Assembly: GCF_000378145.1 (NCBI RefSeq)
Contig: NZ_KB899279.1
Coordinates: 203,127-267,126, forward strand
DNA: 64,000 nucleotides
Reading direction: 5' to 3'
From: Saccharibacillus kuerlensis DSM 22868
Lineage (GTDB): Bacteria; Bacillota; Bacilli; Paenibacillales; Paenibacillaceae
Each line of letters starts with the position of its first letter. Positions within the stretch are counted from its first letter, which is position 1. The notes under the pieces were generated by a model. It made no database searches. It was not told the DNA's origin and was given only the letters and a program-made list of their open reading frames with translations. This document shows positions 1 through 64,000 of the stretch, one piece after another. Both the position numbers and the translations under genes were made by a program.

Positions 1-423
1 CTCCGCATACGTCCACGGGCAAGGCAGCAGTGCGGCCAAAATATCTTCCAATGTACCTTCATAGGCCGAAGTCAGCATATGCTGGATATAATGATGTGCG
101 GATGGAGCAAGCGGGTAACCCTGCAGTTCTTCGTACGTTACACCGGCCCGATCGCAGAAATTCTGATGCGGATGAATCTCGCTGTTCAGAATAAACGCGA
201 TCTGCTCGTTGAACATCTGGATATGCTCGCGATTCTCGCATTTGGAAATGGCAATGCCGTAGATGCGCATGTACGCATTGAGGTATTCAAAATCCTGTTT
301 CACATAGTGGATCAGCTGTTCCTTGTCCAGAGTCCCTTCTGCAATACCGCGTACGAAAGGATGCTTAAAGATAGCTTGATAGATCGGGTCGGCCCCGCGG
401 CGAAGTTCTTCAGTGAAAGACAT
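1..423 (-). CDS. tenA: Thiaminase II / TenA, 3' part cut by window edge
   Basis: Partial gene; the first 141 codons are visible. TenA hydrolyses thiamin breakdown products (aminopyrimidine salvage) in the cytoplasm. The residue numbers fit Bacillus subtilis TenA: Asp44 and Tyr47 in a YVKQDFEYL stretch, and the catalytic Cys135 with Tyr139 in LLPCPWTYAE at the window edge. The ATG at 421-423 is preceded by GGAGGTG. Upstream on the same strand lie a TPP riboswitch and a hairpin with a T-run, so the gene should be shut down when thiamin pyrophosphate is abundant. Other thiamin genes probably follow outside the window. Confidence 0.93.
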   Translation of the reverse strand, partial: MSFTEELRRGADPIYQAIFKHPFVRGIAEGTLDKEQLIHYVKQDFEYLNAYMRIYGIAISKCENREHIQMFNEQIAFILNSEIHPHQNFCDRAGVTYEELQGYPLAPSAHHYIQHMLTSAYEGTLEDILAALLPCPWTYAE

Positions 424-486
424 AAAATGATGCACCTCCGATAAGTTTGGGCTGCCGCTCGGTACCCATTCCACGAGAGAGAACGC

Positions 487-514
487 AAAAAAACCGCTCC
501 GAAATGGAGCGGTT
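487..514 (-). terminator. Intrinsic terminator of the TPP riboswitch expression platform
   Basis: Nine-base-pair stem (AACCGCTCC / GGAGCGGTT) followed on the minus strand by seven T. It lies between the TPP aptamer and tenA, the expected place for a ligand-controlled attenuator. Confidence 0.85.
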
Positions 515-559
515 CCTGTTGGATGTATAAGGGATAAATATATCCGTTGCAGATAAGGA

Positions 560-655
560 CCGGCTCCACTTCCCTACGCCGGTACGAGCCGGATCAGGTT
601 CGAAGGGTCCAAGAACTGTTCTTGTCTCAGCCGCGCCGCGGCTCCCCCAGTGGAA
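560..655 (-). ncRNA. TPP riboswitch (THI element)
   Basis: On the minus strand the region contains the hallmark aptamer pieces in order: GGGGAGCC, GGCTGAGAC, ACCCTTCGAACCTGATC and a closing CGGCGTAGGGAAG. These match the conserved TPP-binding core. It is about 140 bases upstream of tenA and followed by a terminator hairpin, so transcriptional attenuation is the likely mode. Confidence 0.95.
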
Positions 656-724
656 TGCGATATTCGATTGACGAACGGGCAAGCTGTGTTACGTGTCTAC
701 TGTAGCTTCTCCCGCTATGTCTTG

Positions 725-1003
725 TCAATGCTGCCGGTAGCGGAAATAATAATCGATCAGCGGTAAACACATAAAAGCCGCAAGACTTGCAAGTCCGATC
801 GCCACACTTGCAGCGCTCATCGTCAAGCCGTCAAAGCGGTTCAGATCGAAGCTTATAAAGATCATTATAAAACTTGTCAGCAATGTCGTTCCCGATGGAA
901 TATATGTGAGCTGCTGCCGGTAAGGATATTTTTTGTAGATCAAGTATGAAGCGCCCATCAGGATGATAAACGTGGAGACTGACAGTAAAACGATGCCGTT
1001 CAG
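725..1003 (-). CDS. Small YesK-like membrane protein, possible CTG start
   Basis: About 92 residues with three hydrophobic segments and a YKKYPYR loop after the first; layout and size resemble the YesK-like family (function unknown). The reading frame is open back to a GTG at 1087, but no ribosome binding site fits that GTG or the internal ATG at 1045. A perfect AAGGAGGTG lies six bases upstream of a CTG at 1001-1003, which would begin the protein directly before the first membrane segment. I therefore favour the CTG start; the longer form (725..1087) is the alternative. The family assignment rests on general appearance only. Confidence 0.6.
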   Translation of the reverse strand: MNGIVLLSVSTFIILMGASYLIYKKYPYRQQLTYIPSGTTLLTSFIMIFISFDLNRFDGLTMSAASVAIGLASLAAFMCLPLIDYYFRYRQH

Positions 1004-1393
1004 CTTGAACACCTCCTTGCCCACGAGAATATCATAAATGCCCATCAAAGAAGTAAAAATATTGTTAATTTTATGTTTCAATCCCACATTTTAGAAGAGT
1101 CAGAAAGCTTTTTGTTCAATGAAATTCAGATTATACAAAAAAACGCCCTACGTCAACCAAGCGAATCGGGGCCAACGAATCTTTTTATACTTTTCGGATC
1201 AACCCAAAAGCCCTTGATCTACAGCTGAATAAGAATTTTATATTTATGCAGCACCTTTCACTCTTTTTGACAGCTGGTCTATTAAACTTCTTTACGGAGC
1301 AAGCATTTTTATGCAAAAATAGGGGTTAAGCAAAAACAGTTGTTCATTAAAGCGAAAACGCGAAAACGCAAGAAAGCAGAAGGAGGCTTACTG

Positions 1394-1699
1394 ATGATCA
1401 AATCCCACGAACTGGACTCGGAAATCATTGCGGCACATTTGAGAGAGGCGCTGGAACGGAAACGACTGCTCTTCACCGAACGTGCGGAACGGGACATGGA
1501 ACGTGCCCATTTCGACGGCGAAATGCTGAGTGAGTTTCTCCGTGCACCACGCAGGATCGACAAGTACGAAGGCCGACGCGACAACGGCTGTTCCTACATT
1601 TTGTACGGCGAACGTACAACACGCGCGGTCGTATCTGTACATGACGGTTACGTCACCCTTGTCTGCTTGAAGCATAATCCTTTTCCCGCCGTCGGCTGA
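1394..1699 (+). CDS. Hypothetical protein, DUF4258-like
   Basis: 101 residues, cytoplasmic. The ATG at 1394 has AAGGAGG at good distance, so the longer basic N-terminal extension to 1340 is unlikely. The N-terminal half is a charged helix (HLREALERKRLLFTERAERD); the C-terminal half looks like small beta strands ending in VTLVCLKHNP. Size and pattern recall DUF4258-type proteins, some of which are toxin-like, but I do not recognise it firmly. No partner gene is adjacent; a terminator follows about 40 bases after the stop. Confidence 0.6.
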   Translation: MIKSHELDSEIIAAHLREALERKRLLFTERAERDMERAHFDGEMLSEFLRAPRRIDKYEGRRDNGCSYILYGERTTRAVVSVHDGYVTLVCLKHNPFPAVG

Positions 1700-1739
1700 T
1701 TAGATGCAATTTTCGATAATTTCTCACACTTGTTTATAC

Positions 1740-1778
1740 AAAAGCTCCTATCCTGCATTAGCGGGTTTAGGAGCTTTT
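1740..1778 (+). terminator. Intrinsic terminator
   Basis: AAAAGCTCCT pairs with AGGAGCTTTT, followed by T-rich sequence. It ends the transcript of the 101-residue gene upstream. Confidence 0.75.
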
Positions 1779-1968
1779 CTCGTTTTAATGCGCTTTGCTT
1801 GCATTTTCCAGTAAACATTGAATATAAAAAACCCTTAGGCTTTTTATAACTTATACAACTCGGCTTATATGAATATTTGATTAACCTAAGTGCTATATTA
1901 ACGGGCATGCTATTTTGTTTTTTTTAAATATACCTTGAAATCATATGTGATTTATGTTTATTATTTAT

Positions 1969-1982
1969 TGCAAGCGCATTCA
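1969..1982 (+). promoter_or_regulatory. Probable cre (CcpA) site upstream of arabinanase
   Basis: TGCAAGCGCATTCA differs from the ideal cre palindrome TGAAAGCGCTTTCA at two positions. It lies about 90 bases before the arabinanase start in an AT-rich leader, so carbon catabolite control by CcpA is likely. Confidence 0.6.
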
Positions 1983-2069
1983 AGATTCAGCATTATATAA
2001 ATCTAATCACTAAATACTTAATTAGATTAACTTTTTAATTAACTAAAACAATCATAAAGGAGATTATGA

Positions 2070-4490
2070 ATGAAAAAGAATTTTGGATACAAGACTGGAG
2101 TTACCGTCATTACCGCCGCCCTGCTGCTTCCGGCTTCCGCCGGGGCAATCTCTCCTGCGAACGGTTTGTCAGCGTCTGCCGCACCTGCAGCTCTGCACAA
2201 GTCTGTCGAACTGCCGACTTTTAACGCCAAGGCAAAAGCACCGGTATTCCGCGAAGCTTCCGTACATGATCCTTCCGTCATCAAAGTCGGCGATACGTTC
2301 TATGTATTCGGTTCGCATTTGGCAGCAGCCAAGTCGAAGGATCTGATCAATTGGGATCAGATCGCCTCCGGCGTAACGAACGACAACCCAATTATCCCGA
2401 ATGTGAAAACGGAACTGAAAGAAGCTCTGGATTGGGCGGAGACCGATACGCTGTGGGCGGCTGACGTAATCCAATTGGCGGACGGCAAATTCTACATGTA
2501 CTACAATGCGTGTAAAGGCGATTCCCCGCGTTCGGCCATGGGCATTGCAGTTGCCGACAAAGTTGAAGGCCCTTACAAAGACACGGGCATCTTCTTGAAA
2601 TCCGGCATGTGGGATCAAGAAAGTGAAGACGGCACGATCTACGACGCAACAGTGCATCCTAACGCGGTCGACCCGGACGTCTTTTTCGATAAAAACGGCA
2701 AACTGTGGATGGTCTATGGTTCTTACTCCGGCGGTATCTTCATTATGGAAATGGATCCGACTACCGGCAAGCCGCTGCCAGGCCAAGGTTACGGCAAAAA
2801 GCTGATCGGCGGCAATCACAGCCGAATCGAAGGTCCTTACATGCTGTACAACCCGGAGACGGACTATTACTACATGTACCTCTCGTTCGGCGGACTTGAC
2901 GCAATCGGCGGTTACAACCTGCGTGTCGTTCGTTCCAAGACACCGGACGGCCCTTTCCTCGACGCAGCGGGCAACGATATGACGAACGTCAAATCCGATC
3001 CGAGCAAGCCGCTGTTTGACGACGATTCGATCGAGCCTTTCGGCGTCAAGCTGATCGGCAACTACTTGTTCGAAAGACAGTTGGGCGAGCCAGGCACAGG
3101 AATCGGCTTCGGCGCCGTATCTCCGGGGCATAACTCCGCTTATTACGACGAAAAGACCGGCAAACAGTTCCTGATCTTCCACTCCCGTTTCCCGGGACGC
3201 GGCGAGCAGCATGAGATTCGCGTACACGAAATGTTTATGAACGAAGACGGCTGGCCGGTTGTGGCTCCATACCGTTATGCAGGCGAAACCGATACATTGG
3301 CGGCAGTCAAAGCTTCCGAGATTCCGGGCAGCTACCGCTGGATTGCACAAACCAAAGAGATCAGCGCCGATATCGTCACCGACGTTTCCATTACATTGAA
3401 AGCTGACGGTACACTGGGCGGCGCCGTATCCGGCACTTGGAAACTGGACGGCACAAACAATGTCACGATCACAACAGGCGGTCAGACTTACAAAGGCGTG
3501 TTCCTGCGCGAGACGCATCCGGTAACAGGTGAAAAAACGCTGACGCTGAGCGCTCTGTCGAAAGAAGGCGTCGGGGTGTGGGGAACCAAAGTCGATTCCT
3601 CCAAAGCCAAAGACGCGGTATCCGCTGTCAGCAAGGCGCTCACACTGAGCACTTCCGGCGACGTTTACTATGACCTGACACTGCCGACTTCCGGTACGCA
3701 GGGTACTCAGATTACTTGGAAATCGTCGAATCCGGCCGTTGTGTCGAACACCGGCAAAGTCACGCGTCCTGCCGCAAAGCAGCGCGATGCTAAAGTGACG
3801 CTCACCGCTACGATTACGAACGGCAGCGTCAAGAAAAACAAAACGTTCAAGGTGACCGTGCCGGCAGCGGCGCAGGGTCCATTGATCGCTTCGTACAGCT
3901 TCGAAGATGCATCGAAAAACCGTCTGAAAGACGCTTCGCCGAACGGATACAACGGTACCCTCGTGAACGGCGCTTCGTACGTCAAAGGCGGCAAGAGCGG
4001 CAAAGCTGTTCAATTGAACGGCAAAGACGGTTACGTGAATCTTCCGGGAGCTGTGACCGACGCACAGGACTTTACCTTCGCAGGTTGGGTGAAGTGGGAC
4101 GGCGGAGCGGCTTGGCAGCGAATCATGGACTTTGGCAAAGGTATGGAAGGACATATGTTCCTGACACCGTCGCAGGGTCAGGGCGTTCAGTTCACCATCC
4201 ATCGTGAAGGCAAAGACCAGAGCATCCTGACTTCTTCCCCGCTGCCTACAGGCAAATGGGTGCACGTCGCCGTTACGATCTCCGGCAATACAGGTACGCT
4301 GTACCTCGACGGCAAGCCAGTCGGATCGAACAGCCAAATGACTTACGATCCTCGCGATCTGAAAACAACCGAAGCTTGGCTCGGCAAGAGCCGCTTCGCA
4401 TCCGATGCTTACTTCAAAGGCAGCATGGATGAAGTACGCATTTACGACAAAGCGCTGAGCGCTGCGGAAATTGCGAAGCTGGCCAAGTAA
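2070..4490 (+). CDS. Secreted GH43 arabinan endo-1,5-alpha-L-arabinosidase with LamG domain
   Basis: 806 residues. A Sec signal peptide (residues 1 to about 38) is followed by a five-bladed GH43 propeller. The catalytic base is probably Asp67 (VHDPS), the pKa-modulating Asp about 201 (AVDPDVF) and the general acid about Glu254 (RIEGPY). Then come a beta domain like the GH43 C-terminal domain of endo-arabinanases (about 405-515), an atrophied bacterial Ig-like domain (about 517-605, TWKSSNPAVVS) and a concanavalin-like LamG domain (about 612-805, ending DEVRIYDKALS). It would cut arabinan side chains of pectin outside the cell. AAAGGAG precedes the ATG. It is a single-gene unit with a likely cre site upstream and a strong terminator downstream. 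Family identification is firm; exact substrate is inferred. Confidence 0.92.
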   Translation: MKKNFGYKTGVTVITAALLLPASAGAISPANGLSASAAPAALHKSVELPTFNAKAKAPVFREASVHDPSVIKVGDTFYVFGSHLAAAKSKDLINWDQIASGVTNDNPIIPNVKTELKEALDWAETDTLWAADVIQLADGKFYMYYNACKGDSPRSAMGIAVADKVEGPYKDTGIFLKSGMWDQESEDGTIYDATVHPNAVDPDVFFDKNGKLWMVYGSYSGGIFIMEMDPTTGKPLPGQGYGKKLIGGNHSRIEGPYMLYNPETDYYYMYLSFGGLDAIGGYNLRVVRSKTPDGPFLDAAGNDMTNVKSDPSKPLFDDDSIEPFGVKLIGNYLFERQLGEPGTGIGFGAVSPGHNSAYYDEKTGKQFLIFHSRFPGRGEQHEIRVHEMFMNEDGWPVVAPYRYAGETDTLAAVKASEIPGSYRWIAQTKEISADIVTDVSITLKADGTLGGAVSGTWKLDGTNNVTITTGGQTYKGVFLRETHPVTGEKTLTLSALSKEGVGVWGTKVDSSKAKDAVSAVSKALTLSTSGDVYYDLTLPTSGTQGTQITWKSSNPAVVSNTGKVTRPAAKQRDAKVTLTATITNGSVKKNKTFKVTVPAAAQGPLIASYSFEDASKNRLKDASPNGYNGTLVNGASYVKGGKSGKAVQLNGKDGYVNLPGAVTDAQDFTFAGWVKWDGGAAWQRIMDFGKGMEGHMFLTPSQGQGVQFTIHREGKDQSILTSSPLPTGKWVHVAVTISGNTGTLYLDGKPVGSNSQMTYDPRDLKTTEAWLGKSRFASDAYFKGSMDEVRIYDKALSAAEIAKLAK

Positions 4491-4591
4491 TGAAGTGAGA
4501 TAAAGCAAATGAAGTAAGCGAATCATACGGCAGTACAGCATAAGATGCACAGCATAAGCTGCATAACATGAGATGCACCAAGAGCACCAAC

Positions 4592-4634
4592 AAAAGCCGG
4601 TGTCTGCGGATTCTGTCCGCAGACACCGGCTTTT
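4592..4634. terminator. Strong bidirectional terminator
   Basis: Nineteen-base perfect arms starting AAAAGCCGGTGTCTGCGG with a five-base loop and T-runs on both strands. It separates the arabinanase from the convergent DUF2357 gene. Confidence 0.9.
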
Positions 4635-4639
4635 ACTAT

Positions 4640-4833
4640 GTTTTAATGAAATTTGCTGAGATTTACTGAGATTTGCTGAGATTTACTGTGCTTCTCTACG
4701 TTTTGCTAGGATTTTCTGGGGTTTGCTGTGTTTCACTATGATTCTCTAATCATGTAATCCCCGACAAGGCAGATGTACGAACTTGTCTGACCTCTCTCTG
4801 AGCGTACTCTTACTTGTTTTCTTACTTGTTTTC
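4640..4833. repeat. Degenerate short tandem repeats in 3' UTR of the DUF2357 gene
   Basis: TTACTTGTTTTC occurs twice head-to-tail at 4810-4821 and 4822-4833. The second copy is the last four codons of the DUF2357 gene including the stop. From 4655 to 4745 a 10-11 base unit of the type GAGATTTRCT is repeated about eight times with decay. There is no open reading frame here. Confidence 0.75.
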
Positions 4834-7005
4834 CAACAGATCGTCTAACCAACGCTCCGCAAGACTCGTTGCACCGGGCAGAAACGGCAGCGCACCTACT
4901 CCAACTTTGCTGATGCTTCGATAAAAGTGGTGCTCCGCATATTCCTTTTCATCCGTGTATGGAAACAGCACACAGGCGGACGATACGCTCCGCTCGTATT
5001 TGTCGCTGCCTTCGCTGCGGTGCACGATGGCATCCCGATATCGGTGCATGACATTGATATCTTCTTCCAGCGGTCCCGGCGTTCCGTATCGTGAAGCGTA
5101 GCTGCTGCCGGGAACAGCCGGATCAAGCCGGTATTTGGCGTCCAGTACGAAAGTGACTTCTTTGTCTTGGGCTTTATCTTGGGCTTTATCTTGGGCTTGG
5201 TCTTGCTCTTTGTTTTGCGCTTGGTCTTGCACGTCGCCCCTTACGCTTTCCTTTACGCTCTCCTTCGTGTTTTCCTTCGTACTTCTCATCCCTTTATCGT
5301 TCTCTTCATCATTCTCTTTATTGTTTTCTTTATTGTTATCTTTATCGTTCCCTATATTGTTCCCCTTGTCCTCGGCTTCACGACTTTGCTCCTGTCCGCT
5401 GCTTTCCGATCCCGCTGCGGCTGGAATAGTCCGCTCAGGAGCAGTAGGCCGGCGCAGGGTCAGCAGCAGATCGGGACGCTGTTCCGTTGTTGGTCTGTTT
5501 CGGCCAAATATCGACGGGTTGTAGAGCAGCGATATTATAGTCCCACTCTCCCGATGCTCGTACTCAATACGGGAAAATCCGCCGCGAATCAATGACGGGA
5601 ACAGACCACTCCGATCAATACCGGAACCCTCACGGCGAATCATCCGGCACCGCTGCTTCAACAGACGGTGCAGTTTTAAGAAGCACCAATACTCGTACAG
5701 CTGCGCCGTGTCCTTAAGCGATAACCGAAGCATTCCTTCACGGATCGACAGCCCCTTGAGCAGCAGCAGATGCAGCTTGTACATTTCCCGGTAGCCCGGA
5801 GCCATCTGAAGCACGAGACTGACATTCATCCGCCGCAGCGGACCGGCATCGCGCAGGAAGTCCGCATTCAGCATGACGCCGATTCGCCGCCGAATCCGCT
5901 CCAGTTCCGCAACCAGCAGCGGGTCGCGTCCGGGACGGCTCTCCTGCAGCTCCCGCCGAAGTTCTTCCACACGCCGGACCGTGCGTTCGAGCATCCAGCG
6001 AAGAAAACGGTTCTCGTCCGTATCGGTCGAGATGACCCGGCGCGTCTCAAGCAGACGATCCGGCGTATAGCGCATCGGACTCCCAAACCTCAACGGTCCG
6101 CCGGACCTCTCCCGATTGCTGCCGGATGACGAATGAAGATGACTCGGCGCCAGATCGATCTCCAGCCATCCCCGTTCATCCGCCTTCAGTCGCTGTGGAT
6201 GCCGGCGCAGATCGTCCAGCGCGGATCGGCCCGCCCGGCGGACCCGTCCGCTCTCCATCAACCGATGCTCTTTTTCCAGACGCTGATGAGGATTGCTCTC
6301 GATCTGCAGCATGGCACTCTCCAGCCGCTCGAACACCCGGCGAAGAATGGCATGGAATTCGGTCAGGCTCTGTCTCGGCGTCTCCGCTTCTCCGGCAGGG
6401 CGATAAGTCCGGCGCAGAAAATCAAAGGTCAGGTCGTAGGCTTCTTCATTCACTTCATCCATCAGTCGAACGTAATCCCGCCGGTAATCCAGCTTGGCCG
6501 GAAAAATCTCGATTCCGATCGTCAGCACGGGACGGCCGTTCAGGCGAATCTCAAGGTCCGTCTCCCCGATCTCGCTGCCGAAATCCAGTGTGCCGGACAG
6601 CACGCTGCTTCCTCTTGGCTTGATCCGTCCGCGCAGATTGACGTTTTCATGATGAAAAGTCAGCTCCAGCGCCGGATCGGCCTTGATCAGCGTCAGTTCG
6701 TAGGTCTTGGTTTCGTAAAAACAAGGAAACGCCGGCATCCCCGGCTCCCATTCTTCGGACTGTCCGGTCTCCGGTGAAAAGAGACGTATCCGGCAGTCTG
6801 CCAGCCTGGGCGATTGTACGGCGGCTTCGAAACGGGCCGTCAGCCGTTCACCGCTGCCTGGATCGCGGTGCAGCGCCAGACGTTCGGCCGCTTCATGAAA
6901 CGGCTCTCCCGCAATATACAGTTCGAACAGATTGCACTCGATCCGCAGCAGTTCGGTGCTGGAATCGAAAGCGGCATCGGCAGAAGGCGGCCGGTAAAAG
7001 GTCAT
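4822..7005 (-). CDS. DUF2357 / McrC-like PD-(D/E)XK nuclease with low-complexity insert
   Basis: 727 residues. The N-terminal two thirds fit DUF2357 proteins, the nuclease partners of McrB-like AAA ATPases. The C-terminal part has the restriction-nuclease core: YEYWCFLKLHRLL, then RPDLLLTL (first acid about residue 511), then FVLDAKYRLD (Asp622, Lys624). An insert of about 90 residues rich in K, N, E, D and Q (about 527-617; DNA 5155-5427) lies between the two catalytic motifs and is built of four-residue repeats (DKAQ, NNKE). All units are multiples of three bases. It probably cleaves DNA, perhaps modified DNA, together with the McrB-like gene at 9385-11517, with a photolyase gene between them on the same strand. 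Start ATG at 7005. Confidence 0.8.
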   Translation of the reverse strand: MTFYRPPSADAAFDSSTELLRIECNLFELYIAGEPFHEAAERLALHRDPGSGERLTARFEAAVQSPRLADCRIRLFSPETGQSEEWEPGMPAFPCFYETKTYELTLIKADPALELTFHHENVNLRGRIKPRGSSVLSGTLDFGSEIGETDLEIRLNGRPVLTIGIEIFPAKLDYRRDYVRLMDEVNEEAYDLTFDFLRRTYRPAGEAETPRQSLTEFHAILRRVFERLESAMLQIESNPHQRLEKEHRLMESGRVRRAGRSALDDLRRHPQRLKADERGWLEIDLAPSHLHSSSGSNRERSGGPLRFGSPMRYTPDRLLETRRVISTDTDENRFLRWMLERTVRRVEELRRELQESRPGRDPLLVAELERIRRRIGVMLNADFLRDAGPLRRMNVSLVLQMAPGYREMYKLHLLLLKGLSIREGMLRLSLKDTAQLYEYWCFLKLHRLLKQRCRMIRREGSGIDRSGLFPSLIRGGFSRIEYEHRESGTIISLLYNPSIFGRNRPTTEQRPDLLLTLRRPTAPERTIPAAAGSESSGQEQSREAEDKGNNIGNDKDNNKENNKENDEENDKGMRSTKENTKESVKESVRGDVQDQAQNKEQDQAQDKAQDKAQDKEVTFVLDAKYRLDPAVPGSSYASRYGTPGPLEEDINVMHRYRDAIVHRSEGSDKYERSVSSACVLFPYTDEKEYAEHHFYRSISKVGVGALPFLPGATSLAERWLDDLLENK

Positions 7006-7140
7006 AGATTCCAGTCCTCCAACAAGAGAATTGATTTTTGTTACTTGTACTTTCTTTTACCTGTACCTTATTCGCAACCTTATCGCCTATGATGCTCCCA
7101 CTTAAGCCTCTCTAGTGGTTTCTAATAATTGTCCATACCT

Positions 7141-8484
7141 TCAACTTCCATTCACAATTCCTTTGTACACCTCAATCGCTGCTGCGCGAGAAGCTTTCAG
7201 ATCGACGATAGCGTCGGGGCGCGGCTGATGCACTGTTGCGACGTCTTCCTCCGTAAGTTCCGGCAGCCATTCGCGGATATGTTCGCCGTTCGGATCGTAT
7301 TTTTCGGACTGGGTCACCGGATTTACCACGCGGAAGTACGGAGCGGAATTCGCCCCGAGCGACGCGCACCACAGCCAGTTGCCGCGGTTCTGAACGTTGT
7401 CGTAATCCAGCAGCTTGCGGCGGAAATATTTTTCTCCCAGCGTAAACGGGCACTGCAGATTTTTGGTCAGGAACATGGCACACAGAATCCGCAGCCGGTT
7501 GGGCATCAGTCCGCTCTCGTTCAATCCCCGCATAGCCGCATCAATCGCCGGAATACCGGTTTCCCCTTTGGCCCAGCGCTCGAAATGTTCGTCGGTCAGC
7601 GCCGAGAGATCATACTTTTTCTCGTAGGAGAAGTAGTCTTCGTCATAGATCGCCAGATAATAGTAGAATTCGCGGAACGCCAGCTGGCGGACCCACTCAT
7701 CGCTGTTCTCCAGACGGGTCGCCCGGGCATACAGCTCGCGGATCGAAACGGCTCCGGCATTTACGTGCGGATTGATGCCGCTCGCCGGAAGTTCCGGGTA
7801 ATAGTCGCGCTTGTCACCGTATTCTTCGATACCATTTTGCAGAAAAGGCTCCAGTTTCTCCGTCCATTCGTCCGCCGGCTCGTAATCATTCAGATCAAAC
7901 GGAACACGGAATTCGTCCGCCCACTCCCGGTCCACCTGTCCCTCCGTCAGATCGCTAAGTACAGTCGAGGAAGGTTCGTTCGGCGCATGCGCCAGATATT
8001 CAAGCCATTTCCGGTGAAAAGGCGCGAAGATCTTGTAGTACCCGTCCTTGCCCGTGAACTCAGCGAATGTCTGGGGATCGATCATCAGCGTATCCAGCAG
8101 CGGCGTGAATGCAGCTCCATGCTTATCGGCCGCTTCTGTCAGCTTGCGATCGCGGTCGCGCGCATACGGCGTAAAGTCCCGGTGAACAACGACTTCGTCG
8201 ATCTCCAATTCTCCTCCTTTGAGCATGTTCAGCAGACGGTCCAGCACCTCGTCCGGCGCGCCGTAAACGATATGCAGCGTGCGCCCTTCCTTCTCGTATA
8301 GATCGCGCAGCCGTCTGACGTGACGCAGAAAGTTGACGCCGCTGTGCTCTTTGTCCCGGCCTTTTTGCAGCAAAAAAGGATCGAGAATCAGCAGATGCAT
8401 CACCGGAGCCCCGGCTTCCTGCAGGTAGTCGAAAGCGGCAAGGTCTCCGGTGCGGAGGTCTTTCCGGTGAATGAACAATTTCAA
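7141..8484 (-). CDS. phr: Deoxyribodipyrimidine photolyase (CPD photolyase)
   Basis: 447 residues. It repairs UV-induced cyclobutane pyrimidine dimers with blue light, using FAD and an antenna chromophore. The N-terminal alpha/beta antenna domain begins KLFIHRKDLR. The FAD-binding part carries the family signature WAKGETGIPAIDAAMR...LMPNRLRI and the GNWLWCASLGANSAPYFRVVNP segment. Length is usual for class I enzymes. The start is TTG (8482-8484) with GGGAGA upstream. It lies between the two genes of a McrBC-like pair, all on one strand, which is an unusual place; the 900-base upstream gap is filled with repeats. Confidence 0.93.
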   Translation of the reverse strand: MKLFIHRKDLRTGDLAAFDYLQEAGAPVMHLLILDPFLLQKGRDKEHSGVNFLRHVRRLRDLYEKEGRTLHIVYGAPDEVLDRLLNMLKGGELEIDEVVVHRDFTPYARDRDRKLTEAADKHGAAFTPLLDTLMIDPQTFAEFTGKDGYYKIFAPFHRKWLEYLAHAPNEPSSTVLSDLTEGQVDREWADEFRVPFDLNDYEPADEWTEKLEPFLQNGIEEYGDKRDYYPELPASGINPHVNAGAVSIRELYARATRLENSDEWVRQLAFREFYYYLAIYDEDYFSYEKKYDLSALTDEHFERWAKGETGIPAIDAAMRGLNESGLMPNRLRILCAMFLTKNLQCPFTLGEKYFRRKLLDYDNVQNRGNWLWCASLGANSAPYFRVVNPVTQSEKYDPNGEHIREWLPELTEEDVATVHQPRPDAIVDLKASRAAAIEVYKGIVNGS

Positions 8485-8761
8485 AGTAAAATCTCCCTTC
8501 CGGCAGTGAGATCTGCAGTGCGATTATGGTTTGTGTCTCTTTTATGATCTTTATTTCTTTATGGTTGTGTATCTTTTTTATGGTCTATGTTTCTTTTTAA
8601 GACGATTATCCATGTTTCTCATCCTAACCGATCCTGCCGGATTCCGATAATTTGCAGGTGCTCGCCGGACGCAGAGCTGGGAATCTTAACATTCGAGCTT
8701 ATTTGAGCTACTTTGAACTTTTTTGAGCACTTTTGGCTTTAGGCTTCTTTGGCTTCTTATC

Positions 8762-8952
8762 GTTTAACGAATCCTGATATCGCTATTCCTCACTTTTCGG
8801 TCTTTTTCAGAATCTAACGAATCCTGATATTCTTATTTGCTGCAGTTAGGACTTTCTACAATCAATTCGGCCTAAATAGCGTGATAAGGATTCGTTAGAA
8901 TTTAAAAAAGCCGTCTGAAGAGCGAATAGCGTGTTTAGGATTCGTTAGATAC
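8762..8952. repeat. Family A repeat cluster 1 (forward-forward-reverse-reverse)
   Basis: Four copies of a ~28-base unit with core CTAACGAATCCTGATA and tail CGCTATTT: forward at 8762-8790 and 8811-8838, inverted at 8871-8903 and 8920-8952. Same-strand copies are 49-50 bases apart. The two halves can fold onto each other as a long interrupted stem. A second cluster with the same layout is at 17471-17661. Confidence 0.85.
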
Positions 8953-9175
8953 CATAGCTGATTAAGGGCATCTAACGAATTAGGATTCGTTAGATGCCAT
9001 AGCTGATTAAGGGCGTCTAACGAATTAGGATTCGTTAGAGTCTTACAACTGATTAAAGCGTTTAATGAATTAGCACTCCTTAGAGGCTCCTAACTGATTA
9101 AAAGCATTTAACGAATTAGAATTTGTTAAACGCTCATAACTAGATAAAAGCATCCCACGAATTAAGATTCATTGG
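8941..9175. repeat. 45-bp tandem array, each unit holding a hairpin
   Basis: Five units with starts at 8941, 8986, 9031, 9076 and 9121 (exact 45-base period), then a sixth partial unit. Each holds an inverted repeat; in the first two it is perfect, TCTAACGAAT-TAGG-ATTCGTTAGA (8971-8994, 9016-9039), and it decays to the right. The palindrome arm is the same word as the core of family A, so the array probably grew from the last family A unit. Confidence 0.85.
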
Positions 9176-9384
9176 TGTGCTAGATTGTGCAGGGTTTCTA
9201 AGTCCCTTCACGGATGTTCTCTCGAAAGAAAATCCGCTTTTTTTTGCGTACTCGCAGCATTTGGCTGCGGAACACAGCTGTAGAGCTGCATAGAGCTGCA
9301 TGGATCTGCATAGAGTCGCATCGTGTCGGCCATTCAATTCGGCCAACTCAACAAAGTCATGCGATCCTATGCGACTTCATCCAA

Positions 9385-11517
9385 TTAGCTCAGCCAATAT
9401 GACGTAAACCCATCTTCGTCCAGCCGCCGCAGCATGTACGATATCTTGCGCGCACTCTGCGGATAACGAGCCGCCGCCAGCGACTCCCGGCTGCGCCGTC
9501 CCGAGTAGACGGCTTCCGCGGAATCTTCCAGCTCACGCCAGTCGAATGCTTTGGACGCCTCGCTGCCGAGGCAGTGGCGCAGCAGATCCAGCAGCACCCT
9601 TTTGACCGAATAACGGCTTCCCTGGATGCGGGGCAGAATCTTCTGCATCAGTTGGGCATCGAAAGCTTCCGCGCGCGTCATCAGCTTAAAACGCTCGTTG
9701 TAGATCAGATAGAAGCAGATTGCGTCGCGCACCCGGAATCCGACGTGTGCTTGGATTTCTTCCAGCATTCCGTTGATCTCCGACAGTTCTTCAGCCGTCC
9801 GTTCGATCAGCTTGGCATAGTCTCCCATAGCGTCTACCAGCTGCAGATAATCGCTGCCCAGCAGATGCCGGTCCGCCAGCAGCGCTTCCTCTTCCTGCTC
9901 GGCTTCGGCATAGAGCTGCGGCAGCTGCATCAAGTCGATATGATTGAACTCGATTGTGCCGGCGCGGTCGAGAACCTTTTTGCTGAACGGATATGTGGTC
10001 TCGTCCATGTTCACTGTACCGATTACATACACATTGCCCGGAATATACAGATTGCCGTATTCTTCGCGGTCTTCCCGACGATCGAACATCGATTCCGGCA
10101 GCAGCGGCTGCGTCACGATCTCCCCGAGCGGGTGCGCCAGACGCTGCGGATCGGTCGAATGCCCGCGATCGGCAGGACCTGTGAGTCCTGCCAATCCTGC
10201 GGGATCGGCCGTCCTGTCTTTCCGTCCGATCGATCGCCGGCGTGTCTCCATCAAGCTCAGCACATCGCTAAAGTAATGCTCAACCCGTGCCAGATTCATC
10301 TCATCCAGCACGATAAAATAAGGCTTGTCGGCATTGCCCGGACGTGATGCTTCCTTCAACGCCAGCGTCAGCGGTCCAGGCTTGAAGACACCGGACAGGT
10401 CCCTATAGCCGATCAGATCGGCGGGATCGCTCCAGTCCGGACGCACCGGAATAAGCGTAAACTGCCCGTTGTCCGGCGCCGCGCCGAGCGCTTCCGCAAA
10501 CAGCCGCGCAAGCTGCGTCTTGCCCGTACCAGATATGCCCGCGAGGATCACAAACGGACGGGTCTTGAGGGACAGATAGAAATGCTCCACCAATCCATCG
10601 GGGAATGAAAAGCCCCGCTGCCGGATGTAAGCCGACACACCGGCTATCGCGGCGCGAACTTCGTCGTCGGGAATATGCGGTGGAGCCGGTTCAGCAGGAG
10701 AAAGTGCCGCTGAATCTTCATCTGACCGCCCGTCTTCGGCCTGCGGGGGAGCGACCAAGTATTCGGCGCCAGTCTCCGCAATAATGAAATGCGAAGGACG
10801 CATCTCTTGGCCGCCCAGGGGGCGCAGCTCCAGCCGATACGTAAACGGCGTATCCGTGCGGTACAAATAGAGATATTCGGCGCGGTCTTCACGCGGCAGA
10901 TATGCATCCGGCGTATCGAACGGGCTGCGGACGGCGCCCTTATCCGGCGCTGTGCCGCGCGGCGGAATACGGCGGCTGCCGGAAGCTGTATTCCCGGCGG
11001 CACCCGCCTGTGCCTGGCCGGTCGGCATCTGGCTGGTCTGCGTCTGACCTGTCTGCGTCTGACCTGCCTCTGCCGCAGCGGCATAGACGCCGGCCGGGCC
11101 GTATTCGCGGTTCTGCACGCGGGTACCGTTCTGGCGATTCGCTTGATCGACAAAACGAGCCGCCCATTCCTTCACTTCCAAATAAGTGGAGGAGAAGACC
11201 GACAGCAGGAACTGCTTCAACTCCTTGTTGGAGTCGTAGCGAACTTCAAGCGAGGATTTGCCGCTCGGCACAGCGATACGCCAGTGCTCCAAGCGGGCCT
11301 CGTAGGTGGCGTACACGCCGCCGTTTTCGTGCAACAGACGGATCGGCCGGCTCTCGCCAATTGCCGGAAGAGAACCGCCGCATGCTTCTATGAAATCCGG
11401 GTAGAAATCGGCCGGAATCTCGAAGCCGTGCCCGAACAGAAATCCGTCGACCTGTTTGCGCGCGATCAGGCCGGGGATGCGATCATCTTTCCACCAGCTT
11501 CCGTTTTGTTTGATCAT
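9385..11517 (-). CDS. McrB-like AAA+ ATPase/GTPase
   Basis: 710 residues. An N-terminal MrcB-like recognition region (about 1-135) is followed by a flexible repeat linker (GQTQT units, about 150-175, DNA 10993-11070). The AAA+ motor has Walker A GISGTGKT (327-334), Walker B FIVLDEMN (401-408), the McrB-type segment VNMDETTYPFSKKVLDRA (502-519) and a helical C-terminus. In McrBC-type systems such a motor drives a separate nuclease on modified or foreign DNA; here the DUF2357 nuclease at 4822-7005 is the likely partner. GGAGGA precedes the ATG. The two genes are split by the photolyase and a long repeat region, so co-transcription is uncertain. Confidence 0.82.
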   Translation of the reverse strand: MIKQNGSWWKDDRIPGLIARKQVDGFLFGHGFEIPADFYPDFIEACGGSLPAIGESRPIRLLHENGGVYATYEARLEHWRIAVPSGKSSLEVRYDSNKELKQFLLSVFSSTYLEVKEWAARFVDQANRQNGTRVQNREYGPAGVYAAAAEAGQTQTGQTQTSQMPTGQAQAGAAGNTASGSRRIPPRGTAPDKGAVRSPFDTPDAYLPREDRAEYLYLYRTDTPFTYRLELRPLGGQEMRPSHFIIAETGAEYLVAPPQAEDGRSDEDSAALSPAEPAPPHIPDDEVRAAIAGVSAYIRQRGFSFPDGLVEHFYLSLKTRPFVILAGISGTGKTQLARLFAEALGAAPDNGQFTLIPVRPDWSDPADLIGYRDLSGVFKPGPLTLALKEASRPGNADKPYFIVLDEMNLARVEHYFSDVLSLMETRRRSIGRKDRTADPAGLAGLTGPADRGHSTDPQRLAHPLGEIVTQPLLPESMFDRREDREEYGNLYIPGNVYVIGTVNMDETTYPFSKKVLDRAGTIEFNHIDLMQLPQLYAEAEQEEEALLADRHLLGSDYLQLVDAMGDYAKLIERTAEELSEINGMLEEIQAHVGFRVRDAICFYLIYNERFKLMTRAEAFDAQLMQKILPRIQGSRYSVKRVLLDLLRHCLGSEASKAFDWRELEDSAEAVYSGRRSRESLAAARYPQSARKISYMLRRLDEDGFTSYWLS

Positions 11518-11771
11518 GATGACGTACTCCTCCGTTACAGATCGTCGGGCATCAGCCCGGATTTCTTCGATGAGTTTCTTCTATAGATCACATTATATCT
11601 AAGAACGCATATGATATCTAAGAACGTAGCAGCTTGTCTGACTCAAGCAGTCGGTTTACATTCGCTTGAATCGCACACTTTTTAAGTGGAAATCAAGCGG
11701 GCTAAACCGAACATTTATATAAAACAAACCGGTATCGATAAACACTCTTATAAAGGTTATACCCAAACAGC

Positions 11772-11808
11772 AAAAAGCCGCTCCCTGAAACGAAGGGAAC
11801 AGCTTCTT
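11772..11808 (-). terminator. Possible second terminator downstream of peptide importer
   Basis: Imperfect stem AAGCCGCTCCCT / AGGGAACAGCTT with a short T-run on the minus strand. Together with the next hairpin it could end the importer transcript. The rest of 11518-11771 shows no gene. Confidence 0.5.
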
Positions 11809-11845
11809 GATGCACACGGATAAACAGCTTTATTAACGAATAGAC

Positions 11846-11890
11846 AAAAAAGGCTGCCCGGCACGCCTTTGGCGTTCCGGACAACCTTTT
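11846..11890 (-). terminator. Intrinsic terminator of the peptide importer operon
   Basis: Long imperfect stem AAAGGCTGCCCGGCACGCC / GGCGTTCCGGACAACCTTT with six T after it on the minus strand, 28 bases beyond the permease stop. Confidence 0.8.
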
Positions 11891-11916
11891 CTTGTGCGGC
11901 ACCTTTCTTATGCGGC
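11884..11916 (-). repeat. 16/17-bp duplication at the end of the permease gene
   Basis: ACCTTTTCTTGTGCGGC (11884-11900) and ACCTTTCTTATGCGGC (11901-11916) lie head-to-tail just after the permease stop codon. Confidence 0.6.
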
Positions 11917-11917
11917 A

Positions 11918-12826
11918 TTATCTGCCCTTCATCTTCGGATCGAACGTATCGCGCAGTCCGTCGCCCATCAGGTTAAAGCCGAGCGACGTCAGCAGAATAC
12001 ACAGGCCCGGAAAAATGACGGTCCACGGCGCGGTCTGGAGGAACTGCCGGGAATCGGACAGCATCTTGCCCCATTCCGGCTCCGGCGGCTGGGCGCCGAG
12101 CCCCAGGAAACCGAGTCCCGCCGCTTCAATGATCGCTGTCGCAACCCCCAGTGTTCCCTGGACAATGATCGGCGTCAGACTGTTCGGCAGAATATGCTTG
12201 AACAGAATACGGCTGTCGTTCGCGCCAAGCGCACGCGCCGCCGTAATGAATTCCTCCTGCCGCAGAGACAACACCCTTGAACGGACCAGCCGACCGTAGG
12301 TGGGAATGTTGACGATCGCGATCGCATACAAGGCGTTTTGCAGCGACGGACCGAGAATAGCTACGATGGCGATGGCCAACAGAATACCCGGGAAGGCCAG
12401 CAAAATATCGAATACGCGTGAAATGATCATATCCACCCATTTGCCGTAAAACCCGGCGACGATACCGAGCAGCGTGCCGATCACGATCGAACCGACAACC
12501 GACAGGAAGCCGACCCAGAGCGAGATACGTGCACCGTAGATCACGCGGCTGAACACGTCACGGCCCAGATCATCGGTTCCGAACCAATGCTCGCCGGACG
12601 GCGGCTGCAGACGGTCGGACAGCACCTGTGCCTTGTAATCGAACGGCATGATCAGCGGCGCGGCCAGTGCCAGCAGCACGAAGAAGACCACGAGACTCAG
12701 ACCGACGACAGCCGTTTTGTTACGTACAAACGATCGGGCTGCTTCCCGCCAGGGGCCGGGCTGCACTTTTTTGTTCGCCAGATTTTCGGACGGACGAATA
12801 TCGGCTTTCAGGAATGCATCGCTCAT
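11918..12826 (-). CDS. Peptide ABC transporter permease, DppC/OppC type
   Basis: 302 residues. Cytoplasmic N-terminus, one membrane segment near residues 38-60, then the GTDDLGRDVFSRVIYGAR signature of the OppC/DppC group and five further membrane segments. The EAA coupling loop is near ARALGANDSRILFKHILPNS. It pairs with the DppB-type permease nine bases upstream and the binding protein at 14032. No ATPase gene follows; the next gene is the unrelated McrB-like gene. The ATPase must be encoded elsewhere or shared. Confidence 0.92.
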   Translation of the reverse strand: MSDAFLKADIRPSENLANKKVQPGPWREAARSFVRNKTAVVGLSLVVFFVLLALAAPLIMPFDYKAQVLSDRLQPPSGEHWFGTDDLGRDVFSRVIYGARISLWVGFLSVVGSIVIGTLLGIVAGFYGKWVDMIISRVFDILLAFPGILLAIAIVAILGPSLQNALYAIAIVNIPTYGRLVRSRVLSLRQEEFITAARALGANDSRILFKHILPNSLTPIIVQGTLGVATAIIEAAGLGFLGLGAQPPEPEWGKMLSDSRQFLQTAPWTVIFPGLCILLTSLGFNLMGDGLRDTFDPKMKGR

Positions 12827-12836
12827 ACTATTCCCC

Positions 12837-13841
12837 CTATTTATACTGGATCCGCGGATCGAACACGACGTACAGCAGATCCACCAGCAGATTGATTAAG
12901 ACGAAGATGACCGCGACAATCAGAATGCCGGATTGAATGACCGGATAATCCCGATTGCTGATCGCTTCGAAAATGTATCGTCCTACACCCGGCCAAGCGA
13001 AAATCGTTTCAGTCAGCACCGCACCGCCAAGCAGCGCGCCTGTCTGAAGACCGATAACCGTCAGCACCGGGATAAACGAATTTTTGAGCGCATGCCGGTA
13101 CACGACGGCAAACTGCGACAGCCCTTTTGCCCGCGCCGTGCGCACATAATCGAGCTGCATCACTTCCAGCATGCTGGAACGTGTCATCCGCGCGATGACC
13201 GCCATCGGAATCGTGCCGAGCGCGATCGCCGGCAGCACCAAATGTTTCGTGACCGTCCAGAGCTGCGCGAACTGTCCCTGAATGATTGCGTCGAGCACGT
13301 AGAAGCCGGTGACCGCCTCCATCGGATCGCGCGCGTTCATCCGACCGCTCGAAGGCAGCCAGCGCAGCTCATTGGCGAAGATCCACTGCTCCATCAGACC
13401 GAGCCAGAATACCGGCATCGAGACGCCGAGCAGCGCAATCAGCATACTGACGTAGTCGAACCATGAATTGTGCTTCCATGCGCTGATAATTCCCGCGTTA
13501 ACGCCAATGAGTACGGCAAACAGCATACTCGCCATCGTCAGCTCGAACGTCGCCGCCAGATACGGTCCGATCTCCTGTGAGATCGGTGCGCGTGTACGGA
13601 TCGAGTTCCCCAGATCGCCGCTCAGCAGATCACCTAGATAACTGAAATACTGCTGCAGCCACGGCTTGTCGAGTCCCAACTGATCGCGCAGTGCCTGCTT
13701 GGACTGCTCAGTCGCTTTTTCCCCCAGAATCGTATCCGCCGGATCGCCCGGTATGGCATGAATGATCGAAAAAACGATCAGCGTCATGCCCAGCAGTACC
13801 GGAACAAGCACCAGCATTCTTTTGAATATGTAAGAACTCAT
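12837..13841 (-). CDS. Peptide ABC transporter permease, DppB/OppB type
   Basis: 334 residues with the usual first segment (LVPVLLGMTLIVFSIIHAIPGDPA), six predicted membrane segments and the EAA loop YVRTARAKGLSQFAVVYRHALKNS. It forms the membrane pore with the DppC-type protein encoded right after it. The gene sits between the binding-protein gene (190-base gap with a hairpin) and the second permease gene. Confidence 0.92.
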   Translation of the reverse strand: MSSYIFKRMLVLVPVLLGMTLIVFSIIHAIPGDPADTILGEKATEQSKQALRDQLGLDKPWLQQYFSYLGDLLSGDLGNSIRTRAPISQEIGPYLAATFELTMASMLFAVLIGVNAGIISAWKHNSWFDYVSMLIALLGVSMPVFWLGLMEQWIFANELRWLPSSGRMNARDPMEAVTGFYVLDAIIQGQFAQLWTVTKHLVLPAIALGTIPMAVIARMTRSSMLEVMQLDYVRTARAKGLSQFAVVYRHALKNSFIPVLTVIGLQTGALLGGAVLTETIFAWPGVGRYIFEAISNRDYPVIQSGILIVAVIFVLINLLVDLLYVVFDPRIQYK

Positions 13842-13894
13842 TGTCTATCACCCGCCGTAGGTTTGGTACGGGTAGCCCCGTTGGTACAAAGGAC

Positions 13895-13934
13895 GGCCCG
13901 AAAGTCCGCCGCAGAGCGGCGTCCCTCTCGGGCC
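13895..13934 (-). other. Stable intercistronic hairpin
   Basis: GGCCCGA / TCGGGCC outer arms enclose a second GCCGC / GCGGC stem. There is no T-run, so it is more likely an mRNA-stabilising element that raises binding protein over permease than a terminator. Confidence 0.6.
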
Positions 13935-13947
13935 GAAGAAAACCTTT

Positions 13948-14048
13948 TTACTGCTGGATTGAACTTACCTTTGGACCGAAATTACTATTAACTCAAATTA
14001 CTGTTGAATCTAAATTACTCTCGGATCGAAATTACTGTTGGATCGAAA
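13948..14048 (-). repeat. Six 17-bp copies of the binding-protein gene 3' end
   Basis: Starts at 14032, 14015, 13998, 13982, 13965 and 13948. Read on the minus strand the unit is TTTCGATCCAACAGTAA, the last codons plus the stop of the binding-protein gene; each following copy also ends in TAA. One unit is 16 bases. The array fills the space between the stop codon and the intercistronic hairpin. Confidence 0.9.
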
Positions 14049-15696
14049 TCTCCGCATAAGGTTCTGAACCTGTCGGAGACGGTACATACCCTTGCACCTT
14101 GTTGGAAGCGGCCAGCAGCGGTGTGGAATGCACGAGCGGCACCCAAGGCGCATCTTCGTGCACGATGACCTGCGCTTCTTCGTACAGCTTGGTCCGCTCG
14201 TCCTGATCCGTCTCCTGCTGCGCCTTTACCAGCACCTCATGCAGCGGATCGCTGGCATATTGGCTGTAGTTGTTGCCGCCGATGGAATCCTTGTCGAGCA
14301 GCGGGTAGAAGAAGTTGTCCGGGTCGCCGTTGTCTCCCGTCCAGCCGATGATGAACAGATCGTCCTTCTCGCCCTTGCTCAAATCGTCCAGGTAAGTCGC
14401 CCATTCCGGCGATTCGATATTGACCGTTACGCCGATCTGCGCGAAGCTCGCTTGAATCACTTCGGCGACCTTCCGGCCGTCCGGCATGTACGGACGGGAT
14501 ACCGGCATCGCGTAGAACGTCAGCGGCTGCTCGATTCCGTTGGCGTATCCGGCATCGGCCAGCAGCTGCTTGGCTTTCTCCAGATCGTAAGGATAGTCTT
14601 CGATGCTGTCGTTGTAGCCCCACAGCGACGGCGGGATCGGGTTCTTGGCCGGCTCCGCTTGTCCTGCGAAGAAGGCGTCGACGATGCCCTGTTTGTCGAC
14701 TGCATGACTCAGCGCAATACGTACGGCCGGATCGTCGAACGGCTTCTTGGTTACGTTGAAGCCCAGGTAAGCGACGTTGAACGGAGGGCGGTTGAACTTC
14801 TGCAGATCCGGGTTGCTCTCCAGCGTCGCCAGATCGTCGGGACTGAGATCTTCCATGAAGTCGATCTCGCCGTTCTGGAGAGCGTTGAAGCGTGCCGTGT
14901 TGTCCGGGATCGAGCGGACAATGACTGTATCAACCTTCGGCAGTCCTTCCTGCCAATACTCCGGGTTCTTGTCGAGCGTAATCGAATCGCTGCGTTTCCA
15001 TTCCTTGAACACGAATGGACCGGTTCCGATTGGGTTTGCTTTGAAGTCCGCACCCGATTCCTGAATGGCCGTCGGACTGGCAATCGAGAACGCAGGCATC
15101 GCCAGGTTCTGCAGGAACGGTGCCTGCGGCTGATTCAGCTCGAATACGACCGTCGAAGCGTCCTGCGCCGTTACACTCTTAATGACACGCGCTTCCGCAG
15201 GACCGAACATGGAATCGTAGTAATCAAACGAATCGCCTTCGAACTTGAACTCACTCTCCGGGTCGTTCCAGCGGTTGAAATTGAAGACGACCGCATCAGC
15301 ATCAAAATCCGTCCCATCATGAAACTTAACGCCCTGCCGCAGCTTGAACGTATACGTCAGTCCGTCTTCGGAGATTTCCCAACTTTCGGCCAGTGCAGGT
15401 TCAACTTCAGTCGTACCGGCTTTGTAAGCGAGCAGCGGATCGAATACCTGCTGAGCAATCTTCAGCGATTCGCCATCGGTTACAATCGCCGGATCAAGTG
15501 CCGCAGAATCTCCGCCGCGCCCTACAATCAAGGTGCCGCCGCTGCCGCCTTCGGCAGTCGTTCCCGATGCAGCAGGTTCAGCGCCTGTATTGTTGGAAGC
15601 TGCCGGTTCGGCTGTACCTCCTCCTCCACCGCAAGCTGCCAAAATAAGCACCAGTGACAGCATCATCGTAAACAGGAATCCTAATCTTTTTCGCAT
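14032..15696 (-). CDS. Peptide ABC transporter substrate-binding lipoprotein (SBP_bac_5)
   Basis: 554 residues from the ATG at 15694-15696, preceded by GAGGGGAG; the frame is open further upstream to 15798 but without a ribosome binding site. A signal peptide ends in the lipobox LAAC (Cys22), then a low-complexity GGGG/AAS spacer and a family 5 binding domain (RQGVKFHDGTDFDADAVVFNF, NPIGTGPFVFKEW). It would capture oligopeptides or similar solutes outside the membrane and deliver them to the DppB/DppC-like permeases. Its 3' end is repeated six times downstream. Confidence 0.93.
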   Translation of the reverse strand: MRKRLGFLFTMMLSLVLILAACGGGGGTAEPAASNNTGAEPAASGTTAEGGSGGTLIVGRGGDSAALDPAIVTDGESLKIAQQVFDPLLAYKAGTTEVEPALAESWEISEDGLTYTFKLRQGVKFHDGTDFDADAVVFNFNRWNDPESEFKFEGDSFDYYDSMFGPAEARVIKSVTAQDASTVVFELNQPQAPFLQNLAMPAFSIASPTAIQESGADFKANPIGTGPFVFKEWKRSDSITLDKNPEYWQEGLPKVDTVIVRSIPDNTARFNALQNGEIDFMEDLSPDDLATLESNPDLQKFNRPPFNVAYLGFNVTKKPFDDPAVRIALSHAVDKQGIVDAFFAGQAEPAKNPIPPSLWGYNDSIEDYPYDLEKAKQLLADAGYANGIEQPLTFYAMPVSRPYMPDGRKVAEVIQASFAQIGVTVNIESPEWATYLDDLSKGEKDDLFIIGWTGDNGDPDNFFYPLLDKDSIGGNNYSQYASDPLHEVLVKAQQETDQDERTKLYEEAQVIVHEDAPWVPLVHSTPLLAASNKVQGYVPSPTGSEPYAEISIQQ

Positions 15697-16196
15697 AAAT
15701 CGTACACTCCCCTCAAGATCGCATTCTGCCCGTACACGGAGCCCAGCTGAGTCCAACATGTTACAACAGTTATGTATATTGGCTTGTTTATCACTCATTG
15801 GCTTCGGTCCGAGTGATTATACCTTACATAAATATGATCAATTTCGCAATATGTATTTCTAAGTATCTAGTTTTGTGTAATTTTAATTAACATATATAGT
15901 TGGTTTGTCTGTGAAATATTTTTCATCTATAAGTGCAGTTTCAAGCATAAATCGAAACGTTTGGAAAGCTTTTCGCTTTTTTATTGACTATCGATTAAAT
16001 AAGACCTGGCCGCAGTTCTTTTATGCCTAATGCTCCTGTTTCGCTCCCTTTCCACTCCTCAACTCTTTGTCCTCTCCTTTCCACAAACAGGATTTATTTT
16101 CTAATGCAAGGCAACTTTCTCCCCGTCTATCCCGTTCAATTGGAGACTTGGATCTATACAAAAAAGAGCTTCTTCTATCCAAAGGGGGCATTTTCC

Positions 16197-16898
16197 ATGC
16201 CAAAAATCAAAAAAAGTCATCGGATATTTCTGCTCATTTTCGCCGCTGTCCTGCTGACTGCCACCACCTTATTTATTGCGCTGCAGTTCAAACTTCACGG
16301 ATTGGAGCGCGACATGCGGATCTATTTGATCGAACAGGGAGTCGCCGAAAAGGAGATTCTGCACATTGAAGCCAGACGGTCCAAGCTGCCTACGTATCCC
16401 GTTCTCGTCACCCTGTCGCACCGACCGGATCAGCCTTATATGTTTAAGCCCGACGAAGAAAAACGAGGCGAATTCGTGCTCATCGGTTCCGCTCTCCCAC
16501 CTCAGTTGATCGATCGCGAAGCGCAAACCAAGAGGTATATCGCTTATTTGCAAGCCAGAGGGTTCACCGATATCAAGCATCTTGGTACGACCGACTCGGC
16601 GCTGATGGAAAAAGGCGAAGCCGTCTGGGAGCTTGCGCAGCAGTATTGGACGGTTCCGGAAGCCAATCCGCAGTCTTTTGAAGGGCAGCGGGCGTACACG
16701 TACAAATTCAACGTGGAACATCCAACTATTCGCGAATCTCTCGGGCTGCATGCAGAAGATCGTCTGAACGCGTATCTCACCTTGATCGGCGATCAGGTTC
16801 GAATGGGGTATTTCAACGTACAATATGTCGCCGCCGAAGACCGGAAGCAGCACAAAGAAATTTTCTACACGCTGCAAGGGAAACTTCCCGCTGAGTAA
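16197..16898 (+). CDS. Membrane-anchored DUF3139-like protein
   Basis: 233 residues from the ATG at 16197, which has AAGGGGG upstream; the 58-codon extension to 16023 lacks one. One N-terminal membrane anchor (about 10-32) is followed by an extracellular part whose start (RMRIYLIEQG-like pattern, EILHIEARRSKLPTYPVLV) resembles DUF3139 proteins. The rest (to 233) is unknown. The next gene follows after 66 bases and may be co-transcribed. Confidence 0.7.
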   Translation: MPKIKKSHRIFLLIFAAVLLTATTLFIALQFKLHGLERDMRIYLIEQGVAEKEILHIEARRSKLPTYPVLVTLSHRPDQPYMFKPDEEKRGEFVLIGSALPPQLIDREAQTKRYIAYLQARGFTDIKHLGTTDSALMEKGEAVWELAQQYWTVPEANPQSFEGQRAYTYKFNVEHPTIRESLGLHAEDRLNAYLTLIGDQVRMGYFNVQYVAAEDRKQHKEIFYTLQGKLPAE

Positions 16899-16964
16899 CT
16901 TTATGGCACGGAACGCTATCTTTTTTGCTCTCATAATTCTCTTAACGAAAGCGAGGCTTCTATC

Positions 16965-17246
16965 ATGCGCAGCCAACAACTTTTTTCTGCCATACTCGTT
17001 CTGCTGATATCCGCCGCTGCCGCCTATCTCTTCTTCTCGCCTACTGTAAATTTCAGATTGTACGAATCCGAATGGCTGCCCGGATTTCTCGTCGCCCTGA
17101 CGGGTGCCGGACTCGGTATGCTGCTGCTGTTCCCGCACCGTCATCAGTCCGTTTTATGCAGGGTTGTGCTGTGGGGATCTTGGGCGGTTCTGCTGCTGTA
17201 TGTGCTGGTGCTGACTCCGTTCGCTGTGCTGCTGTTTGGTCCTTGA
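16965..17246 (+). CDS. Small three-helix membrane protein
   Basis: 93 residues, nearly all hydrophobic, with three membrane segments separated by short loops (SEWLPG, PHRHQS). The ribosome binding site is weak (GCGAGG). It is probably translated with the gene before it. Family not recognised. Confidence 0.55.
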   Translation: MRSQQLFSAILVLLISAAAAYLFFSPTVNFRLYESEWLPGFLVALTGAGLGMLLLFPHRHQSVLCRVVLWGSWAVLLLYVLVLTPFAVLLFGP

Positions 17247-17259
17247 ACGGGAAGTTGTG

Positions 17260-17465
17260 GCCGGGGCAGTCTTTTTAAAGGCCGTCTTTTTGAAGAAGGT
17301 TAGGGGCTGAGAAAACTGATATATTTGGCATAGGCTGCGGAAGGCATGGATGTGGGACACATAGGCTACAGGGTGCATGTGACGCACATATTGTATGGAC
17401 TGTACAGGAGGCATACGGGGTACGAGCTGTATAGGTACAGACTGCACGCTTCAATTTGCAGAGCT
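17260..17465. other. Gene-free stretch with decayed short repeats
   Basis: GGCAGTCTTTTTAAA and GGCCGTCTTTTTGAA are neighbours at 17265-17294, followed by loosely repeated GGCATR/ACATAGGCT words up to 17460. No supported gene. Confidence 0.5.
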
Positions 17466-17470
17466 TAACA

Positions 17471-17661
17471 ATTCTAACGAATCGTAATCACGCTATTTGC
17501 TCTCCAAAAGACTTTTACAAATTCTAACGAATCCTAGTCATGCTATTTGAGCCAAATTGGCGTTAAACACACCTGTTAGCTGTAAATAGGGATATGAGGA
17601 TTCATTAGACTTTTAAAAACACTTAAATCCGTCAAATAGCGATACTAGGATTCGTTAAAAT
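17471..17661. repeat. Family A repeat cluster 2 (forward-forward-reverse-reverse)
   Basis: Forward units at 17471-17499 and 17521-17549 (ATTCTAACGAATC...GCTATTTG), inverted units at 17584-17610 and 17634-17661. Spacing within each orientation is exactly 50 bases. Same word and layout as 8762-8952. It lies upstream of a lipoprotein gene. Confidence 0.88.
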
Positions 17662-17735
17662 CAAGGATTGTTAAATCAAGAATGAAACAGAATGAGAGAG
17701 CCGCGTTCCAGGGCATAGAAGAAGGAGACGTTACA

Positions 17736-18371
17736 ATGAATTCCAAGAACAGACTGCCGCAAAAAGCACTGCCGATCCTGCTTATGCTGAGTCTGACTGC
17801 TGCCGCTGCCGGATGCGATTCAAAGCCGGGGCCGACTGAAGCTACAGCGGCGCAGACCTCTTCCCTATACGAAGCCCCTAATATCGACCAAAGCCGGGTG
17901 AATCCTCCTCAGCCGCCGATCGACGAAAGTCCAGTGGGCTCGCCGGAGCACTGGGAATATGGAGATACGCATTCGCATCCTTATGAAGGCACGCTGGTTT
18001 CTTATGAGATGGACGGCAGCCGGTTGGTCAGTCTTGATTTCAAGCCGACTTCCGCCATTCTGACCTCGACCAATCCGGTTGATATAATCGCCATGGGCAG
18101 GGAGAAGATGAACACCGTCTCGACTTTCCCCGTTCGAGGAGACTTGGACGAACCCGGCACGCTAAATCAACGGCAGATGAAGCATCTGGTCAAAGGCGGA
18201 ACATATATCGTCAATATTGATCTATGGGTCGCAAGCCAAGACTCTTTCCTGGCTGCCCAGATCCCGAAAATATATTACGCCAAAGGCGACCAGTTCTACA
18301 GTCTCGCGGACGATTCGCCGTTTACGGATTGTACGGGAGCTTACAACGAGTGCCGCCGGCTTACTCCATAA
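17736..18371 (+). CDS. Hypothetical lipoprotein
   Basis: 211 residues from the ATG at 17736 (AAGGAGA upstream). The signal peptide ends in the lipobox AAGC (Cys27), followed by a Thr/Ala/Pro-rich spacer and a globular extracellular domain without a family I recognise. Transcribed alone; a terminator begins directly at the stop codon and the family A cluster is upstream. Confidence 0.75.
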   Translation: MNSKNRLPQKALPILLMLSLTAAAAGCDSKPGPTEATAAQTSSLYEAPNIDQSRVNPPQPPIDESPVGSPEHWEYGDTHSHPYEGTLVSYEMDGSRLVSLDFKPTSAILTSTNPVDIIAMGREKMNTVSTFPVRGDLDEPGTLNQRQMKHLVKGGTYIVNIDLWVASQDSFLAAQIPKIYYAKGDQFYSLADDSPFTDCTGAYNECRRLTP

Positions 18372-18415
18372 AAAAGAACGGCTTCTCCTGTATGTGACAG
18401 GGAGCCGTTCTTTTG
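18372..18415. terminator. Bidirectional terminator
   Basis: AAAAGAACGGCTTCTCCTGT pairs imperfectly with ACAGGGAGCCGTTCTTTT. It serves the lipoprotein gene on the plus strand and, beyond the repeat-filled 3' UTR, the FAD oxidase on the minus strand. Confidence 0.85.
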
Positions 18416-18715
18416 CTTATGCTTTTTACTTATGCTTTTTACTTATGCTTTTTACTTATGCTTTGCTGCTTGTGCTTTAAGGTTTGTAGTGTGAGGTTTG
18501 GTTTATGCGTTATGGTTTATAATTTACTGCTTATGCTTTACGGTTTATGTTTCACTGCTTGTCCTGACTGATCATCCTTTATAGCTTGCCCTTACCGTTT
18601 ATCTTTTACGGATTGTCCTTACGGCTTGCTCTTTAAAACCAGTCCTTTATAGCTTGTGCCCTATACGTTATACTTTGTAATTCATGCTCGCTTTCTACCT
18701 AAAAGATACCGAATC
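18416..18715. repeat. 300-base degenerate tandem repeat in 3' UTR of the FAD oxidase
   Basis: Near 18416-18470 the 14-base unit CTTATGCTTTTTA is clean and repeated four times. Towards the oxidase stop it decays into GTTTATNNTTTAC-like words. No reading frame is supported. It lies between the oxidase stop and the terminator. Confidence 0.75.
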
Positions 18716-18717
18716 GC

Positions 18718-20016
18718 TCAGCGGGGCTCCAGCGCCTTCTCTACCGCATAATCGTCCAGCGGAAGATCCGGTTCCAGACCGAGCGCAAGCTGGGAAAGCT
18801 GCCGGCCGAGAAACGGTCCCATCGTCAGTCCCGATGCGCCCAAACCATTGGCGGTGATCAGACCTTCCCAACCGGGAACCCGCCCGATCACCGGCAGAAA
18901 TCCGGGCGTAAACGGCCGGAAACCGACCCGTACTTCCTGCAGCTCACCGTCCGCCAGTCCCGGTGCAAGTGCAAGCCCTTTGTCCAGCACTTCATGCATG
19001 CCGCCTGCCGTTACGCGGACATCCGTCAGTTGCACGTCGTTCTCGTGCGTGGCTCCGGCGACCATTTTGCCATGATCAAAAGCCAGCAAATACTGATCAT
19101 TCGGCGGAATAACAACCGGCCATTCTCCGCTACCAGGCTGCTCCGGCATCTGCAGGTGCAGAATCTGTCCTTTCTGGAAAGTGACGCGGAAATGTAGCCC
19201 AAGCGGCCGCAGCAGCTCATTCGCCCACGCTCCCGCGCAGATTACCACTTCGTCTGCTGGGAAATATTCGCCGTTTACGGTGACGCCAGTGACGCGTCCT
19301 TCCGTGATGGATTCACCTTTTGCTGTTACATCAACTGTGTGCTCTGGAAGAGGCTCACCTTTTGACACTACATCAGCTGCGTGCTCTGGAAGAGGTTCAC
19401 CTTTTACTGTTACATCAGCTGCGTGCTCCGGAAGAGGTTCACCTTTTGCCGACATATCGGTGGTGCGCCCTTTTACTACGCTCAGCGCCGCCTCCCCTTC
19501 GATCACCGATACGCCATTGCGCTGTGCAGCGGAGATCATGGCGTCCCGCAGGGCACGTCCGTCTACCCGGGCAGCTCCGCTGACGCGCACAGCCATATAG
19601 CCGTCGTTCAGCAGCGGAAACAATTCCCGGACCTGCGCTTCGTCCAGCACCTCGATCTCTCCGATCTCCGGCGCATCCTCGCGGCGTTTCTCTGCCCGTT
19701 CGCGCATCTGCTCGATTTTTTTCGGATCGGTATGCAGACTGAGCGCGCCGACCCGGGCATAGCCGGTGTCGCTCTCGCCTTCGCTCCGCAGTTTCTCCGT
19801 CAGCTCCGCGTAGTAGCGTGCGCCTCCCTTGGCGAGCCGGTACCACGATTGATTGCGCCGCTGCGACAGCCACGGGCAGATAATGCCGGCAGCCGCGTCG
19901 GTAGCACGTCCGGGATGGCGACCGTCCACGAGCATCACTTGGGCATCGGATTGAGAGAGATGGTACGCGGCGGAAGCTCCGAGAACACCGGAACCGACGA
20001 CGATAATTTTTTTCAT
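18718..20016 (-). CDS. FAD-dependent amine/amino-acid oxidase (DadA/glycine-oxidase-like)
   Basis: 432 residues from the ATG at 20014-20016; an open extension to 20145 has no ribosome binding site. The dinucleotide fold starts at once: VVGSGVLGASAAYHL (residues 6-20). The middle has VVICAGAW and the C-terminus FRPFTPGFLPVIG and GLGASGLTMGP, typical of DadA-like flavin oxidases. Residues about 183-240 are an insertion of three to four 14-residue repeats (KGEPLPEHAADVT), coded by 42-base tandem units at about 19290-19455. The repeats look grafted onto the native strand pair before TVNGEYFPADEVV. Substrate unknown. Confidence 0.82.
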   Translation of the reverse strand: MKKIIVVGSGVLGASAAYHLSQSDAQVMLVDGRHPGRATDAAAGIICPWLSQRRNQSWYRLAKGGARYYAELTEKLRSEGESDTGYARVGALSLHTDPKKIEQMRERAEKRREDAPEIGEIEVLDEAQVRELFPLLNDGYMAVRVSGAARVDGRALRDAMISAAQRNGVSVIEGEAALSVVKGRTTDMSAKGEPLPEHAADVTVKGEPLPEHAADVVSKGEPLPEHTVDVTAKGESITEGRVTGVTVNGEYFPADEVVICAGAWANELLRPLGLHFRVTFQKGQILHLQMPEQPGSGEWPVVIPPNDQYLLAFDHGKMVAGATHENDVQLTDVRVTAGGMHEVLDKGLALAPGLADGELQEVRVGFRPFTPGFLPVIGRVPGWEGLITANGLGASGLTMGPFLGRQLSQLALGLEPDLPLDDYAVEKALEPR

Positions 20017-20156
20017 AAGATTGGAATTCCTTTCCGTTGGTTCATGTAAGTTAAGTTCCAAAAAATCGTTCAACACACGAATGTAACTATTATACCGGAT
20101 ACCGGGTTTATTCTTGTAGAAAGAAAACCGAAGATCTACGGTCAAGGAGGCCCCCT

Positions 20157-20432
20157 ATGCTCTACCATCTGTTTCCGCATCTCAATCCAATGTTGGCGAT
20201 TCTCGTCATCGGTCCCATCCTGGCCGGACTTGCAGCGATCGCCGGCAAAGAGCTCAGGCTTCATCCGATCTGGCCCACAATCGTGAGCCTGTTTATTCCG
20301 CTGCTCTTTATCTGGAAGAACCTGTACACGCTCCAAAACAACCTGGATGCCTGGGTCATCTACGGCTTCGCTTATGCGGCTATTACGCTGCTGGTTTATA
20401 AGTTCGCTAAGAAGGGAAAAGTGCGGGGGTAA
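20157..20432 (+). CDS. Small membrane protein, DUF2651-like
   Basis: 91 residues with three membrane segments and a basic C-terminus. A perfect AAGGAGG precedes the ATG. Size and layout recall DUF2651 (YbeF-like) proteins of Bacilli, function unknown. It is divergent from the FAD oxidase and ends before a bidirectional terminator. Confidence 0.65.
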   Translation: MLYHLFPHLNPMLAILVIGPILAGLAAIAGKELRLHPIWPTIVSLFIPLLFIWKNLYTLQNNLDAWVIYGFAYAAITLLVYKFAKKGKVRG

Positions 20433-20478
20433 GGGATTATTCGAATCGAACTTTTAAAATGAACAGCCGATGCAAGAC

Positions 20479-20515
20479 AAAAAACCGGACTTTCGGTAGA
20501 AAGTTCGGTTTTTCT
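20479..20515. terminator. Bidirectional terminator
   Basis: AAAACCGGACTTTC / GAAAGTTCGGTTTTT between convergent genes. Confidence 0.85.
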
Positions 20516-20543
20516 TGCTTGGTTTTTTTAACAATCACTGATT

Positions 20544-20939
20544 TTATTCTTTTCGATCATCGTAAATCTCATCAGGAACCCGCAGCTGATGCCCGTTTAT
20601 TGTAACGTGATCCTCGTCAATCCAATCAATCGAAACGGCATCCGTATCCTTTTGAAAATAAATCGTTTTGTGTTCTGCATTACCGTCGTTAAATCTAAGC
20701 TCGCAGAGTAGGGATAGGGAAGTCGTTGCGCCAGCGTCCGATAAGTAGGCAATGAGTGTATATTTGTTATTGGGAGACTGCTGCTGTTCCAAGACAGTGC
20801 CGCGCGGCAAACGATCCAAATCATAGTACCAACTTCTTCCCCATAGGATCAGCACTAACGCCATCAGAAATAAAGTTAAAGCTATGATGGATAAACTACA
20901 TTTTTTAGATGAGGCTCTATCTTCTGCAAATCGATCCAT
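20544..20939 (-). CDS. DUF5412-like membrane-anchored protein
   Basis: 131 residues from the ATG at 20937-20939, preceded by AAGGAGTG; the longer frame to 21011 is less likely. One membrane segment (about 18-36) is followed by an outside domain with LPRGTVLEQQQSPNNKYTL, TIYFQKDTDAVSIDWID and RVPDEIYDDR, which matches the DUF5412 pattern. Function unknown. The 330 bases upstream to 21274 hold no gene. Confidence 0.7.
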   Translation of the reverse strand: MDRFAEDRASSKKCSLSIIALTLFLMALVLILWGRSWYYDLDRLPRGTVLEQQQSPNNKYTLIAYLSDAGATTSLSLLCELRFNDGNAEHKTIYFQKDTDAVSIDWIDEDHVTINGHQLRVPDEIYDDRKE

Positions 20940-21274
20940 TAAGACACTCCTTCTAAAAATCATAAATTCTTTCGAAATGCCGCAGCCCTCTGTACAAAAG
21001 CAGCAGCGCAATCACGCTAATTAGTAAAGTGACTAAATGTTCGACACTATCTCTTTTTTACCGATGTTTATCCACTTCTAAATAAACGCACCGACCGCCT
21101 ATTTCGTTGTTCCATTTTATAAACAGGCCAGTGACAATGTCGCCGCGCGTCAAGTGTGAGGAGAACACCAGCAAGTCCCTCCTCACTCTAGCCTTATCCT
21201 CGCTTACACCCTAAAATGAAAAAGAGACGCATGGCATACACATAGAAACCCAACCTTGTACATCGGAGGAACTC

Positions 21275-21673
21275 ATGAAAAAACATATACACGTCGTCGG
21301 AGCGGTCATTGTCGAGCAAGGTAAGATTCTGTGCGCGCAGCGCGGGAATACAAAAGCTCTGCCCTACAAATGGGAGTTTCCCGGCGGCAAGATCGAGGAA
21401 GGCGAGAGCCCGCAGGAAGCGCTGAAGCGCGAGATTGACGAGGAAATGAACTGCGTCGTGGAGATCGGGGAGTTTATCGAAACGACGGTGTATGAATATG
21501 ACTTCGGCTTTGTACATCTATCGACGTTCTACTGCACCCTTGTAAGTGGACAGCCTACGCTGACCGAGCACGTCGAGATCAAGTGGCTGCCGGCCGGCGA
21601 GCTGGACCAGTTGGATTGGGCACCTGCGGATATTCCGGCGGTGGAGCGGATTCGGGAAAGGATGGTGAAGTGA
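21275..21673 (+). CDS. NUDIX hydrolase, MutT/8-oxo-dGTP pyrophosphohydrolase type
   Basis: 132 residues. A full NUDIX box starts GGKIEEGESPQEALKRE and ends IDEEMNC (about residues 39-62). It is close to (deoxy)nucleoside triphosphate pyrophosphohydrolases that clean damaged nucleotides. GGAGGA precedes the ATG. Its stop overlaps the ATG of the following PLD-helicase by one base (TGATG), so the two are translationally coupled and probably work together. Confidence 0.9.
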   Translation: MKKHIHVVGAVIVEQGKILCAQRGNTKALPYKWEFPGGKIEEGESPQEALKREIDEEMNCVVEIGEFIETTVYEYDFGFVHLSTFYCTLVSGQPTLTEHVEIKWLPAGELDQLDWAPADIPAVERIRERMVK

Positions 21674-24567
21674 TGGACGATTCGATTCGGCACTTAAACG
21701 ACTCGCTGAGCTGGGGGTTTATTGATCGCCATCAGGAATCGCTGGACCCTTACAAACCGAAGCTTCTGGTCAATAACCGGGACACCGGAGACTATATTCT
21801 GACGCCTCTGCTGGAAGAGCTTCGTCAGTGCCGCAGCTTCACTTTCTCGGTCGCTTTTATTACGGAGAGCGGTCTGGCCGTGCTTAAATCTCAGCTGGCT
21901 GACCTGCACGCCCAAGGGATCGTCGGCAGAATCTTGACTTCGCATTACTTGAACTTCAATCATCCAAAAATTTTCCGTGAGCTGCTGAAGATCACCAACG
22001 TCGAAGTACGACTCACCGAGCTAAGTGGATTCCATGCCAAAGGCTATCTTTTTGAACACTCGCGGCATTCAACCATCATTATGGGCAGTGCCAATCTAAC
22101 TGCAGCTGCACTCAAAACAAACTACGAATGGAATGTGAAACTGACTTCCTTCGAACATGGCGGTCTTCTCGGTCAGTTCCATGAAGAGTTCGATAAAGCC
22201 TGGCAGTCCGCCATTCCGCTCACCACAGAATGGATCGAAGCTTATCAAGTTCTATACGAAGAAGTGCGCAAAGCCAATAAGAAGATGAAAGCAGTCGTCC
22301 CTCTTCTTCCGGAAAATGCGAATCCCTACAACGCGTTCGTTCACATTGAGCCCAACCGTATGCAGCAGCAAGCTTTGCAGAACCTTAGCGCTTTACGAAG
22401 CAGCGGCGCTGCCAGAGGTCTGGTCATCTCAGCAACAGGAACTGGCAAGACGTACTTGTCTGCGTTCGATGTCAAAAATGCGGCGCCCCGCCGGATGCTA
22501 TTTGTCGTGCACCGGGAGCAAATCCTTAAACAAGCGCTCAGCGATTACCGAAAAATCATCGGCGGTCCGGAAAGCGACTTTGGCATCTATTCCGGTAATC
22601 GTCGGGATGCACAGGCCAAGTATCTGTTTGCAACAGTACAGACGATCGCCAAGCCTGAACATCTGGTTCAATTCGCTGCGGACGACTTCGACTATATTCT
22701 GATCGATGAAGTCCATAAAGCCGGGGCAGCTTCTTATCTCAGCGTCATCCAGCATTTCACGCCTAAGTTCTTGCTTGGCATGACTGCGACGCCCGAACGT
22801 ACCGACAGCTTCAATATCTATGAGCTGTTCCACTACAATATCGCTTATGAGATTCGGCTTCAGGAAGCGTTGGAAGAAGATATGTTGTGTCCTTTTCACT
22901 ATTTTGGCGTAACCGATTATATGCGTAACGGCGAGCTGCTCGATGACCCGTCTCAACTCTCTCTTTCTGAAAAAGAACTGCGCGTCAATTATCTGATGGA
23001 AAAGGTCGAGTACTATGGTTATTCCGGCGAAAAGGTGCGAGGATTGATCTTCTGCAGCCGCATGGCGGAGGCCAACGAGCTATCACATCTGCTGAATGCC
23101 CGAGGCTACCGAACAGCGGCACTGACCGGCACCGACAATGCGGAAGAGCGCGAACGCCATGTGCGGCAGCTGGAACAAGGCGAACTGCAGTATCTGCTTA
23201 CGGTAGACATTTTTAACGAGGGGATCGATATTCCGTCCGTCAATCAGGTGATCATGCTGCGGCAGACGAAGTCGAGCATCGTATTCATTCAGCAGCTTGG
23301 CCGAGGACTGCGGAAGCATGATAGCAAAGAATTCGTAACGGTCATCGACTTCATCGGCAATTACAAGAACAACTATATGATTCCAATCGCCCTCTCCGGA
23401 GATCGATCGCAGAACAAAGACAATATCCGCCGCCATATGAAAGATACAAGCTATATCAAAGGCGTGTCTTCAATCAATTTCGAGGAAGTGGCGCGTCAGC
23501 AAATCTTCAAATCGATCAGCGGCAGCAACCTAACAGCGTTCAAGCTGCTGCGCGAGGCGTATACTGATCTGAAGCACCGACTGAACCGTGTCCCGCTGCT
23601 GTTTGACTATGTCGAAAACAACTCGCTCGATCCGCTGATCTTTGCCGACGAGTTCCCGAGTTACTATCATTTTCTGTTGAAAGTCAAAGAACCTGTACCG
23701 AGTCTATCCCAGCAGGAGCAGCAGTACTTGACCATGCTCTCAGGAGAAGTTCTGAACGGGAAAAGACGGCATGAGATTCTCCTGCTGGACATGCTGCTTG
23801 GGCAAGGGACAGTCCCAAAACAAGCTTACGTTGAACGTCTTCGGGAAGATGGTTGCCGGGTAGGCATTGACACACTCGATTCGGTGATGCGTGTGCTGAG
23901 TATGGAATTTTTCAACGAGCAGACACGGAAAAAGTACGGAACCCTACCGATTGTCCAGCTGAATGACGATCAGAGCTACAGCTTTTATCCTGTCATGCAA
24001 GAAGCTTTGCAGCAGCAGGGTTACTTTAAGCAGCTGGTCTCAGATCTTATTCAGACCGCCTTCTTGAAAAACGAACAATACGATTGCAAATCTACGATGA
24101 CGCTGTACAAGAAATACTCCCGGAAAGACGCCAGCAAGCTGCTGAACTGGGACAAAGACGGCAGTTCGACGATCTTTGGCTACAAAATCAAAAACGGAAC
24201 CTGTCCGATCTTCGTCACATACAAGAAACACGAGAATGTCGGCGCCAGCACCAAGTATCAGGACGAATTCATCAATTCGGAAGTGCTGCAGTGGTCCACA
24301 CGGAGCCGAAGAACGCTGGCATCCGAAGAAGTGAAACTGATCTTAGACGCCGATCGGGAAGGCATTGAACTGCATATTTTCGTAAAGAAAGATGATGCGG
24401 AAGGGCTTGAATACTATTACCTGGGCCAAGCGAATTATGATGGCAAGAGCGCAGTCGAAAGTACCATGTCGGATGAAAATGGCAATTCAATCCCCGTGGT
24501 GCATATGAATTTGGTGTTGGAGCATGCGGTGGAGAGTAAGTTATATGGGTATTTGACTCGGGGGTAA
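21673..24567 (+). CDS. PLD nuclease - SF2 helicase - DUF3427 fusion
   Basis: 964 residues. An N-terminal phospholipase-D-type nuclease half-site is HAKGYLF...MGSANLT (His121, Lys123, Asn141). The SF2 motor has Walker A ATGTGKT (254-260), DEVH (345-348), TATP (371-374) and QQLGRGLRK (motif VI). The C-terminal region (about 690-960) fits DUF3427. Proteins of this build are common in bacterial defence islands and usually lie beside a small nucleotide-cleaning enzyme, as here (NUDIX, one-base overlap). Predicted role: recognise and cut or unwind foreign DNA. A homologous helicase without DUF3427 is encoded at 27154-29610. Confidence 0.88.
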   Translation: MDDSIRHLNDSLSWGFIDRHQESLDPYKPKLLVNNRDTGDYILTPLLEELRQCRSFTFSVAFITESGLAVLKSQLADLHAQGIVGRILTSHYLNFNHPKIFRELLKITNVEVRLTELSGFHAKGYLFEHSRHSTIIMGSANLTAAALKTNYEWNVKLTSFEHGGLLGQFHEEFDKAWQSAIPLTTEWIEAYQVLYEEVRKANKKMKAVVPLLPENANPYNAFVHIEPNRMQQQALQNLSALRSSGAARGLVISATGTGKTYLSAFDVKNAAPRRMLFVVHREQILKQALSDYRKIIGGPESDFGIYSGNRRDAQAKYLFATVQTIAKPEHLVQFAADDFDYILIDEVHKAGAASYLSVIQHFTPKFLLGMTATPERTDSFNIYELFHYNIAYEIRLQEALEEDMLCPFHYFGVTDYMRNGELLDDPSQLSLSEKELRVNYLMEKVEYYGYSGEKVRGLIFCSRMAEANELSHLLNARGYRTAALTGTDNAEERERHVRQLEQGELQYLLTVDIFNEGIDIPSVNQVIMLRQTKSSIVFIQQLGRGLRKHDSKEFVTVIDFIGNYKNNYMIPIALSGDRSQNKDNIRRHMKDTSYIKGVSSINFEEVARQQIFKSISGSNLTAFKLLREAYTDLKHRLNRVPLLFDYVENNSLDPLIFADEFPSYYHFLLKVKEPVPSLSQQEQQYLTMLSGEVLNGKRRHEILLLDMLLGQGTVPKQAYVERLREDGCRVGIDTLDSVMRVLSMEFFNEQTRKKYGTLPIVQLNDDQSYSFYPVMQEALQQQGYFKQLVSDLIQTAFLKNEQYDCKSTMTLYKKYSRKDASKLLNWDKDGSSTIFGYKIKNGTCPIFVTYKKHENVGASTKYQDEFINSEVLQWSTRSRRTLASEEVKLILDADREGIELHIFVKKDDAEGLEYYYLGQANYDGKSAVESTMSDENGNSIPVVHMNLVLEHAVESKLYGYLTRG

Positions 24568-24574
24568 CTCAACG

Positions 24575-24617
24575 CAAATAAGCTGGAGCTGATTGGGATC
24601 AGTCTCCAGCTTATTTG
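24575..24617 (+). terminator. Hairpin downstream of PLD-helicase
   Basis: CAAATAAGCTGGAG / CTCCAGCTTATTTG arms, ten bases after the stop. The T-run is weak. Confidence 0.6.
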
Positions 24618-24914
24618 ATTAGAAAGTTGCTCTTTCAAAGACTTGAAAATAAATCCAACCTAAAATCGTTGTGCCATCCTTATACTTTTGAGCTTCGACG
24701 AGTTTTATTAAAGTCTACACGTTTCTTAGGATTGGCTTAAACCTCAGCGGGACGGCTACCTAATACTTTCGACTCTTATTTGTTGAGGCAGTTTATAAGA
24801 TATTCATAAGCTTAATAGCTCAGCAGAATCAAATCTATATTCCTCTTATCTACAATAAATGAATTTTTCTCTTTGGTTACAGCTTCATTTTTCTAAACTG
24901 CTTGGAGATTATAG
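24618..24914. other. Gene-free AT-rich stretch
   Basis: No supported gene or repeat. It may be decayed remains of the helicase relic that follows. Confidence 0.4.
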
Positions 24915-25068
24915 CTGTAGCTCGTAAGTAAACTCAGTTGCACGGCCGCATTCTGGTAGTTTCCAATCGGGTTGATAATGACAAGTACGATTTTCTTCCG
25001 CCACTCCCCAACCTAACTGCTGAGCAAACACAGTCAGTGACTCGGTTGGGCGAACAAACAGCACCAAC
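24915..25068 (-). pseudogene. Relic of an SF2 helicase (motif VI region)
   Basis: On the minus strand one frame reads VLFVRPTESLTVFAQQLG and, after a frameshift, VIINPIGNYQNAAVQLSL. Both pieces align in order with the motif VI region of the helicase at 27154-29610 (VRPTESLTVFIQQVG and VIIDLIGNYRNADVKLSL). It is therefore a decayed copy of a close homologue, about 50 codons long. Neither end is preserved and there is no start. Confidence 0.8.
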
Positions 25069-25129
25069 TAGCTGACAACCAACTAATGCTATATCATTGC
25101 CTAAAACCCTAAGCAAATTTCATGTTTAT

Positions 25130-27037
25130 TTAATTAAAGTCAGTTCCATAAACTTCATTAAATTCTTTTAATTCGATTTCGGACAAACTATCCAAATTAA
25201 CAAATGAATTTATTTTAGGATAAAAGTCAATCAGTTTAAAACCTATTGATTCTATTTCATCGAATTCTTGATAAGTAATTCTTTTTTTGTATAAATCAAG
25301 CGTGGGCGCTGTTTCCAAAAAGTCAATGAATTGTTCTGCGTTTATGTCTCCTTTATAATATTCGCTAAATAATTCTCTTGGATAAGTGTTTCTACCTTTA
25401 ATCTCAATTTGACGTGGTGGAGTTCTCTTAAAATACCCATTAAATGAAGTTGCATCAGTTACTTGAACACCGTTAAAGTTTAGTTTTTCACCTTGAGAAG
25501 TATTCACAACGACAATTTTATAAAAGCTTTTAATATTCTTCACATTTAATTTTTCTTTTATTTTCACGAGATTCTCTTCTAACATGTAATGAGCAGAAAT
25601 ACGATCTAATTGTTTACAGGCATCACTTATTTTATCAAGATTATGAGCATATTCTTTATAAGTGACAGGATGTCTTAAGTGTTTTGCTTCGACAAAAAAC
25701 AATATATCATCTATCACAAACAATGCATCACATTCATATTTGGGGTGACGGAGCGGTAGACATTTTATCCCTACTTCATTAAGTGAATTCGAAATTTCCT
25801 TCTCAAACATCGTTCCTTTTAAATTTACTCCAATATTTCTGTTCGTAAAATTATTCATTATAGCTCTTGAAGGGTCAGTTTCTACACATGCAGTCGGTAC
25901 TACAACATAATACTTTCCAAATTCTATAAATGGATTGTCAATCAAGTCTTCCGAGGAATTATCAAATTTCATGAAATCGAATACTTTATTAGCTGCTTTT
26001 TTATCCAGCCCATGTTCAACAAATTTTTTAATCCACTTATTTTTTGTCCTTGTAATACAAAATTCATTAACTGTATAAGCCGAACGTTCGGCTTTTAAAA
26101 TTCGAGATTCAAGAAATTTTCTACACTCTAGTGAAACTACACTATAAGCTCTTACTAATTCTGCTAAAGAGATATCGTTAAATTTAATTGAAAGATCAGA
26201 AGTTGAAAAATATTCTTCAATAAATTCGCACGCCATTTTTTCTTCCATTGATATAAAGGATTGAGGAGGAAGAACTCCAGTGAACTCATATTTTTGTGGG
26301 TAATGGATTTTTTCATACGCAAACCTGCTTATTTTAGCATTTCTTATATCCATAAATTTCATATGTGTTATATTTTTACCTAAAGCATGTTTTCCTTTAG
26401 CAGTAACACAAAAAGAAGAAGTAGTATCTAATTCCGCTTCAAAATAAGTCCACAATTCTAACATTGTATCTAGAGTGTTCTTCAAGTCTACCCCTATTAG
26501 ATGATGTTTCGCATTATTAATGTATTTTCTTTCAATTTTTGAAGTTACCTTATTAAAAGATATCTTTTTATATCTCATATATTTTAATACTGCGCCTGAG
26601 AATATCGTTATATTTTCTATTAGATCTGCTTTATTATCATTTAATCCACCAAACCCAAATTTTTTTTCATATAAAATTGATAATTCGTGTTCTAAAGCTA
26701 TGAGGAAAGCTTCTGCATAAAGTTCATCCGAAAGTGAATCATCTACTTTTTTCAAAAAGACATTAGTAAAAGTGCTATATAAATTGTTCAAATGTTCTAC
26801 TTCTTTTTGGAAATTTTCGATTTCATTTTGATTAATAGGATTTTTTAAGTCATCAATAATTTTTTTGTAAAGTTTATTATCTCTTGGTTTACCTGTACCC
26901 CTTATATCTATACAAATCCCCGATTTTTTAAGTTCATCGAGTCCAGCTTTTAAACTCAAATTTTCAATGGTATCATGTATATGTTTTAAAAACTCTTCTT
27001 CCCTTCGTGTCAAACGTTCTAACTTATATATTTCCAT
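25130..27037 (-). CDS. AT-rich putative PD-(D/E)XK nuclease, family unknown
   Basis: 635 residues from the ATG at 27035-27037 (GAGGAG upstream). Mostly helical, charged N-terminal 400 residues of no recognised family. Near residues 410-460 is a restriction-nuclease-like core: FEKEISNSLNEVG, then ECDALFVIDD, then ILFFVEAKHL, the E...D...ExK order. The base composition is strikingly AT-rich compared with the helicases on both sides, so it was acquired separately. Between the helicase relic and the PLD-helicase it is likely a defence effector, but the function is inferred only from the motif and neighbourhood. Confidence 0.7.
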   Translation of the reverse strand: MEIYKLERLTRREEEFLKHIHDTIENLSLKAGLDELKKSGICIDIRGTGKPRDNKLYKKIIDDLKNPINQNEIENFQKEVEHLNNLYSTFTNVFLKKVDDSLSDELYAEAFLIALEHELSILYEKKFGFGGLNDNKADLIENITIFSGAVLKYMRYKKISFNKVTSKIERKYINNAKHHLIGVDLKNTLDTMLELWTYFEAELDTTSSFCVTAKGKHALGKNITHMKFMDIRNAKISRFAYEKIHYPQKYEFTGVLPPQSFISMEEKMACEFIEEYFSTSDLSIKFNDISLAELVRAYSVVSLECRKFLESRILKAERSAYTVNEFCITRTKNKWIKKFVEHGLDKKAANKVFDFMKFDNSSEDLIDNPFIEFGKYYVVVPTACVETDPSRAIMNNFTNRNIGVNLKGTMFEKEISNSLNEVGIKCLPLRHPKYECDALFVIDDILFFVEAKHLRHPVTYKEYAHNLDKISDACKQLDRISAHYMLEENLVKIKEKLNVKNIKSFYKIVVVNTSQGEKLNFNGVQVTDATSFNGYFKRTPPRQIEIKGRNTYPRELFSEYYKGDINAEQFIDFLETAPTLDLYKKRITYQEFDEIESIGFKLIDFYPKINSFVNLDSLSEIELKEFNEVYGTDFN

Positions 27038-27153
27038 AGGATCTCCTCTCACATTTATCCAATATTAGCAACTTAAATTATTCAGATTTTAAAAATACAA
27101 GTTTTAAAAGCCAAATGATTTTCGTTCAGATTTTCGGATTTTTAAACAAGTCA

Positions 27154-29610
27154 TTACTTGAATTTCGACTGATCTCTACGTTCAAAATGCGCATGCAGCC
27201 GATACTCGCAAACTTCCCACGTCCACCGATGCAGTAGATCCTTATCTCCTTCCGCCACTTCAAAACTCAATCCAAACTCCCCATCCGCAAACTCCACCTG
27301 ACTGCCTTTCACCCCTGCCCACTTGCTCATTGGCATGCCCGCGATCAGCTTCGCCACCTTCGTTCGCGTCTGCTCGTTCCAGTTCCACAGCCGCTTCGAC
27401 TCCTTGTCGCTGAAGTCGATCCGTTTGCGGTACTCCTTCTTTGTCAGATAATCATGAAAAAACGCTGCAACTTCTTCCGGCGTTACCGCCTCATTCCACC
27501 GATCCGCGCCGCGTTCCAACATATACAGCAGCACAATCATCTTGTAGCTTTTCGCCATCACAGTCTTTTCCACGTCGCGCAGCCAAGCTTCGTAACGCTC
27601 GAATACCTGCTGCTCCTGCTCATTCAGCATACTCGCCCAGTTTAGGAACCCAACATAAGACCCAAACTCGTCCCGATAGCCTTTGCTCATAGATCGGCCC
27701 TGCAAATGCAGCTCCAGATAAGTCGGAACGCGGCCAAGCTCACCCTTAAGATCTAGAAAATCGCGATGCAGCTTCTCCCGGTACGGCGCGCGTTTGCGGC
27801 TCAGTTCATCCAGTAGATTGACGACCGCCGTCTCCAACTGGATCGAGCAGCTGTCCGGCACAATCGGGATTCCGGTTGGCCGTTCCTTTTTTCCAGCCGT
27901 ATCGTCTTCATCGCCATAGTCCGCAAACAAACTCAGCTTCACGTCCGCGTTCCGGTAGTTGCCGATCAGATCGATAATGACGCAGTGCGATTTGCCTTCC
28001 GCTAGACGCAGCCCCCGGCCCACCTGCTGGATGAATACGGTCAGTGACTCGGTCGGCCGGACGAACAGCAGCGTATCGACGCTTGGAATATCCGTGCCTT
28101 CGTTGAATAGATCGACGGTGAACAGTACTTCCAGCTCTCCACCGTCCAGTCTGCGAATCACTTCTTCCCGACTCATTTCCCGAGTGCGCGAGTGCAGGCT
28201 GAGTGTCCGGCTGCCCCTCGTGCGGAAATAGTCTGACAAATAATCCGCCTGCTGGATCGAAGAACAGAATGCGATCGTGCGCGTCTGCCGTCTGAGCGTC
28301 CAAGCCTCATAGACGCGCTCCGCATACTCCTGCCGAAGCTGCGCTGCAAGCAGCTGCTCCTCGTCGTAATGGCTGCCCAGCCAGCGAATACCAGAATAGT
28401 CCGTCTCGTCGTGCACGCCGTAATACTGGAAAGGCGCCAGCCATTCTCGCCGGATCGCCTCGATAAAATGAATCCGGTACGCCACGTTCCCGCCGCACAG
28501 CGCATACACGTCCTGCCCGTCCATCCGATCCGGCGTCGCCGTAATGCCCAGCATAAACTGCGGTTTGAAATAGTCGATCACCGACTGATACGATCTTGCC
28601 GCCGCATGGTGGAACTCATCGATCACGATCAGGTCAAACGCATCCGGCGCAAATGTCTCCCGATGCTTTTTCATCCCCAGCGTATAGATCGAAGCAAACA
28701 CGCAGTCTGCGCCGCTTTCTTTGCTCTGCCCGTTATAGAGGCCGTGGCTGCGCTCTGGAAGAACATGCGCGAACGAGCGAACCGCCTGCTTCAGAATCTC
28801 TTCCCGGTGCGCAACAAACAGAACCCTTTGATATCTTTGCGCCAAAAAAGCAGCCAGATACGTTTTCCCGAGTCCTGTCGCCATCACCACCATTGCGCGG
28901 TCGTACTCTTCCTCGATCGTCGCCGTCAGCGCATCCAGTGCCATCTCCTGAGCGGGCCTCGGCTGGATCGCTGCGTCGGTCTTCCGTTCCTCTGTCGGAC
29001 TCTCTTCCTGCACATCCCCGACGTCCGCTTCGGCTTCTTCCATCTCGATCACCTGCCGCTGCAGCTCGGGATTTTTGCGGTGATTGAGCAGATACTCTTC
29101 TTCGTACAGCGCGATCGTATCCTCTGTCAGCGGCAGCGTGGCGTCGTGATAAAGGTTCTCCATGAACTGGTCCATCGCATTGCGGAACGTATACGGCTCC
29201 GCCTGCGCGTTCATCGCCAGATTCCATTCATACCCCGTCTTCATCGCCGAGAACGAAAAATTGGAAGAGCCGACGATCAGCAGCCCTTCCCCGTTTTCGT
29301 AGTCGAATAGATAAGCCTTGGGATGAAAAGACGTACCCATGCTCCGCCACAGCCGTGCTTCGAGCCGATCGTCGATAGCCAGTAGCTTACGCAGCCCTTC
29401 CGGCTGAGTAATGTACAGATAATCCCCCGCCAGCATCTTCACTTCGGCCCCGCGATCCAGCGCCTTTTTCAGATGCGGAGCCAGTAGATTAACGCCGGAC
29501 TGCATGAGAAAAGACGTCATGATATAGATGCCCGTCGCATTCTGCATCCCCGCAATCAGCTCATCCCCCAGGTTGCGGGTAATGAGCTTGACGTTAAGAT
29601 TCGTGGACAT
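27154..29610 (-). CDS. PLD nuclease - SF2 helicase fusion
   Basis: 818 residues. The N-terminal PLD-type site is FHPKAYLFDYENGEGLLIVG with SSNFS (His96, Lys98, Asn117). The motor has ATGLGKT (about 243-249), DEFHHA (about 326) and QQVGRGLRLAEG (motif VI). The C-terminal 250 residues are helical and lack the DUF3427 beta domain of the 21673 homologue. The gene overlaps the preceding MazG-like gene by 17 bases, so coupling is strong. Predicted to act on foreign DNA as a nuclease-helicase. GC-rich, unlike the genes on both sides. Confidence 0.86.
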   Translation of the reverse strand: MSTNLNVKLITRNLGDELIAGMQNATGIYIMTSFLMQSGVNLLAPHLKKALDRGAEVKMLAGDYLYITQPEGLRKLLAIDDRLEARLWRSMGTSFHPKAYLFDYENGEGLLIVGSSNFSFSAMKTGYEWNLAMNAQAEPYTFRNAMDQFMENLYHDATLPLTEDTIALYEEEYLLNHRKNPELQRQVIEMEEAEADVGDVQEESPTEERKTDAAIQPRPAQEMALDALTATIEEEYDRAMVVMATGLGKTYLAAFLAQRYQRVLFVAHREEILKQAVRSFAHVLPERSHGLYNGQSKESGADCVFASIYTLGMKKHRETFAPDAFDLIVIDEFHHAAARSYQSVIDYFKPQFMLGITATPDRMDGQDVYALCGGNVAYRIHFIEAIRREWLAPFQYYGVHDETDYSGIRWLGSHYDEEQLLAAQLRQEYAERVYEAWTLRRQTRTIAFCSSIQQADYLSDYFRTRGSRTLSLHSRTREMSREEVIRRLDGGELEVLFTVDLFNEGTDIPSVDTLLFVRPTESLTVFIQQVGRGLRLAEGKSHCVIIDLIGNYRNADVKLSLFADYGDEDDTAGKKERPTGIPIVPDSCSIQLETAVVNLLDELSRKRAPYREKLHRDFLDLKGELGRVPTYLELHLQGRSMSKGYRDEFGSYVGFLNWASMLNEQEQQVFERYEAWLRDVEKTVMAKSYKMIVLLYMLERGADRWNEAVTPEEVAAFFHDYLTKKEYRKRIDFSDKESKRLWNWNEQTRTKVAKLIAGMPMSKWAGVKGSQVEFADGEFGLSFEVAEGDKDLLHRWTWEVCEYRLHAHFERRDQSKFK

Positions 29611-29920
29611 CGATTAGGTAGATCCGTTGGTCGAAACCGCCGCGCTTGACGGCTTTGTCGACGCGGATCTGCTCCAGTGTCTCGGGATCTGCGCCGTGCG
29701 TGACAGCCAGCGCGTGGATCACTTCGAGCATGTCGGCGAGTTCTTCCAGCGCGTCAGCGTCGGAGGAAGCGGCGAAGTATTCGTCGGCTTCCTCGCGCAG
29801 TTTGGCACGGAGTTCGGTTGCGTATTCGGCTTCATCCAGGATGCGGGTGGTGAATGATTTGCCGGTGGATTCAATGATATTAGGGATGAGGTCGCGGATT
29901 AGTTTGTTGTGAGTTGTCAT
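29594..29920 (-). CDS. MazG-like NTP pyrophosphohydrolase (COG4997 type)
   Basis: 108 residues. All-alpha NTP pyrophosphatase fold: KLIRDLIPNIIESTGK at the start, metal-binding LREEADEYF and EELADMLEV, and KAVKRGGFDQRIYL at the end. It should hydrolyse nucleoside triphosphates to monophosphates. AAGGAG precedes the ATG. It overlaps and precedes the PLD-helicase gene, the same gene order as NUDIX plus PLD-helicase at 21275-24567. Confidence 0.88.
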   Translation of the reverse strand: MTTHNKLIRDLIPNIIESTGKSFTTRILDEAEYATELRAKLREEADEYFAASSDADALEELADMLEVIHALAVTHGADPETLEQIRVDKAVKRGGFDQRIYLIDVHES

Positions 29921-29991
29921 AACTAAAATGGTGCTCCTTATAGTTTCTCTTTTAAAGGATTCAAATCAATTCATAAAGTAAAATTTGTGCT

Positions 29992-31500
29992 TCAAGAAGA
30001 AATATAGACCATATCCTCTAAAGATTTTCCATATGCAGCAAATATACCTCTTAAGTTAGCTTCAAACTTACTTGCCGCCCAATGATCGCACTTTATAATG
30101 ATTAACTTATTTTTAGCCCGAGTTACTGCTACATAATGATTATAAATGCTAGACATATCATGTAATCGATAATCCTCTGCAAAAACTATAACTTGGTCAA
30201 ATTCTAATCCTTTAGAGGAATGAAAAGTAATAGATGTGTTTTGATATCTCTCAGATTCAAAGGCAACATGAAACGACTCATTTTTCAAAGTTTCTTGAAG
30301 CTTTCTGACATGTCTCATTTCAATTGAGTAGTTAAGATATTCTCCTAAGCCGGAGATATTCTCAAAAAACCCATCAGAATCATAGAGAGAATCTTTGATT
30401 CTTTGCAAAAAATCACTTATAATTTTTACTTTTCTCTTAGAGTTTTCTCCTTCATTGGGAATCTCTGAAATAAAGTCATAAACAGAATAATGATTCAAAA
30501 CATAGTTTTTAGCGATTGAATTATAAATCCATGCTGACTCTGTAGTTATATCCGCCAAAGGAATTTTAGGTATATGAATACATTCAAAGCCAACACTCGA
30601 AAGTTCTTCAGCACCTTTTTTAGAATTATCATTACTAAATCTTAACAAAGCCGTAGTTTTCGAATTATCTATAAACTGCAATACATCTTGGTACCAAGTA
30701 TTATAAGTGCTATTTACCCATATTATATTTTCTAATTGTTTAGTTTCTACATAATTTACACGAGTTTCTTCACATAATAGATTAGAGTAATTTTGTATTT
30801 GCTGACAGGATCGGAAATTATCCGAAAGTGAAATTTTACTAAAATTATCTTTTCTCCATATGCTTTTAAACGCTTCTGGATAAGCGCCTCTCCAAATGTA
30901 TATGGATTGTTTGTCATCGCCAACTATGAATGTTTCAATGTCGAGTTTTTCTGCTAAAAACATAAATAACTCATGCATGCTTTTATCACAGTCTTGATAC
31001 TCATCGATATAGATTTTAAAATATTTAGCTTGCAAGTATAACTGACATGCTTTTGATCTTTTAACTATATCTTGAGCTAATTCGAAAATAAAATTTTTCT
31101 TGTCGTCACTATATGCACCTAAAGTTGCTTTTTGTGCTACTACCTCTAAACCCTCCTCAAAAGAAGAAAAGTTTGTTGAATAATCCGCACTTAAAATTAT
31201 GTCATACGTAGGTCCGTAAACATCTTTAATAAAAGGTTGTACGATCTCTTCGATTACAAAACTATTGTTTGTTCCAATAAAATGCCTAGATACATCAACT
31301 TTAATTCTTTCCTTTATTTCTTGAGCAGCCTTTATAGTAAATGTAACAGCAGCTATTACTTTGTGATCTTTATTTACTTCTATTTCATTCACTATTTTAT
31401 TCACCATTGTATGCGTTTTTCCAGTTCCTGCACTTGCACTCACCACTAAATGACCTCTTTTTTCTACTATTTCTTTTTGAGTACTCGTTAGTTTATTCAA
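29992..31500 (-). CDS. gajB: Gabija protein B, UvrD-like SF1 helicase
   Basis: About 502 residues from a TTG at 31498-31500 preceded by AAAGAAGTGA; the frame is open to a TTG at 31524 without a binding site. Walker A is SASAGTGKTHT, motif II FKIYIDEYQD, motif III FIVGDDKQSIYIWRGA, and motif VI VAVTRAKNKLIII. Each segment matches the known Bacillus cereus GajB closely, including IRPFIKD-like and FRSCQQIQNYSNL. GajB senses nucleotide or DNA-end changes and supports GajA. The start overlaps the gajA stop. AT-rich. Confidence 0.93.
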   Translation of the reverse strand: MNKLTSTQKEIVEKRGHLVVSASAGTGKTHTMVNKIVNEIEVNKDHKVIAAVTFTIKAAQEIKERIKVDVSRHFIGTNNSFVIEEIVQPFIKDVYGPTYDIILSADYSTNFSSFEEGLEVVAQKATLGAYSDDKKNFIFELAQDIVKRSKACQLYLQAKYFKIYIDEYQDCDKSMHELFMFLAEKLDIETFIVGDDKQSIYIWRGAYPEAFKSIWRKDNFSKISLSDNFRSCQQIQNYSNLLCEETRVNYVETKQLENIIWVNSTYNTWYQDVLQFIDNSKTTALLRFSNDNSKKGAEELSSVGFECIHIPKIPLADITTESAWIYNSIAKNYVLNHYSVYDFISEIPNEGENSKRKVKIISDFLQRIKDSLYDSDGFFENISGLGEYLNYSIEMRHVRKLQETLKNESFHVAFESERYQNTSITFHSSKGLEFDQVIVFAEDYRLHDMSSIYNHYVAVTRAKNKLIIIKCDHWAASKFEANLRGIFAAYGKSLEDMVYISS

Positions 31501-33179
31501 TTTTTTATCACTTCTTTCAGACAAGCAAAGTTGTAGTGTTCATATATTTCTTTACATGTCTTTTCGTCTAAGTACTGTAATAGTTCTACCATATTAGTGT
31601 GTTTTGCAGCTTGCAAGTAACTAACGGGATCACTTTTCTTTAACCATACTACTAGTTTATCGTGTATTACTTCATCCAAGTCATTTTCTAGATCACTTTT
31701 TGATAAAAACAGCGAAAAGTCTTTTCTTATTTCATCTAGCTTTTTTTGATTGTTATTGTATAGAGTTATTTTGTCTGTAATACTATTTGACGTTACTGGT
31801 TTGATCGGCAATTTGTATTTGGCGTCTTTTGTATACTTGTTGCATCGAAAAAATCCTAAAACACTATATCCCTTTTTACTACTGCGAAGATCATTATCTG
31901 TCTTGATGATGCATTTTATGCCTAACCCTTTCAATATATCAAAGTACTTTTCAAATCCTATACCATTGGCTGCTAAAAGATAAGCGCCATCGGCTTCGTA
32001 GAATGGATTTACTACAGAAAGTACTTTTTCGAAAAACATTATTTCAGAAGGACCTTCTACCAAAAGTACTCTATCAGCGAATATTGCTTCTGATAAGTTT
32101 CTATTTAAAATCTTTTTGTAAGATTCGTAAGCATCAGGAATTTTGTAAAAAGCACTTACGCTATCGACCTTTGTTTTGTTATAAATTCGAACAAGGTTTA
32201 CAAAGTTCATTTCGTAGAGTATAAATGGTGAATGTGTCGCTACAAAAAGGTATTTATACCTTTCATCCGAAAAAATTATTCTTGACAGTGCAATTTGCAT
32301 AGAACGATGCAAATGATTTTCTGGCTCTTCTATTAAAAAAAGCGTTATTTTTTTTTCGCTCATTTCACTAGCTATTAAATCAAACAGAGAATAAGACAAA
32401 AGTTTTTTCCTTCCATCACCGGCTGTTGGATAGAGATTAGTATCATCATCACGCTTAACATAGGGAATTAAATTTGAGTAAAGGCCTTTAATTGCAACTT
32501 CAGATTTTACTGAAACTGAAATATTATCATTTCTATATTTTTTATATTCGGGAGTCACTTTTGCTTCAAAATCTTTAATCCCTGACAGAGAAGCTATCTT
32601 TTCATTAAGATCGCCTATAACTCCTTTGATTTCTTGTAATACATTTTTGTCTTCTTCTTCATCATTTTTCATCAACTTACTCACATTTTTTTTAAATAAA
32701 TTTTGAAGGTCTACATACGAATCTATATAGACCACATTCATAACGTAATCTATTTCATATAAATATCCTCTTTGTTTCATTTCTTGTAAGTTATTAATGT
32801 CTCCCCCCCAATAAAGAAGAGGTACTCCTGTAAGTTCAGCGTAATCGTACTGTGCAACAAGTCTTATAAAAACTTGCTGATGAGAACTCAATAAAGCCCC
32901 TTTCAACTGAGCTCTTAATTTCTGATTATCTGTACAAGTAAGATCGCTAATGTCTATTGTTAAAGTTATTTCAATCGGTAAGTTCGTGTTTCTACAGTGA
33001 TAATCAGAGTCAAAAAAATTCTGCCTTCTCACATCCTTATCAAAAACAAACCTAAATGCACTTAAAAAATTTGATTTTCCCACATCGTTCAAACCGAAAA
33101 AGGCATTTTTATTAGCTAACGTTACTTCTACATCTTCAAAATTTCTGAAATTTTTAATGTGAACATTTTTGAATTCCAA
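31497..33179 (-). CDS. gajA: Gabija protein A, ATPase-TOPRIM (OLD-like) nuclease
   Basis: 560 residues, TTG start. ABC-type ATPase halves (FGLNDVGKSNFL, residues 28-38; FLIEEPENHLHRSMQIALS, signature; THSPFILYEM) enclose a dimerisation region. A C-terminal TOPRIM nuclease follows: VLLVEGPSEIMFFEKVL, IIKTDNDLR, and a tail FACLKEVI. All are near-identical in place to GajA of Bacillus cereus (578 residues). GajA nicks phage DNA when nucleotides are depleted. It forms a complete Gabija pair with the gene after it. Confidence 0.95.
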   Translation of the reverse strand: MEFKNVHIKNFRNFEDVEVTLANKNAFFGLNDVGKSNFLSAFRFVFDKDVRRQNFFDSDYHCRNTNLPIEITLTIDISDLTCTDNQKLRAQLKGALLSSHQQVFIRLVAQYDYAELTGVPLLYWGGDINNLQEMKQRGYLYEIDYVMNVVYIDSYVDLQNLFKKNVSKLMKNDEEEDKNVLQEIKGVIGDLNEKIASLSGIKDFEAKVTPEYKKYRNDNISVSVKSEVAIKGLYSNLIPYVKRDDDTNLYPTAGDGRKKLLSYSLFDLIASEMSEKKITLFLIEEPENHLHRSMQIALSRIIFSDERYKYLFVATHSPFILYEMNFVNLVRIYNKTKVDSVSAFYKIPDAYESYKKILNRNLSEAIFADRVLLVEGPSEIMFFEKVLSVVNPFYEADGAYLLAANGIGFEKYFDILKGLGIKCIIKTDNDLRSSKKGYSVLGFFRCNKYTKDAKYKLPIKPVTSNSITDKITLYNNNQKKLDEIRKDFSLFLSKSDLENDLDEVIHDKLVVWLKKSDPVSYLQAAKHTNMVELLQYLDEKTCKEIYEHYNFACLKEVIKN

Positions 33180-33205
33180 AATACCCAGCCTCTTTTCTTA
33201 CTAAA

Positions 33206-33702
33206 TTAAATTATGTTCTTCTCTACATAGTAAGCAGCAAGTCCAGACAAGTTCAAAGTTTCAATTAAAAAACGATCTTTTTCAAAAATCCAAAGCTCAA
33301 ATTTTTGTTCATCTTCGTTAAATCGAATCTCTCCGTAACCAGTAAATCTAACTTGTCATTTTCACTTACATATCTCTGGATAAGATGAAATAAGCTAAAT
33401 GCATCTGGATCATTTGCCAAAAAGGCTTCTCCAAATCGAATGTCAACATTGCTTTTGTTTTGCTTTACAGAAATCACCGCATCGGTTTTACTGAAACTTA
33501 CTGCTTTTATAAAACCGCCTTTAATCGTTTTAGTTTTTCCGATATCTTTTTCATTGAAAGTTTCAAGCTCTTTTTGACGAATATTAGGGGCATGCAAATT
33601 TCCTACTTCTTCTTCGTTGCTAAGCTTTTCTCCATCCGCAACTAACTGAACTATAGGCCGAGTACCCTTGCCTTCAACAATCGGGCTTTTTTCTTTTCTC
33701 AC
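33206..33702 (-). pseudogene. C-terminal part of zinc-ribbon protein, frameshifted near its end
   Basis: From GTG 33700-33702 the frame runs to a stop at 33265. About 25 codons before that stop another frame reads QVRFTGYGEIRFNEDEQ, then FELWIFEKDRFLIETLNLSG and AAYYVEKNII to a stop at 33206-33208. This second reading is far more protein-like, so one base has probably been lost near 33355. The upstream half (PNIRQKELETFNEKDIGK, VDIRFGEAFL) looks like a nucleic-acid-binding beta domain. The start overlaps the previous stop (GTGA), and A-rich sequence there suggests the two were once one protein. A sequencing error is possible. Confidence 0.65.
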
Positions 33703-34070
33703 TGACTTCCTTTTTTAAGTTTTTCTTTCTCTTCATTCGTTAAAGTAGAATCAAAATATGCATTTTTTAATGATTGTTGTATTCTTTCTTCTGAAGCTGT
33801 TACATTGGCTACTTGCGAACGATCTACTCCAGTTCCAGTTTTGATGCGTTCAAACCTATGAATGCAATTTGCCGAATGATCAGAACGTTGCCAAGTTTTA
33901 AAATGTTTAGTTCGACCAGATGAAAATACCAGCTTAGCTTCGCACCCTAATGTCGAACAAATCAAATTCCCTCTGTAAGTACTGATATAAGAGTCTTTGT
34001 CAATATCACCTTTCGTCAGTGTACGAACTAAAATCCCCTGTTTCACATAATCTGCTGATAAAATCGACAT
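33699..34070 (-). CDS. Small zinc-ribbon protein upstream of Gabija
   Basis: 123 residues. CSTLGC (two Cys), KHFKTWQRSDHSANCIH (Cys, His) form a probable zinc site, as in CoiA-like N-terminal domains that sense nucleic acid. The C-terminal tail is charged. It ends in KLKKGSQ on the run CTTAAAAAAGG; a one-base shift in that A-run would fuse it to the next frame (KLKKRKSVRKEKSPIVEG). Together they lie directly upstream of gajA on the same strand in the same AT-rich stretch. Not known as part of Gabija. Confidence 0.6.
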   Translation of the reverse strand: MSILSADYVKQGILVRTLTKGDIDKDSYISTYRGNLICSTLGCEAKLVFSSGRTKHFKTWQRSDHSANCIHRFERIKTGTGVDRSQVANVTASEERIQQSLKNAYFDSTLTNEEKEKLKKGSQ

Positions 34071-34133
34071 TAAAACTACCCTCTTTCTTAAGATTAGTTT
34101 TTGTTATGTCATAATTATGAGAATACACAAAAT

Positions 34134-36065
34134 TTATTTAAGGTTCTTTTTCAATTTACTAGTTACACTTTTAGATCTTTCGAACTCATCCAACCACCCC
34201 GCAAACCCTTCCGCCTTACAATAGCTGAGGAACAACCAATCCATCGCCCTCGTCATCCCAATATAAAACAGCGAAACTTCCCGCTCCACGTTCTCCTCCA
34301 GCTTAAAAGGCATACTTTCCACGTTCACGATAAACACCGCTTTAAAGTCCAGCCCTTTCGAACTGTCGATCGTCGACAGTTTCACGGTCTGCGCGTTCCG
34401 ATCATACGCCCGCTTCGCTGCAACGTTCTCCGCGATCCAGTCGTGCGGAATCTCTAGCTTCTCCAGCTCTTTTTGCAGCCGATCCACGTACGAATACGAG
34501 TAGTTGTTTCGCACCCGGTACAGAATCGCGATGTCCGCGTAAGGCACTTTTTTCTCTTCATGCAGCTTGCGGATCGCGCGGGCGACCCAGGATGCTTCTT
34601 CATTAAAGTTGGCGCACTGCTTGATAATTGGTTCCGCGCCTTTGCGTTTGGTGCTCTGAGGCGGGATGATCTCGACGCCGTCGACGCTGGTGCCTTCCTT
34701 CACGCGGTCCTTCAGCGCTGAATGCGTACGGTAGAAGTCCCAGGCGAAGTTCACGATCTGCGAGGTGTTGCGGTAGTTGATGCTCAGGATCTTGGAACGT
34801 CCGCGGAAGTCAAGACCGGTGCTGGACGAGAGACTTGTTTTCCTTTTAAAAATGTTCTGGGCCTTGTCCTCAACGAGCAGCAAGGATTGGGTTTCCGGGT
34901 TCAGCACCTTACTCAGCAGCTCCAGCCACGACGGTTCGAAGTCCTGACCTTCGTCGATCAGGATCGCGTCGTATTTGGGCAGGATGGTCTCGCCGCGGTC
35001 GATCTTGGGCAGCAGACTCTCGATCCCGTCGTCCCGGATCTTCAGCGCATTCCACAGCCATTCATGGAAAGTAGCGGTTTCGATATTGTGCTTGTTGGCA
35101 GCTGAATTGCCGTTCTCGTCCGGGCTCATGCTGGCAAAATCGAACAGGTCCTCCGGTTCTTCCATCATCTTCTCGATCATGCCCTTCAGCACGCGGGACA
35201 GCGGGATGCCGTAGCAGAGCACGAGAATCTTCCAGTCCGGATGGTCTTTGGCCAATAGGCGGGCACGAGCCGATAGGATGAGCGTCTTGCCGCTGCCGGC
35301 GACGCCGCGGATCAGCCGGTTCTTATCGCCAAGCTGACGTGCGAGCGATTCCTGGTGCAGATCCATCGCCTGAAGATTGTGCAGCGACAGCAGCAGCTGA
35401 TCGTCGTAATGCGACGGCTGCTTGTACTCTGCGCTGATCCGCACTTCGGGGAACAGATGGTAGCGAATCGCTTTGATGTCGTCTTGGCTGAGGATCTGGC
35501 TGGGATGAAAAGGAATCGTGAACATGCCCAGCATCCGCTCCAGCAGTCTTGTGCCGTCAAAGCCTTCGTGATCGGTGTCGATATCGTCCCGGGTCAGCAG
35601 AAACTGCGGTTCGATCACCCGCTGCAGACTGTGTTTGACGATATGTGTTTCCCGCATTCGGGTCAGCACGACGCCGAAGCCGAACCGGAATTTGAGTTTG
35701 CCGTGATAGGTACCGCCGGTCTGGACCAGGCTCTTGTCTTTCTTCAGCTTGTCGGCAATACGGAAAGCATAACTGCGCGCCTGCTGCAGCGGATTGATCA
35801 CGGTGCTCAGCTCGCCCTGCGTGTTGTAGATGCGCCATTCGTCGGGATAGAGTTCGTACAGCGTGCTCTCGGTATAGTCTTTCACTTCCAGCACAAGCAT
35901 GCCGAGGTCCGGTCCGATTACAACATAGTCGGGGCATCGGCCGCCGATTCGGGGTTCGAAATAAACGATATAATCGTCGGGAAGATGTTCGCGGAGCGTA
36001 TGGAATAACAGGCGTTCGCCTGCGGTCGCTTTTTTGGGGATGGTTTCCGGGATCATGTAAGCCAT
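34134..36065 (-). CDS. NERD-domain nuclease - SF1 helicase
   Basis: 643 residues. N-terminal NERD nuclease domain: EPRIGGRCPDYVVIGPD and MLVLEVKDYT (the D...ExK core, about residues 40-65). The UvrD/Rep-type motor has GVAGSGKTLILSARARLLAK, AILIDEGQDFEPSWLELL and the C-terminal STIDSSKGLDFKAVF and FYIGMTRAMDWLFLS. AGGAGTG precedes the ATG. It is GC-rich, unlike the Gabija block right after it. NERD-helicases are frequent in defence islands; whether this acts alone is unknown. Confidence 0.87.
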   Translation of the reverse strand: MAYMIPETIPKKATAGERLLFHTLREHLPDDYIVYFEPRIGGRCPDYVVIGPDLGMLVLEVKDYTESTLYELYPDEWRIYNTQGELSTVINPLQQARSYAFRIADKLKKDKSLVQTGGTYHGKLKFRFGFGVVLTRMRETHIVKHSLQRVIEPQFLLTRDDIDTDHEGFDGTRLLERMLGMFTIPFHPSQILSQDDIKAIRYHLFPEVRISAEYKQPSHYDDQLLLSLHNLQAMDLHQESLARQLGDKNRLIRGVAGSGKTLILSARARLLAKDHPDWKILVLCYGIPLSRVLKGMIEKMMEEPEDLFDFASMSPDENGNSAANKHNIETATFHEWLWNALKIRDDGIESLLPKIDRGETILPKYDAILIDEGQDFEPSWLELLSKVLNPETQSLLLVEDKAQNIFKRKTSLSSSTGLDFRGRSKILSINYRNTSQIVNFAWDFYRTHSALKDRVKEGTSVDGVEIIPPQSTKRKGAEPIIKQCANFNEEASWVARAIRKLHEEKKVPYADIAILYRVRNNYSYSYVDRLQKELEKLEIPHDWIAENVAAKRAYDRNAQTVKLSTIDSSKGLDFKAVFIVNVESMPFKLEENVEREVSLFYIGMTRAMDWLFLSYCKAEGFAGWLDEFERSKSVTSKLKKNLK

Positions 36066-36469
36066 ATGTCATCACTCCTGATGTGGTCAGACCCCTGTTG
36101 AAAGTGGCGGTTGGAGATCCGGTGCTTCCGGAATCTGACGGGATGGTGCTTAGACCGAATTTGAACGGCCCGTGCACAGGATGGCAAAGCATTATGAATG
36201 AACATGAAGCAGCATCAGCTGCAGATAAATGCAATCGGACGAACAAAAGTCTGAGCAAAAAAACTCAACCAGGCCCTCCGACATGGGTCACGAGTTTGGT
36301 ACTTAACTAAAAACTATTGTAACTTGCTTAGCGTTATTTTGGAACTAGATTACCAGTAATTTTTCTAAAATTTCCTTAATGAGTTGAGGAAGCACTACTT
36401 TTCCGTACATTTCTTTACTACTTATGATGCGCTTCAATAACGAAGAGCGCAAATTGGCTAAGAAAAAAC
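36066..36469. other. 400-base gap with one copy of a direct repeat
   Basis: No supported gene. At 36316-36332 is ATTGTAACTTGCTTAGC, which recurs at 40409-40425 on the other side of the McrBC operon; the 50 following bases are similar in both places. Confidence 0.5.
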
Positions 36470-36496
36470 CGCACCCATAGTGGGCACGGCTTTCTT
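36470..36496 (-). terminator. Terminator of the McrBC operon
   Basis: AAAACCGCACCCA / TGGGCACGGCTTT stem with T-run on the minus strand, just after the last small gene. Confidence 0.75.
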
Positions 36497-36503
36497 TTAA
36501 CCT

Positions 36504-36713
36504 TTATATTCTTAGGTCTTTTTTAATCAAACGCTTTTTCTCTTGAATATACTTTTGCATCTCAGTATCCATTTTCACACGTTCTTCTTCCGCAGGGGGT
36601 ACTATTACAACTCCGCTTGGTTGTCTTGTGGCAGCTTGTCCTGCAGGTGGTCGAATACCTGGGCGGTTTGAATTTCCGAAAGGAGTTAAAGAACGCTTTT
36701 GCACCTTACGCAT
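36504..36713 (-). CDS. Small proline-rich protein at the end of the McrBC operon
   Basis: 69 residues. Basic start, a Pro/Gly/Ala-rich disordered middle (RPGIRPPAGQAATRQP) and a charged C-terminal helix (EMQKYIQEKKRLIKKDLRI). A perfect AAGGAGGGA precedes the ATG. It follows the GNAT-like gene after 24 bases. It looks like a partner or antitoxin of that protein, but no family is recognised. Confidence 0.65.
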   Translation of the reverse strand: MRKVQKRSLTPFGNSNRPGIRPPAGQAATRQPSGVVIVPPAEEERVKMDTEMQKYIQEKKRLIKKDLRI

Positions 36714-36737
36714 CTTGTTCCCTCCTTATCATGCTTA

Positions 36738-37226
36738 TTAACGGTAGTATAACTGAAAAAGACGATCTGCACCATTTTCGTCGATTACCATTTGATTACT
36801 GCTTATTAATTCTGCGCCAAATCTTTCAATATAATAACGGACTAAATTAGTTTTTGATTTAAAAGAAATCAGTCCTCCACCGCCGATTTCTCTGCTGCGT
36901 TCACAAGCAGCTCCCAGCAAAATATCGACTACATTTACATAAGCTCTTTGCTTGTTGGCATATCGGTTAGCCGGTGCACTCTCTAGCAGATCGACAAAAA
37001 CGTAACCTTCTGCATCCCGGTAAGCGATAGCACCCTGAATATAGGCATTGCCAATTGCCAGCAATTTGTATGGTCTTGAAGAGAAACTTTTAAGCGTATA
37101 AACGCTCCAATCAAATTCCTGTTCCCAATCCATCTGTCTTAAAGAACGTGCCTCTACCAAGGTTAATAAATGAAGTTCTGCCGGGTGATACGCTCCCTTG
37201 TAATCTTTAAGATGCCAGCTCGGCAT
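36738..37226 (-). CDS. GNAT-like acetyltransferase-fold protein
   Basis: 162 residues. Strand-helix order fits a GNAT fold: AIGNAYIQGAIAYRD, VFVDLLESAPANRY, then a helix VNVVDILLGAACERSREIGGGGLISFKSKTNLVRYYIERFGAEL. The classical acetyl-CoA loop is not clear, so enzymatic activity is uncertain. AAGGAAG precedes the ATG. It is 18 bases after mcrC and 24 before the 69-residue gene, all in one operon with McrBC. Confidence 0.65.
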   Translation of the reverse strand: MPSWHLKDYKGAYHPAELHLLTLVEARSLRQMDWEQEFDWSVYTLKSFSSRPYKLLAIGNAYIQGAIAYRDAEGYVFVDLLESAPANRYANKQRAYVNVVDILLGAACERSREIGGGGLISFKSKTNLVRYYIERFGAELISSNQMVIDENGADRLFQLYYR

Positions 37227-37244
37227 AACTAAATCTTCCTTTCT

Positions 37245-38597
37245 TCAATTCCCTGCTCTGTAACCATCTGCCGCGCCACTCAATTCACGCACCAACTGCA
37301 CTAACTCCTCCACGCATTCTTGACGCAGCCCCAGATCCAGCATCACCACTTCCACCGTTACTCCATCCCCACTGTCGTACGTGATCCGCCTGTTCTGGTC
37401 CGCCATGAACGCCGAGCTTTGAGGATAGATCAGATAGACCTTCTCCGCTCCATACTTTTTCCCATACGCATACGCCTGATACATATCTCCCTGCGAGATT
37501 CCGTAATCAGGTCTACGACCGTCCAGCAGCTTCCACTTGGTGTCCATCACGATGACGCCTGAGAGACTGCGCAGCACGATATCCGGCCTCAGTTGAAATC
37601 TGGCGGGAGTCTGGAACAGCTTGTGAGACAAGTCCTGGGTGCTCACCTCTACCCCCTCCGGAGTCAGTTTCCGCTGCAGCAGCACGGCGACGTAACGCTC
37701 AAATACTTTTTCCATCGGAAACAGCAGAGCATAAACTTGATCCGAGCCACCGAATGGCGTAAAGCTCCGGTCGTCCAGAAAGACCCGGCACCAGGCCAGC
37801 AAAGTCTTATATTCCTGCATGCTGCGATCTGACGATACCCTGCTCCAATCCTGCGCCACATCGGCGGACGCTGGAATTCCTTCAAATGCATTTAACAGCG
37901 TATAAAGGTCTTTCCGCACTCCGCTGCCGCGTGTGATCCGAATCAACTTTTCCAGCGTCGCCTTAATCAGACGATTTTCCGGTCGGTCAACGCTGAATTC
38001 GTCATAACGGATGTAGAAGCGCTCCCGATGAAAAGCGTTATGACGGATATGCTGCGCCACCTGAAGCTTGCCCCTATAAAAGCGTTCGTTGCCTTCGCGT
38101 TCCCGGTAGTCTGACTTCAGTCCGCGCTTGACCAAAATATGAGCTTCCTCGATGAACATGCGGATAAAAATGTCCAGGATGCTGCTTTTGTCTGTACCGA
38201 GGCCGACTTTGCCGAAAGCTTTACTCGGGATCTCCCCAATTGTGCGCAGCATATGCAGAAAAGTCCGCTTGGTCTGCGCTTCGGAGCCTTCTTCGTCACG
38301 GACGTACAATTTGGGCAAAATCTCGATCTGGCTGCCATCCGCGAGGACGATAACGCCTACGTAGCTTTTGGCGTTGATGAGCCGGCCTGCGCCCCTGCGG
38401 CTCGACAGGGTAAGCAGCTCGAGCGCCTCACTCTCGCCGCCGCCTGTCCGGTGTTCAAGAATAAACTGCTCCAACCGGTCGAATACGTTCTCCGGAATAC
38501 GGGTGTACCCGTAAGTTTCGCCGGACGGATGCTTGCACAGCGTACCGAATTCTTTTAACGTCACGCGGTAGCTTTTCTTGTCGGAATAAGTACTCAT
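37245..38597 (-). CDS. mcrC: McrC-type nuclease subunit of a type IV restriction system
   Basis: 450 residues. The N-terminal part is the McrC beta region (YVGVIVLADGSQIEILPKLY); the C-terminal part is the PD-(D/E)XK nuclease (RPDIVLRSLSGVIVMDTKWK, catalytic Asp and DxK, about residues 335-357). It joins the McrB ring and cuts DNA with modified bases. It starts nine bases after mcrB. A second, different McrBC-like pair is at 4822-11517. Confidence 0.9.
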   Translation of the reverse strand: MSTYSDKKSYRVTLKEFGTLCKHPSGETYGYTRIPENVFDRLEQFILEHRTGGGESEALELLTLSSRRGAGRLINAKSYVGVIVLADGSQIEILPKLYVRDEEGSEAQTKRTFLHMLRTIGEIPSKAFGKVGLGTDKSSILDIFIRMFIEEAHILVKRGLKSDYREREGNERFYRGKLQVAQHIRHNAFHRERFYIRYDEFSVDRPENRLIKATLEKLIRITRGSGVRKDLYTLLNAFEGIPASADVAQDWSRVSSDRSMQEYKTLLAWCRVFLDDRSFTPFGGSDQVYALLFPMEKVFERYVAVLLQRKLTPEGVEVSTQDLSHKLFQTPARFQLRPDIVLRSLSGVIVMDTKWKLLDGRRPDYGISQGDMYQAYAYGKKYGAEKVYLIYPQSSAFMADQNRRITYDSGDGVTVEVVMLDLGLRQECVEELVQLVRELSGAADGYRAGN

Positions 38598-38606
38598 ATT
38601 ACGCTC

Positions 38607-40082
38607 CTACTCGGATTTTCCGTAGTCGTAAATTCCACGGTAGGCGGCCGCCCGTCCGAACGCCTCACGATTAATCCGGTACGTTACCCGCTCATCCATG
38701 TCGATCTCCGTATTTCTGCCGAACAGCTCGTTTACCTGCACCGATTCCCGAATGATAAACTGATCTCCGGCATTCTTGTTATTGTCCCCCAGCACCAGAC
38801 GAATCTTCTCGTAGTCTTCGTAAAAATACTCCTGCAGCAGCGGAATCACCGTATGCTCGAACAGATGCCCCAGCTTTTCCAGCGTCGGCTCTTGTCCCAG
38901 ACCGAGGAAATACGCATGTCCCAGCATGTGCTCCCGATCGTACAGAGCTTCGATTCTCCGGTTTATCATATCCAGCATTTGCGGGAAATCCAACTGCTCA
39001 CCGACGACTCTCATCGCAGACAGCTGTTCCGGAACAGGCATCATCTCGGCAAAAGTAAAGCGCCGGCGCAGAGCGGTATCCAGACGGGCGATCGAGCGAT
39101 CTGCCGTATTCATCGTTGCCAGCAGATAGACGTTGCCCGGTACGCCGAAAGATTCGCCGGAATACGGAAGCTGCAGCGTGATTGCTTCCGGCATGCCGAG
39201 ACGCTTGGACGGTTCGATCAGCGTGATCAGCTCACCGAAGATCTTGGAGATGTTGCCGCGGTTGACTTCGTCGATAACGAAGACGTAATTGCGGTCGTTC
39301 TCGCGAATAGCGACATCCGTCTCGTTTCCGTCATGTTTTTCCGCAGCAGACCGTTCGTCTGTCAGAGGCTCCCCCGCAGCATCGCAAAACCGTTTAAAAA
39401 TCCCCGGTGCGATCTCGTAGGAGACTTCGCCGGAAGTCGATTCCGGCTCTCTGTCGGCCATAACCGGCTTGATACCTTCCATAAATTCCTCGTACCCATA
39501 GGATTGATGGAAAGTCGTGAAAGCAATCTGTCCTGCTGTTTTGTAAGCCTCGTAGCGAGCTTTTACCGATTCATATCCGCTCTGCTGCGCTTCGTCCAGT
39601 ACATCCTGAAGCGGCTTCTTCTCGATAATCGCTACCGAGTACAGCACGGTGTGATACGTTTTGCCTGTTCCTGGTGGGCCGTATAGGATGATGTTTTTGT
39701 CGAGCTGCGATAGATTCTCAGACGATTGAGCCGACTGCATAATAGAGGAATTCATTGCTCCACTCTCCTGCTCTTGTAGAAACTTTTCATAGCGGTCCAA
39801 GCCATTTTCAAAGTCCTTATTTTGGTTTTTACGATCGATCTCTGCAAAATTCTCCGCTTGACGGATAAGCTTTTTAAGCTCCCTATAGCGTTCCAGGTCA
39901 TCGACTTCGAACATATTGGTCACTGCCAAATCGGCGGAGTTTGTCAATTTATTTGCTGCACCAGCAAGAGCCGAAGCATAACTATTAATCGTTTTGCTAG
40001 CAAAAGACTTTCCACTACCATAAGTTTGGGTTTCCATCCATTTTTTAAATTTCTCTCTACGCAGCCCCGCTTGCTCACTCAT
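38607..40082 (-). CDS. mcrB: McrB-type AAA+ GTPase subunit of a type IV restriction system
   Basis: 491 residues. N-terminal helical DNA-binding-like domain (about 1-100, FKKWMETQTYGSGKSF...SYASAL). The AAA+ core has Walker A YGPPGTGKTYHT, Walker B YVFVIDEVNRGNISKIFGEL and the McrB signature TMNTADRSIARLDTALRRRF. GTP-driven translocation brings McrC to the modified DNA. GGAGAAGGAG precedes the ATG. First gene of a four-gene operon mcrB-mcrC-GNAT-small protein. Confidence 0.9.
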   Translation of the reverse strand: MSEQAGLRREKFKKWMETQTYGSGKSFASKTINSYASALAGAANKLTNSADLAVTNMFEVDDLERYRELKKLIRQAENFAEIDRKNQNKDFENGLDRYEKFLQEQESGAMNSSIMQSAQSSENLSQLDKNIILYGPPGTGKTYHTVLYSVAIIEKKPLQDVLDEAQQSGYESVKARYEAYKTAGQIAFTTFHQSYGYEEFMEGIKPVMADREPESTSGEVSYEIAPGIFKRFCDAAGEPLTDERSAAEKHDGNETDVAIRENDRNYVFVIDEVNRGNISKIFGELITLIEPSKRLGMPEAITLQLPYSGESFGVPGNVYLLATMNTADRSIARLDTALRRRFTFAEMMPVPEQLSAMRVVGEQLDFPQMLDMINRRIEALYDREHMLGHAYFLGLGQEPTLEKLGHLFEHTVIPLLQEYFYEDYEKIRLVLGDNNKNAGDQFIIRESVQVNELFGRNTEIDMDERVTYRINREAFGRAAAYRGIYDYGKSE

Positions 40083-40260
40083 ATTTTCTCCTTCTCCTTT
40101 TGCATCGATAGTCCTTAGCCTTTATGTATGACAAGCATACTCTGTCCTTCCGTCACCCACCTACCACCAAACAAGTGTTCGAGACACCCCGCTGTCACAA
40201 CTCCCCTTTACAATAAACTCACTAAGCCCATTCAAGCCTAAATAGAGGAGAGATTCAGAG

Positions 40261-40405
40261 ATGAAATATATCGTATTCGACCTGGAATTCACTGTTCTTC
40301 GCACGCAAAGCATCTGGCAGAAACGCTGGAGATCGGAGCGATCGAGCTTGTTCAAAACAAATTTTCAATAGTCACTGATCTCTATACGGCTTCCAAATAT
40401 ATATG
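40261..40405 (+). pseudogene. N-terminal relic of a DnaQ/KapD-like 3'-5' exonuclease
   Basis: The ATG reads MKYIVFDLEFTVLRTQS and, after a frameshift, HLAETLEIGAIELVQNKFSI and VTDLYTA. Order and motif (D-x-E, then EIGAIEL) are those of the DEDDh exonucleases. The similarity ends next to the 17-base direct repeat at 40409. The intact homologue in this window is at 55933-56778. Confidence 0.75.
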
Positions 40406-40508
40406 TGATTGTAACTTGCTTAGCTATATATGGGAACTCTGTATATCAGTCTTTCTTTTTCCGTAATGAATTCACTTGTGCAGACGTTTATCTTGTAGAG
40501 GTGATTTC

Positions 40509-40880
40509 ATGGAAAACTACTGGAGTCTTTTCGTTTTTCTAATCATTGTTACTTCCCGGTCCTTATTCACTTGGCGGATCGTGCGCGGTGAAGATCGGCG
40601 GACGCTGATGGATCTGGATAATGTGAAACCGCGTATGTATTCACTTGGCATCAGCCTCGCACTGCTTGTAGGGCTTGGCTTTTTAGTCTTTTACGCTGGA
40701 AACGAACCTTACTTCTTGGGTCTGGCTCTCGGCATCTTCGCTTTGTTCGGCCTGTCGCATGCTTTACTGGAAAAGAAATATCTGCCGCATACCCGAAGAC
40801 ATGTCGCAACATTGCTGTCAGTAAGCGTAGGGGTTGTCGCGATTCCCGTCTTTTACCTGCTGTTTAGCCAAATGGCTTAG
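40509..40880 (+). CDS. Small four-helix membrane protein (paralogue cluster)
   Basis: 123 residues from the ATG at 40509 (AGAGGTGA upstream). Four membrane segments with a charged loop IVRGEDRRTLMDLDNVKPRMY after the first. The same loop type occurs in the two genes at 41069 and 41245, so the three are paralogues. Function unknown; DUF4181-like in general layout. Confidence 0.7.
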   Translation: MENYWSLFVFLIIVTSRSLFTWRIVRGEDRRTLMDLDNVKPRMYSLGISLALLVGLGFLVFYAGNEPYFLGLALGIFALFGLSHALLEKKYLPHTRRHVATLLSVSVGVVAIPVFYLLFSQMA

Positions 40881-40895
40881 AGAGGAGTAATTGCA

Positions 40896-41036
40896 TTGAA
40901 TCTGAAAAAAGTGCTGTTCTACGTAGTCGGTCTGTGTCTGCTGGGGATGCTTATATACACCGGTTAGGTCAGTGTGGTATCGCAAGATCCGGAAGCGCAG
41001 CCTCATATGACCCGTACGGAAGAAAGTAACGAGTAA
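40896..41036 (+). pseudogene. Small single-helix ORF interrupted by an in-frame TAG
   Basis: A TTG at 40896 with GAGGAG upstream reads MNLKKVLFYVVGLCLLGMLI, then YTG, then TAG at 40965-40967. The same frame continues VSVVSQDPEAQPHM...ESNE to TAA at 41034-41036. The sense continuation suggests a nonsense mutation in a ~46-residue membrane peptide; amber read-through is the alternative. Confidence 0.55.
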
Positions 41037-41068
41037 ATGCCGAACTTAAAAATCAGGGAGGAAAACAG

Positions 41069-41311
41069 ATGCTGACTGCTCCTATTATCGTTCTGGTTCT
41101 GGGCTGTCTGCTGATCATTCTGCTCGCGAACGTTATCCTTCCCCGCTATTTCGTGACAGGCGAAGATCAGCGCGCACTGAGCGATATGCCTCGCTTGAAG
41201 GGATATATGCAGGGCGAAATTCACCAGAAAGGAGACAAAAGGCCATGTCCAATCAACTTCTCTTATTCCTTTCTATACTTACCTTGGTCGGCTCTCTGCT
41301 CCGTATGCTGA
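41069..41311 (+). CDS. Truncated paralogue of small membrane proteins
   Basis: 80 residues, GGGAGGAAAA before the ATG. One membrane segment, then the family loop YFVTGEDQRALSDMPRLKGY, after which the remaining membrane segments are missing; the tail is out of family and overlaps the next gene by 67 bases. Probably a truncated or frameshifted copy that still provides coupling to the next gene. Confidence 0.55.
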   Translation: MLTAPIIVLVLGCLLIILLANVILPRYFVTGEDQRALSDMPRLKGYMQGEIHQKGDKRPCPINFSYSFLYLPWSALCSVC

Positions 41312-41595
41312 TTGTGCGGGGCAAGCCCGAGTTTGAACACGATCGAGATAAGTACCGCTACTACTTCATGACCGCTCTCTCCGCTCTTCCTGCCATCCCT
41401 GCTTTTTTCCTGATTCTCGGATCATCGGACATGACGGTATGGACCCCGGCGCTCAGCCTTCTGGCCCTGTCGATGGTGCTGAACGCGGGAGTGGAACGTC
41501 ACTTTGTGAGAGAAACACGGCAGCACTGGGTGACGATGAGCATGGCGATCCTACTGATCGGCTCCGCCGGTGTATTTCATTGGATGTACCTCTGA
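41245..41595 (+). CDS. Small four-helix membrane protein (paralogue cluster)
   Basis: 116 residues; AAAGGAGAC precedes the ATG. Four membrane segments with the loop MLIVRGKPEFEHDRDKYRY. Paralogue of the protein at 40509. Followed by a bidirectional terminator. Confidence 0.7.
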   Translation: MSNQLLLFLSILTLVGSLLRMLIVRGKPEFEHDRDKYRYYFMTALSALPAIPAFFLILGSSDMTVWTPALSLLALSMVLNAGVERHFVRETRQHWVTMSMAILLIGSAGVFHWMYL

Positions 41596-41640
41596 GGCTA
41601 GGCTTTCAATTTCAAGTTCTAACTTCCAACCTCTAAACAC

Positions 41641-41680
41641 AAAAAGCCCGCTGCCGAAGATCTCGGTTAGCGGGCTTTTT
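41641..41680. terminator. Bidirectional terminator
   Basis: AAAAAGCCCGCTGCCGA / TCGGTTAGCGGGCTTTTT between convergent genes. Confidence 0.9.
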
Positions 41681-41744
41681 GCGGTTTATGGGATTTCTTA
41701 CTTTTCGGTGTGCAAAGATTACAGCATGAATGCTATGGACACCT

Positions 41745-41885
41745 AATAAGGATGCTTACTACGGATACTTAGTCAGACGCTTAGTGCAGATGCCCAGTAA
41801 AGACGCTTAGTAAAGATAGTTAAGAAAGAGGCTCAGTACCGGCGCTCAGTAAGAACACTCATTACGCATACTTAGGCTTCCAGCA
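41745..41885. repeat. 13-bp degenerate tandem array in 3' UTR of chemotaxis receptor
   Basis: About ten units of the type CTTAGTAAAGACG at 12-14 base steps from 41755 to 41871. The first unit contains the receptor's stop codon (TTA at 41872-41874). The array fills the space between that stop and the terminator. Confidence 0.8.
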
Positions 41886-43380
41886 CCTGCTGCGTATTCG
41901 ATTCATCGGAATCTTCGCCAACCATGCTGCGCAGTGCCGTTTCGTTGTGACGGATACGCTTCAGGATTTCACCGTTTTTGCTGACCAGTTCGATCAGCGA
42001 AGCGGAGACCTGCTCCAGCGCTGCGGTGGACTGCTCGCTGATTGCTGCCAGACTTTCGGAGGAACGTTCCACTTCTTCAGACGAAGCGCGAACGTTGCCG
42101 ATCAGGCCGTCGTAATGAACAACCGACTGACCTACTTCTTTAACAGCCGATGTGATGGAAGTGAAGACGGTACGCGTTTCTTCCACCATGCCCATGCACT
42201 CCTGCATCCGGACAGCGATAGACTGCATGTTGCGCTTGGTGCTGTCCGAATGGCCGCCGACCAGGGAAAGATTACCTGAGATCTGCTCAGCCGCTCTTGC
42301 CGACAGATCGGCCAGCTTGCGAATCTCACCTGCAACAACCGAGAAGCCGCGTCCGAATTCTCCGGCACGAGCCGCTTCGATGCTGGCGTTAAGCGACAGC
42401 AGATTGGTCTGCGAAGAGATTTCCTGAATAGTGCCGATCAGCTGCGACGAAACGGATACCTGCTCGGCCAGCTGGTTAACTTCTTCCGCTGCGGCTTGCA
42501 CTTGAGTCTCGAACTCGCCGATCAGGCGGTACAGCCCGTCAACGATCTCGTCGCCTCTGTGAGACGAATCCGCTGCCGTTTCGCTCTTCTCGCGCAGTTG
42601 ACGTACCGATTCCAGCATACCGCCAAGCTCTTGTCCGCTGACCCGGATTGATTCGGTTACGCTGCTCAGCAGCTCATTTTGCGATACGGCGCCCTGCGTG
42701 ACTTCCTGCACCGCAATGTTCATCTCATCGAATGAAGTGGCATTCTCTTCGCTGCTCATCGAGACGGCTTCCATGTTTTCCGAAACGACCCGTACATTTT
42801 CGCGCAGACTCGCGCTCTGTCGTTCCGTTTTCTCCAGCAGTTCCTGTGTCTGCTGCTGCTGCTCGGCAATCTGTGCCAGCATCCGATCGGCGATCTTCTG
42901 GAAGTTGGTCAAGATAACGATGATAATAATGAAGAAGAACAAATGCGCGATGATCTGGTCTTTACCCAGGCCATAAGCATCGCCTTTGTAGATATAAGCG
43001 GCCAACAGCATCGCTGCTCCTACAAATCCGGTATACATCGGTCCACGCTGCATATAGACAAGGGACAGCACGAGCAGCAGATAGACGGTTACGATATTGA
43101 CCATGCTCGGTACTACGATGAAAGCGGCCGTATGGCTGATCGCGACCATCGATAGGGACACGTAAGCGATAGCCCGTTCTTTTTTGCGTCCGAAATGCAT
43201 GATCCCGATGATAGCAATTGTAAGGAGATCACCAGTAATCAGCGTATACCGCCCTACAGGGTCAATATCGACGACCATGTACAAGAGAAGTGCCAGTATT
43301 ACCGTAATAAGCAGCGAGTAAAATACGAGCCGGTTTTTGAGACGCATATCTTCGTAACGCAGTTGATTCCAATCTTTCAT
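41872..43380 (-). CDS. Methyl-accepting chemotaxis protein with multi-helix membrane sensor
   Basis: 502 residues from the ATG at 43378-43380 (AAGGATGTG upstream). Six hydrophobic segments (about residues 20-160) form a membrane-embedded sensor without a large outside domain. The cytoplasmic coiled coil has the invariant hairpin [20 protein letters not shown] (about 320-339) contacting CheA/CheW. No HAMP domain is visible. Lies alone; 43381-43566 has no gene. Confidence 0.9.
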
Positions 43381-43566
43381 CACGTTCACATCCTTAAAAA
43401 ATTTTCGCAACTATTTATTTGTTTATCGGCATAAATACCTACTAATATTAGCCTACAGTTCTACGACTATCGGATTACTGCAGTTTTCGTTTCGCTTAAA
43501 TGGGAGCCTTTTGACCAGCAGCGGCAGCTCACACACCTGATAAAGGATAAGAGATCAGGATATGCC

Positions 43567-43604
43567 AAAAAAACGCCTTCGGCTGCAGGCCGAAAGGCGT
43601 TTTT
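43567..43604 (-). terminator. Terminator of the NAGPA-domain gene
   Basis: AAACGCCTTCGGC / GCCGAAAGGCGTTTTT; the T-run fits minus-strand transcription ending 15 bases after the stop. Confidence 0.88.
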
Positions 43605-43618
43605 CGTATTCCTATTTT

Positions 43619-44782
43619 TTACTTTTTCACCTTCACCAACAGTGCATTGCTGACCTGGCGGCCCGGTTTTGTCACATATTTGCCGTTCACATACAGTCCG
43701 GTTGAAGCTCCGCCGTCCAGATTCATCGCTTGATAGGCACCAACCTTCTTCATGATCTGCGTCAGCTGCGAGATCGTAGGTCCGTTGACCGTCAGGAGGA
43801 TCAGCTCATGATTGCGGGTAATGCCGATCGCACTGCGCGTAGCGCCGCCTTTCAGAATCTTGGGGTCCCGGAAACCTTCGGCCTTGGGATTGAGCGCGAC
43901 CCTGCCGTCTTTGAGCAGAATCGGTCCCGCCTGCAGGCCTCCTTCTACAAGACCCGCATCGTACGCCGCCCCGAAGCCAAGACCCGGAATCAGCCGCGTA
44001 ATCTGATTAGTATCATAAGCAAAAACGGTCAGATTCGTACCGCCATTAACAAACTTCACGTCTCCTTTGCTGACCAGATAGCCGTATGGCGCTTTGTACG
44101 CGTCTTTGGTATAAGCATTGAAATAGGTGCCGTTGATCGCCGCATAAGCGCCGTTTTGTACCGCTATTTTGTTCAGATGCTGCACAGCGCCTACCTTATG
44201 ATTGGCAAAAGCAGCGTCCAGCGATACCCGCGGGTGCATCAGCTGCACGGTGACGACGTTGGCGCGGAACGCAGAATTTCCGATGTAGAACACCTTCTGA
44301 CGGTAGCGCACCGGCTTGTTCGTTAGCGATCCTCGTTTGATAATCGGCAGATCCATTTTTTTCTCGCCACTTGTAATACGCATCGAAGAAATGGAATTTT
44401 CCCACTTCAGCCCCAGCCCCAAATGTGTGGCGAGCAGGCCGAGTGGAACATAGGTAACTCCACGTTCGTTGAACGGTGCCGCGTCAACTTTAACCGGTTG
44501 GCCGTTGACGGATGCCTTCTTTTTGCCGCTGTATAACGTAATCTTCTTCTTGTTTTTCACAATATCGATCTTGCCTGATGCCGTCCAGTTCACTTGAGCT
44601 CCCGAAAGTTTGCCCAGCGCACGGATCGGCACGTACGTCCGCCCCGCTGCAGGGTCCGAATATCCAAATGTTTTAGGCGAAGCCGCTGCGGCGGCCGTTC
44701 CTGCAGTTCCCGGTACCGTTCCGATCATCATTGTGCCTGCCGCCAGCGCCACCGCCAGCAGCATTTTCAGTCCTTTTCCCAC
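43619..44782 (-). CDS. Secreted phosphodiester glycosidase (NAGPA) with copper-amine-oxidase-N domain
   Basis: 387 residues. Signal peptide (about 1-33), then a copper-amine-oxidase-N-like cell-wall domain (about 40-140: TYVPIRALGKLSGAQVNW, VTYVPLGLLATHLGLGLKW), then the NAGPA domain (about 160-385) with AAINGTYFNAY and MNLDGGASTGLYVNGK. The last is the conserved active-site region. Likely cell-surface sugar-phosphate hydrolase. GTG start with AAAAGGGGA upstream; an ATG six codons later is the alternative. Confidence 0.88.
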   Translation of the reverse strand: MGKGLKMLLAVALAAGTMMIGTVPGTAGTAAAAASPKTFGYSDPAAGRTYVPIRALGKLSGAQVNWTASGKIDIVKNKKKITLYSGKKKASVNGQPVKVDAAPFNERGVTYVPLGLLATHLGLGLKWENSISSMRITSGEKKMDLPIIKRGSLTNKPVRYRQKVFYIGNSAFRANVVTVQLMHPRVSLDAAFANHKVGAVQHLNKIAVQNGAYAAINGTYFNAYTKDAYKAPYGYLVSKGDVKFVNGGTNLTVFAYDTNQITRLIPGLGFGAAYDAGLVEGGLQAGPILLKDGRVALNPKAEGFRDPKILKGGATRSAIGITRNHELILLTVNGPTISQLTQIMKKVGAYQAMNLDGGASTGLYVNGKYVTKPGRQVSNALLVKVKK

Positions 44783-45171
44783 TATGAATATCCCCTTTTA
44801 TGTCATTCTCCCGCTTGGAAGATCCTGATTTTGCTTTCTTTATCTATATCTGTTTCCCGCAGCCCAGAATGAAGCTTTTACGAAAAAACCCTATTTAAAT
44901 GTTGCGGAGATATGAAGAGAGATATTGCGAAAAAGGTTGTGGAAAAGACTGTGGAAGCATTGGCAGAAAACATGGGAAGAAATCCTGTGATTCATACTGT
45001 GAAAAGTGCTGCGAAAAGTAATGCCAAATACAATGTGAAAGGTAGTACGGAATGTAAGGCAAGATGTAATGTGAAAAGTAATGCGAAAAAGAAACAATCT
45101 TAGGCGTAACTTTTACAGACGACGATGGGTTAATGAATATAAAGAACCTTTATTTGGAATTTTTCGATTGA
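44783..45171. other. Divergent gap with a decayed ~12-base repeat
   Basis: 44990-45100 repeats the word GTGAAAAGTAATGC with decay. An open frame of 63 codons exists (44912-45103), but it has only the repeat as content (KSNAK, NVK) and a poor start, so I do not call it a gene. Confidence 0.55.
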
Positions 45172-45184
45172 GGAGGAGATTAGT

Positions 45185-45400
45185 GTGAGTAGAATGAATG
45201 GAGCGAGCCTGGAAGACGGAGCGGGCTTAGGAAATCGATTCGGCTTGATGAACCGGCGCAACCGAAGGAACTTGTTGAAGGACAGTCCGGAATTCGAAAC
45301 CATTCAGGCGGAATATGAGCAGCTCTGGATCGAAATGCAGGAAGCCGACGCGGAAAAAGTGTCTCGGATGCTGGAACGCAGCCGCCGGGGCGCCGTCTGA
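45185..45400 (+). CDS. Hypothetical small protein, probably frameshifted
   Basis: 71 residues, GTG start with GAGGAGGAG. Charged and helical (DSPEFETIQAEYEQLWIEMQEADAEKVSRMLERSR). The frame ends at 45400, but the next frame continues with LIETLKPLRTHLLWAI and a membrane helix to 45516, as if one base were missing near 45390. The restored product would be a ~110-residue C-terminally anchored protein. Confidence 0.55.
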   Translation: MSRMNGASLEDGAGLGNRFGLMNRRNRRNLLKDSPEFETIQAEYEQLWIEMQEADAEKVSRMLERSRRGAV

Positions 45401-45516
45401 TCGAAACGCTGAAGCCGCTGCGCACCCATCTGCTGTGGGCGATTCCGCTCGGTACGGCGACCGTAGTCAGCGCGTCTTATCTGGTATTTATTTTTGTGTC
45501 GCTGTGGGTGGAGTAA
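45401..45516 (+). pseudogene. Membrane-anchor tail in a shifted frame
   Basis: Reads IETLKPLRTHLLWAIPLGTA, then TVVSASYLVFIFVSLWVE and TAA (45514-45516). It has no start codon or binding site of its own and directly continues the frame-shifted gene before it. Confidence 0.5.
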
Positions 45517-45527
45517 AAAAGCGCGAG

Positions 45528-45564
45528 AAACCCGGCTGCATATTGATTCTGCGGCCGGGTTTTT
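45528..45564 (+). terminator. Intrinsic terminator
   Basis: AAACCCGGC / GCCGGGTTTTT after the small gene at 45185-45516. Confidence 0.85.
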
Positions 45565-45574
45565 CGTTCAGGCA

Positions 45575-45755
45575 GAGTAGAGTGCGGAATGCGGAGTGGA
45601 ATGCTGGATTACCGAGTGTGATATTGAAATGCCGAGTGGAACTGCTGAGTTGCAGAGTCGAATGCCGGAATGCGAGTAAAATGTTGAATTGCCGAGTGCG
45701 ATACCGAAATGCGAGCAAAATGCTGGATTCCATAGCGTAATATCGGATTGCCGAG
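45575..45755. repeat. Degenerate 11-12 base tandem repeat
   Basis: The words GAATGCCGAGT / GAAATGCGAGY recur about fourteen times with variation. No gene. Confidence 0.65.
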
Positions 45756-45777
45756 CTAAACTAAATTTGTGAGAAAC

Positions 45778-46016
45778 AAAATAAGTGCAGGAGTACACTT
45801 ATTTTAGGCCATTAGCTCTCCACAGACAAAATAAGTGCTCAGATACAATTAATTTACTACCAAACGTTAAAAATGCCGAAATAATCAGGAAATAAGTGTA
45901 TCTACACACTTATTCGGCTGAAATGGTGACATATCGCTTAAATAAGTGTATCCACGCACTTATTTGGTCAAAATGGTGATGCAGCTGCCCAATTACACGT
46001 ATCTGTGCGATTTTTT
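45778..46016. repeat. Family B repeat cluster 1 (FFRR plus one more R)
   Basis: Forward units at 45778-45805 (arms AAAATAAGTG / CACTTATTTT) and 45828-45855; inverted units at 45890-45917, 45940-45967 and, weaker, 45990-46016. All same-strand spacings are 50 bases. Confidence 0.85.
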
Positions 46017-46061
46017 TGTTCAGACTAATGTGACAGATTAGAAAGCGCATGGCAAAGCACG

Positions 46062-46100
46062 AAAAAACCAGCTCCAGAATAATCTGAAGCCGGTTTTTTT
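46062..46100. terminator. Terminator of the aldo/keto reductase gene
   Basis: AAAAAACCAGCTCCAGA / TCTGAAGCCGGTTTTTTT, 50 bases after the reductase stop. Confidence 0.8.
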
Positions 46101-46152
46101 GTTATGCCAAGTTTGTGGTTGAAGACGAATCGGCGATCAGCTTCCCTGCTGC

Positions 46153-47127
46153 TCAGCGCGCCGGAGCAAAGTCCTTGACCGGCTCCATGATCCGTTCGAT
46201 CTCTGTCAGTGTCTCTTCGCTTAGCTCAATGCCGGACGCTGCGGCGTTTTCACTCACCTGCTGCGGGCGGCTGGCTCCGATAATGGCAGAGCTGACTCCC
46301 TTTTGGCGCAGCACCCAGGCCAAAGACAGTTGGGACAGCTTCAATCCCAGGCTGTCGGCAAGACCGTTCAATTCCTGTGTAACGGTCAGTACGTCATCGC
46401 GCATGTAGCTGTTGATGACCTGGTTGACGGAATTATCGGCGCCGCGCGTACCTTCAGCAGGCTTCTGGCCCGGCTTGTATTTGCCGGTCAAGATGCCCTG
46501 CGCAAGCGGCGAGAAGACGACTTGTCCCAGTCCGCCTTTCTCCGACGCCTGCAGCACTTCCTCTTCGATATAGCGCTCGAACAGGTTGTAGATCGGCTGG
46601 TTCGAAGCCAGCGGACGCAGGTTCCGGCGATCGGCAATCTGCACCGCATCCGTGATCTGCGCGGCGCTCCATTCACTGACGCCGGCATACAGAATTTTGC
46701 CCTGCGCCGTCAAGTCGTCAAGCGCGCGCAGCGTTTCTTCAACCGGCGTGCTGCTGTCGTAACGATGGCAGAAGTACACATCGATGTAGTCGGTGCCCAG
46801 CCGCTTCAGACTGGCTTCGCACTGCTCCATAATATGCTTGCGCGACAAGCCGTAATCGTTGGGACCTTCACCCATTGGGAAGAAGACCTTGGTGCTCAGC
46901 ACATAGCTGGAGCGCTCATATTTGCTCAGCGCGGCGCCCATCGCTTTCTCGCCTTCGCCGCGATTGTACGCATTGGCCGTATCAAAGAAATTGATGCCGT
47001 TCTCGAAAGCAGCTTCGATACATTCATCCGCCGCTTTCTGTTCAGCAGCCGTGCCGTAAGTCAGCCAGCTGCCTAGTCCAATCTCGCTCACTTTAAGGCC
47101 GGTACGGCCCAAATTCCGATATTTCAT
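46153..47127 (-). CDS. Aldo/keto reductase (AKR, Kv-beta / YhdN-like)
   Basis: 324 residues from the ATG at 47125-47127 with AAGGAGG. TIM-barrel NADPH oxidoreductase; the catalytic tetrad is visible as Asp49 and Tyr54 (FFDTANAYNRGEGE), Lys80 (LSTKVFF) and His121 (YFCHRYD). The sub-group resembles voltage-gated-channel beta subunits and YhdN. It probably reduces aldehydes; substrate unknown. Transcribed alone and divergent from the FabH-like gene. Confidence 0.92.
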   Translation of the reverse strand: MKYRNLGRTGLKVSEIGLGSWLTYGTAAEQKAADECIEAAFENGINFFDTANAYNRGEGEKAMGAALSKYERSSYVLSTKVFFPMGEGPNDYGLSRKHIMEQCEASLKRLGTDYIDVYFCHRYDSSTPVEETLRALDDLTAQGKILYAGVSEWSAAQITDAVQIADRRNLRPLASNQPIYNLFERYIEEEVLQASEKGGLGQVVFSPLAQGILTGKYKPGQKPAEGTRGADNSVNQVINSYMRDDVLTVTQELNGLADSLGLKLSQLSLAWVLRQKGVSSAIIGASRPQQVSENAAASGIELSEETLTEIERIMEPVKDFAPAR

Positions 47128-47587
47128 CAATCTTTCCTCCTTGGATTAGCGAAATGTTCGATTGAGGTCCGCGGCGGCGTGCAGCCCATCCGCCGCACAG
47201 ACCTTAAGTAATACTCGAATTTTCTCTTCGTGTTTTTCATATTTCTCTGTTCATATCTCTCTCTTCACATTTCTTTATTCATTAATCATTCGATTAAATA
47301 TTAACGATTTAAACGAAAATTTGCAACCGCTTAAATAACGGTTGCAGCCGTTAAAAAATAGACAAGCGCTGCTTAGAATAACAGTCACAGCCGCTTAAAA
47401 CTGGATAAGCAGCTGCTTAAACCAATATTCGCAATCGCTCTCTCATCTGCTTAATGACGAATCCTATAAATTCGCAGCTATATATAGGGCTTTTCTTCAT
47501 TTCTTGCTTTTGGCAACCGATAATAAAGTGCTGGGCCTGCTTCTTGTGCAGCGTTCAGACAGATCTATAAAGGGAGAAGATAAGACG
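47128..47587. other. Divergent intergenic region with 21-22 base repeats
   Basis: From 47320 to 47450 a degenerate unit GCAGCCGCTTAAA recurs six times at 21-22 base steps. The remainder is AT-rich promoter DNA. No gene. Confidence 0.6.
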
Positions 47588-48607
47588 ATGCTGCAAACGC
47601 CTCAACTTTCCGTCACGATTCGAAGTACCGGTATGTATCATCCTCAGGAACGATTCGACAACTCTTACTTTATCGACTACTTCATGACGCGCGACAACAA
47701 CGATATCACCCGTCTTCTGGAGCACTTGGGCAAAGAAACCCGCTATCTTAGCCGCAACAATCCCGACGAAAACTCCTTGACGATGGCCCAATTTGCGGCC
47801 GAGCAGGCCATTGAACGTTCGGGACTGCAGCCTTCAGATATCGAAATGATCATGTTTATCTCCGATACCCCCGAGTATACTTATCCAACGAATGCCGTAC
47901 TGCTGCACGAACGACTTCGAACACCGAACGCGCATCTTGTCTACGACATGAACGCCAATTGCATTGGGGCGATCTCTGCACTCGATCAGGCCTCCATCAT
48001 GATGAAAGCCAAAGGAATCAAATATGCGCTGATTGCCGGCGGCGTTTCTGTCAGCAAAGCGGCGAGCGATAAGGAACCGATTATGTTTTCCGCATTTGCG
48101 GACGGCGGAGGCGCGCTTATTCTCGAATTGGGCGAAGCGGACGCGGAGCAAACGGGCTTTGTCGATGCCGACTTCTATACGGAATCAATTATTACGGATA
48201 CGGCAATGTATCCGAATGTCGGCCATTCGCGTATGCTTGATGCCTCAATCCCGGAAGCGGAAAAAAGAGTCTACCATAAAGAAGTGGACGTCAGCTTCTT
48301 CTCCGCCAAGTGGCAGGGGCTTATCACCGGCCTGCTGGCCAAGCATGGACTGGCGCCAGGCGATGTGGATCACTTTATTTTCTCCCAGCTCTCGCTTGCC
48401 GAGAACTTGAAAACATTGAATCTGCTCGGCGTCGATCCTGGCAAACAAATCTACGTCGGCGACAAATACGGTTATACCGGCGTAACCGGTCCGATCTTCG
48501 CTCTGAACGAAGCGATGCAGGACGGACGCATCAAGCCGGGCGACAAGCTTGTAATCTGCTCGGTAGGACTAGGCTATGTGATGGGCGCCTGCCTATACCG
48601 ATTCTGA
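47588..48607 (+). CDS. FabH-like ketoacyl synthase III family protein with incomplete catalytic triad
   Basis: 339 residues from the ATG at 47588 (AAGGGAG upstream); a longer frame to 47504 is less likely. The thiolase fold is complete: DTPEYTYPTNAVLLHERL, nucleophile Cys125 (DMNANCIGAISAL), SAFADGGGAL, and IYVGDKYGYTGVTGP near the C-terminus. The family His (IPHQAN) is replaced by Ser266 (IFSQLS) and the Asn (YGNTS) by Tyr296. Only Cys remains, so normal decarboxylative condensation is unlikely; it could transfer acyl groups. It is not in a fatty-acid operon. Confidence 0.8.
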   Translation: MLQTPQLSVTIRSTGMYHPQERFDNSYFIDYFMTRDNNDITRLLEHLGKETRYLSRNNPDENSLTMAQFAAEQAIERSGLQPSDIEMIMFISDTPEYTYPTNAVLLHERLRTPNAHLVYDMNANCIGAISALDQASIMMKAKGIKYALIAGGVSVSKAASDKEPIMFSAFADGGGALILELGEADAEQTGFVDADFYTESIITDTAMYPNVGHSRMLDASIPEAEKRVYHKEVDVSFFSAKWQGLITGLLAKHGLAPGDVDHFIFSQLSLAENLKTLNLLGVDPGKQIYVGDKYGYTGVTGPIFALNEAMQDGRIKPGDKLVICSVGLGYVMGACLYRF

Positions 48608-48780
48608 TCGAGCACGAACCGGCTTGATGAGGTGTGATTCACTTGATCGCATACGTCCGGTTGATCATGTGTGATTCGCCTGGTCACATAGGGCAAGTTT
48701 GATCATGCGAACCTTCCCTGGTCTGGTTTGATCTGGTCTGGTTTGATCTGGTCTGGTTTGGTCTGGGCTCATCTTTCACA
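48608..48780. repeat. Tandem repeats in 3' UTR of the FabH-like gene
   Basis: First ~40-base units with TTGATCATGTGTGATTCGCC, then from 48719 a 10-11 base unit TCTGGTTTGA repeated about six times, up to the terminator. Confidence 0.7.
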
Positions 48781-48831
48781 ATTCTCACTCTCCGCTGCTC
48801 AGCCTGCTGTTGTGCACAGTATCAACGGCAC

Positions 48832-48879
48832 AAAAAAGCTGTTCCGAATAACGCCCTCGGCGTCCGGAACAGCTTTTTT
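48832..48879. terminator. Bidirectional terminator
   Basis: AAAAAAGCTGTTCCG / CGGAACAGCTTTTTT between convergent genes; on its other side lies a T/TTAC-rich 3' UTR (48900-48954). Confidence 0.88.
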
Positions 48880-48954
48880 GATTTCGGCTTTAGGGCCTAA
48901 TCTATTCACTCTGGTTTACACTGCTTTACTTTAGTTTATTCTGGTTGCTCTATT

Positions 48955-49311
48955 TTACTTTACTTCATCCATGCTCTTCACAAGTATGCCGGAGAAATTT
49001 GTCTTCTCGGCGATTTTGCGAATTTGCAGACTCGTAATGGCGGATTTCGATTCGACCATGTAGATCTTTTTGAATCCGAGTGTCATGTACATTTTGAACG
49101 CCTGCTCCAGCAGATCCAGCAGATCCTGCTTCACGGTAGCGAGCTCATGGGCGTTGACGACAAGCGTATACTCGCTCGACTGAATCTGGCTGCCTGCTTG
49201 CATGAATTGGAAGGCAAATCCTTCCGCATCACTCATCTGAAAGAAGCCGCCGACGGTTGCGATAAACAGCTTTTTGGTCTTGTCCACTTCGACATTGAAT
49301 TTCTCTGTCAT
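48955..49311 (-). CDS. Hypothetical cytoplasmic protein, STAS-like fold possible
   Basis: 118 residues from the ATG at 49309-49311 (GAGGAG upstream); the longer frame to 49362 is less likely. Alternating strands and helices (KLFIATVGGFF, YTLVVNAHELA, FKKIYMVES, ILVKSMDEVK) suggest a small alpha/beta domain of the STAS/SpoIIAA type. No functional residue can be assigned. Confidence 0.65.
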   Translation of the reverse strand: MTEKFNVEVDKTKKLFIATVGGFFQMSDAEGFAFQFMQAGSQIQSSEYTLVVNAHELATVKQDLLDLLEQAFKMYMTLGFKKIYMVESKSAITSLQIRKIAEKTNFSGILVKSMDEVK

Positions 49312-49379
49312 GATTTCTCTCCTCGGTTCACTCGATTGGGAATCAGCCTTGAGGCTTTCCATCCTTATCCAGTATACCA

Positions 49380-50060
49380 GCAGGAATTTACGAACACCAG
49401 AGTCCCTTTCTTCTATTAAAAATGAAAATTACATATCCCGCGGAACACTCGCTTATGTGCGAACCCTTTTGAGCGGTCGCTACTGTTTACTGTTCGGGAA
49501 CAGAAATTGATTGTCCACGTTCCATGCCTCTTCATCTGCCGGAAAATCGTAGAACAGCGGCCGCATCGGCGGAGTTCCTTTTTCATGCGCGGCCTGCATC
49601 AGCAAATTCTGTTCTTTCGATCGCTCGTTCCTTTTATATTCGCCCAATCATGTGTATACGTTTTTCCTCCAAAAGCCTGGTATGTTCAAAAATTTCATTT
49701 TACAATAAGATCAAGTTACAATAAGATCAAGTCAAACGATCCGCATCTGTCTGCCGGATCCGTACATTCACATAATTGAACGGTGACGAAGAACGTCTCA
49801 CTCTTTCCCTTTTGTAGGGGAATCGAGTCGGGACGTTTTTTTATGCCGTAAATGCTCAACTTTTTTTAAGAAGGATTAAAAGAACAGGAGCGAAAGCGCA
49901 ATGGCAAAGCAAAAAAGCTAAGCGAGAGAGACGAATGTGAAAAGGAGACTGGTGCGAAAAGAGTATGAATTAAAGACTAATTGAAGACTGATCAACAACG
50001 AATTGAGCGAATTTAAAGACAGTTCAAAGAGGAAAAAGGGAAACAAGCATGTGTGAAAAT
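49380..50060. other. Gene-poor stretch with a 16-base duplication
   Basis: No frame with a convincing start. TACAATAAGATCAAGT is present twice head-to-tail (49701-49716, 49717-49732). The hairpin at 49791-49842 may end an unrecognised transcript. Confidence 0.5.
49791..49842 (+). terminator. Possible terminator
   Basis: AACGTCTCACTC...CCC / GGG...GAGTCGGGACGTTTTTTT, imperfect but with seven T. Confidence 0.55.
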
Positions 50061-50081
50061 GCATATTAAGGAGGAAAAAAC

Positions 50082-50750
50082 ATGGATTTTGAACATGCAC
50101 ATCAGCTCTTTCTCGGCAATCATCTTAAGGCGCGTGCAGGTGAACGACGCGACCGCCTACAGCGTGGACACCGAGAAGCGGAGCAGCTTTTTTGTCGAAA
50201 CGTCTGGTGGCCGCTGCGTCAAAATTTTGACGGACTGCATCCCGAATACGAGGTAACAGACTGGCGGGGATTAACTTACTTTTGCGATTTCGCCTGGATT
50301 ACCTCATACGTCAAACTGATCATCGAGATTAAAGGTTTTGGTCCCCATGTGCAGGACATGGACCGCCGAAAATTTTGCCGTGAGTTGAACCGAGAGACGT
50401 TTCTGACCGCTATGGGCTTCCAGGTAATCTCGTTCGCTTACGACGATGTTTCCCAACGGCCGGAACTCTGCATGACGCTGCTGCGGATGGTATTAGGCCG
50501 GTATGCAAGTCAGAATGAGACAGATCGCCCTTCTTCCGCTGCCGATCGCGAAATTATCCGTCTAGCTTGTACCTTGGGGCGGCCAATCCGTCCGATCGAC
50601 GTACGCAAACACTTGGGGATCAATTACCGGACGGCAGCCGAACTTCTGGACTCACTGTGCGAACGCCGAATCCTGAGCAGCGAAGCTGGCGTTCAGAATA
50701 AGAGAGTCGTGCGTTACTTACTCAGGGACGCGGCACTCGGTTACATTTGA
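50082..50750 (+). CDS. PD-(D/E)XK nuclease-like protein with C-terminal winged helix
   Basis: 222 residues, perfect AAGGAGG before the ATG. The middle holds YEVTDWRGLTYFCDFAWITS and LIIEIKGFG, the D...ExK core of small endonucleases, followed by FLTAMGFQVISFAYDDV as in DUF559/Vsr-like folds. The C-terminal 70 residues (RPIRPIDVRKHLGINYRTAAELLDSLCERRIL) are a winged-helix DNA-binding domain. Monocistronic, far from the defence island. Probable DNA nuclease or nuclease-derived binder; biological role unknown. Confidence 0.72.
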   Translation: MDFEHAHQLFLGNHLKARAGERRDRLQRGHREAEQLFCRNVWWPLRQNFDGLHPEYEVTDWRGLTYFCDFAWITSYVKLIIEIKGFGPHVQDMDRRKFCRELNRETFLTAMGFQVISFAYDDVSQRPELCMTLLRMVLGRYASQNETDRPSSAADREIIRLACTLGRPIRPIDVRKHLGINYRTAAELLDSLCERRILSSEAGVQNKRVVRYLLRDAALGYI

Positions 50751-50826
50751 GCACGGATGAATACGTTAAGCACGTTCGAGCATGCTAAGCACGGTTGAGC
50801 ATGGTTAAGCACGGTTGGGCACGTTA
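50747..50826 (+). repeat. 10-bp tandem array starting at the stop codon
   Basis: Beginning with the stop (TTGAGCACGG) a 10-base unit (TTRAGCAYGG) is repeated about eight times. Confidence 0.8.
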
Positions 50827-50936
50827 CTTTACGAAATTATCCGAATCCCTCGTTTTGAAAATTGTAGGATCAGGAACAACGACCGTAATGGACGCGGTCT
50901 AAAGAAACTTTTTAAGCTAAAGGAATATCATTCCCC

Positions 50937-51125
50937 AAAATAAGTGCGTACATACAACTATTTAAGAAATAAACCGGCCAAAACCAAAAATAAGTGTGCT
51001 CATACAACTATTTCGCAGGAAAAGCGCAGAATCACCGTGAAACAAAGCAATTAGTTGTACCTACGCACTTATTTTTATCAAAACGACTTATTTATCAAAA
51101 TTAATTGTATCTGTGCACTTATTCT
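50937..51125. repeat. Family B repeat cluster 2 (forward-forward-reverse-reverse)
   Basis: Forward units at 50937-50964 and 50987-51014 (AAAATAAGTG...ACAACTATTT), inverted units at 51047-51076 and 51097-51125. Same-strand spacing is exactly 50. Confidence 0.88.
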
Positions 51126-51304
51126 CATTGAGAGCGTAAATCTAGAAGGTGAATTTAAAGAATGAACCTAAAAAGTAGACCCAAAGAGTACATCGCGAAC
51201 CAAAAAGCAATATCGAAAAATCCGACTGAATGAATTTCAGATCAGAGCGGTTCGCAGACTGAGTGATAAACAGATGCTCTTGAAACAGTCAGCGAACACT
51301 GCAG

Positions 51305-51382
51305 CCTCACCTTTCAGCCTTACCTTTCAGCCTCACCTTTCAGCCTCACCTTTCAGCCTTACCTTTCAACTTTGCCTTACAG
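51305..51382. repeat. 13-bp tandem array
   Basis: CCTYACCTTTCAG five times in a row (starts 51305, 51318, 51331, 51344, 51357), then one decayed copy. Confidence 0.85.
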
Positions 51383-51403
51383 AGCCACTGCTCATCAAAA
51401 AAC

Positions 51404-51438
51404 GCAAAAACGGACAGTCCGAAGACTGTCCGTTTTGC
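51404..51438. terminator. Bidirectional terminator
   Basis: GCAAAAACGGACAGTC / GACTGTCCGTTTTGC, with T-run on the minus strand for the threonine synthase gene. Confidence 0.88.
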
Positions 51439-51477
51439 TATAGAGTCGATTCGCCGCGATGTTTCACCACATTGAAT

Positions 51478-51636
51478 CTTAACCCAGCTTCCTCCGAAAT
51501 ACTTACCGAATTAAGCTGTTATCCAGCCGAAACATCTGGCCCAATCAAGCTCTTCTCCGGCCAAGACACCTACCGAATCAAGCTCTTCTCCGGCTGAAAC
51601 ACCTTACCGAGTCAAGCTGTCCTCCGGCTGAAGCAC
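51478..51636 (-). repeat. 33-34 bp array made of copies of the threonine synthase gene end
   Basis: Units start at about 51604, 51570, 51536, 51503 and 51478. The first unit is the gene's own last 11 codons; the next ones repeat it downstream with drift, and the second can be read QPEKSLIR plus TAG. It lies between stop codon and terminator. Confidence 0.9.
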
Positions 51637-52821
51637 CGGCACTTCGGCCGATACGGTATCCGGATACTTGATGCCGGCACCGGTATTCAATACGACGACA
51701 CGCTCGCCTTCCGCGATCCAACCGGAAGCCCGCAGTGTACGTGCGGCAGCAAATACGGCCGCTCCTTCCGGGCAGACGAACGCGCCTTCAAGACGTGCAG
51801 TTGTGGCCTGCTCGCGCAGCAGCTCTTCGTCGCTGATCGCGATGGCGCAGCCTTCCGTCTCGTACAGCGCTTCGAGCACGAGGAAGTCTCCCAGCGCTTT
51901 CGGCACGTTGATGCCGAACGCAATCGTCTCGGAATTCTCGAAGAATTCCGAGTCTTTCCTCTTTTCTTCCCAAGCTTTGACGATTGGGGCACAGCCTTCG
52001 GACTGCACGGCGACCAAACGAGGAAGTTTGCAATCCGCCGGAATCCAGCCGATCGTCTGAAGTTCCTTCAGCGCCTTGTGAATGCCGATCAGTCCTACAC
52101 CGCCGCCGGTCGGATACAGAATGACGTCGGGCACATCCCAGCCGAACTGCTCAGCAATCTCGATTCCCATTGTCTTTTTGCCTTCGATCCGGTACGGCTC
52201 CTTAAGTGTGGAACCATCGAACAACCCGAATTCTTGTACGGCACGGGCGACAATCTTACCTGCATCGCTGATCAGTCCATCGACCAGCACCAGATTGGCA
52301 CCGGACACCGCGCATTCGTTGCGCGTAATCTTCGGCGCGTCCACCGGCATCACGATAGTCGAACGGATACCCGCACGGGCGGCATACAGTGCCCAAGCCG
52401 CTCCGGCATTCCCGTTGGTCGGCATGGCAAACTCTTCTACGCCGAGCTCTTTGGCACGCGAAACGCCGACTGCGGCACCCCGTGCCTTGAATGATCCGGT
52501 CGGAATAATGCCTTCATCCTTCATATACAAGTTCTCAATTCCCATATCCGCTCCCAAGGTAGGAACAGGAATCAACGGAGTCATGCCTTCGCCGAGCGAT
52601 ACGACATTGGCTTCGCTCTGTACGGGCAGCAGCTCGTGATACCGCCACAGGTCGGGACGTCTTGCAGCGACATCTTCGCGCTTCACTTCTTGAGCGAGAC
52701 GTTCCAGATCATAGTCGACGAGCAGTGGAGAGCCGCAGACACACAGCTGCTGAATCTGGGAAGCGTCGTATTTGGTATGACATTTTGGACAATGCAGATG
52801 CGAGAGGTAGCTGTACGTCAT
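51604..52821 (-). CDS. Threonine synthase-like PLP enzyme with N-terminal zinc ribbon
   Basis: 405 residues. Zinc ribbon CPKC (11-14) and CVC (27-29), then the fold-type II PLP domain: GEGMTPLIPV, PTGSFKARG with the Schiff-base Lys112, YPTGGGVGLIG phosphate loop and VVLNTGAGIKYPD at the end. It would convert phosphohomoserine to threonine; related enzymes with other substrates share this build and no thr/hom operon is adjacent, so the exact reaction is not certain. AAGGATG precedes the ATG. The 3' end carries a 33-base repeat array. Confidence 0.85.
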   Translation of the reverse strand: MTYSYLSHLHCPKCHTKYDASQIQQLCVCGSPLLVDYDLERLAQEVKREDVAARRPDLWRYHELLPVQSEANVVSLGEGMTPLIPVPTLGADMGIENLYMKDEGIIPTGSFKARGAAVGVSRAKELGVEEFAMPTNGNAGAAWALYAARAGIRSTIVMPVDAPKITRNECAVSGANLVLVDGLISDAGKIVARAVQEFGLFDGSTLKEPYRIEGKKTMGIEIAEQFGWDVPDVILYPTGGGVGLIGIHKALKELQTIGWIPADCKLPRLVAVQSEGCAPIVKAWEEKRKDSEFFENSETIAFGINVPKALGDFLVLEALYETEGCAIAISDEELLREQATTARLEGAFVCPEGAAVFAAARTLRASGWIAEGERVVVLNTGAGIKYPDTVSAEVPVLQPEDSLTR

Positions 52822-52966
52822 AAAAGTTCATCCTTCCATTCTCGTGCGTTCCAGACATCCGATTATTTGCAGCGGTATCCGTACGATTTTTTTATTCATA
52901 GTTATTTTATCAGGAAACTCATTGATCTTCAATTTCCGGAATCGGGCTTGTAACTGCCGGAACATG

Positions 52967-53004
52967 CAAAAAGCTCCGCTTCTCTCGAAAGAGATACGGA
53001 GCTT
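52967..53004 (-). terminator. Intrinsic terminator
   Basis: AAAAAGCTCCGCTTCTCTC / GAGAGATACGGAGCTTT after the 140-residue gene on the minus strand. Confidence 0.85.
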
Positions 53005-53043
53005 TCACATTTACTATTTACTGTTTACCTTTTACATTCACCT

Positions 53044-53466
53044 TTACGTTTCGCCCATTTCAGGAGAGCGCCGCTGATCTTTCAGCAGCGACTTTAACTT
53101 CCAGGCGCTGGCTTCCATGCTCCGTTCCGGATCGTGCATGACATGCATAGAGAGCTTCGTTTCCGGTATGTCAGCAATGACCCTTTCCTTTTCTCGCGGC
53201 AGAGGGAGGACACTCGTACTGCGCTCCGGCTGCTCGGAAATCAGAATACGGGTACCGTCCGGCAGAACGCCGTATTCCCGAATCCAGCCTTCTTCTCGAA
53301 CCGTGATTCGGCGTCCCGGCGTCACTTGGCGGCGTTTCACCTTCATCTCCGTCAGATCTGTACCCGGAAGTTTGGATCGAAATCCGGCTGTCTGCGGCCG
53401 AGACACCGGCTGAACCGGTATGATGCGCGGGATGTTCCCTGTGTTGTTGATCGGCATAATGGGCAT
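53044..53466 (-). CDS. Hypothetical protein
   Basis: 140 residues; AAGGAGG before the ATG. Pro-rich N-terminus (NNTGNIPRIIPVQPVSRP), a small beta part (RRITVREEGWIREYGVLPDGTR) and a basic helical end. No family recognised, no signal peptide. Between threonine synthase and a chemotaxis receptor on the same strand. Confidence 0.65.
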   Translation of the reverse strand: MPIMPINNTGNIPRIIPVQPVSRPQTAGFRSKLPGTDLTEMKVKRRQVTPGRRITVREEGWIREYGVLPDGTRILISEQPERSTSVLPLPREKERVIADIPETKLSMHVMHDPERSMEASAWKLKSLLKDQRRSPEMGET

Positions 53467-53552
53467 GATCGAGATTCCTCCTTGCGCGCCCTCATGCTTC
53501 GCAGGGTGTGAAGTTTGGAGGGCGGTGTTTTACAGCAAGTCTTAAATCCTAA

Positions 53553-53594
53553 TTCTTGAATTTTGATTCTTGAGTTTTGAATCTTAAATCTTAA
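53553..53594 (-). repeat. 14-bp repeats covering the stop of a chemotaxis receptor gene
   Basis: TTCTTGAATTTTGA, TTCTTGAGTTTTGA and ATCTTAAATCTTAA are neighbours; the last contains the stop codon. Confidence 0.75.
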
Positions 53595-55656
53595 ACTTTG
53601 CAGCCGTTTCGCCAAGCTGCTGCGTAAGACGGTCGATACTCTGTACCATCTCGGCCAGATGGTTGACCATGGATGACTGCTCCTGCGCAGTCGCCGTAAC
53701 TTCCTCTATCGAAGCAGATACTTCTTCGCCGGAAGCCGACAAACTCTGTGAAGCTTCAAGCACTTCGTCTTTATCCCGCTCCATCGCCTTGAATTCCGAT
53801 GACATATCGCGGATCTGACTTGTGATCGCTGTGACGCTGTTCAGAATTTCTTCGAAAGACTCCCGTGTACGATCAACATATTCATTCTGTGTTGAGGAGA
53901 TTTGACGAATCGCTCCTACGCTCTCATTGCTCTTGTTCACCTGCTCCAGCGTTTGACGAATAATGCCGCCAATCTCGTTAGCTTGATCCGCCGACTGCTG
54001 AGCCAGCTTGCGAATCTCATCCGCCACTACCGCGAATCCGCGTCCGTGCTCGCCCGCTCTTGCCGCTTCGATCGAAGCGTTCAGTGCCAACAGGTTCGTC
54101 TGCGTAGAGATTTGGTTGATAGCATCCGTAATCTGGCCGATCCGCTGCGAGCTTTCTGCCAGCATTTTTGTTGTCGCCGAGATATTTTGGATTTCCAGTT
54201 CGTTCTTGCTGTTAATATCAATCAGCGTGTTGACGACTTCACTGCTGCTCTCGAAGACGCGTCCGATCGAATCCGCACCGCTCTGAATCGAATCCGTTTT
54301 GCGGCCGAGCGACTCGATGCGGTCACCGATACCGTAGAAACGTCCGACAATCCGTTCCGTATCATGCGATTGCAATTCCATCGCTTTGGCGATTTCTGTC
54401 GTCGTTACCGACGTTTCGCCGATCGAACGAGCCGTATTTTTCGAAGTCTCTTCCAGATCCTTCGTATTCGTATTCAATACTTCGATCGAATGGTTCATTT
54501 GACCGATCAGTGTCTTGTTGCTGTCAGCCATCATATTAAAGCTGTCCGCCAAATCGGCGAATTCGCTCTTGTACTTGCCCTCTGCCTGTACGGTCAGATC
54601 CCCTGCTGCAAGCTTCTTAAATAATGCGTTCAAACTCGCGATTGGACCTGTGATGCTGCGTGAGATCAAGATTCCCACCAGCACCGCCAGCAGAATGGCA
54701 ACACCTAAAGAGATCAGCATGTTTTTTAGCAGTTCCTCTAACGGTTTCTTAATATCGCTGTAGGAATCATGGACAACTATAATCCAATCTGCAACAGGAA
54801 TTTTGGAAATACGCAGATACGAATCACCTTCATCCAAACCTTGTTTGATAATCGACCCTTCCGGATTCGCCGCCAGCAGGTTCTGGAAAATTTCTCCTCC
54901 CGAAGTGTAAGGTTCTCCGACTGCTTCAGGGTTGCTCGAATCATAAATAACAGTGCCTCCGCGGCTCGTGACCATGATCACGCCTTCTTTATTAATCTCG
55001 ATACCCTCCAGGTTATGAACAAAAAAGTCAGTCGTGATCGTATTAATCGAAACGCCAAGCATGCTGCCATCGCTTCCCTTAATCGGTTGAGCGAATACAA
55101 CGACCAGCTTACCGCTCGTTTTGGAACGCATGGAGTCACTTACGACAGGAGCGCCGGTCTTCATAACAGTCTGAAAATACTCTCGATCCGAACGGCTGGT
55201 CTGAAGTGCAGCGGGATTACTACTGGCCACGATCGTCCCCTCGCTGTCCGCTACCATCATCATTTCAATCCCGGGTGTTCCCGCAAGCGCATCTTCTAAA
55301 AAAGTGTTAACTCTGCCTAACGCTTCATTTTGCTCAGAGAAAAATGCATCTTCTGGCAGTGTTTCTGCTTCTCTTAAGATCAGCAGATCGCGCAGCATCG
55401 GCGTAACAGACAAGGCATGTGCGATTTGGCCTTCCAGAGTAACTATAGCTGACAGGCTCTCTCCAATTCGATCTGCGTTGGCGTTTATCTCATCTTTGCC
55501 TTTACGTGTGAGCAGATCCGCTCCGAACATATACGTGAATGCACTAGACGCTGCCAGTACAATGACGATCAGCAGACTTATTGTTAGAGGAAGCTTGAAT
55601 TTCAGCGACATACCTCTCGATCCACTCCCACGGACCTTTTTTGTTTGTTTTTTCAT
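53584..55656 (-). CDS. Methyl-accepting chemotaxis protein with Cache sensor
   Basis: 690 residues. First membrane helix (about 24-45), an extracellular double Cache domain (about 50-320, [30 protein letters not shown]), a second helix (about 330-350), a HAMP domain ([23 protein letters not shown]) and the signalling coiled coil with [20 protein letters not shown]. It senses an external ligand and controls CheA. AAAGGGG precedes the ATG. The ligand cannot be told. Confidence 0.93.
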
Positions 55657-55932
55657 AAGTAATTTAGTTCCCCTTTCTCAAATGAGGCCCACTCCCGGTG
55701 CCTATAAGCCCTTTATCGGTTAAACGTTTCAAAAGAATTACTTTTTATTGGTTTTTTCGTTAAGTGCTTCTTAACTCGGTTTCGATGCCCTTCTTTTCTT
55801 CTAAAAGTGTTTTATAAAACGTAGATTTTTACCCTATCGATAATCGCTTTGCCCATTTAGGACATTTTTTTGATACACTGAATACAATAGATAGATTTTA
55901 TTTATTTCTTATACGGCATGGAGGCAGACCCT
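55657..55932. other. Divergent intergenic region
   Basis: AT-rich promoter DNA between the receptor gene and the exonuclease gene; no gene or repeat seen. Confidence 0.5.
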
Positions 55933-56778
55933 TTGAATTACATTGTTCTAGATATTGAGTTTAACGGCCGCAAGTTCGCCAGCCCGCACCCGATGGAAGT
56001 CATCGAGATCGGAGCGGTTCGGCTGGACGAATCTCTGCGCGACACCGATACGTTCTCGGCATTTATTAAGCCCGTTTATTTTGCCAAGCTGAATTCGTTC
56101 ATCAAGAAAAAAACGGGCATCCCGCAGGAGTCGATCGATACGGCCCCACGTTTCCCGAAAGTGATTGGCGATTTCCGCAGCTGGCTTGATGCCAAGCCAG
56201 GTCCGGTTACATTCGTCGTCTGGGGCGGTGAAGACATTAAGCGAATCGTGCAGGATGTGCGCATGCACAAACTGGAAGAAACATACTGGACCCAGACGCC
56301 TTCACTCGATCTGCTCAAAGGCTTCCTGCTTACACAGGGGCTCAAAAACGATGTCAGTGTCGAAGGCGCGCTCGACCTGCTGGAGATTGAAGCGAAAGGC
56401 GCGGCGCACCGCGCGTTGGACGATGCCAAAATGACCGCGGATATTTTCCGTGCCGTCTATGACAAGCTCGATTTAACGCTCGCCAAAGAGTACAAGGATA
56501 CGTTCTCGAACTCGAAAGAACGTCGGATTGTTCGCTCGGCGGCAAAGTCGCTTGCCTCCAGACGGATTGTTCCGACATGGGAGCTGGCTGTAGAGCATTA
56601 CTTGAACGGCAAAATCCCGTTCGACGACTCGCGCAAGGAAGCCGAGCTTCGCGCTTACTTCGATGCGCTGCCGGAATTCCCGATGCCGGCTCGAACGGAA
56701 GAAGGCAGTTCGGACAGCTCACTGGAAGCTGCAGGCGAAGAACAGCAGCCCATTGCAGAAGCGAATCCGGCAGATTGA
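55933..56778 (+). CDS. DEDDh 3'-5' exonuclease (KapD/DnaQ-like)
   Basis: 281 residues from a TTG at 55933; the ATG at 55918 overlaps the GGAGG that serves this TTG, and homologues start MNYIVLDIEFN. Catalytic residues: Asp7 and Glu9, then WTQTPSLDLL, and HRALDDAKMTA with His and Asp. The C-terminal 100 residues are helical with an acidic tail. It trims DNA or RNA 3' ends in the cytoplasm. A damaged N-terminal relative is at 40261. Confidence 0.88.
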   Translation: MNYIVLDIEFNGRKFASPHPMEVIEIGAVRLDESLRDTDTFSAFIKPVYFAKLNSFIKKKTGIPQESIDTAPRFPKVIGDFRSWLDAKPGPVTFVVWGGEDIKRIVQDVRMHKLEETYWTQTPSLDLLKGFLLTQGLKNDVSVEGALDLLEIEAKGAAHRALDDAKMTADIFRAVYDKLDLTLAKEYKDTFSNSKERRIVRSAAKSLASRRIVPTWELAVEHYLNGKIPFDDSRKEAELRAYFDALPEFPMPARTEEGSSDSSLEAAGEEQQPIAEANPAD

Positions 56779-56805
56779 AGCACAGTCGATTGTGGCACAA
56801 CCGAA

Positions 56806-56848
56806 AGAACCGCCTAGACGGATTATGATCCGTTAGGCGGTTCTTTTG
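56806..56848. terminator. Bidirectional terminator
   Basis: GAACCGCCTAGACGGAT / ATCCGTTAGGCGGTTC with TTTT on the plus side. Confidence 0.88.
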
Positions 56849-56900
56849 CTATATCCAATTATTGAATGACAGAGAGGGTGGCGATCGATATTGGCTCCCG

Positions 56901-57806
56901 CTATTTTTTCGCAATCGGATTCTTCATGAAGTAATATTGACCCGATCCGATCGGTGCGTTGACAACGGCTGCTCCATTTTCGAACTCGCTGACAGCAATA
57001 TTGTTCGTTTTCAGATCGACGACCACTTTGCCAAAACGGTCGATCAGCAGCTTGCCGTAATCCGGCCGCTGTACGAAAGCGACCCCTTCCTTGAACGAGC
57101 CAACTTCCGCGTTCTCATTTGTATACTGGGCCGGAATCACCATTTTGCCGGTTACCCCGATATATCCCCATTTTCCGCTGCGGTCGTTTGCGCTGCCGCC
57201 GACTTTGACGGCTGCCAGTCCTTCGCTAAAAATACTCAGCATCGCATACTGGGGCTTAATGACTTCTTTGCCCGACTTATCGATAAATCCGCCCAAAAAA
57301 GCCGAGCCTTTTCTTTTCCACACAATGGCCATACCGTCTTTGAAATCGTGGACTTCATCGTATGCCGCGGTGATCTTCACCCTGCCGGTCTTGTCGATAT
57401 ATATCCATTTTCCGCCGGTTTTCTTTACCGCAGCCAGTCCTCCATTGAAGCCTTCGACGATCCGTTCATACTGCGGCTTGATCACGACTTTGCCTTTCTT
57501 GTCGACGAATCCCCACAGCTTGCCTTTACGAACCGCAGCCAATCCTTCACTGAACGGCTTAACTTCTTGATACTGCGCTTTGATAACCGCTTTGCCATTA
57601 GTATCGGTGTATCCGTACAAGCCGCTGCTTTCATTCCAGAACGAAGCCAATCCTTCGCTCAAGCTTCCGACCATCCCGTAATTAAGTGTTTTGGCTGTAC
57701 CGCTGACGATGCTTGCCGTGCTGTCGGCCGCATGTGCCGCCGGTGCAGCGGGAGCCGCCGAGAATGTCAGAGCCAGTGCAAGCAGAATTGGTGTCCATTT
57801 TTTCAA
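56901..57806 (-). CDS. Secreted WG-repeat protein
   Basis: 301 residues from a TTG at 57804-57806, directly before a classical signal peptide (MKKWTPILLALALTFSAAPA); an upstream ATG (57863) would add an unlikely 19-residue leader. Six to seven WG repeats follow, each of the type GLAAVKKGKLWGFVDKKGKV, forming beta-strand repeats probably exposed on the cell surface. Function unknown. Confidence 0.82.
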   Translation of the reverse strand: MKKWTPILLALALTFSAAPAAPAAHAADSTASIVSGTAKTLNYGMVGSLSEGLASFWNESSGLYGYTDTNGKAVIKAQYQEVKPFSEGLAAVRKGKLWGFVDKKGKVVIKPQYERIVEGFNGGLAAVKKTGGKWIYIDKTGRVKITAAYDEVHDFKDGMAIVWKRKGSAFLGGFIDKSGKEVIKPQYAMLSIFSEGLAAVKVGGSANDRSGKWGYIGVTGKMVIPAQYTNENAEVGSFKEGVAFVQRPDYGKLLIDRFGKVVVDLKTNNIAVSEFENGAAVVNAPIGSGQYYFMKNPIAKK

Positions 57807-58028
57807 CGTGATGTCCCCGCTTTCAGATATATCGAACTGCTGATCTACGTTATTGAACCGCATTACTTACAAAAACAACTTTCTGACCCAGTATATTGAA
57901 GTTTCGTCCTATAATCTCCATTTTCCTGCAAAGTCATGGAAAAAAGCCCGGGGTCCATAGAGGAAGTCCGGGCTCCTTATCCAAATTGTTCGTCGGCTTA
58001 CCTGTTTCTCACATTTCGTACATTCAGC

Positions 58029-59033
58029 TTATTCAAACGGATATTTGAGTCCCCACTGTGCGCGCACGCTGTCCAGCAGTCTCATGATGCCCATCGACTC
58101 GGCCAGCGAAATGACGCTGCTCTCGCGGCGGCCTTCCAGCATCGCACGGCCAACCTCTTCGGCTTCATACACATATCCTTTGATGCCGCGATCTTCGCGA
58201 TCATCCGTGACCTTGACCGCTTCCTCGCCGGAAACATACAGGGTCGCTTCCTTCGCGAACAAGAACTGAGGAATATGGATATAACCTTTCGTTCCGTGAA
58301 TAAAAGCATCGTTAGGCATATCGAGACGGATTCCGCCATGCAGCGAAGCGGTTTTACCATTGCCGTAATCAAGCATGATCGTAAAGTGCTCGTCTACTCC
58401 GGTCTCTCCGATATGTGCGGTTGTCGAGATCTGATCCGGGTTCGGCCCGAACACCATGGAAGCGAACGATACCGGATAAATACCTGCATCCAGCAGTGCG
58501 CCTCCGCCCAATTCCGGATTCAGCAGACGTCCTTCCGGATTCCAGCCTGCATCGAAGCCGAACTCCGCTTTCACAATTCGGATCTCGCCGATTTTCCCTT
58601 CCGCAAGCCATTCTCTGACCTGCACAAGCGGCTTCAGGAAACGCGACCACATCGCCTCCATCAGAAAAAGCTCTTTCCCGCGTGCTGCTTCAATCAGCTC
58701 TTCCAGTTCGCCTGCACTGACCGTGAACGGCTTCTCGCACAGCACCGCTTTGCCGCCACTCAGGGCAGTCAGCACATTCTCTTTATGAAAAGGATGCGGA
58801 GTCGCTACGTAAATCGCGTCCACGTCCGGATCGTTCGCCAGTTCTTCATAGCTGCCGTGCGCTTTCGGAGCACCAAATTTATCGGCGAATTTGCGTGCAC
58901 TCTCCTCCGTCCGCGAACCAATGGCATACAGTTCGCCGTTCGATGCATGCTTCAAATCGGCTGCGAACTGCTCGGCGATCCAGCCTGTGCCCAGAATGCC
59001 CCACTTAATACTGCTGCCTGCTGCTTCGCTCAT
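58029..59033 (-). CDS. Gfo/Idh/MocA family oxidoreductase
   Basis: 334 residues. N-terminal NAD(P)-binding fold WGILGTGWIAEQFAADL (10-26), YVATPHPFHKENVL and the active-site CEKPFTV motif; the C-terminal beta-sheet domain has GGGALLDAGIYPVSFA. It resembles dihydrodiol/sugar dehydrogenases. AAGGAGG precedes the ATG. It lies just downstream of a sugar importer on the same strand, behind that operon's terminator, so sugar metabolism is likely but not proven. Confidence 0.88.
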   Translation of the reverse strand: MSEAAGSSIKWGILGTGWIAEQFAADLKHASNGELYAIGSRTEESARKFADKFGAPKAHGSYEELANDPDVDAIYVATPHPFHKENVLTALSGGKAVLCEKPFTVSAGELEELIEAARGKELFLMEAMWSRFLKPLVQVREWLAEGKIGEIRIVKAEFGFDAGWNPEGRLLNPELGGGALLDAGIYPVSFASMVFGPNPDQISTTAHIGETGVDEHFTIMLDYGNGKTASLHGGIRLDMPNDAFIHGTKGYIHIPQFLFAKEATLYVSGEEAVKVTDDREDRGIKGYVYEAEEVGRAMLEGRRESSVISLAESMGIMRLLDSVRAQWGLKYPFE

Positions 59034-59155
59034 TCCTTCTCCTCCTTGGATAGAAACCGTTTTCGGTTTAGGTTTATGTAAGGCCTTTCTCTGTATACTT
59101 TACCAGATCGGATTGTGAAAAGGTAGCGTTCGGCCCCCAAGATTGAACTCCCACC

Positions 59156-59210
59156 AAAAAGCCGCTTTTGCGGCTCTCTCTCCGGTAAGAGAGGAAGCGC
59201 AAAAGCGGCT
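59156..59210 (-). terminator. Terminator of the sugar importer operon
   Basis: AGCCGCTTTTGCG / CGCAAAAGCGGCT outer stem with CTCTCTC / GAGAGAG inner stem and five T on the minus strand. Confidence 0.88.
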
Positions 59211-59259
59211 GCGGAAGACTGGATTCAAGCCATATTAAGAGAAAAGCGGAATCGACGAC

Positions 59260-60435
59260 TTAGCCTCTTTTTCTGCGAGTCATGACGTCGAAGATTACAG
59301 CTGCGGCAAGCACGCCGCCGCGGATCATATACTGGTACGAGATGCCGACGCCCAGCAGGTTCATACCGCTCGACAGGGAAGCCATAACGACCGCACCGAT
59401 GATGGAGCCGGTTACTTTGCCGACGCCACCTGCTGCGGATACGCCGCCTACATAAGCGGCCGCAATCGCATCAAGCTCGAACAGCGTACCGGCTGTCGTC
59501 GTTGCCGACTGCAGACGCGCTGTATACAGAATACCGGCCAGTGCCGAGAGCATGCCCATCGAGCCGAATACGATATACGTGATCTTCTTGACGTTAATAC
59601 CGCTGAGGTGTGCGGCTTCCGGGTTGCTGCCGACTGCGTAGATATGGCGGCCCAGCACCGTTTTTGTCGTCATAAAATGATAGATGGCCACTACGAGCAG
59701 CGTGATGACAACGGTCCAGGAAAATCCGTTATAACCGGCCAGAATCCAAGTGACATAAGCGATAATTGCGGATACGAAGACCAGCTTAACAGCGAAGATC
59801 TTGTTGGAAGGAACGTCGAAATTATACTTGATCTTCTGACGGCGTTTCGAGATTTCGGCATAAACGAAGTACAGAATAACAAGTCCGCCGAGAATGATCG
59901 ACAGTACATTCAGCCCCGCGATTTGTCCCAGCGAAGGCAGATAGCCGTTGCCGATTGCGTTGAACGCATCGTCTCTAACAATGATCGTACCTGTTTTTTC
60001 CGTTACCTGAAGCAGTGCGCCGCGGAAGATCAGCATCGCTGCAAGTGAGGAAACGAATGCCGGTATGCCGATCGAAGCGACCAGCACGCCGTTGAACATA
60101 CCAATGACGATACCCAAAATCAGGATGATCGGGATGGTGAAATAGACGGGGACGCCGAGCTGCGTCAGCATAATGGCTGCAATCGCTCCCATAAAGCCGG
60201 CGGCAAAACCGACCGAAAGGTCAATATGCCGAATAACGATAACCAGCGTCATCCCGACGGCCAGAACGGCAATGTAGCCGGTCGCGTCAAGCAGATTGCT
60301 GATGTTACGGGATGATATGAACAGCCCGTCCGTTAGAATAGTGAAGGTCAACATGATGACGAACAAAGCGATGTACATGCCGTAATCGCGGATATTCACT
60401 TTGAGCAAAGATTTGGCTTCTTGGAAGAAGTTCAC
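59260..60435 (-). CDS. Sugar ABC transporter permease (GguB/XylH-like)
   Basis: 391 residues, about ten membrane segments. GMTLVIVIRHIDLSVGFAAG and LGRHIYAVGSNPEAAHLSGI are typical of monosaccharide permeases of the RbsC/XylH/GguB group. It forms the pore for the ATPase and binding protein encoded upstream. Last gene of the operon; terminator follows. Confidence 0.92.
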   Translation of the reverse strand: MNFFQEAKSLLKVNIRDYGMYIALFVIMLTFTILTDGLFISSRNISNLLDATGYIAVLAVGMTLVIVIRHIDLSVGFAAGFMGAIAAIMLTQLGVPVYFTIPIILILGIVIGMFNGVLVASIGIPAFVSSLAAMLIFRGALLQVTEKTGTIIVRDDAFNAIGNGYLPSLGQIAGLNVLSIILGGLVILYFVYAEISKRRQKIKYNFDVPSNKIFAVKLVFVSAIIAYVTWILAGYNGFSWTVVITLLVVAIYHFMTTKTVLGRHIYAVGSNPEAAHLSGINVKKITYIVFGSMGMLSALAGILYTARLQSATTTAGTLFELDAIAAAYVGGVSAAGGVGKVTGSIIGAVVMASLSSGMNLLGVGISYQYMIRGGVLAAAVIFDVMTRRKRG

Positions 60436-60532
60436 GGGTTTTCCCTCCTAATGCGTTAGATGCGTAGATGCTTACGTATCCCTAAGGGATATATTTGGCA
60501 TAACGCAAAGTTCGTTGAATACAGTTGCCGCG

Positions 60533-62101
60533 TTACTGTGTAGCAAACTGCATAATTTTTTCTTGATCGGCTTCTTCAACCGGAATCTCGCCCTTGATGC
60601 GGCCTTCGGCCATGACATAGATTCGGTCGCTCATGCCCAGCACTTCGCCTAGTTCGGACGAGATCATAATGATACTCATGCCCTGGGCAATCAGCTTGTT
60701 CATGATCGTATAAATTTCGAACTTGGCGCCGACGTCGATACCGCGCGTTGGTTCGTCCAAAATGAGCAGCTTTGGTCCGACGAACAACCACTTTCCGAGC
60801 GATACCTTCTGCTGGTTTCCGCCGCTTAGGTTGCCGACGATCTGCTCCACGGACGGAGCCTTGATGTTCATGGAACCTTTATAGTCATTAGCGACTTTAA
60901 CTTCTTCGTTCTCGTTGATAATGCCTCCGGGAGAGATGCCCTTGAGGTTGGCCGCACTGACGTTGTTTTTGATATCCTGCAGAAGGAACAGTCCATCGCC
61001 CTTGCGGTCTTCGGTTACGTAAGCAATCCCCGCCTTAATCGCGTCACTCGTATGAGCAAATTTGCTGCGCTTGCCGTCGACATACAGCTCGCCGTCCAGC
61101 TTATAGTTTCTTGGATTGCCGAAAATGCTGAGCGCGAACTCCGTACGGCCCGAGCCCATCAGGCCCGCGATACCGACGATTTCGCCCTTTTTCACATAGA
61201 GGTCGATGTTCTTGACGACGTTTCGTCCAAGCTGCGTATCATAAGCGGTCCAGTTCTTAACCTCGAGAATAGGATCGCCGAACTTCTTGTCGGACCGCTT
61301 TGGATAGATATCCTCGATGTCGCGTCCGACCATGTTTTTGATGATCGACGCTTCGGTAATTTCGCCTTTGGCTGCGTCCAGCGTGCAGATCGTCTTCCCG
61401 TCGCGGATAACCGTTGCCTTGTCGGCGATCGCGATGACTTCCTTCAGCTTGTGCGAGATCATGATGCAGGTAATGCCTTGGCTTTTCAGCTCGCGCAGCA
61501 GTTCCAGCAGGTTCTCGCTGTCGTTCTCGTTGAGCGCCGCTGTCGGTTCGTCCAGAATCAGCAGTTTGACATCTTTGCTCAGTGCCTTGGCAATCTCGAC
61601 GAGCTGCTGTTTGCCGACGCCAAGATCGCGGATAACCGTCTCGGGATTGACGTTCAGCTTGACCATCTGCAGCATTTTTCGCGATTGGATAATCGTCTCA
61701 TTCCAGTCGATCACCCCGCCCTTCTTGACCTCATTGCCTGCAAAAATATTTTCGTAGACGCTTAAGTCAGGGAACAGAGCCAGCTCCTGATAGATAATCG
61801 CAATGCCTGTTTTGACGCTGTCAGTAATCTTGCCGAACTGCTGCACTGTGCCTTCGTAGACAATGTCGCCCTCATATGTGCCGTACGGGTAGACCCCGCT
61901 CAGCACCTTCATTAATGTCGATTTGCCTGCGCCGTTTTCGCCGACCAGAAAGTGGATTTCGCCTTTTTTAACCTGGAAATTCACGTCCTGCAGTGCTTTG
62001 ACGGCAGTAAAACTTTTAGAAATATTACGCATCTCCAAAATATTGCCGTCCGGGCCTCCGGTATTCGGTCCGTCCGTTTTTTTTAACATATTTCCGCCCA
62101 T
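60533..62101 (-). CDS. Sugar ABC transporter double ATPase (GguA/XylG-like)
   Basis: 522 residues with two nucleotide-binding halves: Walker A GENGAGKST and LILDEPTAALNEND in the first; a degenerate Walker A (GLMGSGRTE) with NLSGGNQQKVSLGKWL and LLILDEPTRGIDVGA in the second. This is the usual asymmetry of monosaccharide importers. AAGGGGTG precedes the ATG. Second gene of the operon. Confidence 0.93.
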   Translation of the reverse strand: MGGNMLKKTDGPNTGGPDGNILEMRNISKSFTAVKALQDVNFQVKKGEIHFLVGENGAGKSTLMKVLSGVYPYGTYEGDIVYEGTVQQFGKITDSVKTGIAIIYQELALFPDLSVYENIFAGNEVKKGGVIDWNETIIQSRKMLQMVKLNVNPETVIRDLGVGKQQLVEIAKALSKDVKLLILDEPTAALNENDSENLLELLRELKSQGITCIMISHKLKEVIAIADKATVIRDGKTICTLDAAKGEITEASIIKNMVGRDIEDIYPKRSDKKFGDPILEVKNWTAYDTQLGRNVVKNIDLYVKKGEIVGIAGLMGSGRTEFALSIFGNPRNYKLDGELYVDGKRSKFAHTSDAIKAGIAYVTEDRKGDGLFLLQDIKNNVSAANLKGISPGGIINENEEVKVANDYKGSMNIKAPSVEQIVGNLSGGNQQKVSLGKWLFVGPKLLILDEPTRGIDVGAKFEIYTIMNKLIAQGMSIIMISSELGEVLGMSDRIYVMAEGRIKGEIPVEEADQEKIMQFATQ

Positions 62102-62215
62102 TTCTATCGCACCCCTTACTGCCCGGTTTACTGCGAAAGAGGAACGGGGCGTCCCCGTCCCTGCTTTGCAGCCGGCTGTTTGCTGTTTGGTATACGGTTA
62201 ACCTACGGCCTGTGT

Positions 62216-63331
62216 TTACAGCCCTGTGAATTCTTCGGCTTTGTAGTATTCCGAATCGATCAGTTCTTTTTGTACATTGGCTTTGTCGACTACGATAACG
62301 TCGGTTTGCTTCGCTTTGACATCTACGTTGCCATTGTTGTAAGAGCCTGTTGTAGCCGGAGTTTTTCCGTCGAGCACTTCAACTGCCATACCCATTGCGT
62401 CTTTAACGAGCGTACGAACGTCTTTGAATACCGTCATGGACTGTTTACCGTCGAGGATATACTGGATGGAAGCCTGCTCGGCATCCTGACCTGTAATAAC
62501 GTAGTTCGTGATTTCACTGTCGGAAGCGAATACGTCAGCGATGTTGCGTGCTGTACCATCGTTCGGAGCGAGAATAGCTACGTCGCCTTTAGCGTCGGCA
62601 GCTGCAGCCGTCAGGTGAGTCTGAGCCTTGTTCTTGGCATCGTTCGGATCCCAGTTTGTTGTAACTTGACCAATGATGCTGCTCATCTGGTCACGGGACA
62701 GTTCTTTCGTATCTTTCAGCTTTTCAGCTTCTGTGGAGTTAGCAATCTTGAACGTGCCGTCTGCGATCTTCGGCTGGAGAACTTCCCATGCGCCTTGGAA
62801 GAACAGGAATGCGTTGTTGTCTGTTGCGGCACCAGCATACAGGTACAGCGGCTGGCCGTTTCCTGTCGCGTTGTCGATCAGGTACTGCCCTTGAGCTGCG
62901 CCTACTGCGAGGCTGTCGAACGTTACATAGTAATCAACTGCGTCGGTGCTTGTGATCAGACGATCGTAAGCGATGACGGTTACGCCGTCTTTTTTCGCCG
63001 CTTCGACTGAAGCCGCTGCTGCGTCGCCATCCTGTGGGCAGATGATCAGTACTTGGATGCCTTTGTTCAGCAGTGTTTCCACGTTTTCTTTTTCTTTCGC
63101 GGAAGATCCCTGGCTGAACAGGATTTCAGTGTTGTATTTCGTGCCCGAGAGTGCATCCTTGAAACGCTGCTCGTCCTGTACCCATCTCGGCTCATCCTTC
63201 GTCGGCAGTACGATTCCGACGCTGACACTGCCTCCTCCGCCGCTTCCGCTGGTGTTTCCACATGCAGTGGCAACGATTGAGAACATCATGACCGCAATCA
63301 GAAGTACAATCCCCTTAAACTGTTTCTTCAA
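62216..63331 (-). CDS. Multiple-sugar-binding lipoprotein (ChvE-like)
   Basis: 371 residues, TTG start with AAAGGGG. Signal peptide ending in lipobox ATAC (Cys24), Gly/Ser spacer, then a periplasmic-binding-type sugar domain (VLIICPQDGDAAAASVEAAK, VIAYDRLITSTDAVDYYVTFD, VITGQDAEQASIQYILDGKQSMTVFKD). This pattern is that of ChvE/XylF-like proteins for arabinose, xylose or glucose-type sugars. First gene of the operon; two cre-like sites lie upstream. Confidence 0.92.
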   Translation of the reverse strand: MKKQFKGIVLLIAVMMFSIVATACGNTSGSGGGGSVSVGIVLPTKDEPRWVQDEQRFKDALSGTKYNTEILFSQGSSAKEKENVETLLNKGIQVLIICPQDGDAAAASVEAAKKDGVTVIAYDRLITSTDAVDYYVTFDSLAVGAAQGQYLIDNATGNGQPLYLYAGAATDNNAFLFFQGAWEVLQPKIADGTFKIANSTEAEKLKDTKELSRDQMSSIIGQVTTNWDPNDAKNKAQTHLTAAAADAKGDVAILAPNDGTARNIADVFASDSEITNYVITGQDAEQASIQYILDGKQSMTVFKDVRTLVKDAMGMAVEVLDGKTPATTGSYNNGNVDVKAKQTDVIVVDKANVQKELIDSEYYKAEEFTGL

Positions 63332-63422
63332 TTTGAACGAACCCCTTTCGGTTTATCTGGTGGTTTGGTTTTATGAAGTGAAGCGTTCTGACAAGATTAA
63401 ATATAGCACCGCTTTCATTCTA

Positions 63423-63437
63423 TGTAAGCGCTTATCA
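63423..63437 (-). promoter_or_regulatory. cre-like site upstream of the sugar importer
   Basis: TGTAAGCGCTTATCA, with the palindromic core AAGCGCTT, about 90 bases before the binding-protein start. Fits CcpA control. Confidence 0.65.
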
Positions 63438-63480
63438 TTAGCACTCTTTTGCTACCTTCTGTACTTTTTTATCTTTTTAG

Positions 63481-63494
63481 AGAAAGCGTTTACA
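63481..63494 (-). promoter_or_regulatory. Second cre-like site upstream of the sugar importer
   Basis: AGAAAGCGTTTACA differs from a standard cre at one end base. It is 58 bases from the first site, about five to six DNA turns. Confidence 0.6.
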
Positions 63495-63548
63495 AAATTG
63501 TGCAGGTCGGATCGGAAACCAAAGGTACGGCTGCACTCAGATAGACGA

Positions 63549-63577
63549 AAAAAGCGCTCCCTTAAGGGAAACGCTTG
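63549..63577 (-). terminator. Terminator of a gene beyond the window end
   Basis: AAGCG...CCCTTAAGGG...CGCTT stem with six T on the minus strand; no gene for it is inside the window. Confidence 0.6.
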
Positions 63578-63616
63578 ATGGGAGAGGCTTATGAGGAGAG
63601 GCTTAGCGGGTAAGAT

Positions 63617-63710
63617 GAGCAGGTGGGATCAGTGAGTAGGCTTGGCAGGTGAGGTGAGCAGGCGAGATCAGTGAGTAGGCTTGGCAGGTGAGGTGAGCAG
63701 GTGGGCTTGG
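63617..63710. repeat. 39-bp tandem repeat
   Basis: Unit GAGCAGGTGGGATCAGTGAG... starts at 63617, 63656 and 63695 (partial). Two full copies differ at two positions only. Confidence 0.85.
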
Positions 63711-63800
63711 GAGGCGATCGATGAGTGAGACATATACCGGGAAATGTTTAGCAAAAGACGCTTGGCATGTCGAGAATGTCCAGTTTTTTGCACCTGTAAG

Positions 63801-63992
63801 AAAAATAAGTGCGAGCATGCAACTAAATAACCGCCATGGTCGACTTTTTGCGAAATAAGTGCTGGGATACACTTATTTTTCGGAAAACAGAATATTTGGA
63901 TGATAGAACGGAGATTTAGTTGTACATACGCACTTATTCTGATAAAAAATGAAAATAAGAGTAAATTAATTGCATATACGCACTTATTTCTG
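63801..63992. repeat. Family B repeat cluster 3 (forward-forward-reverse-reverse)
   Basis: Forward units near 63801 and 63851 (AAATAAGTGC), inverted units near 63915 and 63965 (ACGCACTTATT). Spacing within each orientation is exactly 50 bases. The cluster may extend past the window end. Confidence 0.85.
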
Positions 63993-64000
63993 TCTACATA

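What the first reader, a model, noticed from the sequence alone, without database searches (positions are those of the whole stretch)
8762..17661. Family A: unrelated sequence, same FFRR layout
Clusters at 8762-8952 and 17471-17661 use a different word (CTAACGAATCCT...CGCTATTT) yet show the same order F-F-R-R and the same 49-50 base pitch as family B. Two unrelated sequences converging on one geometry suggest a common machinery or function acting on the arrangement, not on the sequence.
Basis: seen in the sequence. Interest (0 to 1): 0.85.

Follow-up and report, generated by a model that had tools for sequence, protein, structure and literature searches.

The report
Four-word DNA elements with fixed spacing
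Between genes of Paenibacillus-like bacteria sit dozens of short DNA elements in which one 26-letter word is written twice forwards and twice backwards at rigidly fixed distances, and at least three different words use this same layout, which hints at an unknown DNA-binding machine that reads spacing as well as sequence.

Summary
Both family A clusters carry four 26-nt words as F-F-R-R with start spacings 50/61/50, as do the three family B clusters. The host genome (4.7 Mb, probably Saccharibacillus) yielded 23 A and 39 B clusters, a few of them one place at two contig ends; none of 67 mixes A with B. Family A occurs in Paenibacillus, Cohnella, Saccharibacillus and another family of the order. 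A word-independent scan found a third family (C, 114 words in congener G011; 17 of 23 clusters read F-F-R-R); a fourth word (D) shares the spacing, but its order cannot be read. The centre seems to change by one helical turn: A 60/61 or 70-72, C/D 61 or 72 in 28 of 28 printed clusters. Words are conserved in place at two orthologous loci (7% divergence against 18-24% in spacers and flanks). F:R complementarity does not covary, so an RNA hairpin is unlikely. Best reading: a dispersed non-coding DNA element, four sites for a dedicated, unidentified DNA-binding protein whose halves pair on one face of the helix. It spreads like a MITE and sometimes rides inside unrelated MITEs. No description turned up in six full-text searches aimed at it.

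The parts
8763..8949 (.). Family A element A1 (F-F-R-R, 50/61/50)
8763..8788 (+). A1 word F1
8813..8838 (+). A1 word F2
8874..8899 (-). A1 word R3
8924..8949 (-). A1 word R4
8955..9160 (.). 45-bp tandem array of palindromic A left half-sites (TCTAACGAAT/ATTCGTTAGA) directly after A1; an eroded extension is my inference
17473..17659 (.). Family A element A2 (F-F-R-R, 50/61/50; opposite polarity to A1)
17473..17498 (+). A2 word F1
17523..17548 (+). A2 word F2
17584..17609 (-). A2 word R3
17634..17659 (-). A2 word R4
45779..45965 (.). Family B element (50/61/50)
50938..51124 (.). Family B element (50/61/50)
63803..63989 (.). Family B element (50/61/50)

Best explanation
A dispersed, non-coding DNA element of about 187 bp made of four 26-bp protein-binding sites (each two half-sites, probably for a dimer) in the order F-F-R-R. 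Shown: near-exact word spacings over many genomes; three word families (A, B, C) in this order and a fourth (D) on the same spacing; centre lengths at values one helical turn apart; words constrained in place at two loci; no F:R covariation; intergenic position with divergent gene pairs avoided. Inferred: a dedicated sequence-specific protein (another specificity for each word family) fills two sites on each side, and the two filled halves pair across the 35-bp centre, which only works when they face the same side of the helix. The element spreads in MITE-like fashion, naked or inside other MITEs. I think it most likely that FF and RR are the two ends of a minimal non-autonomous mobile element recognised in trans, and that bound copies are also kept in place afterwards; whether the payoff is mobility or a host function is open.
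For: Spacing of A: in 50 clusters found by single words, FF 44 of 46 at 50, FR 49 of 49 at 60/61, RR 45 of 51 at 50; in 125 clusters from a scan that itself required one pair at 50-base pitch, so that only FR is free, FR 96 of 119 at 60/61 and 16 at 70-72 (2 of the 177 clusters left out as repeats). B in the own genome: FF 34 of 36 at 50, FR 36 of 36 at 60/61, RR 30 of 32 at 50. C/D: 28 of 28 printed clusters have centre 61 (11) or 72 (17). In-place constraint: locus 1, 16 genomes, word core 0.925 identity against 0.79 spacers, 0.80 centre, 0.76 flanks; locus 2, 13 genomes, 0.931 against 0.82, 0.81, 0.80; the contrast holds in subsets without the reference clade. Spread: unrelated flanks around own A copies; genome-specific word variants by eye; B copies inside a composite TA-ended MITE; YN15 A copies inside a MITE with other ends. 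Context: 60 convergent, 78 co-oriented, 15 divergent among 153 of 185 clusters with both neighbours called, 3 of 185 inside an ORF, against a background of 23-25% convergent and 23-33% divergent; own genome alone 21/21/3. None of 67 clusters mixes A and B. Precedent for helical spacing of transposase ends on short DNA: passages of PMC3464196.
Against: No binding protein or transposase was found: no recurrent neighbouring gene, no DDE_3 and no Y1_Tnp in the own genome. No target-site duplication seen by eye around own A copies, and no clean empty site: at the second orthologous locus, species without the element have other intergenic DNA or a larger gap. Helical steps rest on few independent events: the 69-72 clusters all come from 11 named Paenibacillus strains, plus one 11-bp deletion in L124 and the C family. 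Single cases at 44, 65 and 69 also occur, and one ortholog went from 71 to 65. For near-palindromic words orientation is uncertain: 10 of 28 C/D clusters, D's five among them, do not read F-F-R-R or F-F-R. The A word is not palindromic, so 'dimer site' is weaker for A. Simple MITE ends would not be expected to stay constrained after insertion. A has no match in 11 of 15 congeners, B none in 9 of 15; 100 kb each of G005 and G010 held no place above the scan threshold.
Confidence: 0.55

Rival explanations
1. Host chromosome or transcription architecture site, a functional counterpart of BIME elements: four dimers form a looped complex between convergent genes (supercoil, boundary or roadblock function); spreading is secondary.
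For: In-place constraint, convergent-gene excess, 50/61/50 also in another family of the order (L069), presence inside two different MITEs.
Against: Patchy: A pattern absent from 11 of 15 congeners, B from 9 of 15; words differ between congeners; a convergent bias is also expected of any insertion that spares promoters; the A words listed for G002 look concentrated at 1.2-4.2 Mb of a 5.6 Mb chromosome (about 100 of 130 places listed, by eye, origin not determined).
Confidence: 0.25
2. Structured RNA or dsRNA hairpin: F1 pairs with R4 and F2 with R3 in a transcript; equal FF and RR spacing follows from the hairpin.
For: The three copies folded do far better than shuffles: z -7.9, -6.0 and -5.0; FF and RR spacings are equal.
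Against: Within single genomes or like sets, F1:R4 and F2:R3 pair no better, often worse, than across shuffled clusters in A and B (clusters were not oriented, which lowers the observed values, so only the lack of an excess counts). Over 139 pooled multi-species A quads identity exceeds shuffles for all six word pairs alike, F1:F2 and R3:R4 included, which relatedness alone gives. The loop length is held to one or two values; no Rfam hit here.
Confidence: 0.07
3. Inert relics of an ancient MITE radiation; geometry is only inherited and words look conserved because copies were found by their words.
For: Dispersed, genome-specific variants; unit losses and truncations; a 45-bp array beside A1. 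The reference copy of each orthologous set was itself found by its words, and orthologs not aligning over the element were dropped.
Against: Orthologs were fetched with queries that are mostly flanking DNA (about 200 bp of element in 1901 and 1251 bp), not chosen by words, and show word constraint also outside the reference clade; the centre is almost free of indels at both loci (gap share 0.000 and 0.003); centre lengths fall on values one turn apart.
Confidence: 0.13

Closest known systems
REP / BIME elements mobilised by RAYT (TnpA-REP)
   Same: Intergenic, high copy, both orientations in one element, species-specific words, thought to be non-autonomous mobile and protein-binding (abstract and passages of PMC2817692)
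   Different: Four 26-nt sites at fixed 50/61/50; A word not a hairpin palindrome; no Y1_Tnp in the own genome and in only 1 of 16 genus genomes; in Stenotrophomonas BIMEs the passages describe inter-REP segments that vary substantially in length, here they do not
MITEs
   Same: Short, non-coding, dispersed, inverted symmetry; some copies lie inside MITE-like units with TIRs
   Different: No target-site duplication seen for naked copies; words stay constrained in place; rigid internal geometry
Transposon ends with repeated transposase sites (Tc1/mariner IR/DR, IS21, Tn7; recalled)
   Same: Two direct sites per end, inverted between ends
   Different: No transposase identified; DDE_3 absent from the own genome; no F-F-gene-R-R copy seen in the loci fetched
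Helically phased short eliminated sequences of Paramecium (passages of PMC3464196)
   Same: Length between two ends peaks about one helical turn apart
   Different: Eukaryote; excised elements; no four-site words

Membership tests
REP/BIME (RAYT-mobilised) | Cognate Y1 transposase (RAYT) in the genome | tested here: not met
   PF01797: 0 in G000; 1 of 16 genus genomes
REP/BIME (RAYT-mobilised) | Each repeat a self-complementary hairpin palindrome | tested here: inconclusive
   B and C words are quasi-palindromic, A words are not
MITE | Terminal inverted repeats | tested here: inconclusive
   F1/R4 words bound the shared unit in own A copies by eye; one pair, L009/L013, aligns 132 bp further in a simple-repeat stretch
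MITE | Target-site duplication or clean empty site | tested here: inconclusive
   None seen by eye in the flanks of the own A copies; no clean empty site at the loci compared
IS630 / Tc1-mariner-derived element | DDE_3 transposase source in the genome | tested here: not met
   PF13358 no match in G000
Structured RNA | Compensatory changes in the proposed helices | tested here: not met
   No excess of F:R complementarity over shuffled clusters; no Rfam match at gathering score in the window other than a distant TPP riboswitch
Structured RNA | Transcribed, processed RNA | not testable with these tools
   no expression data
Phage or plasmid-borne element | Presence in phage or plasmid sequences | tested here: not met
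   Exact A pair pattern 0 hits in viral contigs; the one B hit lies in an ORF of a phage-like contig and looks like chance; no plasmid match to A1; B, C and D were not searched in plasmids

The most novel reading that the evidence does not exclude
A new class of bacterial DNA module: a standard four-site frame (50/61/50 with one-turn centre steps) kept across an order of Firmicutes while the recognised word has been exchanged (three words in F-F-R-R, probably four), read by a family of paralogous DNA-binding proteins with switchable specificity that builds a phased paired complex at tens of intergenic sites per genome.
Probability: 0.35. Interest if true: 0.9.

Novelty: new variant of a known kind. 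Interest (0 to 1): 0.77.

Why it matters
Bacterial repeats are usually recognised by shared sequence. Here the conserved thing is a layout shared by several words, so sequence-based repeat finders split or miss it. If a dedicated protein reads it, it would be a new type of DNA architecture or mobility system in a large order of soil and plant bacteria, with natural spacing experiments (one-turn steps, exchanged words) already done by evolution.

Tried and rejected
RNA hairpin: strong folds but no covariation. RAYT and IS630 sources: not in the own genome. A neighbouring gene that travels with the element: the largest group of similar neighbours was 8 sequences from 6 loci, for 185 clusters. 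Phage or plasmid origin. Empty sites: at A1 the intergenic DNA of the congeners fetched does not align; at the first Paenibacillus locus L286 and L287 look like deletions that leave word pieces; at the second, species without the element have other intergenic DNA or a larger gap. Rfam: only a TPP riboswitch elsewhere in the window. A whole-proteome comparison of word-positive and word-negative congeners could not be run.

Literature: eight searches. Six were aimed at the element, two at analogies. Seen: listings with starts of abstracts (one search listed 15 of 228 papers holding a word fragment, one search listed 12 of 243, one search listed 10 of 55), plus passages of PMC3464196 and PMC2817692. 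IR/DR, IS21 and Tn7 ends are recalled. The IS50 helical-constraint paper was seen only as an entry in the reference list of PMC3464196.

Limits of counts: the 125 A clusters were chosen by one pair at exact 50-base pitch, so their FF or RR values are biased; one search splits them off. Some loci are one place reached twice (L080/L099 and L077/L106; L012/L016; L043/L058 share flanks; G002 stretches overlap L083). Searches did not orient clusters. The B clusters are those fetched from the listing, plus the window. Of 32 loci examined, 28 gave a cluster of three or more words; L349, L353, L363 and L368 did not. In the orthologous sets rows were dropped: at locus 1 the loci whose match did not span the element (14 of 30) and L271, the same place as L162; at locus 2, 12 loci that span both flanks but lack the element. 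The 2.4 Mb includes overlapping loci and is rich in loci chosen for A or B words.
Full report
Observation. The two family A clusters are real: four 26-nt words each, F-F-R-R, word starts 8763/8813/8874/8924 and 17473/17523/17584/17634. The three family B clusters in the window have the same 50/61/50 spacing. A scan of the window that knows only the geometry returns exactly these five places above its threshold, scores 115-126 of 156. It fixes only the parity of the centre; the value 61 comes from word-anchored positions. Other geometries gave a median maximum of 72.

Genome-wide. In the own genome the A pattern has 81 matches and the B pattern 133 (up to 3 mismatches), with none for the reversed patterns. 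In the fetched neighbourhoods and the window there are 23 A and 39 B clusters with two or more words; some at contig ends are one place seen twice (L012/L016; L043/L058, by eye). Of 67 clusters none mixes A and B words, and 5 have a single word above threshold. A few have an extra word 47-50 away (FFFRR, FFRRR, FFRRRR).

Relatives. The A pattern matches in 20 of 59 genomes searched, own included: 7 have 21 or more matches, 4 have 10-14 and 9 have 1-3. G036, of another family of the order, has 21 words, and its fetched locus L069 reads 50/61/50. The B pattern matches in 11 of 59, own included. Within the genus A is absent from 11 of 15 congeners and B from 9 of 15. A scan of named genomes for two A half-sites at 50-base pitch gave 117 stretches before it stopped. 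By title 113 are Paenibacillus, Cohnella, Saccharibacillus or a Paenibacillaceae MAG, and 4 are not (L098, L112, L121, L163); these 4 gave no cluster. The host is probably Saccharibacillus: flanks of one own cluster match S. deserti (L122) at 79-89%.

More words. Scanning the fetched DNA (2.4 Mb, with overlaps) for the geometry alone, after removing A and B, left two places. One is an A-like variant in L072. The other is a new word in congener G011, consensus ATTGATGCATATCCGCATCAATTT, with 114 matches there against 0-14 in the 15 other genomes of the genus set, own included. In one search, G011 gave 23 clusters of three or more words: 17 read F-F-R-R, one F-F-R, five otherwise (near-palindromic words). 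Dyad spacing is 50/72/50 or 50/61/50, outer steps 50 or 51. Loci of G013 and G008 show a further word, AATGATGGATATTCGCAGCATTTT, at 50/61/50 (5 clusters), but none reads F-F-R-R: its orientation is not readable. So three words share layout and spacing, and a fourth shares the spacing. They are not all unrelated: by eye A and B end alike, and B left halves in G002 and G011 (AAATAACTGC, AAATAACGTC, AAATAGCGGC) grade towards A's right half.

Spacing. For A clusters found by single words (50), FF is 50 in 44 of 46, FR 60/61 in 49 of 49, RR 50 in 45 of 51 (others 47, 49, 51 three times, 89). For the 125 found by a 50-pitch pair only FR is a free measure: 60/61 in 96 of 119, 70-72 in 16, 50/51 in 2, single cases at 44, 65 and 69, and 111 twice where F2 is missing. 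The 69-72 clusters come from 11 named Paenibacillus strains, among them P. amylolyticus, P. xylanexedens, P. pabuli, P. tundrae and P. taichungensis. C/D centres are 61 (11) or 72 (17) in 28 of 28 printed clusters. One orthologous pair shows an 11-bp centre deletion, 61 to 50 (L124/L196); another shows 71 to 65 (L183/L211), against the rule. One-turn steps fit binding to duplex DNA; the number of independent events is small.

Constraint in place. The element of L162 was followed through orthologs fetched with a 1.9-kb query. In 16 genomes the word core has 0.925 mean pairwise identity, other word positions 0.84, spacers 0.79, centre 0.80, flanks 0.76. Of the core columns 37 of 56 are invariant, against 38 of 93 spacer and centre columns (Fisher P 0.004) and 46 of 160 flank columns (P 1e-6). 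A second locus (L155, 13 genomes) gives 0.931, 0.84, 0.82, 0.81 and 0.80. The contrast remains in subsets without the reference clade. The centre has almost no gaps at either locus. Losses occur too: L282 lost one unit between R3 and R4, L286 and L287 lost most of the element, and L398 and L399 lack F1.

Not an RNA helix. The three copies folded do well (z -7.9, -6.0, -5.0), as any F-F-R-R must. But in the own genome, G002 and P. lignilyticus-like sets the complementarity of F1:R4 and F2:R3 is in no set clearly above that of shuffled clusters and often below. Because clusters were not oriented the deficit itself says nothing; the lack of an excess does. Over 139 pooled multi-species A quads identity exceeds shuffles for all six word pairs alike, as relatedness gives.

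Spread. By eye, own A copies share sequence from F1 to R4 and differ beyond, without a visible target-site duplication; one pair, L009/L013, also aligns over 132 upstream bases of simple repeats. Several own B copies (L034, L035, L043, L060 and others) lie in a composite of about 510 bp with ends TAGGGC(G/A)TGTACGCAAAC...GTTTGCATACAGGCCCTA. Of 22 matches to its left arm, 15 have three or more B words beside them, 2 have one at a contig end and 5 none. Two of the latter (L319, L321) look like complete MITEs of about 150 bp without the element. In Paenibacillus sp. YN15, A elements lie in a different MITE-like unit with GGCTGTCCGAAAAGT ends: both ends visible in 2 of 9 copies shown (L115, L157), the right end in several more. 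So the four-word module is separable from its vehicles. Clusters avoid divergent gaps and favour convergent ones: 60/78/15 convergent/co-oriented/divergent, against 23-25%/42-54%/23-33% in 864 kb of window and congener DNA (genes called mechanically; many of the clusters are from other genera than the background).

Mechanism. I read it as four protein sites, paired F-F and R-R, whose halves meet across a short centre that must keep helical phase. Transposase ends on very short DNA are discussed in that way in the Paramecium paper (passages of PMC3464196). A host role like those proposed for BIMEs (PMC2817692, abstract and passages) would explain the constraint better. I could not find the protein: no Y1_Tnp and no DDE_3 in the own genome, no recurrent neighbour.

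Surroundings. A1 lies between a photolyase-like gene (7141-8484, -) and an ATPase with an AAA domain (9385-11517, -); the three ORFs tested beside A2 have no Pfam hit.

Verdict. Real and widespread; six searches aimed at it showed no description in their listings. By geometry it looks like a new kind of interspersed bacterial element, but I file it as a new variant of dispersed repeats until the protein is known.

Noticed in passing
window 554-658 (-): TPP riboswitch aptamer (Rfam RF00059, 82 bits).
   Followed up: no
window 8955-9160: Tandem 45-bp array of palindromes built from the A left half-site, directly downstream of A1.
   Followed up: partly
L043 2167-2675 and 21 further left-arm matches in the own genome: Composite MITE of about 510 bp with TA-type ends carrying a B element; its 150-bp left MITE also exists without the element.
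   Followed up: partly
L071 and L072 (genomes G032, G033): Further A-like words with left halves TCTAACGGA and TAACGAAAC at the same spacings.
   Followed up: no
L167 715-1052: Overlapping double element F-F-R-R-F-R-R (50, 61, 50, 40, 61, 50).
   Followed up: no
window 5160-5367, 18411-18462, 51289-51392 and flanks of many own clusters: Short tandem repeats of 12-13 bp and other simple repeats in this genome.
   Followed up: no
genome G002 (single contig, 5.62 Mb): The A words listed look concentrated between about 1.2 and 4.2 Mb, densest near 3.4-4.0 Mb (about 100 of 130 places listed, by eye).
   Followed up: no
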